This document shows positions 1-64,000 of a DNA stretch of 64,000 nt, piece by piece. Below the pieces are notes generated by a model that was given only the letters and a program-made list of their open reading frames with translations, did not search any database and had not been told where the DNA came from. This DNA is from an uncultured Bacteroidales bacterium (GTDB lineage: Bacteria; Bacteroidota; Bacteroidia; Bacteroidales; F082): NCBI GenBank assembly GCA_905234765.1, contig CAJOIF010000019.1:13610-77609 (forward strand). The letters are read 5' to 3'. The position numbers and the translations under genes were made by a program. The stretch's first letter is position 1. Each line of letters starts with the position of its first letter.

Positions 1-581
1 TCGTCGTGGCTCCGCCTGCGGTGAGCGTGTCGGCCACCAAGATGAACGTGGTGTATCGTGGTATCGACAACCCGATTGCCGTTGGTGGTGGTGTCGGTGG
101 CGAGATTTCGGCCTCGGCCAGCAGTGGCTCGTTGACCAGAACGGGTAATGGTACCTACAACCTGCGTCCCGGTGAGGCCAACGAAGTGACCATTAGTGTC
201 ACCTCTGCTGGTTCCAGCCTCGGTAGCATGAAGTTCCGCGTGAAAGACCTTCCGAAGCCTACGGCCCTTATCCGTAACGTGGTCAATGGTCAGGTTTCGA
301 AGAGCGCTCTGCTTGCCGCCAACCGCGTGGAAGCTGAGATGAAGGACTTCGACTTCGACGGTGTCCATTATGATGTGGTCGCCTATACTTTCCGTTACAA
401 GACCAAGAGCGGTACTACCAAGGAAGCCAAGGCTACCAGCGGTGCTTTCAACGATGAGATCAAGAATGCAATCAGTCAGTCCAATGTGGGCGATATGTTT
501 GTGTTCACCGCCATTCAGGTGAGAGGTAACGACGGCAAGACCAAGACCTTGGACACCCCGATTGGTGTTGAAATCAAGTAA
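1..581 (+). CDS. gldM: GldM/PorM, C-terminal part (gene runs off the window start)
   Basis: This is the last 190 or so residues of GldM, whose long periplasmic arm joins the inner-membrane GldL motor to the outer-membrane GldK/GldN ring of the type IX secretion system. The visible part is a Ser/Thr/Gly-rich beta-domain protein with the GldM-type stretch VVNGQVSKSALLAANRVEAE and ends in GVEIK-stop. The reading frame is open to base 1, so the true start lies outside the window. gldN follows 21 bp downstream, the usual order in Bacteroidota, and this supports the call. The family assignment comes from recognised sequence and context. It predicts T9SS cargo in the genome, and one is present at 31619-33022. 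Confidence 0.88.
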   Translation, partial: VVAPPAVSVSATKMNVVYRGIDNPIAVGGGVGGEISASASSGSLTRTGNGTYNLRPGEANEVTISVTSAGSSLGSMKFRVKDLPKPTALIRNVVNGQVSKSALLAANRVEAEMKDFDFDGVHYDVVAYTFRYKTKSGTTKEAKATSGAFNDEIKNAISQSNVGDMFVFTAIQVRGNDGKTKTLDTPIGVEIK

Positions 582-602
582 GAATATTAAAACCTGAATA
601 AG

Positions 603-1445
603 ATGAAAAAGACAATTGTTTCCATGTTGACTCTTGTGGCGCTCTTCGGCGGCCTCAGCCTTTCGGCCCAAACCACCGATATCAAGGCTCCGAAGAATAG
701 CATCCTCTCCAGTCAGCAGGAAATCATGAACGAAAAAGCCCCATCACCGCTGCCCGTCATCGACGAGTCGAACGTGATGTGGAAAAAGACAGTGGTCAGG
801 GAAATTGACTTCCGCCAGAAGATCAACCAACCTTTCTACTATCCGATCAATCCGACCGAGGACTTGAGGAATTTCATCACTGTGATTTACGACGGTATTC
901 AGAGTGGCGATATCACTCCTTATCGCGTGGAGAATAACATTGATGATATGGTGACCCCGTTGACATTAGCCGATTTTGAGAAGGAAAACACCAAGATTGG
1001 CGACCCGCCGGTTATCTGGAAAGACGGCGAAGAAGTGCCCAATGAGATTATTTTCAAGGATCGTATGATCAATGTCACACGTTTGAGAATCAAGGAAGAC
1101 TGGTATTTTGACAAGAAATTGTCTCAGTTCCTGGTTCGCATCATCGCCTTGGGTCCTATTGTGGTCGATGATGACGGTGGTCTCTCACAGACCTGCTGGA
1201 TTCCCTACGAGGAGTCGAGAGATGTGTTGGCCAAGGCTTTTGCCTTCAACCGCAACAACTCGGCCCAGCGTCGTACCTATGATGAAGTGCTGCAGAAGCG
1301 TATCTTTGACAGCTACATCATCAAGGAGGAGAATGTTTACGACCGTTACATCAACTCCTATGCTTTCAACATCGATGCTCTCTATGAGTCAGAGCGCATC
1401 AAGAATGCCATGTTCGATTTCGAGCAGAGCCTTTGGGAGTATTGA
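603..1445 (+). CDS. gldN: GldN/PorN, type IX secretion ring protein
   Basis: This 280-residue secreted protein starts with a signal peptide (MKKTIVSMLTLVALFGGLSLSAQ, cleaved near residue 22). With GldK it forms the large periplasmic ring of the T9SS under the outer membrane. The family-typical stretch WKKTVVREIDFRQKINQPFY is present, as are WYFDKKLSQ and the conserved tail CWIPYEESRDVLAK. It lies 21 bp after gldM and is followed by a strong terminator at 1471, so it is the last gene of the gld operon. Length and order match the family and there is no sign of damage. Confidence 0.93.
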   Translation: MKKTIVSMLTLVALFGGLSLSAQTTDIKAPKNSILSSQQEIMNEKAPSPLPVIDESNVMWKKTVVREIDFRQKINQPFYYPINPTEDLRNFITVIYDGIQSGDITPYRVENNIDDMVTPLTLADFEKENTKIGDPPVIWKDGEEVPNEIIFKDRMINVTRLRIKEDWYFDKKLSQFLVRIIALGPIVVDDDGGLSQTCWIPYEESRDVLAKAFAFNRNNSAQRRTYDEVLQKRIFDSYIIKEENVYDRYINSYAFNIDALYESERIKNAMFDFEQSLWEY

Positions 1446-1470
1446 TGTTTGACACACATGACAATGAAAA

Positions 1471-1497
1471 GGACATCCACGAGGGTGTCCTTTTTTT
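1471..1497 (+). terminator. Rho-independent terminator after gldN
   Basis: A stem of about 8 bp (GGACATCC with GGGTGTCC, one wobble) with a 4-base loop is followed by seven T. It ends the gldM-gldN transcript. Confidence 0.85.
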
Positions 1498-1534
1498 GTG
1501 TCGTTTTGTGTCACTGCAGGGTGTAATACAAACA

Positions 1535-1566
1535 AAAAGAGCAGCAGAAACTTCTGTTGCTCTTTT
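1535..1566 (-). terminator. Terminator of the tRNA-Pro(GGG) unit
   Basis: The inverted arms AAAAGAGCAGCAG and CTGTTGCTCTTTT lie directly 3' of the minus-strand tRNA. On the minus strand the stem is followed by TTTTTG. Confidence 0.75.
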
Positions 1567-1567
1567 G

Positions 1568-1641
1568 TCGGAGTGGCCCGACTCGAACGGGCGACCGCTT
1601 GCACCCCATGCAAGAATGCTAGCCAACTGCACCACACCCCG
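1568..1641 (-). tRNA. tRNA-Pro, anticodon GGG
   Basis: Read on the minus strand, a 7-bp acceptor stem (CGGGGTG with CACTCCG, one G-U) and a T arm with loop TTCGAGT are clear. The anticodon stem CTTGC/GCAAG encloses the loop ATGGGGT, which puts GGG at positions 34-36, so it reads CCC/CCU codons. The discriminator is A and no CCA is encoded. A Bacteroidota -7 box lies just upstream at 1661-1668 and a terminator just downstream, so it is a monocistronic unit. A second proline tRNA (CGG) lies at the far end of the window. Confidence 0.95.
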
Positions 1642-1660
1642 ATTTCTCCAAATGAGGCTG

Positions 1661-1668
1661 CAAAGATA
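1661..1668 (-). promoter_or_regulatory. -7 box for tRNA-Pro(GGG)
   Basis: On the minus strand the bases read TATCTTTG, an exact TAnnTTTG match, about 20 bp before the tRNA 5' end. Confidence 0.7.
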
Positions 1669-1710
1669 CAAATGTTTTTCGAACTATTGTTCACTTTGCG
1701 AAAAAAAAGT

Positions 1711-1718
1711 TACCTTTG
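1711..1718 (+). promoter_or_regulatory. -7 box for trxB
   Basis: TACCTTTG fits TAnnTTTG, with a TTG-containing -33 region near 1687. The start codon lies about 48 bp downstream, after an A/C/T-rich leader containing AACTCTAAACT. Confidence 0.65.
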
Positions 1719-1766
1719 CAAAGAAATAACTCTCAACTATAAACTACCAACTCTAAACTAAGCAAA

Positions 1767-2708
1767 ATGGAACATATTGAATGTCTGATAATTGGTTCTG
1801 GACCAGCGGGCTACACCGGAGCCATTTACACCTGCCGTGCTGACGTGAAAACGGTCATCTACGAGGGTATGCAACCTGGTGGACAACTCACCCAAACCAC
1901 CGAAATCGAGAACTTCCCGGGTTATCCCAAGGGCATCAATGGCCCCGACATGATGGAAGACATCCGTCAGCAGGCGCTGCGTTTTGGTGCTGAGATTCGC
2001 GAAGGCGAGGTCACTAGTATAGATGTCAGTCAAAGACCCTTTAAAGTGACAACAGAATACGATGGCGAGCTTTTGGCTGACAGTATCATCGTCTCGACGG
2101 GTGCGGCGGCACGTTACTTGGGCTTGCCCTCCGAAGAAGAGTTCAAGGGCGGCGGTGTGTCGGCTTGTGCCACTTGCGACGGCTTCTTCTATAAAGGCAA
2201 GGATGTCGCTGTCGTGGGCGGTGGCGACACCGCTTGTGAAGATGCCACCTATCTCGCCAAGCTCTGCAACAAGGTGTATCTCATTGTCCGTCGTGATGTT
2301 TTGCGCGCCTCGAAGGCTATGCAGCACCGCGTGCTCAATACGCCCAACATTGAGGTTTTGTGGAAGCATCAAACCAAGGAACTCTTCGGCGAGCAGCAAG
2401 GCTTCATGAAGAAGTTGAAAGGGGCAGTGCTCTACCACAGTGACACCAAGGAAGAACGCACCATCTATGTGGACGGCTTCTTCGAGGCTATCGGCCATAC
2501 ACCCAATACGGAGCCTTTCAAGGGTATCCTTGACATGGACGAGGAAGGCTACATCATCACCAAACCTAAATCGACAGCCACCAACGTGGAGGGCATCTTC
2601 GCTTGCGGCGACTGTCAGGACCGTATCTATCGTCAAGCCATCGTCGCCGCTGGCACGGGAGCTATGGCGGGCATTGAGGTGGAAAGGTTTTTGGCGGAGA
2701 ATAAATGA
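1767..2708 (+). CDS. trxB: Thioredoxin-disulfide reductase
   Basis: A flavoprotein that passes electrons from NADPH to thioredoxin in the cytoplasm. The 313 residues contain the N-terminal FAD-binding GSGPAGYTGAIY motif, the redox-active Cys pair in SACATCDG (about residues 133-140), the NADPH-binding VVGGGDTACEDA stretch, and the C-terminal FAD contact GIFACGDCQD. The length is normal for low-molecular-weight TrxB. Its stop codon overlaps the next start by 4 bp (ATGA), so it is translationally coupled to the GSCFA gene. A Bacteroidota promoter lies just upstream. Confidence 0.97.
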   Translation: MEHIECLIIGSGPAGYTGAIYTCRADVKTVIYEGMQPGGQLTQTTEIENFPGYPKGINGPDMMEDIRQQALRFGAEIREGEVTSIDVSQRPFKVTTEYDGELLADSIIVSTGAAARYLGLPSEEEFKGGGVSACATCDGFFYKGKDVAVVGGGDTACEDATYLAKLCNKVYLIVRRDVLRASKAMQHRVLNTPNIEVLWKHQTKELFGEQQGFMKKLKGAVLYHSDTKEERTIYVDGFFEAIGHTPNTEPFKGILDMDEEGYIITKPKSTATNVEGIFACGDCQDRIYRQAIVAAGTGAMAGIEVERFLAENK

Positions 2709-3658
2709 TTCTTCAAACAGAAATAAAGATTCAACCTATGGAGCAGACTGTCACTTACGGCGATGGTCTGCTCTTCTTGGGTTCCTGTTTCGCCGACGAG
2801 GTGGGCGGCATTTGCTGTGGCTTGGGCTTTGATGCGCTGGTGAATCCTTTCGGCGTACTCTACAATCCCGCCAGCATCGCGCAATCGTTGGAACGACTGC
2901 ATAACGGCAAGCCGTTTTCGCATGACGACGTGATTGCGGTTGGTGAAGGACAATACTGCACTTTCAGCCACAACACGGCGTTTTGGAGGTCTTCTGAAAC
3001 CGAGCTTTTGGGAACGGTCAACCAAAGCCTTGCAGCAGCCCATGAGCATTTCAAAAAATCCAAATGGTTGGTAATCAGTTTGGGAACCTCATGGGTGTTT
3101 CGAAACAAGGAAAACGGTTTGGTGGTTTCAAATTGTCATAAACTACCTGCCAACCAATTTGAAAGAGAGTTGCTTCCGGTTGGAAAATCCGTTCAATGTC
3201 TTTCTGAAATTGTCGCACAACATCCTGAAAAACACGTCATTTTCACCGTGTCGCCGTTGCGGCACTTGAAGGATGGTTTGCACGAGAACCAATTGAGCAA
3301 AGCTGCCTTAATGCTGGCTGTGGATCAGGTCTGTAAAGATTTTAAGAATGCGTATTATTTCCCCGCCTACGAAATTCTCTTGGACGAATTACGAGACTAT
3401 CGTTTCTATAAGGAGGACATGGTGCATCCTACCGAACAGGCAGTACGTTACATCTGGGAACGTTTCATTGATTTTGCCATCGACCCCAAAGAAAAACCAG
3501 CCATGATAGCAGCCGTTGAATTGCGAAAGATGCTGCAACACAAGCCTTTATTCCCTGATAATGAAGCTTTTAAGAAGTTTGAATTGCAAAGAATCAAGAG
3601 AACAGAAGAAATTAAAAAGAATTATCCAAATGTCTGTTTGGAAAACCTAGTTTGTTGA
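2705..3658 (+). CDS. GSCFA domain protein
   Basis: A 317-residue cytoplasmic protein with the family-defining motif LGSCFADEVG near residue 25, followed by VNPFGVLYNPASI and FTVSPLRHLKDG. GSCFA proteins resemble SGNH/GDSL-type hydrolases. In Bacteroidota they form a widespread family of unproven function, and the motif suggests a Ser or Cys nucleophile. Its start overlaps the trxB stop by 4 bp, so the two are co-expressed, although no functional link to thioredoxin is known. No signal peptide is seen. The family call is firm and the activity is unknown. Confidence 0.9.
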   Translation: MILQTEIKIQPMEQTVTYGDGLLFLGSCFADEVGGICCGLGFDALVNPFGVLYNPASIAQSLERLHNGKPFSHDDVIAVGEGQYCTFSHNTAFWRSSETELLGTVNQSLAAAHEHFKKSKWLVISLGTSWVFRNKENGLVVSNCHKLPANQFERELLPVGKSVQCLSEIVAQHPEKHVIFTVSPLRHLKDGLHENQLSKAALMLAVDQVCKDFKNAYYFPAYEILLDELRDYRFYKEDMVHPTEQAVRYIWERFIDFAIDPKEKPAMIAAVELRKMLQHKPLFPDNEAFKKFELQRIKRTEEIKKNYPNVCLENLVC

Positions 3659-3708
3659 AAAAAAACTTCTATAATAAAAAATCCCTTTCTCTTTATCGCA
3701 TTATTTCC

Positions 3709-3716
3709 TAACTTTG
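3709..3716 (+). promoter_or_regulatory. -7 box for mutA
   Basis: TAACTTTG fits TAnnTTTG and leaves a leader of about 65 nt before mutA. I looked for a cobalamin riboswitch here and saw none; the leader is short and AT-rich. Confidence 0.65.
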
Positions 3717-3788
3717 CATTGGATTATGTACTGCTTTTTGCGTGTAAATTGAATATAATAATCAGAATATCAATTAAATAAACAACCA

Positions 3789-5639
3789 ATGGAAGAAAAA
3801 AAGAGACTCTTTGAGGAATTTCCACCCGTGAGTACCGAAGAATGGGAAGCGGTAATTGAGAAAGACCTCAAAGGAGCAGACTACAACAAAAAGCTGGTTT
3901 GGCGCACTGCCGAAGGCTTCAACGTGAGGCCTTATTATCGTGCCGAAAACCTAGCCGACATCCCTTGGACGGGTCAACAACCCAACGAATTCCCCTACGT
4001 CCGTGGCAACAAAGCAGAAGGCAACGAATGGCTCGTCCGTCAGGACATTACCGTGAAAGACGTTCATGAGGCCAACAAGATTGCCTTGAATGCCTTGAGC
4101 CGTGGCGCCAACAGCATCGGCTTCAAGTTGGAGTATGACAAGCCTTACGACACCATCGCTATCTCGACCTTGCTCAACGGCATTGACCAAAACGCTGTGG
4201 AAATCAACTTCTACAACAACAAGTATCACCTGCCGTTGCTGGAGATGCTGTCGAAGATTCCGGGCATCAAGGGTTCTCTCAACTATGACCCGTTGACGCG
4301 TTACCTGCGCCGTGGTGTGTGGTACATCACAGAGGGTGCCGATATGGAGCTGGCCTATATCGTGGTAAAAGCCGATATGCCTGGTTTCCAGACCATCGGT
4401 GTCAACAGCCATGTGTTCACCAACGCTGGTGCCACCATCGTTCAAGAGATGGCTTTCAGCTTGGCCGTGGGTGCCGAGTATTTAGACAAACTGACCGAAA
4501 AGGGCTTGACCGTCGATGAGATTGCTCCCAAGATGCGCTTCAACATGGCCGTCGGACAGAACTACTTCATGGAAATGGCCAAGATGCGCGCCTACCGTCT
4601 GTTGTGGGCCAACATCGTGAAGGCCTACGGCGGCAAGGAAGAGAACGCCAAGATGCACATCCACGCCACCAACGCCGAACTGGGCATGAGCCTCTATGAT
4701 GCTTACGTCAACATGCTGCGTACCACTTCGGGCACCATGTCAGCCGTCCTAGGCGGTGTGGATTCGTTCACGGTGCTGCCGTTCGACGCTCCGTTTGAGT
4801 TGCCCACCGACTTCGCCGACCGTATCGCCCGCAACCAGCAGCTCATCCTCAAGGAAGAGTCGCACTTCGACAAGGTGGCCGACCCCGCTGCAGGTTCCTA
4901 CTACATCGAGAACCTCACCGAGAGCTTGGCCGTGGCCGCTTGGGAATTGTTCAACAAGATCCAGGACGAAGGCGGTTACCTCGAAGCCGTCCGCAAGGGC
5001 ATGATTCAAGGCCTCATCAAGGAAAGCGCCGCCAAGAAGTTCAGCAACGTGGCCACGCGCCGCGAGACCATCCTCGGTACCAACCAATTCCCGAACTTCA
5101 CCGAAAGCCTGAAGTTCACGCCCGAGGCTTGGGTCTTCGAAGCCGACGACCGCCGCGACGAGAAAGCTGAGGTCGAGACCATCGTCACCTTCCGCGCTGC
5201 ACAACAGTTCGAGAAGCTGCGCTACGCCACCGATGTCTATGCACAGGACCACAAGCGTCCCGTCGCCTGGATGTTCACCTACGGCAACCTCGCCATGCGC
5301 AAGGCCCGCGCCAACTTCGCCTCCAACTTCTTCGCCTGCGCCGGCATCCAAGTGGTCGACAATCCAGGCTTCAAGACCTTGGACGAAGGTATTGCTGCCG
5401 CCCGCGAGGTGAAGCCTGAAATCTTGGTCATCTGCTCCTCCGACGAGGAATACGGCGAAGGCAACGCCCTCAAGATCTATGAGGAGTTGAAGAACGAGAC
5501 CATCGTGGTGCTGGCTGGTAACCCCGAAGGCATCGTCGACATTCTCAAAGAGGCTGGCTTGAAGTATTTCATCCATGTCAAGAGCAATGTCTTGGAGACT
5601 TTAAAGGAATTCCAAATGCAATTAGGTATAACAAAATGA
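3789..5639 (+). CDS. mutA: Methylmalonyl-CoA mutase, small (beta) subunit
   Basis: The non-catalytic partner of the heterodimeric B12-dependent mutase that interconverts succinyl-CoA and (R)-methylmalonyl-CoA. The 616-residue protein has the mutase TIM barrel (RYLRRGVWYITEGADMELAY, HIHATNAELGMSLYDAYVNM, VADPAAGSYYIE). Its C-terminal cobalamin-domain fold (about 480-610) lacks the DxHxxG histidine motif, as expected for the small subunit. The stop codon TGA is embedded in the first bases of repeat A, and mutB starts 90 bp on. With the operon at 7.9-12.6 kb it forms the succinate-to-propionate route. Confidence 0.95.
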   Translation: MEEKKRLFEEFPPVSTEEWEAVIEKDLKGADYNKKLVWRTAEGFNVRPYYRAENLADIPWTGQQPNEFPYVRGNKAEGNEWLVRQDITVKDVHEANKIALNALSRGANSIGFKLEYDKPYDTIAISTLLNGIDQNAVEINFYNNKYHLPLLEMLSKIPGIKGSLNYDPLTRYLRRGVWYITEGADMELAYIVVKADMPGFQTIGVNSHVFTNAGATIVQEMAFSLAVGAEYLDKLTEKGLTVDEIAPKMRFNMAVGQNYFMEMAKMRAYRLLWANIVKAYGGKEENAKMHIHATNAELGMSLYDAYVNMLRTTSGTMSAVLGGVDSFTVLPFDAPFELPTDFADRIARNQQLILKEESHFDKVADPAAGSYYIENLTESLAVAAWELFNKIQDEGGYLEAVRKGMIQGLIKESAAKKFSNVATRRETILGTNQFPNFTESLKFTPEAWVFEADDRRDEKAEVETIVTFRAAQQFEKLRYATDVYAQDHKRPVAWMFTYGNLAMRKARANFASNFFACAGIQVVDNPGFKTLDEGIAAAREVKPEILVICSSDEEYGEGNALKIYEELKNETIVVLAGNPEGIVDILKEAGLKYFIHVKSNVLETLKEFQMQLGITK

Positions 5640-5712
5640 CATGCGCCGCGAGATTGCGAGACACGAGACGAAGTTTGTCCCGCGTCCCGCGTCCCGAAGT
5701 TCCGAGTCAAAA
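5638..5712 (+). repeat. Heptamer inverted-repeat element, copy A (between mutA and mutB)
   Basis: The left arm contains GAGAC-type heptamers (GCGAGAT, TGCGAGA, CACGAGA) and the right arm GTCCCGC-type heptamers. The element ends with GTCAAAA just before the mutB ribosome-binding region. Its first base pair of GAC overlaps the mutA stop codon. Related copies lie at 12085, 27101 and 46249. Confidence 0.8.
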
Positions 5713-5729
5713 AAAGAAAGGAATAAACG

Positions 5730-7828
5730 ATGAAACCGAATTATAAAGACATCAACATCAACGCTATACCTAAGCACAATGGCTTGATTCTGCCGAATGG
5801 CGAGCTGTGGGAGACCCACGAACACATCATGGTGAAGCCTGCCTACACCGAGAAAGACCTCGAAGGCATGGAGCACCTCAACTATGCCGCTGGCATCGCC
5901 CCCTTCCTCCGTGGACCTTACATGCGTCCTTGGACCATCCGTCAGTACGCCGGTTTCTCCACCGCTGAGGAATCCAACGCCTTCTACCGCCGTAACATTG
6001 CGGCCGGTCAGAAGGGTTTGTCCGTGGCCTTCGACTTGGCCACCCACCGTGGCTACGACGCCGATCACGAACGCGTCATGGGTGATGTGGGTAAGGCTGG
6101 CGTGAGCATCTGCTCCGTCGAAGACATGAAGGTGTTGTTCGACCAGATTCCGCTGAACAAAATGTCCGTCTCCATGACCATGAACGGCGCTGTGTTGCCC
6201 GTTCTCGCCTTTTATATCGTCGCCGCCTTGGAGCAGGGTGCCAAGTATGAAGAGTTGCAAGGCACCATCCAGAACGACATCCTGAAGGAGTTCATGGTGC
6301 GTAACACCTATTGCGCATCATCGCCGACATCTTCGAGTTCACCTCGCAGAACATGCCGAAGTTCAACAGCATCTCCATCTCGGGCTACCACATGCAGGAA
6401 GCCGGTGCCACCTCCGACATCGAAATGGCCTACACCCTGGCCGACGGTTGGGATTACCTCCGCACCGGTGTGAAGGCTGGTTTGGACATCGACGCTTTTG
6501 CGCCGCGTCTGTCCTTCTTCTGGTGCTCGGGTATGAACCACTTTATGGAGATTGCCAAGATGCGTGCCGCTCGTATGCTGTGGGCCAAGATCGTGCGCAC
6601 CTTCAACCCAAAGAATGCGAAGTCACTGGCCCTGCGTACCCACACGCAGACCTCCGGCTGGAGCCTCACCGAGCAAGACCCGTTCAACAACGTGGCGCGT
6701 ACTTGTATCGAGGCTATGGGCGCCGCCTTGGGTCACACCCAGTCGCTGCACACCAACGCCTTGGACGAAGCCATCGCTCTGCCCACCGACTTCAGCGCCC
6801 GTATCGCTCGTAACACCCAAATCTACATTCAGGAAGAGACCAACGTTTGCCGCGTGGTTGACCCATGGGCAGGTTCTTACTATGTGGAGAGCCTCACCCA
6901 TGAGATTGCCCACCGCGCTTGGAACCACATCCAGGAGGTGGAAGCCATGGGTGGCATGGCCAAAGCCATCGAGACCGGTCTGCCGAAGATGCGTATCGAG
7001 GAAGCCTCGGCCCGTAAGCAGGCACAAATCGACTCGGGTCGCGAGACCATCGTCGGTATCAACAAGTACCGCCTCGACCACGAAGACCCCATCGAGACCC
7101 TGGAAATCGACAACACCGCCGTGCGTGAGTCGCAGATCAAGCGCTTGAAGGAACTCCGCGCCAACCGCAACGAGGCCGACGTGCAGCGTTGCCTCGATGC
7201 CATCACCAAGTGCGCCGAGACCCACGAGGGCAACCTGCTGGCATTGGCCGTTGAAGCCGCCAAGTGCCGCGCTTCGCTGGGTGAGATTTCGATGGCTTGC
7301 GAGAAGGTCGCTGGCCGTTACAAAGCTGTTATCCGTTCAATCTCTGGAGTATATTCTATGGAAACGAAAAACGACGCAAGATTTGAGGAGGCCTGCAAGA
7401 TGGCCGACGAGTTCGCCAAGATGGAAGGCCGCCGTCCGCGTATCATGGTCGCCAAGATGGGTCAGGACGGACACGACCGTGGCGCCAAGGTGGTGGCCAC
7501 CGGTTATGCCGACATCGGCTTCGATGTGGATATGGGACCCTTGTTCCAGACGCCCGCTGAGGCTGCCAAGCAAGCTGTTGAGAACGACGTCCACATCATG
7601 GGCGTGAGTTCACTGGCCGCAGGTCACAAGACCCTGGTGCCTCAGGTCATCGAAGAGTTGGAGAAGCTCGGTCGTCCTGACATCATGGTCACCGTTGGTG
7701 GTGTAATTCCCGCACAGGACTACCAGTTCCTGTATGACGCCGGCGCTGTGGCTATCTTCGGTCCCGGTACGCCTGTCAGCGAGTCAGCCATCAAGATGCT
7801 GGAGCTGCTGATTGCAGCGAGGAAATAA
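5730..7828 (+). pseudogene. mutB: Methylmalonyl-CoA mutase, large (alpha) subunit, frameshifted
   Basis: The catalytic, cobalamin-binding subunit of methylmalonyl-CoA mutase. It is read in two frames: 5730 to about 6310 ([18 protein letters not shown] to EFMVRNTY) and 6311 to 7828 ([19 protein letters not shown] onward). At the junction, family members have about seven residues of the type IYPPxPS before MRII. Their absence fits a 22-nt gap, which restores the frame and gives about 706 residues, close to the usual 715. The C-terminal B12 domain is intact, with the cobalt-ligand motif DGHDRG and a [15 protein letters not shown] segment. Being in the only mutA-mutB locus seen here, it is probably functional in the cell and the gap may be an assembly error. 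Confidence 0.85.
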
Positions 7829-7852
7829 AGTTCTCGCTAAATCCAAAACAAG

Positions 7853-7882
7853 AAAACCGCCTCGAAGTTTCGGGGCGGTTTT
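7853..7882. terminator. Bidirectional terminator between mutB and mmdB
   Basis: The AAAACCGCC and GGGCGGTTTT arms flank a loop that contains GAAGTTTC. A-rich and T-rich flanks on both sides let it serve the two convergent operons. Confidence 0.8.
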
Positions 7883-7900
7883 CATATTAATCAATGTAGA

Positions 7901-9643
7901 TTACATCATCAGGAACGACATCATCACACCTGCAGCAACAGCCGAGCCGATAACGCCAGAGACGTTCGGGGCCATGGCATGCATGAGCAGGTGGTTCGAC
8001 GGGTCGTACTTCTGACCTTCCACTTCGACGACGCGGGCGCTGTCGGGCACAGCCGAAACGCCAGCGGCACCGATCATCGGGTTGATTTTCTCCTTCAGGA
8101 AAACATTCATCAACTTGGCACCCAGCAGACCGCCAGCAGTGGCCACGCAGAACGAGGCAGCACCGAGGGCAAAGATCTTGATGGAGCTTGAAGTCAAGAA
8201 CACGGAGGCCTGTGTGGAAGCGCCCACGGTGAGACCCAAGATGATGGTGACGATGTCAATCAACGGGTTGGAAGCTGTGTTCTGCAAGCGCTTCACGACG
8301 CCCGACTCTTTGATGATGTTGCCGAAGAACAGCATACCCAACAGCGGCAGGGCTGTGGGGCTGATGAAGGTGGTCAGGATGAGGCCGACGATGGGGAACA
8401 TGATCTTTTCGGTCTTGTTCACCATGCGCGGGGCTTTCATCTTGATGAGGCGTTCTTCTTTGGTGGTCAGCGCACGGATGATAGGCGGCTGAATCACGGG
8501 CACCAGAGCCATATACGAATAAGCCGCAATGGCGATGGGACCGATGAGGTTGCGCGTGCCGTTCAAGCCGTTGGCAAGACGTGAGGAAAGGAAGATGGCG
8601 GTAGGACCGTCGGCACCACCGATGATACCGATGGCACCAGCCTCACGCAGATTGAAGCCGAGATACAAGGCACCGATGAAGGTGATAAACACACCCAATT
8701 GTGCAGCAGCACCGAGGATCATCAGTTTCGGGTTGGCGATGAGCGACGAGAAGTCGGTCATGGCACCGATGCCCAAGAAAATCAATGGCGGATACACACC
8801 CGAGGTCACACCAAAGTACAGGTAGTTCAACACGCTGCCTTTCTGGTAGAGACCCGTCTGGAGGTTCAACTCGCCGCTTTGGAAGACTTCGTTCATGAAG
8901 GCTTTCACGCTTTCAATCTCGTTGGCGGCCAAGCCAAACTCGGTCAGCTTGAGGTGGTCAACTTGTTTGATGGCATCGCTGAGCACCAAGTGTTTGTCGC
9001 CTGGGTTGTCGCCAAAGACAGCTACCAACAGGGCCTTGGCCGTGTCGATGCTGAAGGGCAAATCTGCCGGATTAGCGTTGTTGACAAAGTCCATGGCTGC
9101 GGCAAAGTCGATGCCTGCGCCTTGGAAGAATGGGATGTTACCGCAAATGATACCAGTTCCAATCGGGATGAGCAGCATAGGCTCGAACTCGAAGCGGACG
9201 GCGAGGAAGATGAAGAGGATACCCACCAAAATCATGATGATGTTACCCAACTTGCAATTTCTGAAACCCGTCAGCAGCCAGAAGTTGCCTAGACCTTCTT
9301 TCAAGCGGTCTTTGGTGGTCATCTCCTTGACTTCGGCTTTTCCAACGGCATGAACCTTGCTGTTTTGTTTCTCCAAAGCAGTCACGCGCTTGTCGAGGCT
9401 TTCCATCCGTTGACCCATCTCAACCGACTTTTGCTGTTCGGCGACGATAGCATCAGCCATGGCAGCTAATTGCGCGTTGCTTTCTTCGGCGGTCATTTCG
9501 CTCACTTGCTCGGTGTTTCCTAGGTCGGCGACTCTGGTGGCGAACAACGGGTTGTTGACGACCACGAGGTTCAGTAGCATCAGGAGCACCAATGAGCCGA
9601 GAATGACCGCAGGCTTTCTGTAAATACTTTTCTTGCCTAACAT
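7901..9643 (-). CDS. mmdB: Na+-translocating methylmalonyl-CoA decarboxylase, beta subunit (OadB family)
   Basis: The membrane subunit that couples decarboxylation of carboxybiotin to Na+ export. From about residue 112 it follows the OadB/GcdB/MmdB family, with many membrane segments and the Na+-site signature GIIGGADGPTAIFL. It also has an N-terminal extension of about 110 residues: one membrane segment (about 10-30) and a predicted coiled coil (about 50-97, NAQLAAMADAIV to VTALEKQNSKV). This makes 580 residues against about 380-430 for the core family. It is the last gene of the mce-mmdA-oadG-mmdC-mmdB operon, 4 bp after mmdC. The substrate is inferred from the neighbouring mutase and epimerase genes. 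Confidence 0.9.
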   Translation of the reverse strand: MLGKKSIYRKPAVILGSLVLLMLLNLVVVNNPLFATRVADLGNTEQVSEMTAEESNAQLAAMADAIVAEQQKSVEMGQRMESLDKRVTALEKQNSKVHAVGKAEVKEMTTKDRLKEGLGNFWLLTGFRNCKLGNIIMILVGILFIFLAVRFEFEPMLLIPIGTGIICGNIPFFQGAGIDFAAAMDFVNNANPADLPFSIDTAKALLVAVFGDNPGDKHLVLSDAIKQVDHLKLTEFGLAANEIESVKAFMNEVFQSGELNLQTGLYQKGSVLNYLYFGVTSGVYPPLIFLGIGAMTDFSSLIANPKLMILGAAAQLGVFITFIGALYLGFNLREAGAIGIIGGADGPTAIFLSSRLANGLNGTRNLIGPIAIAAYSYMALVPVIQPPIIRALTTKEERLIKMKAPRMVNKTEKIMFPIVGLILTTFISPTALPLLGMLFFGNIIKESGVVKRLQNTASNPLIDIVTIILGLTVGASTQASVFLTSSSIKIFALGAASFCVATAGGLLGAKLMNVFLKEKINPMIGAAGVSAVPDSARVVEVEGQKYDPSNHLLMHAMAPNVSGVIGSAVAAGVMMSFLMM

Positions 9644-9647
9644 GACC

Positions 9648-10088
9648 TTATCCGATTACGATTAAAGTATCACCTTGAAGCACATTGTCGCCCTGACGGC
9701 AGTTGATGGCGGTGATGGTACCGTCAGCCTCGGCCAACAGGTTGTTTTCCATCTTCATGGCTTCGTACATGAGCAGCTTGTCGCCCTTCTTGACGGCATC
9801 GCCTTGCTTGACGAAGATTTGCATGATGGTTCCGGGAAGCGGAGCGGCCATCTTGTAGCCGGCACCACCTGCGGCAGCGGCCGGTTTCGGGGCAGCACTT
9901 TGGGCAGGAGCATTTGATGCGGGCTTGGCAGCAGGACGGGCCACAGGAGCCACGACCGGAGCGGCTTGCTCTTCCATTTCCACTTGATATTCAGTGCCAT
10001 TCACATTGATCGTGGCGATGTTGCCCTCAATGTTTTGGACTTCTACTTCGTATGGTTTCCCACTAATGGTGAATTTGAATTTTTTCAT
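9648..10088 (-). CDS. mmdC: Biotin carboxyl carrier subunit of the decarboxylase
   Basis: A 146-residue biotinyl carrier that shuttles the carboxyl group from the carboxyltransferase (mmdA) to the membrane subunit (mmdB). It has a short N-terminal domain, an Ala/Pro-rich flexible linker (about 41-75), and a C-terminal biotinyl domain with EAMKMEN, in which Lys112 is the biotin attachment site. It sits between the OadG-like gene (11 bp) and mmdB (4 bp). Without context it could be the carrier of another biotin enzyme, but the operon points to methylmalonyl-CoA decarboxylase. Confidence 0.92.
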   Translation of the reverse strand: MKKFKFTISGKPYEVEVQNIEGNIATINVNGTEYQVEMEEQAAPVVAPVARPAAKPASNAPAQSAAPKPAAAAGGAGYKMAAPLPGTIMQIFVKQGDAVKKGDKLLMYEAMKMENNLLAEADGTITAINCRQGDNVLQGDTLIVIG

Positions 10089-10099
10089 TTTTCTACAAT

Positions 10100-10486
10100 T
10101 TAACGTTTCCAGTGTCTAACTCCGTAATTTTTGTCGTTCCAAGAAGTTGCCCTTCTCTCGATGGTGATGACATTGCTCTCCTCGTCGTGGAGGTTGGTGG
10201 AGAGATAGAGGGCCATGCCGATGGCAGTCAGCACCTCGGGGGCTATCTCACCTTCAGCCAACTTGACAGCAGGCTTGGGAGCGGTAGAGGGCTTCAACTC
10301 AGTTTTCGGAGCGCTTCTCTTGGCATCCTGCTTGATGAAATACGCAGCCACGCCACGGAAAATCGTCGAGAGGATGAAAAGTGCCAAGATAACAATCAGA
10401 AAACCAGCGACGGTGACAATCCAGCCTTTGGTGTAGACCCAATCTTCGTGAGCCAACAGTAATGATATTTGTAACAGGTTCATCAC
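10100..10486 (-). CDS. OadG-family small membrane subunit of the decarboxylase
   Basis: A 128-residue protein with one N-terminal membrane helix (WIVTVAGFLIVILALFILSTIF) followed by a charged, Pro/Lys-rich cytoplasmic tail that ends in a GVRHWKR segment. This is the plan of OadG/MmdD, the small subunit that holds the Na+ decarboxylase complex together. It lies 15 bp after mmdA and 11 bp before the biotin carrier gene. Family members are poorly conserved, so the call rests on the helix-plus-tail design, the length and the operon. Confidence 0.85.
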   Translation of the reverse strand: MMNLLQISLLLAHEDWVYTKGWIVTVAGFLIVILALFILSTIFRGVAAYFIKQDAKRSAPKTELKPSTAPKPAVKLAEGEIAPEVLTAIGMALYLSTNLHDEESNVITIERRATSWNDKNYGVRHWKR

Positions 10487-10501
10487 TTTGTGGATTTAGG
10501 G

Positions 10502-12061
10502 TTACAGCGGGATGTTCGAATGTTTCTTCTCGGGATTGGCGAGGCGCTTCGTCTCAAGGGTGCGCAGGGCACGGATGACACGGAAACGGGTATTGCGCGG
10601 TTCGATGACATCGTCAATATAACCGAACTTGGCAGCCTCGTAGGGGTTGGCGAATTTCTTGGTGTATTCATCCACCTTCTTGGCAACGAATTCAGCGCGC
10701 TCTTCGGGATTCTCGATTTCGGCAATCTTCTTGCCATCAAGCACCTCGACGGCACCGCTGGCACCCATGACAGCGATTTCGGCGGACGGCCAAGCGTAGT
10801 TGACATCGTTGCGGAGCTGTTTGCAACCCATCACGAGGTGGGAGCCGCCATATGACTTACGCAGTGTAACAGTGACCTTCGGCACGGTGGATTCACCGTA
10901 GGCATAGAGCAACTTGGCGCCGTGGACGATGATACCCGCATACTCTTGACCCGTACCAGGCAGGAAGCCAGGCACATCGACCAAGGTCACGATCGGGATA
11001 TTGAAAGCGTCGCAGAAGCGCACGAAACGGGCACCCTTGCGGGAAGCGTCGCAGTCCAAAACACCAGCGAAGAAGGCCGGGTTGTTGGCCACGATACCTA
11101 CCGACATACCATCGAAGCGGGCGAAGCCGACGATGATGTTCTTGGCGTAGTTCTTATGGATCTCGAGGAAGTCGCCATTGTCAACGATAGCGGTGATGAT
11201 GTCGCCAACGTTGTAAGGCTTGTTCGGGTTGTCGGGAATGATCTGGTTCAACGCATCTTCCATACGATCGATGGGGTCGTTGCATTCCACAAGCGGAGCG
11301 TTCTCCATGTTGTTCTGTGGGATGAAGGAAATGAGTCGGCGGATGATGCCGAGACCTTCTTCTTCACTTTCGGCAGCGAAGTGGGCCACGCCTGACTTCT
11401 GGCTGTGGATGCGGGCGCCACCGAGGTCGTCGGTGGAAACGTCTTCACCAATAACGGTCTTCACCACTTTCGGACCTGTGAGGAACATGTAGCTGCCTGC
11501 ATTGGTCATGATGATGAAGTCGGTCAGAGCGGGAGAATACACGGCGCCACCGGCGCAGGGACCGAAAATGGCCGAAATCTGCGGGATGACACCCGAAGCG
11601 TTGATGTTGCGCTGGAAGATTTCAGCGTAACCGGCGAGGGAGCGTGAACCCTCTTGGATACGGGCACCGCCCGAGTCGCAAATGCCGATGACGGGAGCGC
11701 CAACTTTCATGGCTTGGTCCATCACTTTGCAAATCTTGAGCGACATGGTCTCACTCAAGGCACCGCCAAACACGGTGAAGTCTTGGGCGTAAACATAGAC
11801 GACGCGGCCGTCGATGGTACCATGACCAGTGACGACGCCGTCGCCGAGGAATTGCTGTTTGTCGAGACCGAAATCGACGGTGCGATGGGTCACGAACATG
11901 TCAGTCTCTTCGAAACTGCCTTCGTCGAGCAGGAGGGCGATGCGCTCGCGGGCCGTCATCTTGCCTTTGGCATGTTGGGAGTCAATGCGCTTCTGGCCAC
12001 CACCGAGACGGGCCTCATTGCGCTTCTCCAACAATTCTTGTATTTTCTGTTCGATTAACAT
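10502..12061 (-). CDS. mmdA: Methylmalonyl-CoA decarboxylase carboxyltransferase (alpha) subunit
   Basis: A 519-residue biotin-dependent carboxyltransferase that moves the carboxyl group of (S)-methylmalonyl-CoA onto the biotin carrier. The two crotonase-like halves show [48 protein letters not shown] and, in the second half, [13 protein letters not shown]. An upstream in-frame start at 12115 lies inside repeat B and gives a meaningless extension, so [11 protein letters not shown] at 12061 is chosen. Propionyl-CoA carboxylase beta is nearly identical in fold. The OadB and OadG partners and the lack of a biotin carboxylase gene favour the decarboxylase. Confidence 0.93.
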
Positions 12062-12084
12062 GGTATTGTGTGTTATGATTATTC

Positions 12085-12161
12085 TTTTGACTCGGGACGC
12101 GGGACTGCGGGACACGGGACTTTCCTTGTCTCGCGTCTCGTGTCTCGAAGTCTCGTGTCTT
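12085..12161 (-). repeat. Heptamer inverted-repeat element, copy B (between mce and mmdA)
   Basis: In gene direction it runs from GACACGAGAC through four GAGAC heptamers, a short AAGGAAA loop and four GTCCCG heptamers, and ends in GAGTCAAAAG. It begins at the mce stop codon and ends about 24 bp before mmdA, the same placement as copy A. Confidence 0.8.
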
Positions 12162-12576
12162 ACTTGTTCTTATTCTCGCAAAGTTCAGTCAGCACGCCGA
12201 AGGTCGATTTCGGATGCAGGAAGGCGATGCTCAAGCCTTCGGCACCGCCGCGCGGAGCCTGGTCGATGAGACGGATGCCGGCTTCCTTGGCTTCTTCGAG
12301 GTGGCCTTCAAGGTTCTCGACGGCGAAGGCGATGTGGTGCATACCACCCTTGCCGTTGTTCTTCTCGATGAAAGCGGCGATGGTGCTCTCGGGGCTGGTC
12401 GGCTCCAAAAGCTCGATTTTGGTCTGGCCGCAGCGCAAGAAAGCGGTCTTCACTTTCTGGTCGGCGACTTCTTCAATGGCATAGCACTTGGTGCCAAGCA
12501 GTTTTTCAAAGAAAGGAATGGACTCGTCCAAACTCGTGACGGCGATTCCAATGTGCTCAATGTGAGTAGGTTGCAT
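12160..12576 (-). CDS. mce: Methylmalonyl-CoA epimerase
   Basis: Interconverts the (R) and (S) forms of methylmalonyl-CoA, linking the mutase to the decarboxylase. The 138 residues form two vicinal-oxygen-chelate repeats, with the metal ligands in the [10 protein letters not shown] start, [12 protein letters not shown] and the C-terminal GVLTELCE. The length is standard. It is the first gene of the operon: a consensus promoter sits 42 bp upstream and repeat B follows its stop codon. Together with mutAB it makes the pathway complete in this window. Confidence 0.95.
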
Positions 12577-12617
12577 ATCTTATTCGAATAAAATTATTAT
12601 TAAGTGAATTCACGGTG

Positions 12618-12625
12618 CAAAGGTA
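12618..12625 (-). promoter_or_regulatory. -7 box for the mce-mmd operon
   Basis: The minus strand reads TACCTTTG, an exact TAnnTTTG match. The predicted leader before the mce start is about 35 nt. Confidence 0.7.
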
Positions 12626-12658
12626 TGATAATTTTTGGCGGATTGCAAAGAAATTGTT

Positions 12659-13780
12659 TCACTTTATAAAGTCCTCAAAATTATCTTGATTTATGACGAC
12701 AAAATCTGTGTTCGGATAAGCGTTTCGGAATGTTTCCGACAATTTCACTTTCACTTTTGAGTTCCATTTGATTTCGCATGCGAGTATTTTTCCGTCCGAT
12801 TCCTCCAAATAGTCAATCTCTTGCTGTTGTTTGGTGCGCCAAAAGTAGGTGTTTGCCCATATCTCGTTGTATGCCAAATGTTTCATCCGCTCGGAAATGA
12901 CGAAGTTTTCCCACAATTGCCCAATGTCCTGTCGCATTTCGGGAAGTGTAAAATCAGCAATCAACGCGTTGCGGATGCCGTTGTCGTAGAAGAAAACCTT
13001 TCGGCTTGCCTTCAATTCGTTCCGAAGATTTCGAGCAAACGATGGCAAACGGAAGATGATAAAGCATTGCTCCAACAACACGATATATTTTTCCACCGTT
13101 TTCGCGTCCATCGAACAAATACTGCCCAATTCGTTGAACGACACTTGCGAACCAACCTGATAGGCCAATGCCCGTAATAGTGTGAGCAACTTATCGGGAT
13201 GCTTGATGTTTTCCCAAGCGAGAATGTCCTTGTAAAGGTAAGCGTCCGTAAGTTGCTTAAGCACCTGTTTCTCATGGCCGTCACTCGTCACGACCTCGGG
13301 ATAATAACCATAGACCAAACGGTGGGGCAAAAGGCGTTTCTCTTTCAGCAGCCCGTGATGAGCCACCATCTCGGAAAAGGAAAGTGGAAACATCTGGTAT
13401 TGCCATTTCCTACCCGTGAGTGGTTCGTTGACTTTGTTGGCCAACTCAAAGTCTGAACTGCCTGTGGCAATCAGTTGGACGTCTTTGATTTGGTCGGTGA
13501 TCAGTTTCAGCCGTAAACCGACATCCTTGATTCGTTGCGCCTCATCAATGACAACGATTTTGTTGTTGCCGAACTGTGACTTCAACCTGTCCGCAGAAGC
13601 GTTTTCAAACATTTTTTGTACATCCAATTCATCACCGTTTAGCCAAAGACAATCGACCTGATCTGCCATCAAATCATTCAGCAATGTTGTTTTTCCCACC
13701 TGTCTTGCTCCAAGCAATATAAGTGCCTTGCCCGTAAACAGTTTGTTTTTCAGTACTTCTTCAAGCTTTCTTTTAATCAT
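12659..13780 (-). CDS. AAA-family ATPase with C-terminal DUF4143 domain
   Basis: A 373-residue ATPase of the type very abundant in Bacteroidota and archaea. The N-terminal P-loop domain has Walker A LLGARQVGKTT and Walker B KIVVIDEAQR, followed by the sensor segment LIATGSSDFELANK. The C-terminal half (about 200-373) is the DUF4143 domain, with a restriction-endonuclease-like core visible as IDYLEESDGKILACEIKW. The family's function is unproven. Copies are patchily distributed and usually stand alone, as here. The promoter region contains a 26-bp palindrome (13829-13854). A second, divergent member lies at 44025. Confidence 0.9.
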   Translation of the reverse strand: MIKRKLEEVLKNKLFTGKALILLGARQVGKTTLLNDLMADQVDCLWLNGDELDVQKMFENASADRLKSQFGNNKIVVIDEAQRIKDVGLRLKLITDQIKDVQLIATGSSDFELANKVNEPLTGRKWQYQMFPLSFSEMVAHHGLLKEKRLLPHRLVYGYYPEVVTSDGHEKQVLKQLTDAYLYKDILAWENIKHPDKLLTLLRALAYQVGSQVSFNELGSICSMDAKTVEKYIVLLEQCFIIFRLPSFARNLRNELKASRKVFFYDNGIRNALIADFTLPEMRQDIGQLWENFVISERMKHLAYNEIWANTYFWRTKQQQEIDYLEESDGKILACEIKWNSKVKVKLSETFRNAYPNTDFVVINQDNFEDFIK

Positions 13781-13801
13781 ATCCCAATCATTTTACGGCT
13801 G

Positions 13802-13854
13802 CAAAGATATAACTTTTTCGGAATATAATCCACAAAAGTTATAACTTTTGTGGA
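13802..13854 (-). promoter_or_regulatory. Promoter and 26-bp perfect palindrome of the AAA ATPase gene
   Basis: The minus strand has -7 box TATCTTTG at 13802-13809. Further upstream lies a perfect 26-bp palindrome (13829-13854) centred on AAAGTTATAACTTT. One of its half-sites, ATAACTTTT-GG-AAT, is repeated next to the -7 box. It looks like an operator for a dimeric regulator, possibly the gene's own product; this is inference. Confidence 0.6.
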
Positions 13855-13937
13855 ATTAAATCGGATAATTTGCTAAAATACGACTATGGTTGAGACTTTG
13901 GATTCTGAGGAAATCTGCTTGAAAAAGGGGGATTTCC

Positions 13938-14034
13938 TCACTTTTGAAAAACAATAGAATTGCAATAATCATTCAAAATCCGCGACACTTTTTCTGCTCC
14001 AAATTCATTCAAATGATTGTAGATTAATCCGCCG
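13938..14034 (-). pseudogene. Remnant of an SGNH hydrolase gene (C-terminal fragment only)
   Basis: On the minus strand a frame of about 32 codons reads LIYNHLNEFGAEKVSRILND, continues with YCNSIVFQK, and ends in a stop. It lines up with the end of the neighbouring SGNH protein (DANHVNAKGAEIF ... SLGIFQK-stop), and the DNA downstream of both stops is similar (CAAAAGTGAGGAAATC). The fragment has no start and is cut off at the ATPase-type promoter at 14035. The likely origin is a paralogue downstream of the intact gene, most of which was deleted. The whole gap 13781-14177 holds this fragment and the two palindromic promoter regions. Confidence 0.6.
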
Positions 14035-14122
14035 CAAAGGTACAATTTTTATTGAAATGGGCGAAATATAAAACTATAATTCGCCCATTTTGTTCAAATT
14101 TGTTGAAATGGGCGAAATATAA
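14035..14122 (-). promoter_or_regulatory. Orphan promoter with palindromic repeats, no gene attached
   Basis: The minus strand has a -7 box TACCTTTG (14035-14042). Upstream lie two direct copies of TTGAAATGGGCGAAATATAA (14052-14071 and 14103-14122), with an inverted copy between them (about 14075-14097). The layout matches the ATPase promoter at 13802-13854, but only the SGNH remnant follows it. It may be the leftover control region of a lost ATPase gene. Confidence 0.5.
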
Positions 14123-14177
14123 GTTCGATAGAGATTGTTGGATGGTAAGGAAATCGATCAAAATAATCGAGATTTCC

Positions 14178-15125
14178 TCACTTTTGGAAAATGCCGAGGG
14201 AGTCTATGGAGAAAGCCAATTCTTTAGTGAATATTTCGGCTCCTTTTGCGTTCACATGGTTAGCATCATGAAAATAGCTTGTATCTGAACATATCCACAT
14301 TTGTGTAAAGTCGAGAATTGGGACATGATACTTGTCGGCAAGGTTATGATAAGCATCTAAAGAAGTTTGTTCATCCAGATTTTCTTTCAATTTGTTGATT
14401 AAAGGAGCATAAACGAATATCACTTTCGTTCCAACTTTGTCAGCCTCTGCCAGCAAACCATCCAACAAAGCCACTACTTTTAGATTGCACTGATCCTTAA
14501 CTTTTCCGTTTTGCAACACCGTTTCTAATTTTTCACCGTCCCATAGCCAATCTTTATTTGAGTATCCTTTTATATACTCTCCTTTTGTGTCATGTCGTAT
14601 ATGCAATAGTTCCATCAATCCGATGCTAATCAGCTTATGGTCGCCTCTATATCGATACATGGGAATGTGCTTTTCCATCCATGTGAAACCATACAAGTCA
14701 AGATATGGTTTGACCAAAGTGTCGCTAATGTAGGGATAATATTGTTGCTTTTCAAAACCGTTAGTAACCATGTTTAGTTCGCCATAGTCCATGTTGATTA
14801 TCAACAGTATTGGCGGGATATTGTTTCGGCGATACAATTGCCACCGAAGGTAGCTTATCCCGAATGGTTGGCCAGACACTCCCAAGTTTCGAGAATTTAT
14901 GCCTAGAATACTGTCAAGGATGGATGGGTGATATGAGCAAGCGGCCCGCGAATTGCCAAGTATGATGACATCAGCATTCATTTTTTGGTTCATCAGCGCA
15001 TTCATGGTATAGAAGTGTCCCCTTTCCGTACATCTCAAGCCTTTGCTAATAGCGATATCAGCGATTATTGCGATGAAAAGAACCGCAACCGTGAATAAAA
15101 ATATGCCTCGGATAAACTTTTTCAT
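14178..15125 (-). CDS. Membrane-anchored SGNH hydrolase-like protein, MBOAT partner
   Basis: A 315-residue protein with an N-terminal membrane anchor (about 5-28) and an extracytoplasmic SGNH-like domain. The block-I motif is VIILGNSRAACSY (Ser as presumed nucleophile, about residue 58) and the C-terminal Asp/His pair is DANHVN. Its start overlaps the stop of the MBOAT acyltransferase gene by one base (TGATG), so the two are translationally coupled. Such pairs add acetyl groups to surface polysaccharides, MBOAT carrying the acyl group across the membrane and the SGNH protein transferring it. The acceptor here is unknown. A remnant of a paralogue lies just downstream. Confidence 0.82.
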   Translation of the reverse strand: MKKFIRGIFLFTVAVLFIAIIADIAISKGLRCTERGHFYTMNALMNQKMNADVIILGNSRAACSYHPSILDSILGINSRNLGVSGQPFGISYLRWQLYRRNNIPPILLIINMDYGELNMVTNGFEKQQYYPYISDTLVKPYLDLYGFTWMEKHIPMYRYRGDHKLISIGLMELLHIRHDTKGEYIKGYSNKDWLWDGEKLETVLQNGKVKDQCNLKVVALLDGLLAEADKVGTKVIFVYAPLINKLKENLDEQTSLDAYHNLADKYHVPILDFTQMWICSDTSYFHDANHVNAKGAEIFTKELAFSIDSLGIFQK

Positions 15126-16634
15126 CAGAATTGGAAATAGATAAAGGATTCAGAAGACGCCCCAAAAGTGAAAATCATCACTACAAGTAAAATATATATA
15201 GTCCATCGCCATTTTTTTTTAGTATGATTCCATAAAACAGGGCATTCTTTGTTTCGCCCCATCCATTCTATGGCAATTAATACGAACAGGATTAACGGCA
15301 TCGGCAGCATATATGTCGGGCTATAAATCCAAGGTTTGGTTAGCAAACTCGTATTCAAAACCCCGCAAACATACTCCCAAGCCATCCCGATGCTCTCGGC
15401 CCTGAAGATAATCCACCCAAACACCGCCAAGAAAAACGTCAGCAGCATCTGCCCGGCCTCCTTGAAGGTTGGGAGGATGCGCCCTTCGGCCACTTGGTTG
15501 GTGTACTTGCGGTTCTTGCCCGTCAATATCAAAGGCAGGAACAAAATGGCGTGGTACGCGCCCCACGCGATGAAAGTCCAGTTGGCGCCGTGCCAGAAAC
15601 CCGACAACAGGAAGATGACGAAGGTGTTGCGCACCACCTTGGCTTTCGAGACACGGCTGCCGCCCAAAGGGATATAGACATAATCCCTGAACCACGTCGT
15701 CAGGCTGATGTGCCACCTGCGCCAGAACTCGGCGATGTCGCGGCTGAAGTAGGGCACGTTGAAGTTGCGCATCAGCTTGATCCCGAAGAGTTTCGCCGTT
15801 CCGATGGCGATGTCGGAGTAGCCCGAGAAGTCGCCGTAAATTTGGAAGGTGAAGAAGATGGCGGCAAGGAGCAAGGTGCTTCCGGTTTGCTCCGTGTAGG
15901 TCGAAAACACTTGGTCAACATAGACCGCGCAATTGTCGGCCACCACAATCTTCTTGAACAAGCCCCAGAGAATCTGTCTCATGCCGTCAACGGCGGTGTC
16001 GTAGTCAAACTCCCTTTTCTTCAGGAACTGCGGCAAGAGGTTCGTCGCCCTTTCGATGGGGCCGGCCACTAACTGCGGGAAGAACGAGATGAAGGCGAAG
16101 AAGGCCATGATGTCCTTGGTCGGCTCAATCTTGCCGCGATACACGTCGATGGAATAGGAAAGTGCCTGGAAGGTGTAGAACGAGATGCCGACGGGGAGTA
16201 TCACCTTGAGCAGCAAGCCGTCCGTTGAAATGTGGAACAGCTGCGCGAACTCGGTGACGAAGAAGTCGTAGTACTTGAAGACGGCCAAAATCAACAGGTT
16301 CAGGACGATGTTGGCCGCTGCTATCCATTTTTGCTTCTTTCTAACTAATTGATAATCAATATCTTTACCACCCCCCCGTTGAAGTCGTAACGGATTGGGT
16401 TGCAACCCTTTGCATCAGCATTCCGCTGCCCCACGAGCAGAACGAGGTGAAGGCGATGAGCAAAAGGAAACGCCAGTCCCACCAGCCGTAGAACACATAG
16501 CTCGCCACCACCACAAAGGCATTCTGCAAACGCAACTGCCACTTCGACTTGCTGATAAACTTATCGAAGGCAAACCAATAGAGCAAGAACACTATCGGCA
16601 AGAAGATGGCGAACTGGATGGAGTTGAAGAGCAT
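15125..16634 (-). pseudogene. MBOAT-family O-acyltransferase, frameshifted in a G7 tract
   Basis: A polytopic membrane protein of the AlgI/DltB type that transfers acyl groups across the membrane to a polysaccharide. Part one (16634 down to the G tract) reads MLFNSIQFAIFLPIVFLLYW and ASYVFYGWWDWRFLLL. Part two continues with KKQKWIAAANIVLNLL, FPQLVAGPIERATNLLPQF and the catalytic-His region FLLSGFWHGANWTF. The frames separate at a run of seven G (plus-strand C at 16371-16377) in the variable linker. Removing one G, or adding two, joins them into 502 residues, the normal family size. It is therefore a sequencing slip or a phase-variable switch. The gene is coupled to the SGNH partner. Confidence 0.85.
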
Positions 16635-16637
16635 GGC

Positions 16638-16726
16638 TATAATAATGCGGAATTATAAATGCGGAATGCGGAATAACGCAAAGCGACGTCAGGCTTTGCC
16701 CTATTCCGCATTCTACATTCCGAATT
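16638..16726. repeat. Heptamer inverted-repeat element of the ATTCCGC type (E1)
   Basis: The left arm has three GCGGAAT units on a 7-base period. The core has GCAAAGC and GCTTTGC arms around GACGTCAG. The right arm reads ATTCCGC, ATTCTAC, ATTCCGA and ATTCTAC in register. It fills the gap between the MBOAT start and the gatD stop codon. Confidence 0.7.
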
Positions 16727-18045
16727 CTACTTATGCACCCTTCTAACGAAATCCTCCACTTCAGGCACGCCGCCTTGATAGACGAGATAGCCATTGTAAG
16801 GCTCTCTTGGAGTGATTTCGCTGTTGACAGGGGTGAGCATGATGTTCTTCACTTCCTCGCGGTCGTGGGTCTGGCCCAAGGCCCAGCCGAGCTTGATGTA
16901 GGCGGTCTCGGCAAGCATGTTTTGTGCCGGGATGATGCCACGGTTCATCAGGTCGCGGCCGGTGTCGTAGACGAACATGTGGGCATAGCCCCAAATGGTC
17001 TGCACGGTCATGTATTGGTGTACGCCCTTCTCGGTGGCGCGCTCGATGGCGTCGAACATGCCACGGTTGACGTGACCCAATCCGGTGCCGTCCCAAACGA
17101 TGCCTTGATAGCCGTTGTCGACCAATGCGTCGAGCACGTCGGGCTTCATGCCGGGATAGTAGTAAAGGATGGCCACGCGGTCGTCGAAGGTCGGGATGAT
17201 CTTCACGTCGCGGTCATTGCGGCGGTGGTTACGCGTTTGCGGTCAACAGTGGCGACAGGCGTATCGCCGATGGTGCGGAAGGTGCTACGATAGCTCGAGT
17301 GCATCTTACGCACGCGGGTACCACGATGCAGGAAACCGTATTCGTCGGAGGTGGGACCGAACATGCAGACCATCACCTCGGCCACGTCGCCGTGACCAGC
17401 GGCGGTCATGGCGTGCATCAGGTTGAGGGCAGCATCGGACGACGGACGGTCGGACGAACGCTGCGAGCCCACCAACACGACAGGTACTGGCAGGTTTTGG
17501 CACATGAAGGTCAGGGCAGCGGCGGTGTGGGCCAAGGTGTCAGTGCCGTGGCCGATGACGATGCCGTCGATGCCGTTCTGGATTTCTTCGCCAATCTTCT
17601 TGGCCAAGGCCACATACTCCTTGGGCGACATGTTCTCGGAGAACACGGCAAACACCTTCTCGGTCTCGAGGTTGCAGATGTCGGCCAGTTCCGGCACGGC
17701 GCCATACAGCTCACCCGGCGAGAAAGCGGGAATCACAGCACCCGTGCGGTAGTCCAGACGGGAGGCGATGGTGCCACCCGTGCCGAGCAATTTCACGTGC
17801 GGAAGTCCCTCAGTGTAAGGGAATTCCTTCTCCGGGATGTGGTAGTTGGCTTTCTTGTAGTCGGTCTCCACCATGCTCGTGATGGTGCTGATGTCGACAC
17901 CGATGTTGTAGCCCGTGTTGACCTTCATGACGATATGTTGGTCGTCCTGGAAGGCGGCGCGAGGCAGAATCGTGCCTTTGAAGAGGCCTCCCGTGGTTTG
18001 GCATTCGGCCTGGCTCCACACGCGGCAATTGTATTTCTTGAGCAC
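16727..18045 (-). pseudogene. gatD: Glu-tRNA(Gln) amidotransferase subunit D (archaeal GatD type), frameshifted
   Basis: The asparaginase-like subunit that releases ammonia from glutamine or asparagine for GatE. The N-terminal domain reads CQTTGGLFKGTILPR and HIVMKVNTGYNIG, which separates GatD from plain asparaginase. The two active-site threonine motifs are LGTGGTIAS and IGHGTDTLAHT. The frame breaks near 17222-17233: after DRKRV the sequence continues in another frame as RRNDRDVKIIPTFDDRVAI. One missing base restores about 440 codons. No good ATG exists at the 5' end. The frame runs on upstream of the GTG at 18045 into the end of gatE with family-like residues (GYNGAALEVLKKYN), so the N-terminus may also be affected. 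Confidence 0.82.
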
Positions 18046-18082
18046 CTCAAGGGCGGCTCCGTTATATCCTTGGAAAAAATCT

Positions 18083-20016
18083 TCAGCCTTTGATGTTATT
18101 AGCCAATTCTTTCATTTCGATGTTGCCCATCGCTTCCTTCATCTGACCCATAATCCAGTTCTGGCGGTCGAGATCGCTGCACTTTTTCTTCTTCGGCGCA
18201 AAGCCGGCGCAGAGGTTGTCGAGCTTGGTCAGCAGGTCGTCTTTCGCATAGCGCTTGAAGCCGATCTTTTCCAAGACTTGCTCCATCGGCAGCGAAGCGT
18301 CTTCGACCAACGTCGGGGCCATGTTCCATGCCAAGCGGTAGTCTAAGCCTTGCTCTTTCAGGAAGGCAAACAGATTATATAAGGTGCTGTCGTTGAACTT
18401 CGATTCGGGGTTCTTGCCAAGCAAATGCTTGAGTCTCATGCCGACAAAGCGACCGACGGTGCGGCCATCCACGCCAAGCTTCTCGACGATTTCGGCCATG
18501 ACGGGGAACCAGTTCTTCGCAAAGATGTAACGGAAGCAGTCTTGCGGCACGTTCCACTCCGAGAGTTTGTAGTAACGGTCGATGATTTCCGAAGGCAGTT
18601 CGGCTTTCAGAGCCTTGATGAAGGCGGGGTCGAGCCGGTGTCGGGGTACATGCGGTCGGCACCAGGCAACACGCGCTCGAAGATGGTGATGCCGTTCGAG
18701 ACGGCCTTGCGGGTCTCCTTCGGCACGCCGTCCCAAGCCATGAGGCAGCGCTCTTCGATGGTCTCGATGGCGGTAGGCATGTCGTTTTGCGGACCCCACA
18801 CGAGGATAAGGGCGTCCTCGTCGGTGGCATGGAGGCGCTTGCCGAGTTTGTGCCATTGGGCGCGGGTCAAAACAGGCTCAAACATTTCGTCGTGAAGCAT
18901 GTTGGGACGCTCGAGGCAGGCGATGACCTTCAGGCGATCGGCGATTTCGTCGGCGAACATCTTGCCGGGTTGGGTGAAGTGCGACAAAACGCCACGGAAC
19001 TTCGGCAGCTTGATGAGTTTCATGGCACCGCCCTTGGCCTTGTTGTCGAGGATAGGCAGGTAGTCGGTGACAAATGACACGTCGGCCACTTCCACCTTCC
19101 AGCCTTCCTTGCCGATTTCGCGGTTCAGCCTTTCTTGCAGCTGCACCAACGACCACTGACGGAAGCACTCATTATGAGACAGCTCGGGGATCCACTTGGC
19201 GTGTTGCACGCCCTTCAGCTCGATGCGTGTGCCACCCGTGCAGCTCACATTGACATCTTGACGGCCAGCGCCCATGCCTGTACGTACCAAACCTGTTGAA
19301 CGGCCGAGGAAACGGATGTATTCGCAGGTCTCGCGCAATTCGTCGGGGTTCTTGCAGTCGGGGTAAGTGACGGTCTCAATCAACGGCACGCCGAGGCGGT
19401 CGGTCTGATAGATGCGGCGGTGGCCGATGTCACTGATCTCGCGGCAGGCGTCCTCCTCAATGCTCAACTGAATCAGGCGGATGTCTTTCTTTGGCAGCTT
19501 CAGCAGGCCTTCCACGCCCACGATAGCAGTACGCTGGAATCCAGTCGGGATAGAGCCGTCGAGGTATTGCTTGCGAGTGATATGCACTTCGCCCACGATG
19601 TTTAGGTTCGAACGCAAAGCAATGACGATGGCGTTGTGCAGTGCTTCGCGGTTGATGGGGAACGGCGGGGTGTCGTCAATGTCGTAGGTGCAGGCGGTGC
19701 CGCTCTTGATGCGATAGACGATTTCTTTTTTCGTCTTGAACTCCATCAGGGCCGTGCCGTCGTATTCGCCCAGCTCCGAAAGGGTGGGGCGCATGTGACG
19801 GATCAGCTCGGCGTCGTAGTCCTCAAACTTGTTGAATTTTCCGGCGGGACAGCGGCAGAACAGCTTCTCTTTCGTCTTGATTTGCTGGTGCACTTCGAGT
19901 CCCGACATGAAGCCTATGCGGTCATAGTCTTCTTGGGTGGCTTTTTTGCGCTCCACGTAGCCGGCCTGTTGCTTGGTCTGCTCGTAGTTGGCGCGGGGGT
20001 CAAAGTTTGTGCTCAT
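18083..20016 (-). pseudogene. gatE: Glu-tRNA(Gln) amidotransferase subunit E (archaeal GatE type), frameshifted
   Basis: The GatB-like subunit that phosphorylates and amidates Glu-tRNA(Gln). Residues 1-270 form the kinase cradle (GFMSGLEVHQQIKT, LFCRCP, QLSIEEDACREISD). Next comes the GAD insertion found only in GatE (about 300-400, KLIKLPKFRGVLSHFTQPGK), followed by the helical YqeY-like tail. The frame breaks at a C4 run on the minus strand (plus 18626-18629): YPDTGSTP must be followed by AFIKALKAELPSEIIDRYY. One extra C gives 644 residues, close to the archaeal length. It is followed by gatD, and glnS lies one gene upstream. GatDE is considered archaeal, so transfer is likely. Confidence 0.85.
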
Positions 20017-20142
20017 ATTTGTTTATTTGTTGATTTCAATATTCTTGAATTTCAAGATTAGGATCTTTTCAAAAAGAATCGGCTAAAATAGAAAAATTTT
20101 GGATTGGTTGAGAAAATAGTGCGAGAAAAATTCAGAAAACGT

Positions 20143-21942
20143 CTAATTGTTCTTGTCGTCAATCGTGCGAGCAATCTTCTCAATGTTTAGGCTGCGTGCC
20201 GAGGCATCAATGATTTCCTTATAAATGCCGCCTTTTTTGTAGATTTCGTCTGGGTCGCCCGACTCCTCCACATGGCCTGTCTTGAGCGCGTAAACCATCT
20301 CGCTGTCAATGATTTGTGAAATGCTGTGCGAGATGATGATGACGGTGCGGTCTTTCTTGATGGCATCGAGGCTGTTCTTGATTTGCTCGGTAGCGATGGC
20401 ATCGAGGCTGGCAGTAGGCTCGTCAAGGAAGATGATGGGCGGGTTTTTGAGGAACATGCGCGCGATGGCGATACGTTGCTGCTGTCCGCCCGAGAGGTCG
20501 GAGGCTTTGTTGTAGAACTGTTTGGGCAACTGCATGATTTGGTCGTAGATATACGACTTCTTGGCGGCTTCTACCACTTCCTCATGTGTGGCGTTCGGGT
20601 TACCGTAGAGGATGTTTTCCTCAATAGTACCATCGAAAATGTGGTTCTTTTGGAGCACGAGGCCGATGTTTTCACGCAGGAATTGGGTGTCATATTCGCG
20701 CAAATCCACGCCATCAAGGGTGATGATGCCTGTCTGCGGTTCGTAGAATTTGTCCAATAAGTTAACAATGGTGCTCTTGCCCGCGCCCGAAAGACCCACC
20801 AAAGCCGTGATTTTGTTCGGTTCGATGGTCATGTTCACGTCGAAAAGGGCTTGATTGCCATTGGGATAGGTGAAGTTCACATTTTTGAGTTCAAACAGGC
20901 CGTGAATCTTTTCGGGTCTGTAATTTCCCGAAGGCTCCACTTCCTCTTCCGCATCGAGGATGCCGAAGAAGCCCTCAGCGTAGATAAGCGCGTCGTTCAC
21001 GTCGTCGAAAATACGCTGCAACTGTGTGATGGGCGCAATGACATTGCTGAACAGTATCACGTGGTACATGATTTTACCGATGGTCATGCCTGGGTAGCCT
21101 ATTAATACAAGGTAAGCCGTCAAGATGATGACCAGCACCGTTCCGACCTGTTTCACAAAGCTCTTGATGCCGTTGTAGTAAAACGCCACTTTGCGGGTTT
21201 TCATCTGGTTTTCAGTTACTTGATTTTGGATATCGAGTTGCTTCTGCGCCTCGATTTGCTCGCGGTTGAAGCTCTTGATGACGTTGATGGAGTCGATGAT
21301 GTTCTTGATACCCTGGCTCTTGGTTTCCAAATGGTTGCGCATCTCGCGACGCCAGCCTTTCAACCTTCGTGCCTGACGGTAGGTAATCCAAAAATACACT
21401 GGCACAATGCCCAATGCCACCAAGCCGACATAAACATTGGCCGCGAACATTAAAATAAGTGCCAAAAGTGCGCTCGTGAACAGGGGCAAAAGGTCGATGA
21501 AGAAGTTTTGCACCGTGCGCGATAACGAACTGACACCTTGGTCGATACGGGCTTGCAACTTTCCGGTGGCATTGTCCGAAGAATTGAAGAAGGCCATCTT
21601 GAAAGTCAGCACTTTTTCGATGACGCTTTGGGCCAAGTCGCGGCTGACGAAGATGCGCATCCGCTCGCCGAAGTAGTTCTGCGCAAAGGTGATGAGAGCC
21701 GAGATGATTTCCTTGCCGAGGAGCACCGTCGAAATCAGTATGACGATATGGGCGGCGCGTTGCCCCCACTTTTCACCTGCCGTAACGAGGTCATTCACCT
21801 CATCAACAGTCCAGTCGAGCACGATGGCGTTGACCTGTGCCATCAAGGAGCCAATCAAGGTTAGTATTAATGTAATGAAAACCAACCATTTGTAAGGTTT
21901 GACAAACGGACTGACGTTTTTGAAGAGCTGGAAGAGGTTCAT
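20143..21942 (-). CDS. ABC transporter, fused membrane and ATPase domains (MsbA-like exporter)
   Basis: A 599-residue half-transporter that works as a homodimer or heterodimer in the inner membrane. Residues 1-320 form the six-helix export domain. Residues 340-590 form the ATPase domain, with Walker A GLSGAGKST, signature LSGGQQQRIAIARM, Walker B IIFLDEPTAS and the H-loop VIIISHS. Longer reading frames upstream are spurious: the ATG of MNLFQLFKNV sits 19 bp after an exact -7 box (21961-21968). The substrate cannot be told; lipid, drug or peptide export are all possible. It lies between glnS and gatE on the same strand. Confidence 0.9.
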   Translation of the reverse strand: MNLFQLFKNVSPFVKPYKWLVFITLILTLIGSLMAQVNAIVLDWTVDEVNDLVTAGEKWGQRAAHIVILISTVLLGKEIISALITFAQNYFGERMRIFVSRDLAQSVIEKVLTFKMAFFNSSDNATGKLQARIDQGVSSLSRTVQNFFIDLLPLFTSALLALILMFAANVYVGLVALGIVPVYFWITYRQARRLKGWRREMRNHLETKSQGIKNIIDSINVIKSFNREQIEAQKQLDIQNQVTENQMKTRKVAFYYNGIKSFVKQVGTVLVIILTAYLVLIGYPGMTIGKIMYHVILFSNVIAPITQLQRIFDDVNDALIYAEGFFGILDAEEEVEPSGNYRPEKIHGLFELKNVNFTYPNGNQALFDVNMTIEPNKITALVGLSGAGKSTIVNLLDKFYEPQTGIITLDGVDLREYDTQFLRENIGLVLQKNHIFDGTIEENILYGNPNATHEEVVEAAKKSYIYDQIMQLPKQFYNKASDLSGGQQQRIAIARMFLKNPPIIFLDEPTASLDAIATEQIKNSLDAIKKDRTVIIISHSISQIIDSEMVYALKTGHVEESGDPDEIYKKGGIYKEIIDASARSLNIEKIARTIDDKNN

Positions 21943-21960
21943 GGGTGTAAATATTTTGTG

Positions 21961-21968
21961 CAAAAATA
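21961..21968 (-). promoter_or_regulatory. -7 box for the ABC exporter
   Basis: The minus strand reads TATTTTTG, fitting TAnnTTTG. It places the transcript start after the spurious upstream starts and supports the start at 21942. gatE has no such box in its 126-bp upstream gap, so it may be read through from here. Confidence 0.6.
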
Positions 21969-22031
21969 CAAAAATGTGGAGACGGAATGCACTCCGCCTC
22001 CACATCACAATGAATTCAAGATGATTACAAA

Positions 22032-23774
<1,743 letters not shown>

Positions 23775-23806
23775 AACTCTAAACTTTAAACTCTAAACTC
23801 TACACT
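23775..23806. repeat. Heptamer tandem repeat (CTCTAAA)n touching the glnS start
   Basis: About four degenerate 7-base units on the plus strand (CTCTAAA, CTTTAAA, CTCTAAA, CTCTACA) fill the whole gap between glnS and the C69 gene. A looser version precedes trxB near 1730-1760. Confidence 0.6.
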
Positions 23807-23807
23807 T

Positions 23808-25550
23808 TTAATAGGCTTTGTACTTGTCGCCAGTCTTCTCGATGAGGATGCGATAGTACTCGTCGCTGTACTTGGGGTGCTCGCTCTTGATGGGCGTGTA
23901 CTTTTGTCCGGGTTTGGCGGGCTGGGCTGTGTTCAGGTTGCCGTCCATGTATTTCATGAACAAGTCATGATAAAGCTTTTGCCATGCTTGGGTCATCTTT
24001 TGGGCTTGGTTGCAGGAGAATTGTGTCAGTTCGCGCACCTGTGCTTCTTTGCCTTTGATGGTGGCCACACGCTTGTCGAGTTCGGGGACGGCTTTTTCTG
24101 CCCAGTTGGTTTCCATGTCGCGCTGGCGCTTGCGGATCTCAGGATGGATGTAGTCATACTTGGTGTAAGCCCAGTTGCTCATCTGGTTGAAGGTCCAGAA
24201 AGCGGAAGTCTCCGACCACTCGCTCATTGAGCCGTTGCCTTCGCGGAAGCACTCGGGAATTTCGGTCATGCAGGTGTACATCGGGCAGTAAACGGTGTTG
24301 TCGGTGTCGTCCACGCCGAACCAAATGATGCCGCCAATGGGCCATTCGAGGTAACCGCGGCTTTGGGCCACGAAACTGAAGCCGGTCTGCTGGGTGGCGG
24401 TGGTGCGCTCATGCACATAGGACACACCATCGACTTTCCAGTCCATGGGACGCCAACGGTAGGGGCAGTGGAACGGACCAGCACCCACGTCTTGCGACAT
24501 GTCGAGTTCTGTGCCCTCGAGGTGGTCACGCATGAAGTCCATCATGTCGAGCACGCTGACCTTCTTGTTGGGCTTCACCCACAAAGGCATACGGTTGGTC
24601 GGGAAGTTGTCGGGGGTTTGGCACATATTGGCCGTGTAGGGCTGGGCGCGCTTGATGTCGCGACCCGTAGCATAGCCCCAATAGTCTTTCATGTTGTCGG
24701 TCACCTTGTTGAACATGGCCCACACGCGGAGGTCGCAGAAACGGGCACCGTCGAAAGTGACAGGGTTGTAGACATCGGAGAAGGAAAACTTGTCATCGGG
24801 ACCGTCATAAAGTTTGGCTTGCTTGGCGAAGCTGATGACGTCGTCGGCATAAACACAGTCGATGTTCGGGTCTTTCAGCAGTTTGTCGATGTTCTTGAAA
24901 GTGATGCTGGTCTTGCACTTGCGCGAGGCCAAAGGGAAAGTGGTGATGCGGGCTTGGTTGGCGTGACCGCTCACATAGCCATCGGGGATGCGGCGGGCTA
25001 CCCACACGGCACCTTTGTTTTCCTTGCCCTTGCCAATCATTTCAAGAATCCAGCACTCTTCGGTGTCGGAGATGGAGAACGACTCACCCTCGCTGACATA
25101 GCCGTAGTTGGCCACCAGTTCGCCCATGCACTTGATGGCTTCGCGGGCGGTCTTGGCACGCTGTAAGGTGATGTAAATCAAGCTGCCATAATCGATGATG
25201 CCGGGGCCGTCATACAGACTCTCGATGCCGCCATAGGTCGTCTCGCCGATGGCCAGCTGCCATTCGTTCATATTGCCGACCACGTTGTAGGTGTGGGCCA
25301 CTTGCGGGATTTGGCCGCGGAACACGCCGCCGTCCCAATCGTATACGTCAAGCATGGTGCCAGCGGGCCAATCTTTGGCAGGATAGTGATAGAGCTCGCC
25401 ATAAAGCACATGGCTGTCGGCGGCATAGCTAATCATGCAGGAGCCGTCGGTAGAGGCACCTTTGGTAATGAGGAAATTTGTGCAGGCATTGGCTTTCCCG
25501 AAGGAAAAAACAAGAACCAAAGCCACAATTGCAGTGAATACTTTTTTCAT
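23808..25550 (-). CDS. C69-family dipeptidase (PepD/U34 type), secreted
   Basis: A 580-residue Ntn-type hydrolase that cleaves dipeptides. The signal peptide MKKVFTAIVALVLVFSFGKA is followed by NACTNFLITKGASTDGS; Cys at the start of the mature chain is the catalytic nucleophile. Further family stretches are GETTYGG, YVSEGESFSISD and the C-terminal PKYSDEYYRILIEKTG. The ATG at 25550 is chosen over an upstream start because it begins the signal peptide and sits after a -7 box at 25590. With the two S46 peptidases it suggests a peptide-consuming lifestyle in the periplasm. Confidence 0.92.
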   Translation of the reverse strand: MKKVFTAIVALVLVFSFGKANACTNFLITKGASTDGSCMISYAADSHVLYGELYHYPAKDWPAGTMLDVYDWDGGVFRGQIPQVAHTYNVVGNMNEWQLAIGETTYGGIESLYDGPGIIDYGSLIYITLQRAKTAREAIKCMGELVANYGYVSEGESFSISDTEECWILEMIGKGKENKGAVWVARRIPDGYVSGHANQARITTFPLASRKCKTSITFKNIDKLLKDPNIDCVYADDVISFAKQAKLYDGPDDKFSFSDVYNPVTFDGARFCDLRVWAMFNKVTDNMKDYWGYATGRDIKRAQPYTANMCQTPDNFPTNRMPLWVKPNKKVSVLDMMDFMRDHLEGTELDMSQDVGAGPFHCPYRWRPMDWKVDGVSYVHERTTATQQTGFSFVAQSRGYLEWPIGGIIWFGVDDTDNTVYCPMYTCMTEIPECFREGNGSMSEWSETSAFWTFNQMSNWAYTKYDYIHPEIRKRQRDMETNWAEKAVPELDKRVATIKGKEAQVRELTQFSCNQAQKMTQAWQKLYHDLFMKYMDGNLNTAQPAKPGQKYTPIKSEHPKYSDEYYRILIEKTGDKYKAY

Positions 25551-25589
25551 ATTGGTGATATTTTGTTGTTTGTCGCAATAATGACGGCA

Positions 25590-25597
25590 CAAAGATA
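25590..25597 (-). promoter_or_regulatory. -7 box for the C69 dipeptidase
   Basis: The minus strand reads TATCTTTG (TAnnTTTG), about 40 bp before the start codon at 25550. Confidence 0.7.
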
Positions 25598-25735
25598 GGA
25601 AATTTTCGATTGGGATTGTAAATGATATATGAAACAAAAAAAGAGGATGACTATTTTTTAGTCACCCTCTAATCCTAATTATCGCAGGGCTTTACATCAA
25701 ATTCTCAAACCCCGCCATAAAAATGAAAAACAGTT

Positions 25736-25966
25736 TTAATCGTATTGCTGTTGGTACGATCCATTTTGCTGTTGGTACGATCCGTTTTGTTTCGGCACGA
25801 TGAGCGCACATATAAAGTAGGCTAGTAGCGCACTGCCAAAACTGCAGAAAGTGAGCAACACCCACAGCAGGCGGATGATGGTGGAATCCAGTTCAAAATA
25901 CTCGGCAATGCCACCGCAAACGCCGCACAAGCGCTTGTCGGTATTCGAACGATACAGCTTTTTCAT
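25736..25966 (-). CDS. Small PspC-domain membrane protein
   Basis: A 76-residue protein with the PspC signature KRLCGVCGGIAEYF followed by one membrane helix (about 34-58, IRLLWVLLTFCSFGSALLAYFI). The C-terminus carries two copies of QNGSYQQQ and is polar. PspC proteins act in envelope-stress sensing in Proteobacteria. In Bacteroidota, small single-domain forms are common and their role is unclear. The start at 25966 fits the -7 box at 26001-26008; upstream starts would precede the transcript. Monocistronic. Confidence 0.88.
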   Translation of the reverse strand: MKKLYRSNTDKRLCGVCGGIAEYFELDSTIIRLLWVLLTFCSFGSALLAYFICALIVPKQNGSYQQQNGSYQQQYD

Positions 25967-26000
25967 TGTTTTTTTCCTTTCGTTGTTTGGTTGAACGGCG

Positions 26001-26008
26001 CAAAAGTA
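26001..26008 (-). promoter_or_regulatory. -7 box for the PspC gene
   Basis: The minus strand reads TACTTTTG with TTTTTG about 15 bp further upstream. Confidence 0.7.
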
Positions 26009-26078
26009 CGAACAAAAACCATACCATGCCAGAATAATTTTAATCATGGTTCGGGCGGATTTGCAAACCTCTATTGGG

Positions 26079-27098
26079 TTACTTATCTTCCGCGAAAAGC
26101 TCCACATAATCTTTCCCTTCTGGGGGAATGGGCAAATATTCCTCTGAAACCACGGTGAAGACGTAAACAAGCTCCCTTTCGTTTTTGGCCTCCCTGACGT
26201 ATTGCCGCTTCAAGCGAGGTTTCGCTCCAGCGATGCCAAGCGTTTCGTGCATCTTCCGTTTGAGTGTTTTCTCCGAGGTTTCACCAAAAGCCACATGCCA
26301 CCAGTAAAGTCTTGTGACCTCACCATTACCATTGATGACATGCAGATGCACTACAGGATGCAGCATCTTGTTTCCATTGTGCAATTCCACATACATGGCT
26401 CGTCCCACGATGTTGCCTCGCTCGTTGACGATGGGCAGGAATTCGATGGGATTCACTTCAGGCTCAAATCGGCGAGGTCCTTCCGCTGGGGCAGACAAGT
26501 CCTTCTCATCGTCCTCTACAATCGGCTGTTTTTCCACCATCTGCGGAAGTTCTTGTTCGATGGTTTTTGGCTTTCGTCTTTCTGTTGGTGCTGCTTTCAC
26601 GATAAGCTTGTCGTGGACAATCTGCGTGAGGGTCATCGGCTCAAACGATACTTCCTCCACCACTATCCTTCCCTTTCCTTTCAATTCAATGACGTCACCT
26701 GGTTTCTTCCCCATCAATGCCTTGGCTATGGGTGAGACAAACGAAACGAGGCCTTTGTTCACGTCGGCTTCATCTACCCCCACGATTCTCACCACATGCC
26801 CATTGTAGCGCACCCAAGCCCCAAAGCTCACCGTGTCCTTGCTGACCTTGGTGAGGTCGACCTCCACAGCACTGTTGATACGGCCAACGAGCTGCTTGAT
26901 TGTTGCGTCGATGAAATTGACCATGATATAGTTGTCGCCCGCCTTGAGACGTTCTTCTTCAAGGCTTTTCAGTTCCTCTTTGAGCGCATCGAGGCCTTCT
27001 TTGGTGACATAGTTGGGCACGCCTTGGGGCAGGTAAGCCCTTGGTGGCACCATTGGAATCTCTTCTTGATCGCCTTCTTTTATGAACCCCCTACTCAT
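26079..27098 (-). CDS. GreB-like elongation factor fused to a degenerate Nudix-like domain
   Basis: Gre factors bind the RNA polymerase secondary channel and stimulate cleavage of backtracked RNA. Residues 1-25 (MSRGFIKEGDQEEIPMVPPR) match the GreB start almost exactly. Residues 28-85 form the coiled coil and 88-165 the C-terminal domain ending in GKGRIVVEEVSFEP. After an acidic linker, residues 215-330 resemble an IDI-type Nudix domain (FLPIVNERGNIVGRAMYVEL, HPVVHLHVING). The Nudix box is lost: the expected GxxxxxExxxxxxxREUxEE is replaced by GETSEKTLKRKMHETLGI. The start at 27098 follows from the GreB N-terminus; longer starts lie in repeat C. A hydrolase activity is unlikely. Confidence 0.82.
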   Translation of the reverse strand: MSRGFIKEGDQEEIPMVPPRAYLPQGVPNYVTKEGLDALKEELKSLEEERLKAGDNYIMVNFIDATIKQLVGRINSAVEVDLTKVSKDTVSFGAWVRYNGHVVRIVGVDEADVNKGLVSFVSPIAKALMGKKPGDVIELKGKGRIVVEEVSFEPMTLTQIVHDKLIVKAAPTERRKPKTIEQELPQMVEKQPIVEDDEKDLSAPAEGPRRFEPEVNPIEFLPIVNERGNIVGRAMYVELHNGNKMLHPVVHLHVINGNGEVTRLYWWHVAFGETSEKTLKRKMHETLGIAGAKPRLKRQYVREAKNERELVYVFTVVSEEYLPIPPEGKDYVELFAEDK

Positions 27099-27100
27099 AG

Positions 27101-27184
27101 AAAAGACACGAGACTGCGAGACTACGAGACTACGGGACAGGGGCTTGTCTCGAAGTCCCGAAGTCCCGCGTCTCGAAGTCAAAA
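27101..27184 (+). repeat. Heptamer inverted-repeat element, copy C (between DPP7 and the Gre-like gene)
   Basis: It has the same architecture as copies A, B and D: GACACGAGAC heptamers, a short loop, GTCCCG/GTCTCG heptamers, and an end in GAAGTCAAAA. Here the element points against the flanking genes, which shows that its orientation is not fixed. It lies 3 bp from the Gre-like start codon. Confidence 0.8.
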
Positions 27185-27213
27185 GATATTACAGTTTAAT
27201 CTTAAACAGTTAC

Positions 27214-29355
27214 TCATTTAATCACCAATTCATCGATGATATTCTGACACTTGCCTACTTTCTCGATGCACCAGAGGAGGTAGCGGGCATCCATGCAGAT
27301 GGTGCGCTGCACTTTCTGTTCGAAGCTGAGGTCGCCGCTCATGGCCTCCCAGTTGCCGTCGAAGGCCAAACCGATGAGGTTGCCCTCACCGTCGATGACG
27401 GGACTGCCCGAGTTGCCGCCCGTGATGTCGTTGGTGGTGATGAAGTTGACGACCAGCTCACCGTTTTCGTTGGCATAACGGCCGTAGTCTTTCTTCGCCA
27501 CGAGGTCACGCACGTCTTGCGGAATATCGAACTCCCAGTTGCCGGGCACATACTTGGCCATCACGCCGTCCATGGTGGTGTAGTAGTTGTAGTTGATGGC
27601 ATCGGCGGCCTTGTATGGCTCCACGGTGCCATAGGTGAGGCGCATGGTGAAGTTGGCATCGGGATAGAAGTTGCGGTCGCTTTGCATCTCCATCAGGCCC
27701 TTCATGTAAAGACGTTCGCCTTGATTGCCAAGGTTTTGTGCTTCTCTATAACGGGTTAGTATGGTGTTGTAGGAGTCGATGATGTTTATGGTAAGAGCAA
27801 AAAGAGGGTCTTTGTCAAGGCTCTTGGGCTTCTGCATCCACTTCTCCAAACGGGCTTTGTCGGTGAAGATGGACTTCTCGAATGCCTTGGCCACGTATGC
27901 ACTGAAGTCGCCATCATTTGCGTCACCGATGCGTGTGACTTCACTCGGACGGAGCTCAGCGGGGATGTTCTTGTAGAATAGTCCAAGTAGGGCAGTGGTC
28001 ACGTCTTGGTCCAAAGGCATGCTGTAATCCTTGAAGAAAGCATCCACCAGGGGTTGCATCTTCTCGACAGAGGCCTTGATGTCGGCTTTGTCGGCTTTGG
28101 TCTCAAACATCTTGTTGATGCGCATGAACCTGCGGCTAAGGGTGATGGCTTCGCCGCCGTTCAAACCGGCCTCGCGGTGGTAGACAAAGGACTTCTCAAT
28201 TTTATCGAGGATGTCCCACTTGGCCTTGATACCCTTGAAGATGTCGCTATATTCGGCCTTGCGTTTCGGGTCAGCATTGACCCAGTTCATGAAGTCTTCC
28301 TCTTGGGCGAGACGGCGCTCATAGACATGGTTGCGCTTCAGTTGTTTTACCTGACCGATGTAGTATTTCCAGTAGTTCGACACACTGGCCTGCTTGGAGG
28401 CGTACATGATGAACACCTTTTGGTCGGCATCCATGTGCTTGCGGTAGTTTTCCAACTTCGTGGTGCGGCAGTCGATGATGGCGGGGCCTTCCTCTTCGAT
28501 GACGTTCTTCACGGTGTAGGAGGTCGAATAACGGTCGGTCGAGCCGGGATAGCCGAGAATCATAGCATAGTCGCCAGGCTTCACGCCGTCTAAATTAATA
28601 GGAAGGTACCACTTGCTTTTCATCGGAATGTTGTCTGCGCTGTACTCGGCGGGATTGCCATCCTTGTCGGTGTAGACACGGAAGATGTTGAAGTCGCCCT
28701 TGTGGCGCGGCCATGTCCAGTTGTCGGTGTCGGCGCCAAACTTGCCGATGCCCCAAGGCGGGCAGCACACGAGGCGCACGTCCTTGTATTCGTCATACTC
28801 GAAAAGGATGTACTGGTTGCCGCTATAGAAAGGCACAATTTCGATGCGCACGTTGCGGTCGCCTTTGCGGTCTTTCTCAAGCTGGCGTGAGTTTTTACCG
28901 ATGAGCTCCTCGCGCTCGGTTTCCGAAGTCTCTGAGGTGACACCTTGCAGCACAGCTTCGGTCACGTCTTCCACCTTATTTAAGAAAAGGACAGACAGGC
29001 CAGGATTAGGCAGTTCCTCCCCCTTGCTCTTGGCCCAAAAGCCGTCGGTGAGATAGTCGTGCTCGATGGACGAGTGCTTCTGCACATAACTCAGGCCGCA
29101 GTGGTGGTTGGTGAGCAGCAGGCCTTCGGGGGAGATGATCTCGCCCGTGCAGCCGCCACCAAACTGCACAATGGCATCCTTGATGCTAGGCTGGTTGAAG
29201 CTAAAGATTTGTTCCGCCGTGAGTTGACAGCCCATGGCTTGCATTTCGGCCAGATTTTGGCTGTTGAGAGCATAAGGCAGCCACATACCTTCGTCGGCGC
29301 GGGCGACCACAAATGACAGCATTAATGCTGCGAGTAAGGAGAATACTTTTTTCAT
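27214..29355 (-). CDS. S46-family dipeptidyl peptidase, DPP7 type
   Basis: A 713-residue periplasmic serine peptidase that removes dipeptides from peptide N-termini. The signal peptide (1-20) is followed by DEGMWLPYAL, the N-terminus-binding part. Triad regions are TNHHCG (82-87), NWTWPRHKGDF for Asp, and GGNSGSP (Ser649). The S1 specificity position in LAFDGN is Gly667. In this family Gly marks DPP7 (hydrophobic P1), while Arg marks DPP11 (Asp/Glu P1). The start at 29355 was chosen for the signal peptide and the -7 box at 29389. Its DPP11 counterpart is at 48292. Confidence 0.92.
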   Translation of the reverse strand: MKKVFSLLAALMLSFVVARADEGMWLPYALNSQNLAEMQAMGCQLTAEQIFSFNQPSIKDAIVQFGGGCTGEIISPEGLLLTNHHCGLSYVQKHSSIEHDYLTDGFWAKSKGEELPNPGLSVLFLNKVEDVTEAVLQGVTSETSETEREELIGKNSRQLEKDRKGDRNVRIEIVPFYSGNQYILFEYDEYKDVRLVCCPPWGIGKFGADTDNWTWPRHKGDFNIFRVYTDKDGNPAEYSADNIPMKSKWYLPINLDGVKPGDYAMILGYPGSTDRYSTSYTVKNVIEEEGPAIIDCRTTKLENYRKHMDADQKVFIMYASKQASVSNYWKYYIGQVKQLKRNHVYERRLAQEEDFMNWVNADPKRKAEYSDIFKGIKAKWDILDKIEKSFVYHREAGLNGGEAITLSRRFMRINKMFETKADKADIKASVEKMQPLVDAFFKDYSMPLDQDVTTALLGLFYKNIPAELRPSEVTRIGDANDGDFSAYVAKAFEKSIFTDKARLEKWMQKPKSLDKDPLFALTINIIDSYNTILTRYREAQNLGNQGERLYMKGLMEMQSDRNFYPDANFTMRLTYGTVEPYKAADAINYNYYTTMDGVMAKYVPGNWEFDIPQDVRDLVAKKDYGRYANENGELVVNFITTNDITGGNSGSPVIDGEGNLIGLAFDGNWEAMSGDLSFEQKVQRTICMDARYLLWCIEKVGKCQNIIDELVIK

Positions 29356-29388
29356 TGGGTTATTTGTTTGTTGATTCGAAATTTTCGG

Positions 29389-29396
29389 CAAAGATA
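29389..29396 (-). promoter_or_regulatory. -7 box for DPP7
   Basis: The minus strand reads TATCTTTG. The T-run of the preceding terminator (TTTTTTG) overlaps the expected -33 region. Confidence 0.65.
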
Positions 29397-29397
29397 A

Positions 29398-29431
29398 CAA
29401 AAAACCCCACCTCTTGGGGAAGAAGGTGGGG
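29398..29431 (-). terminator. Terminator upstream of DPP7
   Basis: On the minus strand the arms CCCCACCT and AGGTGGGG are followed by TTTTTTG. It closes either the yceD-rpmF transcript or a short RNA started at 29495. Confidence 0.8.
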
Positions 29432-29488
29432 AAAAACAATATAAAGATTATGAAAAAAATCCGATGTTGTCTTTTAATGTGTCGTCTG
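29398..29488 (-). ncRNA. Candidate small RNA, about 90 nt
   Basis: An exact -7 box (TATCTTTG, minus strand, 29495-29502) with TTG about 17 bp further upstream lies between rpmF and DPP7. It would start a transcript near 29488 that ends at the terminator at 29398-29431. No open frame of useful length lies between. Promoter plus terminator is the only evidence; there is no known RNA family match from sequence alone. Confidence 0.35.
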
Positions 29489-29539
29489 ACGCTGCAAAGA
29501 TAGGAATAATTCCGAAACGCAACGACTTCTCCGACTTTT

Positions 29540-29725
29540 TTACTGCTTGGCAGCCATGACCAGCTGACCTCTGTAGTACAGGTCGCCGTCCACATAGTAA
29601 GCACGGTGCATGACGTGCATGGTGCCGGTGACGGGATCGACGGTCACGTTAGGAGTTTCGGCTTTGTAGTGTGTTCTTCTCTTCGCGCCTCTGGTGTGAG
29701 ACTGTCTTCTTTTAGGATGTGCCAT
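29540..29725 (-). CDS. rpmF: 50S ribosomal protein L32
   Basis: A 61-residue basic protein with the invariant start [20 protein letters not shown], a component of the large ribosomal subunit near the peptidyl-transferase region. The zinc-ribbon cysteines found in some L32 forms are missing; this is the Cys-free variant, with [14 protein letters not shown] in the place of that motif. It lies 35 bp after yceD, the common yceD-rpmF pairing. Confidence 0.96.
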
Positions 29726-29760
29726 TTTCTTGTTATTTTAACTAGTTAATTACCAATTGT

Positions 29761-30279
29761 TTATTTATCGTTCAAATTTATGTCTTTCAAAGCGGCCCAA
29801 CGCGGGTCTATGGTTTCTTCATCAGGTTGGGCAGCAGGAGCGTTCAGCATGGCAATGACCTCGGGGTCACATTGTCCTTCGGGATGCACCCTGTACATCG
29901 GAACAGCCAAAATGATGTATTCGTAAATCAACGAACTGACATCGAAGTCATGTGCATCGGCTTCCACGACGGCTACATCGTCCGACTCTTCGGCATTCTC
30001 CGTACCCAGTTTAATGAAGAACTCCTGCTGGCTTTCAATCGGCAGGTCGAACTCTTCAGCGCAACGGTCGCAAGCCACACGAACCGTCCCTTTGATGTCG
30101 AAACGAAGCGTCAACATGGTCTCCTGTCGGTCAACATCAAGACTTACGGACACCTTACCTTGCTGTATTTCAGAGTATTCCTTGTCAGCAAAGAAATCGT
30201 CATTGATTTCAAACTGATAGGAATGGCTGCCCAAGGCAAGACCGCTCACAGGGATCAGAAATTCGCTTTTCTTTTCCAT
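29761..30279 (-). CDS. yceD: YceD family (DUF177) protein
   Basis: A 172-residue cytoplasmic protein linked in many bacteria to 23S rRNA accumulation and regularly encoded before rpmF, as here. The family core is seen in RFDIKGTVRVACDRCAEEFDLPI; the CxxC pair is typical of DUF177. An acidic middle section (about 105-125) follows, and the C-terminal DPRWAALKDI is conserved. The start at 30279 is preferred because the -7 box at 30332 places the transcript start downstream of any earlier start codon. The leader contains a repeat fragment. Confidence 0.9.
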   Translation of the reverse strand: MEKKSEFLIPVSGLALGSHSYQFEINDDFFADKEYSEIQQGKVSVSLDVDRQETMLTLRFDIKGTVRVACDRCAEEFDLPIESQQEFFIKLGTENAEESDDVAVVEADAHDFDVSSLIYEYIILAVPMYRVHPEGQCDPEVIAMLNAPAAQPDEETIDPRWAALKDINLNDK

Positions 30280-30287
30280 TGCGCCTA

Positions 30288-30325
30288 AAATTGACTCCGT
30301 CGAACTACGTCGAATCTTCGATTTC
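30288..30325. repeat. Repeat fragment in the yceD leader
   Basis: GTCGAATCTTCGATTTC (30309-30325) occurs again exactly at 33129-33145 inside element E2, in both places preceded by TTGACTxCGTCGAA-like bases. It makes up most of the yceD 5' leader. Confidence 0.6.
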
Positions 30326-30331
30326 GGGCTG

Positions 30332-30339
30332 CAAAAGTA
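30332..30339 (-). promoter_or_regulatory. -7 box for yceD-rpmF
   Basis: The minus strand reads TACTTTTG, preceded by ATTTTG. Confidence 0.7.
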
Positions 30340-30394
30340 CAAAATTAATAAATACGATGGCCTTTTGTATTATTTTTTCTTTCTCAAACAATGC

Positions 30395-31615
30395 TCAACA
30401 GGCTTCAACACCATGTTCTTGCATGAATTTTCGTATGGTTTCGGCATGTCGCCCACGGATGATGACATGGTGGTTGCCGATGGAATGTTGGAGCAGATAA
30501 GGCTTCAGATTAACGCTAAGAGTGATTTGTGTGCGACAGAAATGCTCGCTGTAAGGTGTTTCGATGGCTTGTGCCTCGGCAACAAAATAGCGTTCAAGCT
30601 GTGGGCCACCCCATTTGAATAAGGTGTAGTCGGTCAAAGGCAGTAGACCTTGGATGGCCACGCCGATCCCCGACTCGAAATGCGAGCGGGCAATGGTCTC
30701 GTCGCACATCGTCAGCGGGATGGTACAATGCGCCAGCATAGAGGTTGCATCCGTCAGTTGTGAGGGGTTGGCCATGAAAGCCGCTTCACCGCACAAACGT
30801 TTGGCAAGCAACATGGTGAGCAAGGTCTGCATGTCGCCTTCGCAGCCCGCTACGATGCCTTCGTCGTTGAGCAAAGCTAAAGCCAAACAACTCGTCGTGC
30901 CACAAGCCTTCACGATGTCGAAACAGCGGATGGTCATGGCATCCAAACGTTCCTCTTGGCAGATGCGCTTGATGGCAAGATAGGCTTTGGCAGCCTCCAA
31001 AATATCATTATTCGAAGGTTCGCGGACGGCCTTGGCGCGTTTCACGATGTCTTGTGCCACCTTATTGGCCTCATTTTGTGGAATGGTATTGATGCCTTCG
31101 ATGAGGCGTTGCAGGTCGATGTCGATGGTTTCGATGCCATAATGTTGCCGCAAATAATCACGGTCGACACCGCTGGCGATTAACCAATCGGAGGGTTGGC
31201 CAAATAACCCGATACGGCCCTGTAGAGACACACGGCCGTGTGTCTCTACCATGGCCGAAATCATTTCATCATTCGTTCCATGCACAATGCGTCCTTCCAT
31301 TCCGTTGTTGCCGAGATAGGTCAGGATTTCCAAGGCGGCAGCCAGGGAATTGTTGCGTCCGTCGGCAATCAGGATGACCGATTGACCGTTGTCGTGCCAG
31401 ATGCGTTTGAACAGGTTTTCCACGCCACCAGTGGCAATCATCACGGCATCGGGAATGATTTGTAGAGACGCAAAATTTTGCGTCTCTGCATTTTCATCAC
31501 CGATAATGTTGATTTCTGCATGGCATTCGTTTTCCAGCCTTTGCAGCAATTCGGCATATTCCGTCCTGACGAAATCGTCGGTCTGGAAAGAGGAACGAAG
31601 GATTAGAATGTTCAT
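30395..31615 (-). CDS. L-fucose isomerase-like protein with two palindrome-derived insertions
   Basis: A 406-residue cytoplasmic protein that resembles the FucI/AraA C-terminal fold: an N-terminal Rossmann-like half (about 1-150), then IRCFDIVKACGTTSCLALAL and NDEGIVAGCEGDMQTLLTMLLA, typical of these proteins. A true sugar substrate is not evident, because the full FucI metal-site set is not visible. Two near-perfect palindromes lie in frame and encode VETHGRVSLQ (123-132) and AETQNFASLQ (43-52). Both sit in surface-loop-like places and keep the frame open. It ends 56 bp from the yceD promoter and follows the T9SS cargo gene by 3 bp, so it is probably co-transcribed with it. Confidence 0.75.
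   Translation of the reverse strand: MNILILRSSFQTDDFVRTEYAELLQRLENECHAEINIIGDENAETQNFASLQIIPDAVMIATGGVENLFKRIWHDNGQSVILIADGRNNSLAAALEILTYLGNNGMEGRIVHGTNDEMISAMVETHGRVSLQGRIGLFGQPSDWLIASGVDRDYLRQHYGIETIDIDLQRLIEGINTIPQNEANKVAQDIVKRAKAVREPSNNDILEAAKAYLAIKRICQEERLDAMTIRCFDIVKACGTTSCLALALLNDEGIVAGCEGDMQTLLTMLLAKRLCGEAAFMANPSQLTDATSMLAHCTIPLTMCDETIARSHFESGIGVAIQGLLPLTDYTLFKWGGPQLERYFVAEAQAIETPYSEHFCRTQITLSVNLKPYLLQHSIGNHHVIIRGRHAETIRKFMQEHGVEAC
31222..31249. repeat. 28-bp perfect palindrome inside the FucI-like gene
   Basis: The arms are GTAGAGACACACGG and its exact complement. It shares the TGTAGAGAC arm with 31461-31490 but has a different centre. It is read in frame as VETHGRVSLQ. Confidence 0.85.
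31461..31490. repeat. 30-bp near-perfect palindrome inside the FucI-like gene
   Basis: The arms begin TGTAGAGACGCAAAA and are complementary except for one T-G pair near the end. It is read in frame as AETQNFASLQ. Confidence 0.85.
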
Positions 31616-31618
31616 GGT

Positions 31619-33022
31619 TTAATGTTTCACAATAAAGCGTAATGTTGTCTTGTCTATCTTGACGAAATAGATACCGCTTTCGTAGCCCGTCGTGTTGATG
31701 CGGAGTTCGCTGTCGTTGGCCTCAAATTCGTCTACCTTTTGGCCGATGGCGTTATAGACGCGCACCGTACCAAGGTTTTCTCCATCGAGGGTCACAAAGT
31801 CATTGGCGGGATTGGGATAAAGCGTGGTCGAAGCCATGTCTTCATCCACCGACCAAGTGTCATCCACCATGACTACAAACTGTACATCAGGTAGGTTGCT
31901 TGTCACAGTGATAACGTCGGGGACAAGGCTTTTTCCTGTCACACAGCATAAGATACCTAATTCAACAGACTCGCCTTGAGGAATGGTGTACTCCGATACA
32001 TTACATGAAAGCCATTCTTGGGAATCTGGCCCTATGTAGAAACCTAACTCATAGCGTTCATCGCAAATGTTTGTAATGATAGCATCTTCAGCGGTATTGT
32101 TGTAAATGGTCATCCAAGTTACTTCGCACCAAGGCAGCACAACCGTATCCATGCTGAAAGTCAGCGTCTCGTCATAAACCACAGGTAAGGGCAATGTGGT
32201 GACAATTTCATAGACAGGATCACCATAGTTGCCGTCGGGGTCGGCTGGGAGGGTAACGACATAGTATTCCGTTTCGGGAGTCAAGTCGTTGAAGGTGTTT
32301 GTCAAGGTGGCGGTTTCAAGGTTTCCGTATGCTTCCATAATAGCAACGAGGTCTTCTCCCAAAACGGCAACCCATCCCATAATCTCCAATTCGGTGGCGC
32401 ACAGATAATAGTAGGAGGCGCAATCAGCGTTGGGTGTGAAGGTGGCCGTGATGCTGGTTTCGGCCGCATCGTCGATGGTAATGGCTACCTGTGGGTCGTA
32501 TGTCACAGCGTTGCAGTCATGCTGTTGTAGGCCATGGGCCTCTAGAGCAGAGATGACGTCTTGGGCGTTGTTGATGGGCCAAAGGTCTTGGATGACGATG
32601 GAACGGTCGGGAGCGATCAGGATTAGGGTGGGGTAGGCGGCGATTTGATAGTTGTTGCAAATCGTGATGCCGCCTCCCGTGGTGCCGATGGTGGGATATT
32701 CCACGCCGTAGTTGGTGGCCCAGTTCTGGCAGGCCCCATCGGCATCAGAGGGAGAGATCTCCATGTAGAATACGTCGTACATGTTGCAACCCATGAGGTA
32801 GTAGGATTCGACGACCTTCGGGGTGGCCTGTTGGCAAGGACCACAGGTGGTGAAGAAGAAATCGATGAGCACATATTGTCCGCTGTCGAGGATGTCGAAC
32901 AGGTGGACTTCTGTGCCGTGGCAGTCGGTTGCCGTGAAGTCGACGGCTTGGGTGATGTTGCATTGCGCTTTCAGGCCAAAACTGATGGCCAAAGCGAGCA
33001 TAAAGGTAAAGAGCTTTTTCAT
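31619..33022 (-). CDS. Secreted thioredoxin-fold protein with type IX sorting domain
   Basis: A 467-residue T9SS cargo. The signal peptide (MKKLFTFMLALAISFGLKAQ) is followed by a thioredoxin-like domain (about 20-185) with the redox motif FFFTTCGPCQ. Next come a fibronectin-like section (about 190-300) and a second beta domain. The C-terminal sorting domain has TLYPNPANDFVTL and ends in GIYFVKIDKTTLRFIVKH. The sorting domain directs export through GldM/GldN-dependent T9SS and surface attachment. The start at 33022 is set by the signal peptide and the -7 box at 33054. The substrate is unknown; disulfide reduction or heme handling are possibilities only. Confidence 0.88.
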   Translation of the reverse strand: MKKLFTFMLALAISFGLKAQCNITQAVDFTATDCHGTEVHLFDILDSGQYVLIDFFFTTCGPCQQATPKVVESYYLMGCNMYDVFYMEISPSDADGACQNWATNYGVEYPTIGTTGGGITICNNYQIAAYPTLILIAPDRSIVIQDLWPINNAQDVISALEAHGLQQHDCNAVTYDPQVAITIDDAAETSITATFTPNADCASYYYLCATELEIMGWVAVLGEDLVAIMEAYGNLETATLTNTFNDLTPETEYYVVTLPADPDGNYGDPVYEIVTTLPLPVVYDETLTFSMDTVVLPWCEVTWMTIYNNTAEDAIITNICDERYELGFYIGPDSQEWLSCNVSEYTIPQGESVELGILCCVTGKSLVPDVITVTSNLPDVQFVVMVDDTWSVDEDMASTTLYPNPANDFVTLDGENLGTVRVYNAIGQKVDEFEANDSELRINTTGYESGIYFVKIDKTTLRFIVKH

Positions 33023-33053
33023 ATCGTAAAGTTTTATATGATTAATGTCGCTG

Positions 33054-33061
33054 CAAAAATA
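33054..33061 (-). promoter_or_regulatory. -7 box for the T9SS cargo gene
   Basis: The minus strand reads TATTTTTG, 31 bp before the start codon. Confidence 0.65.
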
Positions 33062-33065
33062 AAGA

Positions 33066-33173
33066 ATAATTCGGAATGCTGAATATCGCGATGTGATGCT
33101 AAGTATTACCCAATTCCACATTGACTTCGTCGAATCTTCGATTTCATCATTCTGCATTCCACATTCCGCATTA
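33066..33173. repeat. Heptamer element of the ATTCCGC type (E2)
   Basis: The right part reads ATTCTGC, ATTCCAC and ATTCCGC in 7-base register and touches the lptD stop codon. The left part has TCGGAAT and GCTGAAT units. The middle contains the 17-bp sequence shared with the yceD leader. It matches E1 in design. Confidence 0.65.
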
Positions 33174-36068
33174 ATTATCCCGATAGTCCTTTTTCTTTGT
33201 GTATTTCAGGTCTTTCAAGGCTTGGGCCTTTACATTGATGGTGAAGTTCCAACTCTTGTAACTACCAATAGGAATCCAGTTGAAGCGCATCTCCCAGCAG
33301 TGGAGGTCACGGTAGATGCTGACGTTGGTGTAGGACAAGCCGTGGTTGGTGAAGTCCCAGCCAGTCGAGAAAGTGAATTTCCACTTGGGTGTGAGGCTGA
33401 TGTCTCCATTGAGGTTGAGTGTTTGAACGACGCGATTGGTGGCGATGCCCATAATGGCGGCGTATGTGACGTTGGTAGTATAACTTAGGTTGTAGCTTAG
33501 CGTAAGCGACCAGGGTGTGGTCCAGTCAACGTAGGCATTGGGATTGCCCATGATCTCGTGGAGTTCGTCGGGGTCGAATGCTCCCGACTGTTGGGCTTGG
33601 TTATTGATTTCATCGCGCACATTGTTATCTGGACTCTTGTCACCACGCAGTTTTTTCAGTTCGTTTTGATTGAACGAATAACTCAGGCTAAAGTTCCACG
33701 AAGAGCTGTTTTTATGGAAGAGGCGCCCGCTTTCGAGGATTTCGAATTTGTTGATGCGGCGCCCCAGTGAATCGCAAGCGTAGGGATCCCAAACGCTGCT
33801 ATAGTTGATTCTTAGCTTCTTGAACAAAGTCGTGCGGCCGTTGATGCCGAGGGTAGAGAATCGCAATGAGTCTTTGGTGACATCATAGTTGCCCGAGATA
33901 CCGAACGACTCAAGCAAGGTGATGTTTTTTAGGCCAGTGATGGTGTCGGAGCGCGACGGCATCTTCATGTCTAAGGTGTTGTTGAGGCTGTAAGTGATTA
34001 GCCCTGACTTGTTCTGGGAAGGCGAGCCGAAAATACCGTTGGCAAATTTATTGTAGGTTTGTTCTTTCCCGTTTCCGTCAACATAGGTTCCGTATATGTT
34101 CCATTTCGGGTCGCCGAAATTGGGCTTGTAGGTGAAGCCAACGGTGGGTGTAACTACATGGCGAACAGCGCGGATAGGTCCCTTAGCAAAACGCAACATG
34201 CCGTAGAGCTTGGTGGTGAGGTTGCTCGAAAGGTTGAAATCGACAAGGTTGCGGAAACCATGTATCGTGTCGGTTTGCAAGTGACCGGTCGAGTCGGTGT
34301 CGTGGACCCACTGTTTTTCCAAATGGGTGAAGTACATATAGTCGTTGAAATTGACCGAGTTGGTCCAAGTGAAGTGCTTGAAGAGCTTGATGGGCAGGTT
34401 GACGGGGATGTTATGTTTCACGCCAGTCATCGCATGGTTGCGTGCCACGTCTTTCATCCAGTCGCCGAAGTTCTCCGAGAAGCCCTGGAAGAGCACCGTG
34501 TCAATTTCATTGACATAGATTTTTCCGTTCATGGAGTAACCGACGTTCATTTCCTGGTACCAGCGTTTTTTGCCTACTTTGCCTACTTTCTTCAAAGGAT
34601 AGAAACGGTTGACGGTGAGGGTCAGTTCGGGCAATGAGGCGGTGACTTGTCGCGTCATGGTATTTTGGCTGTGGCTGGCGTTGAGGGTGAGATACACCTT
34701 GCCAGAGAAGTTGGTCTGATAGGCGATACTCGACTTGAAGGTGTTGCTCAGCTGGTCGGTGGTGGTTGTGGCGTTGTACTTGTTGAAGTTGGAGCTGACG
34801 ATGTTGACATTAGCCGAAAAGTTGCGGCGTGGATGCGATTTTGGATCTTGTTTGTGGACCCATTGTATCTTGAAGTCGTTGCTTTCTTCATAGTCGGCGG
34901 CACCTTTTGTGCCTATCTTGTTGACGGCGAAGCCCAAGTCTATCGATCCGTTGAATCTGTAACGTTTGTTGTAGCGGAAAGTCGGCTTGATGCCCCAGCT
35001 GCCTCGGGTGTAGATGTCGCCAAGTATCCGCAAATCGTAGCAATCGCTGATGCCCCAATAATAACCGCCGTTTTCGAAATAGAAGCCTCTGTTGGCCGAC
35101 TCGCCATAGGTGGGGATGATAAGTCCTGATTTTTTGCCTTTCGTGTTGGGGATGATGGCAAAGGGTAAGGCTAGAGGCACTGGCACATCGGAAACGGTCA
35201 TGTAAATGGGGCCAGTGATGATTTTGTCGTCGGGGATGACTTTGGCCTTCTTGAAGCGGAACTGATAGTGTGGATTGTCTTTGAGGTTGCAGGTGGTGTA
35301 GCCGCCCGAGCGTATGTTGATGGTGTTGTCATCCATGCGCTTGACGCGTTCTCCGTGCAGGTAGCCGCCACTCTCTTCGGTCCAGACCTTCGTGATGACG
35401 CCTTTTTTCGACTTGAAGTTGTATGACATCTCTTCCGCCTCAAACGTGGACTGGCCTTGGGTGAATACGGGACGGCCTTGCAGCTTGCCGAGGGAGTCGA
35501 GAGTGCCTTTGGCTTTGCAAACGCTGGTCTCAAGGTCGAATTCAAGATAGTCGGCTTTCAAGGTGATGTCGTTGTATTTGGCTTCCGCATTGCCATAATA
35601 GAACACTTTTTTCTGTTCCATGTCGCGGTAGACCGAATCGGAGGCCGAGCAGATGACCTTGTACTCGATGGCGGATTTGGAGCGTTGGGGCAAGTTTGTG
35701 TTAAGTGTGTCAGCTTGTTTCTGAAGAGAGTCGTGTTGTATCGAATCCAAAACGGGAAGGGTGTCCAAAACAGCACGGAGGCTGTCATGAACGAAAAGAG
35801 AATCAGAAACTACTATGCTGTCCGTGACGAAGTAGACCGTTGTGTCGGCAGGGATAGAGTCTACAATAATCGCTATTGTATCTGTGAAGCGGACAGGTTC
35901 CACTATGTGAACTACGGCCGTTGTGTCATAGGCTTTGGGCTCAAGATCATACTTATTTTTCTCAATATGAGAGGTTTGCTTGCATCCATAAAACACAACA
36001 ACCCAAAACATCAGCAGGCAAAATGCCGCTGTTGAAAAATATTTCCTATGAGTTGCGCGTTTTGTCAA
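33171..36068 (-). CDS. lptD: LPS-assembly protein LptD-like outer membrane barrel
   Basis: A 965-residue protein that inserts lipopolysaccharide into the outer leaflet. The N-terminus has a hydrophobic export segment ending in FYGC, possibly a lipobox. After a Thr/Asp-rich low-complexity stretch comes the OstA/LptA-like jelly-roll (about 140-290, YYGNAEAKYNDITLKADYLE, TEESGGYLHGERVKR). A long barrel with alternating aromatic strands runs to the C-terminus. VPVPLALPFAIIPNTKGKKS is a conserved LptD segment. It is divergent from the amidase gene across a shared promoter region. An LptA-like protein is encoded at 53071. The Bacteroidota form is diverged, but the family is clear. Confidence 0.88.
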   Translation of the reverse strand: MTKRATHRKYFSTAAFCLLMFWVVVFYGCKQTSHIEKNKYDLEPKAYDTTAVVHIVEPVRFTDTIAIIVDSIPADTTVYFVTDSIVVSDSLFVHDSLRAVLDTLPVLDSIQHDSLQKQADTLNTNLPQRSKSAIEYKVICSASDSVYRDMEQKKVFYYGNAEAKYNDITLKADYLEFDLETSVCKAKGTLDSLGKLQGRPVFTQGQSTFEAEEMSYNFKSKKGVITKVWTEESGGYLHGERVKRMDDNTINIRSGGYTTCNLKDNPHYQFRFKKAKVIPDDKIITGPIYMTVSDVPVPLALPFAIIPNTKGKKSGLIIPTYGESANRGFYFENGGYYWGISDCYDLRILGDIYTRGSWGIKPTFRYNKRYRFNGSIDLGFAVNKIGTKGAADYEESNDFKIQWVHKQDPKSHPRRNFSANVNIVSSNFNKYNATTTTDQLSNTFKSSIAYQTNFSGKVYLTLNASHSQNTMTRQVTASLPELTLTVNRFYPLKKVGKVGKKRWYQEMNVGYSMNGKIYVNEIDTVLFQGFSENFGDWMKDVARNHAMTGVKHNIPVNLPIKLFKHFTWTNSVNFNDYMYFTHLEKQWVHDTDSTGHLQTDTIHGFRNLVDFNLSSNLTTKLYGMLRFAKGPIRAVRHVVTPTVGFTYKPNFGDPKWNIYGTYVDGNGKEQTYNKFANGIFGSPSQNKSGLITYSLNNTLDMKMPSRSDTITGLKNITLLESFGISGNYDVTKDSLRFSTLGINGRTTLFKKLRINYSSVWDPYACDSLGRRINKFEILESGRLFHKNSSSWNFSLSYSFNQNELKKLRGDKSPDNNVRDEINNQAQQSGAFDPDELHEIMGNPNAYVDWTTPWSLTLSYNLSYTTNVTYAAIMGIATNRVVQTLNLNGDISLTPKWKFTFSTGWDFTNHGLSYTNVSIYRDLHCWEMRFNWIPIGSYKSWNFTINVKAQALKDLKYTKKKDYRDN

Positions 36069-36079
36069 GGCGAAACGTT

Positions 36080-36113
36080 TACTTTTGTGCGTTTGAAATT
36101 CGCTGCAAAGATA
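36080..36113. promoter_or_regulatory. Divergent promoters for lptD and the amidase
   Basis: Plus-strand TACTTTTG (36080-36087) faces the amidase and minus-strand TATCTTTG (36106-36113) faces lptD. The two transcripts would overlap by a few bases, so the promoters probably compete. Confidence 0.7.
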
Positions 36114-36146
36114 GTTTTTCTTTGCGCATAATACGTTGAATTTGAT

Positions 36147-37241
36147 ATGTTAGAACGAAAGATTTTTGGTTTTGGTGCGTTGGTGCTGCTTTTTCTGCTG
36201 CCTTTATTTGGCGTTGCCCAGAAGGGCGAAAAGATACAGACCATTGTCATCGATGCAGGTCATGGCGGCAAGGACACGGGTGCTTTGGGTAAGGTGACGA
36301 CAGAGAAAGCCGTCAACCTCGCCGTTGCACTCAAGTTTGGCAACTATATCAAGGAAAATTTGCCCGATGTAAAGGTCATCTACACGCGTGGTACGGATAA
36401 GTTCGTCGAACTGAGCGAGCGTGCTGCCATTGCCAATCGAAACAATGCCGATGTGTTCATCTCCATTCACTGCAACTCTACAGAGACAGCCAATTCGGCC
36501 TATGGCGCGGAGACTTTCGTTATGGGCGAGTCGAAAAACGAGAAGAATCTGGAGGTGGCCAAGAAAGAAAACGCTGCCATTTTGCTCGAAGACAATACCG
36601 ATGCCTATGACAACTTCGACCCGAACAGTACTGAGGCTTATATTCTTTTCTCGCTTTCGCAAAGTCTCTATCAAAGCCAAAGCCTTAACCTCGCCGATAA
36701 GGTGCAAAAACAATTCGCCAATAAGGCTGGCCGTCATGACCGTGGTGTGCAACAAGCTGGTTTTCTGGTACTTTGGAAAACTTCGATGCCAAGTATCCTT
36801 GTGGAATTGGGTTTCATCAATCATGCCAAGGAAGAGCAATTCCTGAATTCGGAAAAAGGACAAAACCAGATGGCTTTGGCGCTCTATCGTGCTTTTGCGG
36901 AATACAAGCGCGAGTTTGAAGCAGAAAACCATTCCACCGCCCAAATCGAGACCGAGGAAAAACTTGCCGCCAAGGACAATACTTTCTTTGCTGTGCAATT
37001 CGCCAGCCGCGACAAGAAAGTGGCTTCCACCGAAAAGACTTTCAGTGGCGTGAAAGAAGTCGATGTGTATGAATACAACGGGGCTTTCCGTTACATTTCG
37101 GGTCGTTTCACCACCAAGGCCGAGGCCACAAAACGCCAATCTGAGGTGCGTGGTTTGGGCTACAAGGATGCTTTTGTCATCGCCTTCATCAACGGTGAGC
37201 GTGGCACCATCAAACAGGCCGAGGAGGCGTTGAAAAAATAG
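36147..37241 (+). CDS. N-acetylmuramoyl-L-alanine amidase with SPOR domain
   Basis: A 364-residue cell-wall hydrolase that cuts the bond between muramic acid and the peptide stem during division. The signal segment (about 1-24) is followed by an Amidase_3 domain (about 30-245). The zinc ligands are in DAGHGGKDTGA, TTEKAVNL and SIHCNS, and the catalytic Glu is in LVELGFINH. The C-terminal 80 residues (FFAVQFASRDKKV, RYISGRFTTKAEA) form a SPOR domain, which binds denuded glycan at the septum. AmiC-like; normal length. Confidence 0.94.
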   Translation: MLERKIFGFGALVLLFLLPLFGVAQKGEKIQTIVIDAGHGGKDTGALGKVTTEKAVNLAVALKFGNYIKENLPDVKVIYTRGTDKFVELSERAAIANRNNADVFISIHCNSTETANSAYGAETFVMGESKNEKNLEVAKKENAAILLEDNTDAYDNFDPNSTEAYILFSLSQSLYQSQSLNLADKVQKQFANKAGRHDRGVQQAGFLVLWKTSMPSILVELGFINHAKEEQFLNSEKGQNQMALALYRAFAEYKREFEAENHSTAQIETEEKLAAKDNTFFAVQFASRDKKVASTEKTFSGVKEVDVYEYNGAFRYISGRFTTKAEATKRQSEVRGLGYKDAFVIAFINGERGTIKQAEEALKK

Positions 37242-37244
37242 ATT

Positions 37245-38300
37245 TTACCAAACAGGGAAACAAATTGTCTTGTCGTTGCTTCCCGCCACAAGGCCAAACC
37301 CATTCTTCACATTGGAATACACACTGACAGGTTCGCTGTAATACTGTGAGTAGGTACTGCCCGAGGTGATGGTGCCATAATAATAATACGCCCCTTCAGT
37401 CAAATGACGCAAACGGATGTCCACGTAGGCGTTGATGCTGTCGTTAGCCTTGAAAAGCGTACTGGTGACCATGGGAATACTCAAACGGTAGGAACCTCCA
37501 TCGAACGTGGCATCGTTGAAGGTGCTTTTCAATCGGTTACCCAAGCCGATGTTGATGCCATATTGGTCTTCCAATTCCGCCGTCGAGGTGCCGATGATGG
37601 GGTCGTTGAAATAAACTTGCTCCAATCGCCCTACATCATCATCCATTTCCCTCCCGTCGGGATAGGTCCAGTCACCTTCAATTCGCACGGAAGCTTCGAG
37701 ACAATAGTAATCCAACAAGCCAGGGTTGGGGTCTGTGACTTCCAAAGTAACCGTGTAGTGTTTCCTGTATTCTTTGAGCCACACGATTTCAAAAGTGTCA
37801 GTGTCAGGGATGGGAACCCTAAATCCTCTTGAACTCGTCGTGTCCCATTTCGTCACACGCAAATCGGCTATACAACCAAAAGGCTCGTTGGGCAAAGGAT
37901 CAGAACTGCCTTCCACCTCGTCAAATCCAGGTGCAGTCACCCTGATTTTGACGACATCACCGATTTGAGGAATGTAGTCATGGGTAAAATGATATTGGAC
38001 AAAAAACACGGGAGGATTCAGATAGTCATAATAGGTTGTGTCGGCGTTCAGCTGCATCTCGCCTTTGGACTCGCCATTCACATAAAGGAAAGCTTGTGTC
38101 CCCTCGGGCATAGTATAGTCCGTGATGGTGTCGTACACGAAATCGCTTTTGTAAACAACCGCCTTGATAGGCTCGCCAGGTTGCGCAATACAGTTGACGA
38201 CCAATTTGGGCTCCTCGTATTCGCCTTGGAATGGGAGGGGTTTCGTGCAGGCAGCCAAGGCTACAACCGCCATTATATATGCTATGTGTCTTGTTTTCAT
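37245..38300 (-). CDS. DUF4249 lipoprotein, partner of the TonB receptor
   Basis: A 351-residue outer-membrane lipoprotein. The signal MKTRHIAYIMAVVALAAC gives a lipid-modified Cys18. The N-terminal beta-sandwich of DUF4249 begins PKLVVNCIAQPGEPI. The family is almost always encoded next to SusC-like TonB receptors. Here its start lies 4 bp after the receptor's stop, so the two are one operon. It probably acts as a lid or accessory for uptake. The longer upstream start is rejected because it precedes the lipoprotein signal. The 3' end is only 3 bp from the convergent amidase gene, with no room for a terminator. Confidence 0.87.
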   Translation of the reverse strand: MKTRHIAYIMAVVALAACTKPLPFQGEYEEPKLVVNCIAQPGEPIKAVVYKSDFVYDTITDYTMPEGTQAFLYVNGESKGEMQLNADTTYYDYLNPPVFFVQYHFTHDYIPQIGDVVKIRVTAPGFDEVEGSSDPLPNEPFGCIADLRVTKWDTTSSRGFRVPIPDTDTFEIVWLKEYRKHYTVTLEVTDPNPGLLDYYCLEASVRIEGDWTYPDGREMDDDVGRLEQVYFNDPIIGTSTAELEDQYGINIGLGNRLKSTFNDATFDGGSYRLSIPMVTSTLFKANDSINAYVDIRLRHLTEGAYYYYGTITSGSTYSQYYSEPVSVYSNVKNGFGLVAGSNDKTICFPVW

Positions 38301-38304
38301 GACT

Positions 38305-40722
38305 TTAGAATTTGAATCCGTAGGAAATGGAAGGAATGATGGGGAAAATGCTGACTTGTTGTAATTGCACCGTCCCGGTTGTTTCGTCAAGGCCGCGCAT
38401 GACGATGAAGGGGTTTTGGCGGTTATACACGTTGTAGATGCTGATGTTCCACACGCGCTCGCCGTGCTTCTTCTGCTTGCGGAAATTCACGCCGAGGTCG
38501 AGGCGATGGTAAGCAGGCAGCCTGTAGTTGTTGCGCTCGATGGCACCGATGGTGGGGGTACTGACAATACCACCACCATATTGGAAATAGTAGGTGATGG
38601 GCACTCCAGGATAGGTCTGTGTCGCCAAGGTGCCGCAGTTGCCACTGCTGAAAACCCACGAGGCCGACACGTCGAAGCGGTTACTGAACTTATGTTGCAC
38701 GGTGATGCTAAGATCGTGGCGACGGTCGTACTTGGCAGGGAAGGGCTTTCCGCTGTTAATCATCTGTCCCTCGCGGTCAAACTGCCTCATGGAACGCGAC
38801 CAAGTGTAGCCTATCCAACCCGTCGTCTTGCCGAAGGAACGTTGCACCAGCAACTCCACACCGTAGGCCCAGCCCTTGCCCATGTTCACTTTGTCTTCCC
38901 AGCCTTGGCTGGAACCGAAGAAAGTGGTGCCGTCTTTGTATTCTAACACATTGTCCATCAGTTTGTAATAGCCTTCAAGCGAGACGTCGAACAGGTCGGG
39001 CAATTCGTAGAAGCCGCCGAGCGAGAACTGATGTCCGCGTTCGGGAGCAATCCGGGCGGTGACAGGCACCCAGAGGTCGGTGGGCATGGTGAGGTTGCTG
39101 TTCGAGAGCAGGTGGACATATTGCGTCATGTAGGCATAGCCCGCCTTGAGCGAGAATCGGGGCGCCACCATCGCGCTCATGCCGAAACGAGGTTGCAGCG
39201 AGTGGTATAAGTTGCCCTGCACCGCAAAGGCGGAATAATGCAGTCCCACATTCATCTTGATGGCGGGCGTCAAAGTGAAGTTGTCCTCCACATACAGCAT
39301 GGCTTCGTGGGCGTTCACGTTGCCGGAGCCACTCACCGTGTCGGTGTCGATGTTGTCTACGGTGGAAATGACCTTCATCGCCTGCACCTCGGGACGGAAG
39401 AAATGATAGGTGTAGCCGCCGCCAAAACGGATGTCATGCCTCGGGTTAGGCGCATAGTGGAAGTCAGTGCGTGCCGTAAGGTCTTGGATGCCTGATTGGT
39501 AATTCATGGCAATCGCATCCGTCGAGGTGTAGGTGTTGGGCTTGAATTCCTCGTAGGTGTAGTTTTGGTCCATGCCGAGGTCGTGGCGATATTGCGTGTA
39601 GCTCACCGAGGCATCCATGAAGAGCTGCGGCGACATGATGTGGTTCCATCGCAAGGCCGCCACCTTGTTGCCCCATTTCCAGTTGAGGCCCAGTTTCTCA
39701 TGGTCGGCGTACATGTCCTCGTAGGCATAGTCCCATTTCACGTTGGCGTAGATCTTGTCGTCGCCGCTGTACCAACTCAAATAAAGCCGGTCTTTGTCCG
39801 AAATCTTCCAGTTCATCTTGGCGTTGAGGTCATAGAAATAATACCCTAACGAGAACTTGTCGATGGACTTGTCAGCCATTTTCCCGATGAGACCATAGAG
39901 ATTGGTCAAGGCATCGGAATAGGTGCGACGGAAAGACAGGTTAAAAGAGAGTTTATCCTTCACAATCGGTCCTTCCACGTTGATTTTGCTGGAAATCAGG
40001 CCGAGGCTGAAATTGCCGTGATAATTCTGCATGTCGCCATCCTTCATGCGCACGTCCACGACCGAGGAGATGCGGCCACCATAACGGGCGGGAAAACCGC
40101 CTTTGTATAAGGTGACGTTCTTCAGCGCGTCAGGGTTGAAGACCGAGAAGAAGCCAAACATGTGGTTGACGTTATAGAGCGGCACACCGTCCATGAGGAG
40201 CAGATTTTCGTCGGGGCCGCCACCACGCACGTAGAGCCCTGCCGAGCCTTCCTGTCCGTTTTGCACACCGGGCAGCAGCTGTATGGCTTTCAGCACGTCT
40301 GCCTCGCCCATCAAGGTCGGGATGGCCTTGATTTGCTTGACGGGCAGTTCGATGACGCTCATCTGCGGGTTGTTGGCAGCCACCGTGGCGCGGTTGGCCT
40401 CTACCGTCACTTCCTGCAACTGGATGTTGCTGCTCATCTTCACCGTGATGACGGTGTCGGCGACCAGATTGAACGTATGGTTCACGGCATCATAGCCCAC
40501 AAAGGAAAACTGCAGGTCGACAGCACCTTCCGGCAGCGTCAAGGAATAATAGCCGTAGTTGTTGGTGGCACAGCCTTGGCCAGTGTTGCGGTCAAGAATA
40601 GTCGCCCCAATCAAGGTCTCACGGCTCGCGGCATCCATCACATAGCCGCTGATGCAATGCTTCTGTGCCATCGCTGAAACCGACAGCAGCAGAAGGAAAC
40701 ATAAAGGGATTGTTTTTCGCAT
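38305..40722 (-). CDS. TonB-dependent outer-membrane receptor with carboxypeptidase-like N-terminal domain
   Basis: An 805-residue energised importer. After the signal peptide (1-19) comes a carboxypeptidase regulatory-like domain (HCISGYVMDAASRETLIGAT, about 20-105). The plug domain follows (about 115-230, QEGSAGLYVRGGGPDENLLLMDGVPLYN split over the conserved Gly-rich stretch), then a 22-strand barrel that ends in an aromatic residue (SYGFKF). The substrate is unknown. The partner is a DUF4249 lipoprotein rather than SusD, which argues against a classical glycan locus. No consensus promoter is obvious in the 110 bp upstream. Confidence 0.92.
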   Translation of the reverse strand: MRKTIPLCFLLLLSVSAMAQKHCISGYVMDAASRETLIGATILDRNTGQGCATNNYGYYSLTLPEGAVDLQFSFVGYDAVNHTFNLVADTVITVKMSSNIQLQEVTVEANRATVAANNPQMSVIELPVKQIKAIPTLMGEADVLKAIQLLPGVQNGQEGSAGLYVRGGGPDENLLLMDGVPLYNVNHMFGFFSVFNPDALKNVTLYKGGFPARYGGRISSVVDVRMKDGDMQNYHGNFSLGLISSKINVEGPIVKDKLSFNLSFRRTYSDALTNLYGLIGKMADKSIDKFSLGYYFYDLNAKMNWKISDKDRLYLSWYSGDDKIYANVKWDYAYEDMYADHEKLGLNWKWGNKVAALRWNHIMSPQLFMDASVSYTQYRHDLGMDQNYTYEEFKPNTYTSTDAIAMNYQSGIQDLTARTDFHYAPNPRHDIRFGGGYTYHFFRPEVQAMKVISTVDNIDTDTVSGSGNVNAHEAMLYVEDNFTLTPAIKMNVGLHYSAFAVQGNLYHSLQPRFGMSAMVAPRFSLKAGYAYMTQYVHLLSNSNLTMPTDLWVPVTARIAPERGHQFSLGGFYELPDLFDVSLEGYYKLMDNVLEYKDGTTFFGSSQGWEDKVNMGKGWAYGVELLVQRSFGKTTGWIGYTWSRSMRQFDREGQMINSGKPFPAKYDRRHDLSITVQHKFSNRFDVSASWVFSSGNCGTLATQTYPGVPITYYFQYGGGIVSTPTIGAIERNNYRLPAYHRLDLGVNFRKQKKHGERVWNISIYNVYNRQNPFIVMRGLDETTGTVQLQQVSIFPIIPSISYGFKF

Positions 40723-40787
40723 AAAAGAGGTTTAACAGGCATTATAACACTTGAGCGGTTCGAAATATTGCCTGAAACGGTCAAAAA

Positions 40788-40815
40788 AACAGCCGTACTT
40801 GTAAGTGCGGCTGTT
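40788..40815 (-). terminator. Terminator after tyrS
   Basis: The arms AACAGCCGTACTT and AAGTGCGGCTGTT have a 2-base loop. On the minus strand they are followed by a run of seven T. Confidence 0.85.
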
Positions 40816-40834
40816 ACATTAAGTCATTAAAAGA

Positions 40835-42133
40835 TTATTCCACAACGACCAAATAATAATTCTTCTTTCCTTTCTGCACAAGGATGTACTTGCCGTCGAT
40901 GAGGTCGTCGGGGGTCATCATCTTGTCTAGAGTGACCTTTTCCTTGTTGACGCTTACACCGTTGGCTTGGGTCATTTTGCGGGCTTCGCCCTTCGAGGGG
41001 AAGATCTGCGTATTGACGGCCATGAAATCGACGATCGGGATGCCGGCTTCGAGGGCGGTGCGGGCGATGTGATCCTGCGGCACGCCGTCGAACACATCCA
41101 AGAAGGTCTCCTCATCGAGTTTCTCCAGGCCTTCCTTGGTCGACTTGCCGAAGAGGATGTTGGAGGCTTCGATGGCGGCATCTAAGGCTTCTTGCGAGTG
41201 CACCAACACCGTGACTTCTTGTGCAAGACGCTTTTGCAATACACGCATGCCTGGGTCTTTTTTGTGCTCCTCGATGAGGGCATCTATCACATCCTTTTCC
41301 AAAGAAGTGAAAATCTTGATGTATTTCTCGGCGTCCTCGTCGCTGACGTTGAGCCAGAACTGGTAGAACTTGTAAGGCGTGGTGCGTTTCGGGTCGAGCC
41401 AGATGTTGCCGCTCTCGGTCTTGCCGAACTTCTTGCCGTCGGCCTTGGTGATCAGCGGGCATGTCAGGGCAAAGGCCTCGTTTTCAAAGCCCAAGGTTCT
41501 ACGAATCAACTCCGTGCCCGTAGTGATGTTGCCCCATTGGTCGTTGCCGCCCAGTTGCAGCTTGCAGTTCTTGTGCTGGTAGAGCCAGAGGAAATCGTAG
41601 CCTTGCAGAAGTTGGTAGGTGAATTCAGTAAAGCTCAAACCGTCGCGGGCGGTGCCGTTGAGGCGCTGCTGCACGCTGTCCTTGGCCATCATGTAGTTCA
41701 CAGTGATGTGCTTGCCCACCTCACGTGCGAAGTCGAGGAAGGTGAAGTCTTTCATCCAGTCGTAGTTGTTCACCATCTCGGCGGCGTTGGGTTCTTTCGA
41801 CTCGAAGTCAAGGAACTTGGCCACTTGTGCCTTAATGCACTCTTGGTTGTGGCGCAAGGTCTCTTCGTTGAGCAGGTTACGTTCTTGGCTCTTGCCCGAG
41901 GGGTCACCAATCATGCCAGTGGCGCCGCCCACGAGGATGATGGGCTTGTGGCCACAGCGTTGCAAGTGGCGCAGCATCATGATGCCGCACAGGTGTCCGA
42001 TATGCAGGGAGTCGGCGGTTGGGTCAGTGCCGAGGTAGGCCGTTACCATTTCTTTCTGGAGGAGTTCTTCCGTTCCTGGCATCATCTGTGCCAACATTCC
42101 GCGCCAGCGGAGTTCTTCAACAAAATTCTTCAT
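40835..42133 (-). CDS. tyrS: Tyrosyl-tRNA synthetase
   Basis: Charges tRNA(Tyr). The 432-residue class I enzyme has the HIGH motif in [12 protein letters not shown] (about residue 45), the tyrosine-binding [20 protein letters not shown] region, the KMSKS equivalent KFGKTESG, and a C-terminal S4 RNA-binding domain ([15 protein letters not shown]). It is bacterial type with normal length. A -7 box at 42156-42163 and a terminator at 40788 make it monocistronic. No T-box leader is present. Confidence 0.97.
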
Positions 42134-42155
42134 CGTTTACTTCAGTTTTGAGGTG

Positions 42156-42163
42156 CAAAAATA
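42156..42163 (-). promoter_or_regulatory. -7 box for tyrS
   Basis: The minus strand reads TATTTTTG, 23 bp before the start codon. Confidence 0.65.
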
Positions 42164-42220
42164 CGGGAAATCGGCGAATAAATGGAGTATTCACCGAAAA
42201 ATATGACGAATAACAAAATT

Positions 42221-42385
42221 TATACCCGAATGAAATAATCTATGGATAAACATTGGTTTTATATCCTATCGGGTATAGAATAGATATTTTTTAATTAAAT
42301 TATATCCGCTTGAATGTAATTATATAAAAAATTTGGTGTTTTTACATTCTTTCTAATGTAATTTGCATAAAAAGTACTATTTTTG
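42221..42385 (+). promoter_or_regulatory. hip operon promoter and operator candidates
   Basis: -7 box TATTTTTG lies at 42378-42385. Upstream, TATACCCGA (42221-42229) is inverted as TCGGGTATA (42269-42277), and GGATA/TATCC half-sites recur (42243-42266). An ACATT-CTTTCT-AATGT hairpin lies near the promoter. HipB proteins bind TATCC/GGATA-type palindromes, so these fit autoregulation. The rest of 42134-42406 is AT-rich with no gene. Confidence 0.5.
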
Positions 42386-42406
42386 CAGCCGAAAGGATGT
42401 AAAACA

Positions 42407-42619
42407 ATGAAGAAAACCCCTTTGACAGAGACCGTGAAACGGTTGAGAAAGCAATATGGTCTGACCCAGGAACAACTTGCCCTCAAATCGGGCGTAGGAT
42501 TGAATTTTGTCCGCGAAATGGAGCAAGGCAAGGCCACCGTCAGGCTCGACAAAGTGAACCAGGTACTCAATTTATTTAATTATGAAATGATGCCCGTGTC
42601 AAGAAAGGATAGGCAATGA
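42407..42619 (+). CDS. hipB: HipB-like HTH regulator of a HipBST module
   Basis: A 70-residue Xre-type DNA-binding protein with helix-turn-helix KQYGLTQEQLALKSGVGLNF (about 18-37). It is expected to bind the operator upstream and, with HipS and HipT, repress the operon. The start at 42407 is used because the -7 box lies at 42378-42385 and an earlier TTG start would precede the transcript. Its stop overlaps hipS by 4 bp (ATGA). Confidence 0.88.
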   Translation: MKKTPLTETVKRLRKQYGLTQEQLALKSGVGLNFVREMEQGKATVRLDKVNQVLNLFNYEMMPVSRKDRQ

Positions 42620-42942
42620 AAAAGGCTCTGATTTATTTTCGGGATATTTTGGCAGGACGACTCGCCGAGACAGAAGATGGTTATGAGTTTCGATACGAAG
42701 CAACCTACCTTGCCAGGCCGCAGGCCGAACCCATCAGCCTCACCTTGCCTTTGCGCAAAGAAGTTTATCAAAGCCATGTGTTATTCCCGTTTTTCGACGG
42801 ACTGATACCCGAAGGTTGGCTCTTAGATGTGGCCATGCGTAATACCGACATCAGTATTCTTGACAGGATGTCATTGCTGTTGCTCTGCTGCAAGGATTGT
42901 ATTGGAGCCGTTAGTGTAATCCCTGACAATGAGGAGGATTGA
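42616..42942 (+). CDS. hipS: HipS-like protein (HipA N-terminal subdomain)
   Basis: A 108-residue protein that corresponds to the N-terminal subdomain of HipA: LAGRLAETEDGYEFRYEATY, then LPLRKEVYQSHVLFPFFDGLIPEGWLL. In the tripartite HipBST system this piece is a separate protein and acts as the antitoxin of the HipT kinase. The hipB-hipS-hipT order and tight overlaps match that system. The hipT ribosome-binding site (GAGGAGG) lies inside its last codons. Confidence 0.88.
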   Translation: MKKALIYFRDILAGRLAETEDGYEFRYEATYLARPQAEPISLTLPLRKEVYQSHVLFPFFDGLIPEGWLLDVAMRNTDISILDRMSLLLLCCKDCIGAVSVIPDNEED

Positions 42943-42943
42943 C

Positions 42944-43885
42944 ATGAGTAAATGTTTATTTTGCTACAAGGAATTGAATGAGGGCGAAAAGGATTTTCAT
43001 GCCCGTTGCGCTCGCAATTTTTTTGGTGTGACCACAGCACCCGTCATGGAATATACCCAATCCGACATGGATCGTTTGGCCGAGCAAATCATCCGCTCGC
43101 AGACGACATTGACAGGCGTGCAGCCCAAATTGTCGTTGAACCTGCAAAAGCACGAAGGGAGTCAACGATTGACCATAGTTGGATTATGGGGTGCCTACAT
43201 CTTCAAGCCACAGACTTCAAGGTTTGCAGAGCTGCCCGAGAATGAAGACCTTACCATGCACCTTGCCGAGATTGCGGGACTGAAAACGGCGCAACATTCC
43301 TTGATTCGTCTTGCCGATGAATCGTTGGGCTACCTTACTCGCCGTATGGATCGCGATGCAAAAGGCTACAAACTTCCGATGGAAGATTTCTGCCAACTGA
43401 CTGAACGGCAAACGGAATACAAATACCGCAGTTCCTACGAACAGGTGGCTAAGGCTATCGAACGCTACTCCACTGTTCCACAATTAGATTTAATCAATTA
43501 TTACGAAGAGGTAATCTTTTGTTGGCTTACGGGCAACAACGACATGCACTTGAAGAATTTCTCGTTGATATCCCTGAGCGAAGGACGATACGAACTTTCG
43601 CCTGCATACGATTTGCTCAATGTAGTCATCGTGAATCCTGACGATACCGAAGAATTGGCCCTCACCTTAAATGGCAAAAAACGTCGTATTTTCCGCAAGG
43701 ATTTTGTTGAAGCCGCAAGTAGGTCTGGGGTTTCTGAGAAAGTCTTGGATGGATTGATTGCGCATTTCAAGCAATGCTTGCCTGCCTGGGAAAAGAAAAT
43801 CGATGAATCGTTCCTGTCTGATGGGAAGAAAATGGATTATAAAGAATTGGTTTCCCAAAGAATGAACAAATTGTTAGGCTTGTAG
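42944..43885 (+). CDS. hipT: HipT-like serine/threonine kinase toxin
   Basis: A 313-residue HipA-fold kinase; E. coli HipT phosphorylates tryptophanyl-tRNA synthetase. The N-terminus has a small Cys/His cluster (C4, C7, H19, C22) that looks like a zinc knuckle. The Gly-rich loop region reads TTLTGVQPKLSL. The catalytic motif is GNNDMHLKNFSL and the metal motif is PAYDLLN. The regulatory Ser pair SIS of E. coli HipT corresponds to T55-L56-T57 here. The start is ATG 42944, after a GGAGG; an upstream ATG at 42929 overlaps hipS and lacks a ribosome-binding site. Target unknown. Confidence 0.88.
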   Translation: MSKCLFCYKELNEGEKDFHARCARNFFGVTTAPVMEYTQSDMDRLAEQIIRSQTTLTGVQPKLSLNLQKHEGSQRLTIVGLWGAYIFKPQTSRFAELPENEDLTMHLAEIAGLKTAQHSLIRLADESLGYLTRRMDRDAKGYKLPMEDFCQLTERQTEYKYRSSYEQVAKAIERYSTVPQLDLINYYEEVIFCWLTGNNDMHLKNFSLISLSEGRYELSPAYDLLNVVIVNPDDTEELALTLNGKKRRIFRKDFVEAASRSGVSEKVLDGLIAHFKQCLPAWEKKIDESFLSDGKKMDYKELVSQRMNKLLGL

Positions 43886-43978
43886 GTCTGTGTACAGAAA
43901 ATTCACACCGCTATTAACGAAAAATGCGTACTTACGCAAAAAAGTAAACAAAGAAATTGTACATCAGAAAAAATTATG

Positions 43979-44007
43979 TAATTTTGCAGTTGTATTGCAA
44001 ATTTGCA
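43979..44007 (+). promoter_or_regulatory. Promoter and 12-bp palindrome of the second AAA ATPase gene
   Basis: -7 box TAATTTTG (43979-43986) is followed by the palindrome TGCAAATTTGCA (43996-44007) at the predicted start of the transcript. A TGCGTA-CT-TACGCA hairpin lies upstream at 43925-43938, possibly the hipT terminator. Confidence 0.5.
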
Positions 44008-44024
44008 TAAAATAACATATAAAA

Positions 44025-45179
44025 ATGATTTACAGAGATATAACGAGTGCTATCTTGGAGAATTTCAAATATTTTCCAGTAATCACCCTGACAGGACCAA
44101 GACAGTCGGGCAAAACCACACTCATTCGCGAAGTGTTTAAGGATTTGCCTTATTATTCAATGGAAAATATTGATATACAGAATTTTGCAAATAACGACCC
44201 TGTTGCTTTCCTGAATCAAGACAAGCGGGGAATGGTTTTGGATGAGGTACAAAACACTCCTCATTTGTTGTCATATATACAAGGTATTGTTGACGAGGAT
44301 CCTGAAAATAAATTCATTCTGTCTGGCAGCGCGCAATTCAGTTTAATGCACAATGTAACACAATCATTGGCAGGAAGGACTGCAGTTTTGGAGCTATTGC
44401 CTCTTTCGCTCAATGAATTAAGGGGTGTCCTTTCGGAAATGAGTGTTGACAACTTGATTTTAGATGGTTTCTATCCTGCTATACACGCTGGAAAAAATGT
44501 GTCAAAGTTGTTTTATCCTGCCTATACGAAAAACTATTTGGAACGGGACGTAAGACAATTGTTGCAAGTCAAGGACATGCGGGCTTTTCAGGTGTTTTTG
44601 AGACTTTGTGCTGGCCGCATCGGCAGTCTGTTTAATAGTTCCGAATTGTCGAACGAGGTCGGTGTTTCAGTCAATACTATCAAAGCTTGGTTGTCGCTGC
44701 TACAAGCTTCATATATCGTGACACTGCTGCCCCCATATTATGAGAACTCGCGCAAGAGACTGACCAAGACACCGAAACTCTACTTTTATGATACGGGATT
44801 GGCCGTCTATCTTTTGGACATCGAAAACGAGCAGCAACTTTCGCATGACAAAATGCGAGGTCATCTGTTTGAAAACATGGTAGTTATGGAATTTATGAAA
44901 AGCGCTTTCAATAAAGGTCGAAGTGGCAATCTCTCATTTTATCGCGACAGCAATGGCAACGAAATCGACTTGCTTGTTGCCAAAGAAGGTCGTTATACGG
45001 CTATCGAAATCAAGTCGGCCCAAACCTACAACAGCGAATTTGAGAAAGGTCTTAAATTCACTTCACCTGAATTGGAATCCAAAATAATCGAAAGGGCTAT
45101 CGTTTATGCTGGCGATTACGAAAACACTGAAAGCAAAATAAAACTTTTGAATTTCAAAAATTTACATAGTTTGATGTAA
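44025..45179 (+). CDS. AAA-family ATPase with DUF4143 domain (second copy)
   Basis: A 384-residue relative of the protein at 12659 but clearly diverged. Walker A is LTGPRQSGKTT, Walker B RGMVLDEVQ, and the sensor ILSGSAQFSLM. The C-terminal nuclease-like fold shows GNEIDLLVAKEGRYTAIEIKS. Function is unknown for the family. It sits directly behind the hip module with its own promoter and overlaps the convergent DUF3089 gene by 26 bp at the 3' end. Placement beside a toxin system suggests an accessory island. Confidence 0.9.
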   Translation: MIYRDITSAILENFKYFPVITLTGPRQSGKTTLIREVFKDLPYYSMENIDIQNFANNDPVAFLNQDKRGMVLDEVQNTPHLLSYIQGIVDEDPENKFILSGSAQFSLMHNVTQSLAGRTAVLELLPLSLNELRGVLSEMSVDNLILDGFYPAIHAGKNVSKLFYPAYTKNYLERDVRQLLQVKDMRAFQVFLRLCAGRIGSLFNSSELSNEVGVSVNTIKAWLSLLQASYIVTLLPPYYENSRKRLTKTPKLYFYDTGLAVYLLDIENEQQLSHDKMRGHLFENMVVMEFMKSAFNKGRSGNLSFYRDSNGNEIDLLVAKEGRYTAIEIKSAQTYNSEFEKGLKFTSPELESKIIERAIVYAGDYENTESKIKLLNFKNLHSLM

Positions 45180-46155
45180 GATGGTTTTTCAACCTACACC
45201 GCATATTCTCTAAAACATTTCCCCCAAACAGCCACGAGTCGGCAAAATGTAAATTACCTCTAGGAAACATCTTTTCGTAGGCTGGATTGAAGACCATCTC
45301 GGGGTCGAGGTCAGGGCAGACAGTGGTGTGGTTGTAGAGATAAGTCCTTGTGGGACAAGGAACAATCAAAACGCTGTCGCGGGTGGCGTTGTATTTGGCC
45401 ATGCCCAAATGGAACTCGGAAGGAACGGTACCCGTTGACGCCGTCCAAGTGGTCGGATTGACGCCCACCACATCGTTGCGCGACACCCTGCCGATGGCCG
45501 TCGTATCAGTCACCGAGTTGAAGACGACCAGACCTTGCATGAGACTGTCGGTGGCAGGCTTCAAAGCCTCGGGATAGTCTGCCAGTTCCTCTGCAGTAAC
45601 ATGATAGCCAATGCAATAGGCGGCAACCATCAACTTGCGTTGTTCTTCGGTTATGCCGTTTTTCAGCAGTTCGATGAGCATCTGCGAGCCTTGGCTGTGG
45701 CCCATAAGGAAGAAGGGGCGGCCGTGGTTGTAGTGCGCCATATAATATTGGAAGGCGTCGTTGACATCTTTGGCGGCTGTCTGTGCCAATTGGTGAACGA
45801 CGGAATCAGGTTGGGAATAGGCCTCAAAGATTATTTGGCGGTAATAGGGTGCGTAGAAGTTGTATTCGCCATAAAGCATTTTGTTGAACCGCTGATTGCC
45901 GTTGGCTTCTTCCCTCACCTCGGGCAGGGTGATGTCGGCAAACCACGATGAGTCGTTGTCCACAAAAGAAATGGTTGACACGGTCGGATAGACGTAAAAC
46001 ACATCAGCGGCATGGCTTTCGTCGCCACAGCTGTACCAATAGACAGTGTCGACGTAATCGATGCTTGTCGCAACCGCTTGCGATTGACGCTTGCAAGAAA
46101 AGAATGAGGCCATCATTAATGCCATCAAAACAGCTAAAAAAGACTTGTTTTTCAT
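45154..46155 (-). CDS. DUF3089 lipoprotein, alpha/beta-hydrolase fold
   Basis: A 333-residue protein with lipoprotein signal MKNKSFLAVLMALMMASFFSC. The DUF3089 core has DVFYVYPTVSTI near the start and the nucleophile elbow FLMGHSQGSQML (Ser of GHSQG). DUF3089 proteins are predicted serine hydrolases of unknown substrate; here it would work on the periplasmic side of a membrane. The start at 46155 is set by the signal peptide and the -7 box at 46179-46186. Its 3' end overlaps the ATPase gene. Confidence 0.85.
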   Translation of the reverse strand: MKNKSFLAVLMALMMASFFSCKRQSQAVATSIDYVDTVYWYSCGDESHAADVFYVYPTVSTISFVDNDSSWFADITLPEVREEANGNQRFNKMLYGEYNFYAPYYRQIIFEAYSQPDSVVHQLAQTAAKDVNDAFQYYMAHYNHGRPFFLMGHSQGSQMLIELLKNGITEEQRKLMVAAYCIGYHVTAEELADYPEALKPATDSLMQGLVVFNSVTDTTAIGRVSRNDVVGVNPTTWTASTGTVPSEFHLGMAKYNATRDSVLIVPCPTRTYLYNHTTVCPDLDPEMVFNPAYEKMFPRGNLHFADSWLFGGNVLENMRCRLKNHLTSNYVNF

Positions 46156-46178
46156 CGGGATGATAACTTTTGTGCCGA

Positions 46179-46186
46179 CAAAAATA
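46179..46186 (-). promoter_or_regulatory. -7 box for the DUF3089 gene
   Basis: The minus strand reads TATTTTTG, 24 bp before the start codon. The glyA promoter lies about 45 bp away, facing the other way. Confidence 0.6.
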
Positions 46187-46227
46187 GTAAAAGTCAGATT
46201 TTTTGTTGAAGACTCAATAAAATTTCG

Positions 46228-46235
46228 CAACTTTG
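46228..46235 (+). promoter_or_regulatory. Probable -7 box for glyA
   Basis: CAACTTTG differs from TAnnTTTG at the first base but has the common GCAGCA follow-on. It would put repeat D inside a glyA leader of about 120 nt. Confidence 0.5.
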
Positions 46236-46248
46236 CAGCAATTTTGAA

Positions 46249-46327
46249 GGACTCGTGACTTCGAGACGGCGTGACTTCGAGACGGACAAAGTCCCATAGT
46301 CTCGCGTCCCGCAGTCCCGCGTCAAAA
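46249..46327 (+). repeat. Heptamer inverted-repeat element, copy D (glyA leader)
   Basis: Left arm GACTTCGAGAC occurs twice. The loop is GGACAAA. The right arm has four GTCCCG/GTCTCG heptamers and ends in GCGTCAAAAAG. It has the same orientation to the downstream gene as copies A and B, 37 bp before glyA. Confidence 0.8.
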
Positions 46328-46363
46328 AGAACAACAATCAAACAATCAACATAATCAACAACA

Positions 46364-47662
46364 ATGAAAAGAGACGAAAAAATCTTTGATCTGATTCGCC
46401 AAGAGAAAGAGCGTCAGATGCACGGAATCGAACTTATCGCTTCGGAAAACTTTGTCAGTGAGCAAGTTCTGGAGGCCATGGGTTCTGTCATGACCAACAA
46501 ATACGCCGAGGGTTATCCCGGCAAGCGTTACTACGGCGGCTGCCAAATCGTCGACCAGAGCGAGCAAATCGCCATCGACCGCGCCTGCCAACTGTTCAAT
46601 GCCACCTTCGCCAACGTGCAGCCCCACTCGGGCGCACAGGCCAACATGGCTGTGATGCAAGCTTTGCTTGAACCCGGCGACACCTTCATGGGTCTCGACC
46701 TCTCGCACGGTGGTCACCTCTCGCACGGCAGCCCGGTCAATGCTTCGGGTATGCTCTACAAGCCCGTCGCTTATCATGTGGCCAAGGAAACGGGTCGCGT
46801 CGACTACGATGAGATGGAGAAGATTGCCCTTGAGTGCAAGCCGAAACTCATCATCGCCGGTGCTTCTGCATACAGCCGTGACTGGGACTACAAGCGCATG
46901 CGCGCCATCGCCGACCAAGTGGGTGCTGTCCTCATGGCCGACGTCAGCCACCCCGCTGGCCTCATCGCCAAGGGCCTGCTGAATGACCCGCTCGAGTACT
47001 GCCACATCATCACCACCACGACCCACAAGACCCTCCGTGGTCCCCGTGGCGGCATGATCCTCATCCGTCATGACTTCGAAGACCCGCGTGGCCGCAAGAC
47101 CCCGAAGGGCGAAATCAAGATGATGTCCGCTTTGATTAATAGTGCCGTATTCCCGGGCATTCAAGGCGGTCCTCTGGAGCATGTCATCGCCTCCAAGGCC
47201 GTTGCTTTCGGCGAAGCTTTGAGCGACGAGTACAAGGAGTACATCATGCAAGTGAAGAAGAACGCCAGCGTCATGGCTGATGCTTTTGTCAACAAGGGCT
47301 ATCAAGTCATCAGCGGCGGCACCGACAACCATTCGATGCTCATCGATCTCCGTGGCAAGTTCCCGGAAATCACTGGTAAGATGGTGGAAAACACCCTCGT
47401 GCTGGCCGACATCACCGTCAACAAGAACATGGTGCCCTTCGACAGCCGCTCGCCCTTCCTGACCTCTGGCTTGCGTGTTGGCACGCCCGCCATTACCACC
47501 CGTGGTCTGAAGGAAGACAAGATGCCCCTCATCGTCGACATGATTGACGATGTCATCGGTGACATTAATCCTGAGACCAAGACCGCTTCGGAGGCCAAGA
47601 TTGCCGCCGTCCGCGCCGAAGTCAACAAGATGATGAAGGACTATCCGCTCTTCGCTTGGTAA
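46364..47662 (+). CDS. glyA: Serine hydroxymethyltransferase
   Basis: Interconverts serine and glycine with tetrahydrofolate. The 432-residue PLP enzyme has [20 protein letters not shown] for folate/PLP contacts. The cofactor lysine is in [14 protein letters not shown], and the C-terminal region holds [19 protein letters not shown]. Codon use is strongly biased toward C-ending codons, typical of highly expressed genes here. It is monocistronic with a terminator at 47684. An A/C-rich leader after repeat D lacks an obvious Shine-Dalgarno, as is usual in Bacteroidota. Confidence 0.97.
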
Positions 47663-47683
47663 GTGAAACACCTTCAAATAATA

Positions 47684-47710
47684 AAAGGTCGCTCCAACGG
47701 AGCGACCTTT
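47684..47710 (+). terminator. Terminator after glyA
   Basis: AAAGGTCGCTCC and GGAGCGACCTTT arms have an AAC loop. AT-rich flanks on both sides let it also stop the convergent gene at 47736. Confidence 0.85.
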
Positions 47711-47735
47711 ATTTGTTTTGCATGTAAGTTGCGAT

Positions 47736-48194
47736 TTACAAGGGGAAGTACATTCCAATGGTGGCCATGGGGCAAATGGGAATGCCGCCGATGACATCTG
47801 GGAGTGCGTCAAGTACATCACCGCCAGCTACTCTGACACCCAATCCAATTGAGCATTGGAAATAACGGGGGGCACGGTAGGTGTACATGGGTCCAACCAG
47901 CGATTGGAGCCAAAGGTCACCAAAGCCCTGCTGCCAGTAGGCAATCGAAACCATGGAACTGTTGATGTAATCCTTGAAGTGGTAGTTGATGGCTGCACCA
48001 GCACTGATGCCACCGACACCCACCTGAAGGCTGAGACGTCTGGCGCAAAGGAACTCGAAATCGGCACCGAGGGCACCGCCACCGCCATTGAGAATACCAA
48101 TCGAGAGGCAAGTCTTCTTTTTGTTGGGGAGTCGTTCTGCCATGGCCTGTACACTGAACACGGCCAAAAGAGCAAAGAGCAGGAATTTTTTCAT
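47736..48194 (-). CDS. Small secreted protein, probable outer-membrane barrel
   Basis: A 152-residue protein that I do not recognise by family. The signal peptide (1-19, ending AMA) is followed by Gly-rich alternating strands (SIGILNGGGGALGADFEF, QVGVGGISAGAAINYHF, CSIGLGVRVAGGD), and the chain ends in an aromatic/hydrophobic tail (MYFPL). This pattern is usual for 8-strand outer-membrane barrels. It stands alone, with a -7 box at 48258-48265. Confidence 0.7.
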   Translation of the reverse strand: MKKFLLFALLAVFSVQAMAERLPNKKKTCLSIGILNGGGGALGADFEFLCARRLSLQVGVGGISAGAAINYHFKDYINSSMVSIAYWQQGFGDLWLQSLVGPMYTYRAPRYFQCSIGLGVRVAGGDVLDALPDVIGGIPICPMATIGMYFPL

Positions 48195-48257
48195 GATGTT
48201 AGGTTTTGTTGGTGTTTAAGTATGTTTTCTATTTGGTAATAATTCGTTTTATGAGCG

Positions 48258-48265
48258 CAAAAATA
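48258..48265 (-). promoter_or_regulatory. -7 box for the small OMP gene
   Basis: The minus strand reads TATTTTTG, 64 bp before the start codon. Confidence 0.6.
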
Positions 48266-48291
48266 AACATTTTTTCTTACATCGCTACTTT

Positions 48292-50427
48292 TTACTCCAC
48301 AATAGACATTTCATCAACCAAGTGCCCTGCGCCGGCGAACTTGTCGATGATGAAGAGTACATAGCGAATGTCGACGCTGATATTGCGGCAGATGGTAGGG
48401 TCGTAGATGAGGTCGCTCATCGTGCCTTCCCAGCAGCGGTCGAAGTTGAGGCCAAGAAGTTGTCCGTCAGCATTTAGGATGGGACTGCCTGAGTTGCCGC
48501 CTGTGGTATGGACACTGGCGGTGAAAGCCACATGCATGGTTCCGTCCTTGTCGGCATAACGGCCGTAGTCCTTGTTGTTGTAAAGCTCTTTTAGGCGAGG
48601 CTCCACCACATAGTCGTAGATATCGGGGTTTTCTTTTTGCATGATGCCTTCGAGTGTGGTGAAGTGATGGTATGTCTTGCCGTCTTGTGGCTTGAATCCT
48701 TCTACCTTACCGTAGGTGACGCGCAGGGTGAAGTTGGCATCTGGGAAGAGTCGTTTCTCAGGTTGCATCTCCATCTGGCCTTTCATGTAAAGGCGCTGTA
48801 GGCGGGCGTTGTCGTCGTTGAGACGCTTGATGTGGTCATAGACTTTGTCGCGGTAGAACCCAATGAGGCTTTGGTAAGCTTTCAAAGCAGGGTCGTCGGC
48901 TAGCTTTTTGGCTTTCTTTGGCTTGAAGTCGTTCAGCAGTTCGTTTACTTTTGCCTTGTCAGTGAATATGGACTTGTTGAACAAATTGTCTACATACTCA
49001 TTTACGTCATAGATGTCGTTGAGGAATTCGGGACGGAAGCTGGCAGGCTGGGCTTTCATGTATTCGCTGAGCAGCATGGCGGCCACTTCTTTGTCGATGG
49101 GTTGGTAATAGTCCTTAAAGAAGCTTTCCGAGGTTTTTTTCAGGTTGGTAATCATTTTGTCGATATCCTCCTGGGGTGTGTTTTTAGTCACTTCGGAGAG
49201 TTTGGCAAAGCGTCCCGCGAAGTTGATAAGCTCGATGCGCAGTCCCGCCTCGGTCATATAGGTGTAGGCCAATTCGTATGGTTTTAATTCCCTGTAGTTT
49301 TTCTTGAAATTTTTCAGTAGGTCAATGTACATATAGCGGTTGCGCGCGCCCAAAGCCCATTCTTGGAAGTTCTTTTCAAAGGCCTCTTTCTTCTCCACGC
49401 CGTGGAAATGATTAATGCCTTCGGTGACGCCCATCCATTTCTTCCAGCCGTTGCCGATGCCGGCGTGCTTGGAGGCGTACTGGATGCGTACTTTTGGGTC
49501 CTGTTCTTGGTACTTGTTGTAGATGTCGAGCACTTTGCCGCGCATGTCTACTCTGATGGGGTCGATAAGGTTGGCCTCTTGGTCGACGGCTACGGCAGGC
49601 AGGTATTCGCTGGTGCGGGCGGGATAGCCGAACACGAAAGCAAAGTCGCCTTCCTCGGCACCTTTCAAAGAGATGTCGAGGTGTTTGGCGGGCTTGTAAG
49701 GCACATTATCCTTATGGTAAGCAGCGGGATGACCGTCTTTGTCGGCGTAAACGCGGAAAATGCTGAAGTCACCAGTGTGGCGGGGCCAGACCCAGTTGTC
49801 GGTGTCGCCACCGAACTTGCCGATGTTGCTTGGCGGGCAGCCTACGAGACGCACGTCGGTGTAGACCTCGTTGAGTAGCAGGTAGTATTCGTTGCCCAAG
49901 AAATAAGGCTTGATACTGACTTTGTAGTTCGTCTCTTTCTCAACGGTAGCAATGATTTTCTTGATGTTTTCATCGATTTTAGCCTGCCGTTCGGCTTCTG
50001 GCATATCCACGTCGATGCCGTTGAGTACTTTTTCGGTCACGTCGCGCATCTCGCGGAGGAAGATGACGCTGAGGCCAGGGCATGGCAACTCTTCGCCTCG
50101 GTTCATGGCCCAAAAGCCGTTGGTGAGGTAGTCGTGCTCCACAGAGCTGTGTTTTTGGATGTGGTCGTAACCGCAGTGGTGGTTGGTGAGGAGCAGACCG
50201 AAGTCGCTGACGATTTCGCCTGTGCAGCCACCATCAAAGAGCACAATGGCATCCTTTAGGCTGCTGTGGTTGATGCTGTAGATGTCTTCAGCGGTGATGT
50301 TCATGCCCATTTCCCGCATCTCTTTCTCGTTGTATTGCAGCAGCATGGGAATCCACATGCCTTCGCCAGCGAATAGGAGTGTAGGGAAAAGAGCCAAAAA
50401 GAAGGTCAAAAAACGGAAACGTTTCAT
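48292..50427 (-). CDS. S46-family dipeptidyl peptidase, DPP11 type
   Basis: A 711-residue periplasmic peptidase. The signal peptide (1-20) leads into GEGMWIPMLLQYNEKEM. Triad regions are LTNHHCGYDHI, NWVWPRHTGDF and TTGGNSGSP. The S1 position is Arg664 in LNFDRCWEG, which marks specificity for Asp/Glu at P1 (DPP11). It is the last gene of the map-rlmN-hypothetical-dpp11 operon, 18 bp after the hypothetical gene. With the DPP7-type enzyme at 27214 the cell could clip both acidic and hydrophobic dipeptides, as asaccharolytic Porphyromonas does. Confidence 0.92.
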   Translation of the reverse strand: MKRFRFLTFFLALFPTLLFAGEGMWIPMLLQYNEKEMREMGMNITAEDIYSINHSSLKDAIVLFDGGCTGEIVSDFGLLLTNHHCGYDHIQKHSSVEHDYLTNGFWAMNRGEELPCPGLSVIFLREMRDVTEKVLNGIDVDMPEAERQAKIDENIKKIIATVEKETNYKVSIKPYFLGNEYYLLLNEVYTDVRLVGCPPSNIGKFGGDTDNWVWPRHTGDFSIFRVYADKDGHPAAYHKDNVPYKPAKHLDISLKGAEEGDFAFVFGYPARTSEYLPAVAVDQEANLIDPIRVDMRGKVLDIYNKYQEQDPKVRIQYASKHAGIGNGWKKWMGVTEGINHFHGVEKKEAFEKNFQEWALGARNRYMYIDLLKNFKKNYRELKPYELAYTYMTEAGLRIELINFAGRFAKLSEVTKNTPQEDIDKMITNLKKTSESFFKDYYQPIDKEVAAMLLSEYMKAQPASFRPEFLNDIYDVNEYVDNLFNKSIFTDKAKVNELLNDFKPKKAKKLADDPALKAYQSLIGFYRDKVYDHIKRLNDDNARLQRLYMKGQMEMQPEKRLFPDANFTLRVTYGKVEGFKPQDGKTYHHFTTLEGIMQKENPDIYDYVVEPRLKELYNNKDYGRYADKDGTMHVAFTASVHTTGGNSGSPILNADGQLLGLNFDRCWEGTMSDLIYDPTICRNISVDIRYVLFIIDKFAGAGHLVDEMSIVE

Positions 50428-50445
50428 AATAGTGTTGTTAAGTGG

Positions 50446-51063
50446 TTATTTCAGGCCGTGCCAATCGTCGGTGGCGTCGAAGTCAATCTCTTTGCACTGG
50501 GTGAGAATGGAAGGACAATTGCTGACGCGGTAATACGCGTCGCCTTTTTGTTGGACGACGGAAATGCCGCGCCAATGCGTATCGTAGCCGTCGCTATAAA
50601 GTTGGAAATGTTTCACGTAACCTTTCAGCATCTGTGAGCGCTCGTCATCTGGACGGGCAGGGTCGCGGCGCACTTGGATGGTGTAAGGTTTGTCAGGGTT
50701 GTAGCCGTTGGCGGGAGTAGCGCCTTTGAAGCAGGAGGAGACCAAATAAGGCCTGGCGTAGCTGTCGTTTGGGCGGTATAGTTCATTTAAGCGGCTGGTC
50801 ACGGATGAGAGGTTGGTCTCAGTGTTGTTGAGGCGCAAGCATTCGAGGCCTACATTCTTGTCACGGCGATACATTTCCATGGCTACTAACTGGAGCATGA
50901 TGCAGCCTTCAGGCGTGGTGCCCAGTTTGGCTTGCAGGGTTTGGAATTCAGCGAGCGTGGCTGGGATTTTCTCGATGCTTGTCTTGTCATTGGTTTGGGC
51001 GTTGGCAATACTGAACGTCATAGTCAGAAGCAAGGTCATTGCAATGATGATGTGTTTTTTCAT
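50446..51063 (-). CDS. Secreted protein of unknown function
   Basis: A 205-residue protein with a signal peptide (1-22, ending ANA). The mature part begins with an acidic helix and then IPATLAEFQTLQAKLGTTPEGCIMLQLVAMEMYRRD, a helical stretch met in several Bacteroidota hypotheticals. The second half is beta-rich (YTIQVRRDPARPDDERSQML, HWRGISVVQQKGDAYYRV) and may bind a ligand or peptide. It lies 12 bp after rlmN and 18 bp before the DPP11 gene, so a role with the peptidase is possible but unproven. Confidence 0.75.
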   Translation of the reverse strand: MKKHIIIAMTLLLTMTFSIANAQTNDKTSIEKIPATLAEFQTLQAKLGTTPEGCIMLQLVAMEMYRRDKNVGLECLRLNNTETNLSSVTSRLNELYRPNDSYARPYLVSSCFKGATPANGYNPDKPYTIQVRRDPARPDDERSQMLKGYVKHFQLYSDGYDTHWRGISVVQQKGDAYYRVSNCPSILTQCKEIDFDATDDWHGLK

Positions 51064-51075
51064 AATGATGGGTGT

Positions 51076-52110
51076 TTAAGCGTTATTCTTTGTGTTTGAT
51101 TGTTCTTTTGTCGACAGTAGTCCGCAGGCGGCATTGATGTCCTGTCCACGTGAGGCACGTATGGTGGCGATGATGCCCTTTTCGTTCAGGGCGTCACGGA
51201 ACCAGGTCATTGTAGTGATATCGGGGCTTTTCAATGGGATGTCTGGCACGGCATGATAGCGGAGCAGGTTGACACGGCAGCGCATACTGCCCAAGAGTCG
51301 TGTGATTTCCTTGATGTGGTCCTTGCTGTGGTTCAGGTCTTTGAAGATGATGTATTCAAACGACAAGCGGCGTTGTCCGTGCCAGTCGTGTTGGCGCAAG
51401 GCGTGGATGACTTCCTTGATGGGGTACGTCTTTTCAACGGGCATCAACTTAAGGCGCTCGTCGTGGAAAGGACTGTGCATGGAGATGGCCAGGTTGCATT
51501 TCGATTCTTCAAGGAAACGCTTCATATTGGGGATGAGGCCGCAGGTGGAGACGGTGATACGTGTCGGACTCCAACCCAATGCCCATTCCTCGGTGAATAC
51601 CGACAAGGCTTCCATGAGGTTCTCATAGTTGGCCAAAGGCTCGCCCATGCCCATGACGACGATGTTGGTCAGGGTGTCGAACTCGGGCAGACTGAGCACT
51701 TGGTTGACGATTTCGGCTACGGTGAGGTTTTTCTGGAAGCCTTGTTTTCCCGTGGCGCAGAAAAGGCAGTCCATCTGGCAGCCTACTTGCGTGGAGATGC
51801 ACAAGGTAGCGCGTTCCTTGTCGGGGATGTAGGCCGTCTCGACGAAACCATCGCCAGCAGGGAAGAGATATTTCTTCGTGCCGTCTTTCGACAGTTCTTC
51901 TTTGACGGGAGCTACCAGTCCGGTTTCGTAATGTTCTGTCAACAAGGTTCGGGTTGTTTTGCTTAGGTTGCTCATATCGTCAAACGAGGCGCAATGCTTT
52001 TGGTAGAGCCAGTCGACTAATTGCTTGCCCGTGAATTTTGGCAGACCTAGTTCAACAACGATATCCTGCAACTCGGCAGGGGTTTTGCCTAGAAGTATCT
52101 CTTTCTCCAT
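51076..52110 (-). CDS. rlmN: 23S rRNA (adenine-2503-C2)-methyltransferase
   Basis: A 344-residue radical-SAM enzyme that methylates A2503 of 23S rRNA and A37 of some tRNAs. The cluster motif is CQMDCLFCATG (CxxxCxxC). Also seen are VVMGMGEPLANYENL for SAM binding and the C-terminal Cys in SRGQDINAACGLL, which forms the methyl-bearing intermediate. The 12-bp gap after map and 12-bp gap before the next gene indicate one operon. Confidence 0.96.
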   Translation of the reverse strand: MEKEILLGKTPAELQDIVVELGLPKFTGKQLVDWLYQKHCASFDDMSNLSKTTRTLLTEHYETGLVAPVKEELSKDGTKKYLFPAGDGFVETAYIPDKERATLCISTQVGCQMDCLFCATGKQGFQKNLTVAEIVNQVLSLPEFDTLTNIVVMGMGEPLANYENLMEALSVFTEEWALGWSPTRITVSTCGLIPNMKRFLEESKCNLAISMHSPFHDERLKLMPVEKTYPIKEVIHALRQHDWHGQRRLSFEYIIFKDLNHSKDHIKEITRLLGSMRCRVNLLRYHAVPDIPLKSPDITTMTWFRDALNEKGIIATIRASRGQDINAACGLLSTKEQSNTKNNA

Positions 52111-52122
52111 GAGGTTCTTGTA

Positions 52123-52977
52123 TTAATGTGTCAATATTTCCAAGCCGGTCTCAGTCATCAGGAAAGTGTGTTCCCATTGGGCGGAGGGCAGTTCGTCTTC
52201 GGTGATGACGGTCCAGCCGTCGGCACTGTCGATAAAAACTTTCCAAGTACCCATGTTGATCATTGGCTCGATGGTAAAGACCATGCCAGGAACGAGCAGC
52301 ATTCCCGTGCCTTTCTTGCCATAGTGCAGCACTTCGGGGTCGTCATGGAACTTGAGTCCCACGCCATGGCCGCAGAGGTCGCGCACCACGCCAAAACCGT
52401 TTTTGTGGGCATGTTGCTCGATGGCGTTGCCGATGTCGCCCACAAAGCCGAAAGGCTTGGCGGCTTCCATGCCGACATAGAGGCATTCCTTGGCAACGTC
52501 GACGAGTTTCTGTTTACGAGGCGTAGTCTTACCGATGACATACATGCGTGAGGCATCTGAATAGAATCCGTCGAGTATGGTGGTGCAGTCCACGTTGATG
52601 ATGTCGCCTTCTTTCAGGATGTCTTTGGCCGACGGGATACCGTGGCACACGACTTCATTAATGGAAGTACATACGCTTTTTGGGAAACCTTCGTAGCCTA
52701 ATGGGGCGGGAATGGCACCGTGTTCGATGGTGTAGTTGTGTACCAACTCATTGATTTCCAATGTGCTCATTCCGGCATGTATTTTTTCTCCTACCAGGTC
52801 GAGGATGGCGGTATTGATGACGCCGCTTTTTTTGATGCCTTCAATTTCCTCAGGGGTGCGGATAAGATTGCGCTTTGGCACCAGAGCCCCTTTGCTCTCC
52901 AATGCCATGATTTTTCTGTCGAAAGCGGTAGGCTCTTGTCCAGCGGGGACACGCCAACGTCTGCGTCTCGTGAACAT
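52123..52977 (-). CDS. map: Type I methionine aminopeptidase
   Basis: Removes N-terminal methionine from new proteins. The 284-residue protein has the metal ligands in NVDCTTILDGFYSD, CGHGVGLKFHD, FTIEPM and QWEHTF, and the substrate His in EVVCHGIPS. The N-terminus carries an extra basic stretch of about 40 residues (MFTRRRRWRVPAGQEPTAFD), longer than in the E. coli enzyme. The start at 52977 is chosen because the -7 box at 52996-53003 overlaps an earlier ATG. It is the first gene of the map-rlmN-hypothetical-dpp11 operon. Confidence 0.95.
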   Translation of the reverse strand: MFTRRRRWRVPAGQEPTAFDRKIMALESKGALVPKRNLIRTPEEIEGIKKSGVINTAILDLVGEKIHAGMSTLEINELVHNYTIEHGAIPAPLGYEGFPKSVCTSINEVVCHGIPSAKDILKEGDIINVDCTTILDGFYSDASRMYVIGKTTPRKQKLVDVAKECLYVGMEAAKPFGFVGDIGNAIEQHAHKNGFGVVRDLCGHGVGLKFHDDPEVLHYGKKGTGMLLVPGMVFTIEPMINMGTWKVFIDSADGWTVITEDELPSAQWEHTFLMTETGLEILTH

Positions 52978-52995
52978 ATCGTATAAATTTTGGCG

Positions 52996-53052
52996 CAAAT
53001 GTACATAAATTGTAAAATTGGGGGCAATTGAAATGGAAAAATATTACTTTTG
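52996..53052. promoter_or_regulatory. Divergent promoters for map and the OstA-like gene
   Basis: Minus-strand TACATTTG (52996-53003) serves map. Plus-strand TACTTTTG (53045-53052) serves the OstA-like gene and leaves only about 12 nt before its ATG. Confidence 0.7.
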
Positions 53053-53070
53053 CGCGAAAATTGTTGTAAA

Positions 53071-54732
53071 ATGAGGCTTCTAAAGGGTATATTGCTTATT
53101 GCGATGCTGTTTGCTGCATCGTGGATGCAGGCGCAAGAGCAGGACGGCGAATCGCGTAAGAAGACCCGTGTGCACATTGAGCACTATGATAAAGCCACCT
53201 ATTCCCAAAGCCTCGGCGATGTGCAACGGTTGATAGGCCACGTCAAGATACGCCACGACTCAGCCTATTTTTTTTGCGACTCGGCCTATTTTTATGAGAA
53301 GACCAATAGTTTCGATGCCTACCAGAATGTACATATCCTCGTCAACGACAGCGTGGAAATCTTTAGCGACTTGATGAACTATGACGGCAACGCCCGCTTC
53401 GCTGAGTTTTTCGACAACGTCCGCCTGATGGATGACTCCACCACGCTTTACACTGAGTATATGACCTATGACCGTAACCAGCATCTGGCTTGCTATCCCG
53501 ATAGTGCAACCACTATCCGCGGCAATAAGACCCTCATTAGTTGCATCGGTTACTACCGCGACGACCTGAAGGAATTGTCGTTTTTTGAAAACGTAATCGT
53601 TACGCATCCGAAGTACCAAATGTACACCGATACGTTGTATTATAACACCAAAATTGAAAAGATGTGGTTCCTCGGTCCCACCACCATTGTCAACGAGGAA
53701 AACATATTGGACGGCACCCGTGGCCATTACCTCGTGAAGGAAGACCATGTGTTTCTTGACAAACGGCCTTTTTTGCATAATAAGACCCAACAAGTGCATT
53801 CCGACTCCATTTTTTACGACCGTAACCGAGGTGTGGCCAAAGCCTACGAACATGTCGACATGATTGACACTTCTTATAAAATGATCATGCGTGGAGGTTA
53901 TGTCGAACTATGGGAACACAAGGAATTCTCGTATGCCACAGACAGTGCCTATGCCATCTATTACGAGGATGGCGATTCGCTTTACCTGCATAGCGATACC
54001 ATGTTTTTCTATTTCGACAAGGAGAAAGAAGAGTTGGATCGTTTCATCGCACGACGTAATGTTCGGTTCTACAAATCGGACCTGCAAGGCAAATGCGACA
54101 CACTGACCTACCATCGCGCCGACTCGACAGTGAGGATGCGTGTTGCTCCGGTGCTATGGAACGAAGAGAGCCAAATGACGGCTGACCGTATTGATATCAA
54201 GACAGATGGAGAGAATGTGGACTTCGTGTTTCAGGACGACAACGCGTTCATCGCCTCACGCGACACTATCGAAGGCTTCAACCAAATCAAGGGCACCGAC
54301 ATCATTTCGCACTTCAAGAAAGGCGAAATTCACCATGTCAATGTCGACGGTAACTCCGCTGAATCCATTTATTGGATTCGGGATGACGACGGCGGCATCA
54401 TTGGCATTGACGTGGCCAAGTCGGAGACGATGGTCATCGAAATGAAAAACAACAACATTTCGATCATCAAGTCGTTCAGAGACATACAAGAGACCATGTA
54501 TCCCGAAGAAGACTTGAATGAAAGTAGTCGTTATCTGTCGGGCTTCAAGTGGTACGAAGAAGTGAGGCCCAAGGATAAGGACGACATCTTCCGCCACATT
54601 GAGGTTGAGACACCTCAAGTCAAGTCTGAGGAAACGACCCCAGAGACGCCTGTTGAAACTCCAGCTGAAGAAGAACCGCAAAAACGACATAGGGCAAGAA
54701 ACAACAATAAATCAATATCTAATCAAGAATGA
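53071..54732 (+). CDS. OstA/LptA-like periplasmic protein
   Basis: A 553-residue exported protein (signal peptide 1-22, ending MQAQ). It is built of repeated OstA/LptA jelly-roll strands: GDVQRLIGHVKIRHDSAYFFCD, YDGNARFAEFFDNV and SDLQGKCDTLTYHR. LptA forms the bridge that carries LPS across the periplasm to LptD. This long Bacteroidota form has more repeats and a polar C-terminal tail (about 515-553, Glu/Pro-rich then basic). It overlaps gpmA by 4 bp. The upstream TTG start is rejected since it lies within the promoter. Confidence 0.82.
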   Translation: MRLLKGILLIAMLFAASWMQAQEQDGESRKKTRVHIEHYDKATYSQSLGDVQRLIGHVKIRHDSAYFFCDSAYFYEKTNSFDAYQNVHILVNDSVEIFSDLMNYDGNARFAEFFDNVRLMDDSTTLYTEYMTYDRNQHLACYPDSATTIRGNKTLISCIGYYRDDLKELSFFENVIVTHPKYQMYTDTLYYNTKIEKMWFLGPTTIVNEENILDGTRGHYLVKEDHVFLDKRPFLHNKTQQVHSDSIFYDRNRGVAKAYEHVDMIDTSYKMIMRGGYVELWEHKEFSYATDSAYAIYYEDGDSLYLHSDTMFFYFDKEKEELDRFIARRNVRFYKSDLQGKCDTLTYHRADSTVRMRVAPVLWNEESQMTADRIDIKTDGENVDFVFQDDNAFIASRDTIEGFNQIKGTDIISHFKKGEIHHVNVDGNSAESIYWIRDDDGGIIGIDVAKSETMVIEMKNNNISIIKSFRDIQETMYPEEDLNESSRYLSGFKWYEEVRPKDKDDIFRHIEVETPQVKSEETTPETPVETPAEEEPQKRHRARNNNKSISNQE

Positions 54733-55475
54733 AAAAACTCATCCTCATCCGTCACGGAGAAAGTGAATGGAACAAATTGAACCTCTTTACGGGGTGGACC
54801 AATGTTGACCTTTCGGAAAAAGGCGTACAGGAAGCCAAGGAAGCTGGCAAGACGCTGAAAGAGAACGGCTACAAGCCTGAGATATGCTTCACCTCTTACC
54901 TCAAACGCGCCATCAAGACCTTGAACTTGGCTCTCGAAGCCATGGACATGGACTGGCTGCCAGTCTATAAGTCGTGGAGACTCAACGAGAAATCATACGG
55001 CCAGCTGCAAGGTCTCGACAAGAAGATGACCGCCGAGAAATACGGCGACGAGCAAGTGCGTCTGTGGCGCCGTGCCTTCGATGTGCGTCCGCCCGCGTTA
55101 GACATGAACGACCCCAAGAGCCCCCGCATGGACCCGCGCTATGCCGAACTCACCGATGAACAAATCCCGCTCACTGAAGCCCTCTGCGATACCATCGAAC
55201 GTGTGATGCCTTATTACGAGAACAACATCATGAAGGCCTTTGAAGACCACGACCAAGTGTTGGTGGTGGCTCACGGCAATAGCCTACGTGGTGTGGTGAA
55301 GGTGTTGAAAGGCATGAGCAACGACGAAATCATCGCCTTCAACATCCCGACAGGCATTCCGTATGTCTTTGAGTTCGATGACAACATGAAGTTACAAAAG
55401 GATTTCTTCCTCGGTGACCCCGAGAAGGTGGCCGCATTGATGGCGGCTGTAGCCAATCAAGGCAAGGCAAAATAA
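54729..55475 (+). CDS. gpmA: 2,3-bisphosphoglycerate-dependent phosphoglycerate mutase
   Basis: Interconverts 3- and 2-phosphoglycerate in glycolysis. The 248-residue protein has the phosphohistidine motif IRHGESEWNKLNLFTGWTN (His near residue 9), the SYGQLQGLDKKMTAEKYG segment, RRAFDVRPPALD, and the second catalytic His in VVAHGNSLRGVVKVL. Its ATG overlaps the previous stop (ATGA). A strong palindromic terminator overlaps its own stop codon. Confidence 0.97.
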   Translation: MKKLILIRHGESEWNKLNLFTGWTNVDLSEKGVQEAKEAGKTLKENGYKPEICFTSYLKRAIKTLNLALEAMDMDWLPVYKSWRLNEKSYGQLQGLDKKMTAEKYGDEQVRLWRRAFDVRPPALDMNDPKSPRMDPRYAELTDEQIPLTEALCDTIERVMPYYENNIMKAFEDHDQVLVVAHGNSLRGVVKVLKGMSNDEIIAFNIPTGIPYVFEFDDNMKLQKDFFLGDPEKVAALMAAVANQGKAK

Positions 55476-55503
55476 TGGTTTTGGGCAATTGCCCAAAACC
55501 ATT
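55474..55503. terminator. Palindromic terminator between gpmA and the convergent membrane-protein gene
   Basis: A perfect 30-bp palindrome with TGGTTTTGGGCAA arms includes part of the gpmA stop codon and touches the stop of the minus-strand gene. T-rich flanks suit both directions. Confidence 0.8.
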
Positions 55504-56737
55504 ATTTCTTTTTTCTATATTTCAGAATAACAACGAGATACGCCACGGCAACGATGATGAGCAGCAGGGTGCTGACGGCGCGGAAACCTTGGTTGGTGTC
55601 GTGGAACCATTGGCTGTAGTCGAATGATTCGTTGACGAGGCTAGAGAAGTCGTAGATGGCTGAAAAGATGGTCAGGCAGGTCAGGAAGGTGAGGAACTTG
55701 TTGGTTTTTTCCTCAGCGAGCTGGCCTCGTTTCTCCATTTCTTTGCTGATCATCCGATAGAGTTGCTCGTTGTCTTGTTGTGTGTCGAGGCTTTTCTCCA
55801 AAGCATTATTGACCAAGTCAGGTAGGAAGTTGTATGAAATCGAGCTGAAGCTGTAGTCCTGTTCAAACTGGTCGAGTTGTTCTTCCAAGATTTCCACGTC
55901 GACGGTGCGCTTGCGGTAGCAGAGGTTGACCTTGTAGAGGAACACTTTGCGGAAGAGCTGGTAGATATAGATTTTGCCGAAATAGTCTTCCTTCCAGTTG
56001 TTGACAACCCATTCGGGTGTGTCGATGGAAAGCATAGTGAAGGTGTCCAACAAGGCCAGCCCTTTCCAGCCGTTGAAGACGGAGATGCTATGGTCGGACA
56101 TGATACCTTGATAATACTCTTTGCTGTTCATTCCCAATGAGTTGGGTGTATGTTTGGCCAGTGTTCCAGCATCGAAGAGCAAGTAGTCCACATTATCGTT
56201 TTCCAAAGGCTCGGCAAGCGAGATAGCTTGAAACAGCTTGAACTTGTTGCCAGGTTCAATCAGTTGGCAGAGGTTGCCTTGAAGGGTGAGATGGCTTTGG
56301 GTGAGTGTATTATAGATGTCAATAATAGGTTGCAGGGCGGTCTGGGCGAAGTCGGCTTGTAACTCGTTGTAACGTCCGCAGTTGCGGAGGGCGTTGAGGC
56401 AACGGGTCATCAGGTTGAAGTCGGTTTTCTCGAAGTGGATTTCAACGGCAAACAATGTCAGATTGAACGGGGCGCTCCATAGATGCAGGCAGTCGAGCAC
56501 AAACTCAGCTACCTCAGTATCGGAGAATCGTAGCATGCAGGGCTTGCCGATGGCGCGGTCGTGGCGCACCATGTCTTTTGTCATGAAGGAGGCAAATTCA
56601 GGGAAATAGTAGTTCGACAGCTCTTCGCGGTCGGCATCGGAATAACACGCTTGGATCCAGCCTTCGGGGACACGGTTTTTGAGGGATTGCTTGGCGGAGA
56701 AGTAGCCACAGAGGCAAACGGTATTGTTGACCAGCAT
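55502..56737 (-). CDS. Unknown protein with CorA-like C-terminal membrane pair, divergent from the STAND gene
   Basis: A 411-residue protein of no family I recognise. The first 300 residues are soluble mixed alpha/beta (ACYSDADREELSNYYFPEFA, NLTLFAVEIHFEKTDF). A long helix (about 275-345, with LEEQLDQFEQDYSF and MEKRGQLAEEK) leads into two membrane helices (about 345-366 and 386-406) separated by a 20-residue loop, and the end is basic (KYRKKK). This resembles the CorA channel plan, but there is no GMN motif. It is divergent from the HEPN/STAND ATPase with back-to-back promoters, so the two may be one module, for example sensor and membrane effector. Confidence 0.6.
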   Translation of the reverse strand: MLVNNTVCLCGYFSAKQSLKNRVPEGWIQACYSDADREELSNYYFPEFASFMTKDMVRHDRAIGKPCMLRFSDTEVAEFVLDCLHLWSAPFNLTLFAVEIHFEKTDFNLMTRCLNALRNCGRYNELQADFAQTALQPIIDIYNTLTQSHLTLQGNLCQLIEPGNKFKLFQAISLAEPLENDNVDYLLFDAGTLAKHTPNSLGMNSKEYYQGIMSDHSISVFNGWKGLALLDTFTMLSIDTPEWVVNNWKEDYFGKIYIYQLFRKVFLYKVNLCYRKRTVDVEILEEQLDQFEQDYSFSSISYNFLPDLVNNALEKSLDTQQDNEQLYRMISKEMEKRGQLAEEKTNKFLTFLTCLTIFSAIYDFSSLVNESFDYSQWFHDTNQGFRAVSTLLLIIVAVAYLVVILKYRKKK

Positions 56738-56762
56738 AACAGTTCGTTTTTCAAATCGTTGG

Positions 56763-56819
56763 CAAAGTTAGCAAATCTTTGGTTCATTTTAAGGTTATGC
56801 GGAAAAAATGGTATCTTTG
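56763..56819. promoter_or_regulatory. Divergent promoters of the STAND/membrane-protein pair
   Basis: Minus-strand TAACTTTG (56763-56770) serves the membrane protein. Plus-strand TATCTTTG (56812-56819) serves the STAND gene and leaves a leader of only about 8 nt. Confidence 0.7.
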
Positions 56820-56833
56820 CCAAAATTTCGTCC

Positions 56834-59800
56834 ATGAACTATCGGAACTTTCCTTTCACTTTGGCGCATCCCTTGGAGCAGTATGAGGCCCAAAAAGCGG
56901 CAGGCGTCTATTCAAAGGCCATGAACTATGCGCTTGATTTTTTCGAGATTTCGACCCAATACCTTTCCGTAGTGCTGTTAGGACTGATTCGTGAGCATTA
57001 CGAACCGCAAACGGCCAATGCCCATGTCGGTTTTGTGGTAGGGAAAATCGATACCAAACGTCCGCTTTCGTTCGGCGACTGGGCCAATGACATCTTGCCG
57101 CGCACGGCACAAGCGGCGCGTGAACTCATTCCCGACGAGCCATTGACACAAGCGGTGTCGGCCTTGAGCAGCAAGAAACGCAACCTGCTCCTTGGCGGCA
57201 AGAAAGAGGCCAGCATTGTGCAGATTCGCAATGAGTACAAAGGCCACAGCACTACTTTGGCCGAGAGCATCTACATGAATGTGCTTGACGAATTGGAGCC
57301 GAGAATGCAGGAAATGGTGGGGGCATTGGCACCGTTAGTGGAGTATGTGGAGCAGGCGGAGAATGGTCATTTGTTCATTATGCACAATGGCGAGAAGAAA
57401 GCCGACCTGTATCCCGTAGTTCATGCGGATGAAAACGGATATGTGTATGTCTTCCAGTCGCTTAAGGACGAAGAAGTGGCCTTTATCTCGTCGGACGAGC
57501 ATGCCGTCACGATGATTACCGACAAGTTCAATCCCGACTTCGACCAATGGATGCAACGCCTCGTGCCGTCGTTCGACATCGCAAAGGAAGCCAACTGGGA
57601 AGAGCTTCGCGAGCAGATGCGTGAGTATTCTTCCGAGTATTTGCGACATATGTATTCAGAGAAGAAATACAACCAGGAGTTGTTTGTAGAGCGAGAACAA
57701 CTGGGGCGTGCTTTTGTCACTTTCCGCACTTCCGACAGCCGTTTTCTTCCTTTGCCGGGCGATGCGGGGCAAGGCAAGACTACCCAGCTCTGCCACTGGA
57801 CCGAGCAGCTGCTCCATTCCGATGACGGGGTGCTTACTTTTGCCAGTACCGAGTTTGCTACGGGCAATTTGGACCAAAAACTGAGAGACATTTTCGGGTT
57901 GTCATACAAAAAGAGAATGCAACAGTTCTTGTTGGTACTCAACGAGAAAGCCGTGGCAGCAGGTCAACAAATCATCATTTTCTTTGACGCTTTGAACGAG
58001 GTGCTGACTTATCCTGGAACCCCGATGGGAGAAAGCAGTCCCTTGGCTCTTTATAAGGACATTTACGCTCTGTTCGGGATGCATGAACTGACGGCGGTAC
58101 GCATCATCTTCACTTGCCGTAACTATACCTGGCAGAACGAGTTGCGTCCCGAACAGAAGCATCAAGATATGAGTTTGTTCTGTCGAATTGGGGAGGAGGA
58201 GATTGCCGTGAGAAGCTTCACCGACGAGGAGACAGAACGCGCTTATGGCATCTACCACGAGTTGTATCAGATGGAGACACCCTTTGGCCAGTTGGACAGA
58301 AAGAATGTCATCAGAATCAAGAACCCATTGATTCTCAAGATTGTATGTACCAACTATTTGGGAAAGGAACTGCCGACTGAAAACAAAAACTATACTTCGG
58401 TGGCCTTGTTCGAAAAGATGATTGACGACATCCAGCACTCCTACGCGGGTAACCGTCAGATGCAGATCCTGTTTGGCATGGCCGAGGTCTTTTTGCAGGA
58501 TTATGAGAGTGGAAAGGCCCAGGATTCCTTGCTTTTGGACGACTTGAAGAAGGCTCGATTTGCACCGGATTCGCCGTTGCACAAGGTGGCCAACCTGGTC
58601 TATAACGACAAAGGCACGACCATCGCTTTTGAGGAACTGCTCAACAAACCCGAGCGTCCCGTACTGCGCCTCATCAAGGACGAGAAGGTGCAGTTCATCT
58701 ACGAACGTTTCTTGGAGTATATGCTTGCCTTGGTGTATTTCCGTAGGGAGACAGAGGGCAGGGAAGAAGCCATCACGGCGGAGCGCATTGCCGAAACGAT
58801 GAAAGGCGCAGCCCTCAACGAAGTCTTCATGTGCTCGTTGCGCAATGTGCTCATCATGGATTATATGCGCACGGGCAATCCGCAAACCATTATCGACTTG
58901 GCTGGTGACTACAGCGACAATTTCGAAATCCTTACCCTCGTCAGCGACCTGATGAACACCCTTGTGCTTGAGAACTACGAAGCCCAGCTCTTTCCCTTGC
59001 TGCAAGTGCTGTTCACCCATATCAACGATGACCAAAAGAGCAAGGTGGACGAGTACAACCGCGTGTGGAAAGTCATCGAAAAGAACAAGGCCGACGACGA
59101 AACCATCCGAAAATACAACGAACTCTCCGAGTCCATCTTGCCGTTGATGAACCGGAAACGTCTTGCGACAGGCACTTTAATTAATGGTGTGCTGTTCACC
59201 GACTACCACAACGAGAGTTTATACCAAACCGACCCTTATCAGCTGCTTGACACCATCATGGACGACCCGATGATGGAGATTCGTGATAACGCCTCGCTGA
59301 TGGTTTACTACGCTTCCAACAAGACGCACACCAACAGCTATACACCACTGCGTGAGAACATTACGCGGCAAATCGTGCGACATATGTACGACTACATCAA
59401 CGCCACACCTTTGGTAGGCTTGGCCAAGTCGAAGCGCAGAAAACGGGTGATGACCTTCCTTGAGGCGGGCACACGCATCAATGTTTTGCTCATCATCGAC
59501 AAGGTGCTGGAAGGTAAAAACGATGGCGATAGAACAGAAATAAGTCTGATTTTCAATGATATAACAAAAGTGGCCAAACATTTGACGGGCAACTTTACTC
59601 TCATCCGTCTGTTGTTGCCGTTCATCCAAATCGTGATGCGCCGCCAGTTCCTCTTCCAGTCGGACTATGTCAACAATGTCATTGAGTATCAGACTTTCTG
59701 GGAAGATGATGTGGTGCCGAAAGAGAGCGCGGATGGTGCCTGGTGTCGTGCCGACCTGGCCACTGCCGCGTCCTTTGCCTTCCTTTGCTCAAAACAAGGT

Positions 59801-60808
59801 CAGCCCGATGCACCGACATCGGAGGAGTTTAGGCAGTTCATTCCGAAGATCGTTTCTGCTTACCGTACAGGTGACAGCCTCAGTTATCTGACCCTTGAGC
59901 GCATCCTCATCATCGCGGGCGTGGTTGACTATGCCAACGTGCAGCCCGTCATCCAGGAGTTGCGCAGCGGTAGCATTAACGATAGCCCTTGGTTCGACTA
60001 TTCGCAAATGTCGTTCATTTACGTGCTCTACCAACTTGGCTTGAAGATGCCCGAACTGCCGCAAGAGGTAGCCGATATGTTGGAAGAGTGGTGCATCGAC
60101 TGGACGCTGCGCTGCCGAGGCTGGTTCAAGGGGCACAACAGTCACAAAGCCAACTCGAAGCAGCTTTACAAGCGCAATGTGATGACATGGTACGCCATGG
60201 TCTACTGCGCCCGTCACGGCGACGAGCGCGACCCATCGGAGCAAAGCGTCATGGGCTTCCGCAAACTCGTCAACCAAGCTATTGAGACCTGCGACAAGGA
60301 GCTGTTGGTGCATCTGTTGAACAATATTTCCGAGCTTGTCAGCGACTCGGGCTACATTTACACCTCGCTCGACCTCTTGGAAAGCGTGATGAAACAAATT
60401 CCTTCGCAAGCCATTTTGGATGAGTTTGAACAGAATGCCAATCCGCGCTATGCTGAAACCCAAGAATCCATTATTACATTGATTGGCAAGATTTTAGGTA
60501 CGGCTAAAAACTACTTCCCGCTGCAAGTCAATAGTTTCCTGACCAAAGACATCATCAACCTGCCTTTCCCGGGCATCGACAAATACAAGGACGAAATACT
60601 CGGTTACAATCCTGGCGGCGAGCGTCTCTCCGACTTGTTTACACACAAGTTTGGTAACGCATTGATTTATACTTTGATACATGAAGAAGCGGTGGACGAT
60701 GTCGCCGTCAATTCCTTAAAGGCTGCGAGCAAGTCGTCGGGCAGCTACAAGTGGTTTGAGGAGGTCGTCAAAGTCACGCTTAACAAGATGTTTAACCTAC
60801 GATTATAA
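56834..60808 (+). CDS. Large STAND/NACHT-type ATPase with HEPN-like N-terminal domain
   Basis: A 1324-residue signalling ATPase. Residues 15-165 are helical with the conserved LSFGDWANDI (78-87) and an R-N-x4-H motif (R132 to H138, IRNEYKGH), the Rx4-6H pattern of HEPN ribonucleases. Residues 170-300 form a beta-containing linker domain. The NTPase has Walker A GDAGQGKTT (309-317), Walker B IIIFFDALNEV (D385) and an arginine-sensor-like IIFTCRNY. After a winged-helix-like part comes a long helical-repeat region (about 700-1324), the usual sensor arm. The start is ATG 56834, as a longer upstream frame precedes the promoter. Defence against phage is the best guess; it is not a family I can name. 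Confidence 0.75.
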   Translation: MNYRNFPFTLAHPLEQYEAQKAAGVYSKAMNYALDFFEISTQYLSVVLLGLIREHYEPQTANAHVGFVVGKIDTKRPLSFGDWANDILPRTAQAARELIPDEPLTQAVSALSSKKRNLLLGGKKEASIVQIRNEYKGHSTTLAESIYMNVLDELEPRMQEMVGALAPLVEYVEQAENGHLFIMHNGEKKADLYPVVHADENGYVYVFQSLKDEEVAFISSDEHAVTMITDKFNPDFDQWMQRLVPSFDIAKEANWEELREQMREYSSEYLRHMYSEKKYNQELFVEREQLGRAFVTFRTSDSRFLPLPGDAGQGKTTQLCHWTEQLLHSDDGVLTFASTEFATGNLDQKLRDIFGLSYKKRMQQFLLVLNEKAVAAGQQIIIFFDALNEVLTYPGTPMGESSPLALYKDIYALFGMHELTAVRIIFTCRNYTWQNELRPEQKHQDMSLFCRIGEEEIAVRSFTDEETERAYGIYHELYQMETPFGQLDRKNVIRIKNPLILKIVCTNYLGKELPTENKNYTSVALFEKMIDDIQHSYAGNRQMQILFGMAEVFLQDYESGKAQDSLLLDDLKKARFAPDSPLHKVANLVYNDKGTTIAFEELLNKPERPVLRLIKDEKVQFIYERFLEYMLALVYFRRETEGREEAITAERIAETMKGAALNEVFMCSLRNVLIMDYMRTGNPQTIIDLAGDYSDNFEILTLVSDLMNTLVLENYEAQLFPLLQVLFTHINDDQKSKVDEYNRVWKVIEKNKADDETIRKYNELSESILPLMNRKRLATGTLINGVLFTDYHNESLYQTDPYQLLDTIMDDPMMEIRDNASLMVYYASNKTHTNSYTPLRENITRQIVRHMYDYINATPLVGLAKSKRRKRVMTFLEAGTRINVLLIIDKVLEGKNDGDRTEISLIFNDITKVAKHLTGNFTLIRLLLPFIQIVMRRQFLFQSDYVNNVIEYQTFWEDDVVPKESADGAWCRADLATAASFAFLCSKQGQPDAPTSEEFRQFIPKIVSAYRTGDSLSYLTLERILIIAGVVDYANVQPVIQELRSGSINDSPWFDYSQMSFIYVLYQLGLKMPELPQEVADMLEEWCIDWTLRCRGWFKGHNSHKANSKQLYKRNVMTWYAMVYCARHGDERDPSEQSVMGFRKLVNQAIETCDKELLVHLLNNISELVSDSGYIYTSLDLLESVMKQIPSQAILDEFEQNANPRYAETQESIITLIGKILGTAKNYFPLQVNSFLTKDIINLPFPGIDKYKDEILGYNPGGERLSDLFTHKFGNALIYTLIHEEAVDDVAVNSLKAASKSSGSYKWFEEVVKVTLNKMFNLRL

Positions 60809-60811
60809 CAA

Positions 60812-61618
60812 ATGTTCCACAATTGTAAACTAACCTTTATTTTTGCAATCGTTTTAACCATTAGTGCATGTTCCTGCAATAAAGACATGAATACGACCTC
60901 AAACAATCATCCGCTTATCGTTGCCCATCGTGGAGGGGCTGGTCTTGGCATGGAGAACAGTCTTTCGTGCATTGAAAAAGGTATTGCTGCGGGTGCCGAT
61001 ATGATTGAAATTGACATTCACCTCACCGCCGACGGTCGAATCGTGGTGTGCCATGACCGCACCATTAACCGCACTACCAACGGCAAGGGTAGAATCGCCA
61101 AAATGACGCTGACAGAAATCCAACAGTTTCGACTGCTTGATAAAGGCCGAAAGCCTTCGAACGAGACCTTGCCTACCCTTGAGCAGGTGTTGGAATTGTG
61201 TAAAGGCCGTTGTCGTATGCTGATTGAGATAAAAAAAAGAAAAGGCTTATATGAAGGCATTGAGGTTTTGGCCGACAGCCTTGTCAAACAATACGGGATG
61301 CAGGATCAAGTAGTGTTTCAGTCGTTCAACGACGAGGTGCTGTTCAAATTACACGAAATCGACCCAACGTTGCGGCTTGAGAAGCTGTTGTTCTACAAGT
61401 CTGGTGGTCATGTCTTTGATGGCGCGTTCGCTTCGTATTCCGCCGAGAAATATGATTTTATAGCCTCGTTCAACATCTGCAAATTCTTTGTCACGAAGCG
61501 TTTCATCCGCAAGATGCATGAGGCAGGTAAGGAAGTCAAGGTGTGGACGGTCAATAAGCCGAAGAAGACACTGGCTGGTGTCGACGGCATCATCACCAAT
61601 CGCCCGGACTTGTTTTAG
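60812..61618 (+). CDS. Glycerophosphodiester phosphodiesterase, lipoprotein
   Basis: Cleaves glycerophosphodiesters from phospholipid breakdown to glycerol-3-phosphate and an alcohol. The 268 residues start with a lipoprotein-like signal (FAIVLTISACSC) and carry the GDPD motifs LIVAHRGGAG, GMENSL, EIDIHLTADGRIVVCHD and KTLAGVDGIITNRP. The start is 3 bp after the STAND gene's stop, so it may be co-transcribed with it, though no functional link is obvious. Its stop overlaps the convergent barrel gene by 4 bp. Confidence 0.93.
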   Translation: MFHNCKLTFIFAIVLTISACSCNKDMNTTSNNHPLIVAHRGGAGLGMENSLSCIEKGIAAGADMIEIDIHLTADGRIVVCHDRTINRTTNGKGRIAKMTLTEIQQFRLLDKGRKPSNETLPTLEQVLELCKGRCRMLIEIKKRKGLYEGIEVLADSLVKQYGMQDQVVFQSFNDEVLFKLHEIDPTLRLEKLLFYKSGGHVFDGAFASYSAEKYDFIASFNICKFFVTKRFIRKMHEAGKEVKVWTVNKPKKTLAGVDGIITNRPDLF

Positions 61619-62991
61619 AAAACGTAATTAAACCCAACAAAAGCCTTCAGTTTTTCGCCGTCGCGTTTGTCTAAGGCTTTGCCTAGGTCGACCGACACGA
61701 TGAGATTGCGGTTCATGATGAGTTTCAGGCCACTACCTGCGCTCATGTGGATGCTTTCGTTGTCGCCGCTATAGTAGATTTTCTCTGCTTTTTCGTCGGC
61801 GGAAAGTGATTCTTCGTATTTCTTTTGTTCCTCCAACATCTTATCCTCTCTGAACTTCTGTGTCACCATACCTGCGTCAAAGAAAGGATTGAGGGCTACT
61901 TGCCAGTTTTGGTTGATGAACTTAAAGCCCACGATGCGCCAGCGCATTTCCACGTTGGCAAAGGCAAAGCCCTCGCCGAGTACGCCGTTGCGGTTGACGC
62001 CACGCATGGTGACGGCACCGCCCAAACCTTCCGTGTACATCTTCTGGAAGAACATGGTATTCAAGTTGTTGATCATATACCATGGGGTTTCGCCCACGAT
62101 GCGGTTTTGGGCACCGAGACGGTAGGCAAAGGTCAGTTTGTCTTTATACAGCGGGATGTAATGTCTCCACAGGAAAGTGAATGATAGGTTGCTGTAGCCC
62201 TTGTTGTCGATAAGGTCAGGAGCGCCTACCAAGGTGGCTTCGGTGTAGATGCCACGTGTGGGGTCGCTGTTGTGGTCGCGGCTGTCGTAAATCATGCCGA
62301 GGCGGATTTGTGTGGTGTTGCCGCCATGGGCCGTCACACTGTCGATGATGCCGGCTTTCACGTAACTCTCATAAAGTGTAGGTTCTTGGCCGGCATATTT
62401 ATCCATTTTCACTGTGTCGATGGGCGCAATGGCGGTATTGTAGTATGCCAAACCAGCCGTCCAGTAGAGGTTCTTTACGCCGAAGAACGGGCGTTGCATG
62501 CTGCCCACAAAACGGAATTGTTTGCGGTCGAGGAAGTGGTAGCCGCTCTTGAAATCCTCGGGGTTATCAGGGCTGATATTGGGGTCGAAGGCGCTGGCCT
62601 CGTAGCCATTGAAGCCGAAGAACTCGTATTTGTTGGCATAGAAATAGGTCACGTCGAAGAAGAGTTTAGTGTCTTTGACGACATAGGGCATGTCGCTATA
62701 GAAGCGGAATACGCCAGAGCCTTTTGTATAGCGTGAGGCCTCCACGTTGAATTTGTAGTTATAACGGGGATAGCGCGAGCCATCACCATAGTTGAAAATG
62801 TCGCAAGTCACGCCATATTGGAAACCCAAATCGGCATCGAAACCCACCACGGGCAGCGGACCGAAGTTCCAGCCTTTCTTGATGATTTCGCCCTTTTCGT
62901 TATAGGTCTTTTCCTTCTTGGTTTTCTTTTCTTGAGCCATGCCGCCCACTGCCAACAGCAGGGCAAGCATTAGGAGTAGTGTTTTTTTCAT
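61615..62991 (-). CDS. Outer-membrane surface-antigen (BamA/TamA-type) barrel
   Basis: A 458-residue outer-membrane protein. The signal peptide (1-19) is followed by a short Lys/Glu-rich stretch and GWNFGPLPVVGFDADLGFQY, a start shared by a Bacteroidota family of D15-like proteins. The barrel has family marks LRLGMIYDSRDHNSDPTRGIY, GAVTMRGVNRNGVLG (loop-6-type RG motif region) and an aromatic end (FVGFNYVF). No POTRA domains are seen, so it is not BamA itself; the function is unknown. A charged insertion (EDKMLEEQKKYEESLSADEK) lies near residue 380. The leader contains a palindromic repeat. Confidence 0.82.
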   Translation of the reverse strand: MKKTLLLMLALLLAVGGMAQEKKTKKEKTYNEKGEIIKKGWNFGPLPVVGFDADLGFQYGVTCDIFNYGDGSRYPRYNYKFNVEASRYTKGSGVFRFYSDMPYVVKDTKLFFDVTYFYANKYEFFGFNGYEASAFDPNISPDNPEDFKSGYHFLDRKQFRFVGSMQRPFFGVKNLYWTAGLAYYNTAIAPIDTVKMDKYAGQEPTLYESYVKAGIIDSVTAHGGNTTQIRLGMIYDSRDHNSDPTRGIYTEATLVGAPDLIDNKGYSNLSFTFLWRHYIPLYKDKLTFAYRLGAQNRIVGETPWYMINNLNTMFFQKMYTEGLGGAVTMRGVNRNGVLGEGFAFANVEMRWRIVGFKFINQNWQVALNPFFDAGMVTQKFREDKMLEEQKKYEESLSADEKAEKIYYSGDNESIHMSAGSGLKLIMNRNLIVSVDLGKALDKRDGEKLKAFVGFNYVF

Positions 62992-63042
62992 ATTGATGAT
63001 ATTGATATACTTCTAATTCTAGAGTTAACCACTCTCTTATAG

Positions 63043-63128
63043 CGTCATTGCGGGCTTGACCCGCAATCTCCTAAGCGATAGGGACACCCTTTTGCGTAGG
63101 AGATGGCGGATGTTCCTCCGCCATGACG
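63043..63128. repeat. REP-like three-hairpin palindromic element
   Basis: Outer arms CGTCAT and ATGACG enclose three stem pairs: TTGCGGG/CCCGCAA, ATCTCCTA/TAGGAGAT and ATGGCGG/CCGCCAT. Together they could fold as a cloverleaf. It lies in the predicted 160-nt leader of the barrel gene (promoter at 63156). Confidence 0.75.
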
Positions 63129-63155
63129 ATAAGGCTTGAGGATACACTCAAGGTG

Positions 63156-63203
63156 CAAAAATAGTTTTTTTATCAACATTAGCGAAAAAAAGTGCTATTT
63201 TTG
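63156..63203. promoter_or_regulatory. Divergent promoters for the barrel gene and mntP
   Basis: Minus-strand TATTTTTG (63156-63163) faces the barrel gene and plus-strand TATTTTTG (63196-63203) faces mntP. Confidence 0.65.
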
Positions 63204-63221
63204 CCGCTTAAAATCAGCAAA

Positions 63222-63778
63222 ATGACCTTCGTTGAGCTACTCCTCATTGCCATAGGCCTTTCTCGGTCTCCATCTGCAAGGGCTTGACCACAAAAAGGTT
63301 CTCGTGGCGCATGGCCTTGGTGTGTGGTCTTTGGTTTGGCTTATTCCAAGCCTTGATGCCTACCATCGGATATTTCTTGGGGGCACAATTTCAGGAAATG
63401 ATTGAAGCTTACGACCATTGGATTACCTTTGGCCTGCTCGGTCTCATTGGTGCCAACATGATTCGGGAAGCTTTGTCGAAAAAGGGAGAGGAGTCATCCA
63501 ACGCAGCGCTTGATTTCAAGACCATGTTCCTGTTGGCCATCGCCACCAGCATCGATGCTTTAGCCGTAGGCGTTTCGTTTGCTTGTATTCAGGTGGAATT
63601 GTGGTCATCGGTGCTCGTCATCGGTTCGACCACTTTTGTTTTCTCTGCCTTGGGTGTGAAAATCGGTAATGTGTTCGGTTCCAAATATGAGAAATCGGCA
63701 GGGATTGTCGGTGGCATCATTCTGATTCTCATCGGATTGAAAATCCTTTTGGAACATTTGGGCATCATTGGATTTTGA
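63222..63778 (+). pseudogene. mntP: Manganese efflux pump MntP, frameshifted near the N-terminus
   Basis: A six-helix inner-membrane Mn2+ exporter. The ATG frame reads MTFVELLLIAIGLS and then leaves the family sequence at 63263. From about 63265 another frame reads VSICKGLTTKRFSWRMALV to the end, including LLAIATSIDALAVGVSFAC, the second Asp-containing signature. Family members have MDAFAVS at the break, the first signature with its transport Asp. A 13-nt gap explains both the lost residues and the frame, giving 189 residues. It may be an assembly gap or a real null allele. Confidence 0.82.
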
Positions 63779-63898
63779 AGGCTTAGATTCCACCTTACGC
63801 ACGAGCCTTCGCTGGAATGACATGCCTTCAAAAGAGCAGTTTTCTCCATTTTTCAAAAAAACTGACCAACATTTTGCACACCATATCAAAATATTGTG

Positions 63899-63906
63899 TA
63901 CTTTTG
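63899..63906 (+). promoter_or_regulatory. -7 box for tRNA-Pro(CGG)
   Basis: TACTTTTG fits TAnnTTTG, 15 bp before the tRNA 5' end. Confidence 0.7.
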
Positions 63907-63921
63907 CAGCGCAAAACGGTT

Positions 63922-63995
63922 CGGGATGTAGCGCAGCCCGGTAGCGCGCTTCGTTCGGGACGAAGAGGCCGCAAGTTCGAATCTTGTCATCCCGA
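63922..63995 (+). tRNA. tRNA-Pro, anticodon CGG
   Basis: A 7-bp acceptor stem (CGGGATG with CATCCCG), anticodon stem CTTCG/CGAAG with loop TTCGGGA (anticodon CGG at 34-36), and a T arm with loop TTCGAAT are clear. The discriminator is A and no CCA is encoded. It reads the CCG codon and complements the GGG isoacceptor at 1568. Confidence 0.95.
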
Positions 63996-64000
63996 CTTTG

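Follow-up and report, generated by a model that had tools for sequence, protein, structure and literature searches.

A patchily distributed HEPN-STAND, CorA-like and GDPD gene trio of Bacteroidales as a candidate immune module

Within a 64,000-nt stretch of DNA from an uncultured Bacteroidales bacterium (the window), three adjacent genes form a module of ∼6.1 kb. They encode a CorA-like membrane protein (MEM), a large protein combining an N-terminal HEPN domain with a STAND-type switch (HEPN-STAND), and a protein of the glycerophosphodiester phosphodiesterase family (GDPD). Comparison with 62 further loci shows that the three genes are one conserved unit with patchy presence, carried by some gut Bacteroidales. 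We give a probability of roughly 0.55 to the reading in which this trio is an accessory module, acting in immunity of the abortive-infection type or in self-surveillance, the immune function being what we infer from the features described below.

Three genes form one conserved unit with patchy presence

MEM (positions 55502-56737, minus strand, 411 aa) and HEPN-STAND (56834-60808, plus strand, 1324 aa, ATG start) are divergent, with start codons 96 bp apart; the mechanical ORF that holds HEPN-STAND starts at an upstream GTG (56561). These two ORFs lie at the coordinates (55502-60808) and have the sizes and back-to-back layout given by the initial annotation. That annotation, however, described the candidate unit as a pair ending at 60808 and missed GDPD (60812-61618, plus strand, 268 aa), the third member, which starts 3 bp past the HEPN-STAND stop codon. 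Because GDPD belongs to the module, the unit extends to 61618. The flanks are ordinary: to the left lie an OstA/LptA-like gene and one of the histidine phosphatase family (by eye, a phosphoglycerate mutase), and to the right is an Omp85-family gene. The 96-bp divergent intergenic region (56738-56833) contains one TAnnTTTG element per strand, at 56763-56770 (minus) and 56812-56819 (plus), i.e. one for each divergent gene. We take this motif to resemble the Bacteroidota -7 promoter element. It occurs 51 times across the window vs 29.75 expected, and none of 100 shuffles had as many. As a side observation, TAnnTTTG is found on both strands in 26/38 divergent loci, a count made over a wide region and without a control, which we do not treat as evidence.

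A genome scan, in which a locus was retrieved when a pattern for the HEPN motif or one for the P-loop matched, returned 62 loci titled Bacteroidales or families and genera within this order. L034 and L062 probably correspond to one gene, because they derive from a single assembly and span residues 141-1320 and 4-143 of the query, respectively. Five loci that stop right past the matched STAND part (L044, L052, L055, L056, and L062) were left out of the GDPD count, which is based on the remaining 57 loci and the window. GDPD lies directly downstream of the STAND gene and on the same strand in 57 of these 58, with none in L017 and only the beginning of the gene, at a contig end, in L022. Using mechanical starts, the two genes overlap in 32 cases and are separated by at most 30 nt in 18, by 31-80 nt in six, and by 242 nt in L061.

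MEM is found near the STAND gene in 50/62 loci (the L019 copy is a fragment at a contig end), in agreement with the earlier proposal that these two genes co-occur elsewhere. Including the window and excluding L019, 38 MEM genes are divergent, eight co-directional upstream, three co-directional downstream, and one convergent. In six of the 12 MEM-less loci (L031, L041, L048, L054, L060, and L061), whose draft genomes have no MEM match, the upstream position is occupied by another gene, ALT, the product of which is probably a remote MEM homologue (hhalign 63%). MEM sits on another contig (L103) for L053, whereas L044 and L062 are cut on the 3′ side, where L059 and L034 have MEM. No MEM match was detected in the draft genomes of L001, L011, and L022, the latter two loci starting just upstream of the STAND gene. 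A two-gene reading is therefore rejected, since GDPD is more faithful to the STAND gene than MEM is. Pairwise distances of the three proteins, computed for 44 loci including the window (33 after thinning at 90% identity), correlate with r values of 0.91-0.95 (permutation p 0.0001), which points to a trio that is rarely reshuffled and is also expected from shared descent alone.

The boundaries of the unit are best seen in the genus of L013, where the module is present in 4/19 genomes and the core gene that flanks it in 19/19. In 12/15 module-free genomes, the core gene and clpC adjoin directly, in convergent orientation, and clpC is beyond the fetched flank in the other three. MEM adjoins the core gene in all four carriers and, in L013, L014, L015, and L036, which were matched to the carrier sites by contig coordinates, precisely MEM, STAND, and GDPD lie between the core gene and clpC. 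Because these are exactly three genes, the unit has no integrase or transposase gene. At E ≤ 1e-30, the module was found in 3/393 genomes at the level of the order, 2/150 of the family, and 4/19, 4/61, and 1/60 in three genera, each sample including the carrier that served as its search centre. It is thus very patchy, even inside a genus.

There were no relatives in the phage and plasmid collections searched and no confirmed relative in IMG/VR, and a phage- or plasmid-borne element is rejected on the basis of this lack of matches in phage, plasmid, and viral collections. We also scanned with PADLOC 101 neighbour proteins, taken by nearness from a pool of 296 (families represented once, at least 130 aa), with four of the 103 nearest dropped and two others included manually. 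Among the 25 listed of 161 matched families, none was present in more than 2/101 proteins (E ≤ 1e-5, without a control), and none was Cas10.

Sequence features of the three proteins

HEPN-STAND is predicted to consist of a HEPN domain, a small β domain, a NACHT-type ATPase, and a long C-terminal region. The HEPN domain (56834-57346, plus strand, about residues 1-171) displays both a HEPN-like helical-bundle fold and the R-x4-6-H motif that are typical of this superfamily, the latter in the form of an invariant RN-x4-H, and it resembles HEPN toxins of the MntA-HepT type. The STAND/NACHT ATPase and the region following it (57704-58813, plus strand, about residues 291-660) contain a Walker A motif (G309-T316, 57758-57781, within GDAGQGKTT) and a Walker B motif (D385-E389, 57986-58000, within FFDALNE). 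The remainder (58814-60805, plus strand, residues 661-1324) is a putative sensor region, conserved as much as the rest of the protein (mean majority fraction 0.61-0.67).

The initial annotation had singled out R132/H138 (codons 57227-57229 and 57245-57247) and both ATPase motifs, and all are present as claimed. They were assessed in an alignment of 184 rows, comprising the window protein (P0001), 63 ORFs from the 62 loci, and 120 database hits, the last of which came from similarity to P0001 rather than from motif patterns. Among aligned sequences having the column, R132, N133, and H138 (RNEYKGH) are identical in 182/182, K315 in 181/181, and D385 in 182/182, indicating that, as judged from this alignment, the motifs are conserved beyond chance.

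Profile searches point to a NACHT-like ATPase, as had been proposed. The PADLOC Avs2 model aligns to P0001 residues 248-639 (6.8e-13). The NCBIfam Avs2 model (NF041813) covers residues 252-507 only, with 34.4 bits vs a curated cut-off of 1000. The STAND core is thus a weak Avs2 relative, and the earlier statement that HEPN-STAND matches no named system is nearly right. P0001 itself scores below the cut-off of Pfam NACHT (PF05729; 14.6 vs 26.7 bits), and relatives do match this profile, including 7/17 A1 members at E ≤ 1e-3 and the L100 protein, which is above the cut-off with 42 bits. The NACHT profile in relatives and the invariant Walker A/B motifs assign the P0001 family to the predicted STAND/NACHT NTPases. 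Sequence searches against solved structures returned nothing useful for P0001, A1, the window MEM (P0002), or A3.

MEM has a confidently predicted fold (pLDDT 92.4), in which a long stalk helix is followed by a C-terminal helical hairpin (predicted helices 319-372 and 381-410), consistent with the long helix and two membrane segments described originally. The membrane hairpin (55523-55702, minus strand) comprises TM1 (about residues 346-366) and TM2 (387-405). In the window protein, TM2 alone is above the hydropathy threshold, and TM1 was located via relatives that are above the threshold there. Across 78 rows, S359 and D363 in TM1 and R386 just ahead of TM2 are invariant. The suggested CorA-type architecture is in line with structure comparison, in which CorA/ZntB ranked first with weak matches, and MEM shares with these metal channels the order of an N-terminal α/β domain, a stalk, and a C-terminal membrane hairpin. 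Unlike them, it lacks the GMN motif in the last 90 residues (0/50 full-length MEMs) and there is no match to the Pfam CorA profile among the 78 members (E ≤ 0.01), by which a function as magnesium transporter is rejected. The PADLOC CorA models PDLC01043 and PDLC01174, which presumably stand for the CRISPR effector, match 49 and 32 of the 78 MEM relatives, respectively (E ≤ 0.01), with best scores of 4.1e-9 and 2e-10, mostly over the stalk and membrane part; ALT matches a CorA-like PADLOC model as well (8.8e-13). P0002 itself and the L020 protein have no match to these models, and for MEM the statement on named systems is qualified by its relatives.

GDPD matches PF03009 (7.4e-40, 138 bits) and aligns to 2pz0, and its active-site residues (H39, R40, E48, N49, H81, E139, and K141) are kept in 56/56 sequences. 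By eye, the window copy has a lipoprotein-like signal (LTISAC) at its N-terminus. As assessed by crude hydropathy, 54/57 adjacent GDPDs have a hydrophobic N-terminus (absent in L010, L050, and L058), 13 of which include a lipobox-like motif by an equally crude test. The catalytic domain is therefore likely to be exported or anchored in most copies. At E ≤ 1e-30, a related GDPD is present in 13/247 sampled Bacteroidales genomes and in none of the other 234. Two of the 13 are module carriers (G002 and G211), and in the remaining 11 the gene is stand-alone in the short stretches seen. Phylogenetically, these 11 fall in a clade (100/100) that excludes module GDPDs, except for the G211 copy (L089/L100), whereas GDPDs from ALT-type modules group in a single clade (96/91). 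Additional copies were also seen: downstream, L025 contains another GDPD-like ORF, and one carrier has an extra module-type GDPD (L101) with no STAND gene within 13.5 kb.

Proposed function and alternative explanations

N-terminal fusions of HEPN to STAND NTPases have been described in bacteria (Anantharaman et al. 2013, PMC3710099), and bacterial NACHT proteins combine sensor, switch, and effector within one chain (PMC12169576). HEPN-STAND has the same bNACHT layout, with an N-terminal effector, a central switch, and a putative C-terminal sensor, and its STAND core aligns to Avs2 models. Unlike Avs2, it is far below the NCBIfam cut-off, has matches confined to the core, and combines a HEPN effector with two faithful partner genes. 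Among HEPN-STAND fusions, it would stand out as a family of Bacteroidales whose C-terminal region and partner genes are its own; the terms CorA and GDPD are absent from the main text of PMC3710099.

In the immune reading, the C-terminal region would bind an invader-derived or stress-derived trigger, upon which the STAND core would oligomerise in an ATP-driven manner and bring HEPN domains together. The resulting HEPN dimer would cleave RNA, and growth would stop. The CorA-like protein would serve as the membrane arm, which the activated receptor or its products would open; alternatively, it would hold the receptor at the inner membrane. GDPD would work from the envelope side, with glycerophosphodiesters or lipid head groups as substrates, and would either contribute to the effect or restrain the membrane arm. 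A more specific version, which we put forward tentatively as it seems to us rather less than an even bet, is that the STAND receptor acts in two compartments, through a cytosolic HEPN RNase and an inner-membrane pore of the CorA family, with GDPD executing or restraining the pore from the envelope side. If true, the module would be a relative of the CorA branch of type III CRISPR that senses proteins, and its GDPD enzyme would, judging by the PMC full text searched, be the first to have a role in immunity.

The main competitor, which we regard as unlikely, is surveillance of envelope stress or phospholipid damage, in which GDPD and the CorA-like protein would report lipid breakdown and STAND-HEPN would slow translation during repair. 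It fits the tight linkage of GDPD, the closest partner of the STAND gene, and the N-termini of most copies (54/57 hydrophobic, 13 of them lipobox-like), the 11/247 sampled Bacteroidales genomes with related stand-alone GDPDs, the lack of matches on phages, plasmids, and viral contigs, and the neighbour scan, which gave no defence-island link among the 25 families listed of 161, without a control. It is at odds, however, with how patchy the module is, even within a genus, with its occurrence as one block where relatives have an empty site, and with HEPN and STAND domains being typical of conflict systems (PMC3710099, PMC12169576).

Csm6-2, which is part of one of the known pairings of CorA proteins, is an HEPN RNase. 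In Bacteroides fragilis, immunity by the CorA-family protein of type III CRISPR (Cmr) depends on a phosphodiesterase (PMC10600005). Most CorA proteins of type III CRISPR come with an enzyme that degrades SAM-AMP, such as NrN or a DEDD phosphodiesterase (PMC10600005, PMC11229360), and another CorA clade, which has no degrading enzymes, occurs with Csm6-2 as a partner or in a fusion (PMC11229360). The module similarly pairs a CorA-like membrane protein with a phosphodiesterase but, unlike these systems, it is driven by a STAND protein and its phosphodiesterase is of the GDPD family, mostly with an export-type N-terminus. By uniting HEPN, CorA-like, and phosphodiesterase parts under a STAND switch, the trio may reflect either kinship or convergence with type III CRISPR. 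In a closer, protein-triggered counterpart of the CRISPR CorA branch, the activated receptor would give rise to a small phosphodiester signal, which would open the pore and which GDPD would remove, as NrN does with SAM-AMP. The match of MEM relatives to CorA-like defence models and the pairings described above speak for it, yet we consider it improbable, because the module has no nucleotide cyclase or polymerase, most GDPDs seem exported or anchored and thus apart from a cytosolic signal, and the CorA-model matches are mainly over the stalk and membrane part.

The resemblance of the N-terminal domain to MntA-HepT-type HEPN toxins might instead suggest a unit that is toxin-antitoxin-like, or that excludes plasmids or transposons rather than phages. 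We view this as very unlikely, since toxin-antitoxin units do not usually combine a STAND receptor of 1324 aa, a membrane protein, and a phosphodiesterase, and the mapped unit has exactly three genes, with no small antitoxin-like gene. That GDPD is a mere landing site, where a STAND/MEM pair inserts beside a resident gene, is largely refuted and has a very slight chance of being correct: although stand-alone relatives exist and L101 is a second, solo copy of the module type in one carrier, the mapped empty site, flanked by the core gene and clpC, has no GDPD, 234/247 sampled genomes lack such a gene at E ≤ 1e-30, and module GDPDs are outside the stand-alone clade apart from the G211 copy.

The outcomes that the initial annotation had named against itself, namely absence of co-occurrence, no HEPN fold, or a housekeeping assignment, did not materialize. 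HEPN-STAND fusions and CorA effectors are already known; there is no description of the union of HEPN-STAND, CorA, and GDPD in the PMC full text searched, which leaves most subscription papers and bioRxiv preprints outside, and the terms GDPD, glycerophosph-, and CorA do not occur in the main text of DefensePredictor (PMC13092281). If correct, the immune reading would join HEPN-STAND receptors, CorA-like effectors of Bacteroides type III CRISPR, and GDPD, a family that has no immunity link in the PMC full text searched. It also suggests that gene fidelity together with empty sites may reveal systems outside known defence islands. The module is present in the Phocaeicola plebeius DSM 17135 record (L035) and is directly testable, because it is sharply bounded, its site is empty in one genus, and it occurs in a named strain.

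Sister branch and distant relatives

A further 43 proteins (39-87% to L100) make up a sister branch of HEPN-STAND, and one of them is named Prolixibacter bellariivorans. L100 encodes MEM, a SAM-HEPN-NACHT protein, and GDPD, with an extra 191-aa protein between MEM and STAND. Because its GDPD clusters with stand-alone GDPDs, this gene would have been recruited twice or exchanged. A family search around G211 returned G211 alone (1/11), so the gene context of the sister branch is that of one locus. Beyond L100, a phylum-wide search with the divergent profile gave similarity to the STAND core only, in 7/395 genomes; L114 has a restriction-enzyme-like N-terminus. A distant MEM homologue adjoins a TPR-SpoIIE protein in L110 and is fused to one in L112, where there is also a full nSTAND1-WD40 gene; in L111, the apparent tail of another such gene was recognized by eye. 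Unlike the module, the stretches fetched for L110-L112 contain no HEPN-NACHT and no GDPD, and they have an extra protein of ∼205 aa. With distant relatives next to TPR-SpoIIE and nSTAND1-WD40 proteins, it is plausible that MEM is a general membrane partner of STAND switches.

Distant and divergent relatives of the module proteins

Distant relatives of MEM, the CorA-like membrane protein, occur outside the HEPN-STAND module at three loci. The relative at L110:1019-2338 adjoins a TPR-SpoIIE protein, that at L111:2703-4019 adjoins a protein that appears TPR-like by eye, and that at L112:5115-8246 is fused to a TPR-SpoIIE protein and also lies near an nSTAND1-WD40 ATPase. A protein of ~205 aa, whose L110 copy had no match in Pfam, accompanies the relatives of this group, and a 191-aa protein in the sister branch (L100:5134-5709) looks similar to it. 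The same sister-branch locus encodes a divergent HEPN-NACHT protein (L100:5737-10152) with an extra N-terminal SAM domain (PF00536, 1.4e-11).

Irregular copies and neighboring genes

At L030:1831-5886, the STAND gene is made up of two ORFs (323 and 1010 aa), reflecting either decay or an assembly error. The genome with the complete module of L033 has, in addition, a module-type GDPD gene with no STAND gene close by (L101:5253-6128), which is either a remnant or a free copy. Kinase-AAA, PP2C, FHA/zinc-ribbon, and multi-AAA genes lie close to the module at L023, L024 (e.g. 1838-6491), L025, L028, L044, L057, L059 (e.g. 7904-9919), and L062, and possibly represent a second conflict cassette.

TAnnTTTG elements

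Across the whole window (1-64000), TAnnTTTG was observed 51 times vs 29.75 expected, an excess in line with a promoter signature of Bacteroidota.
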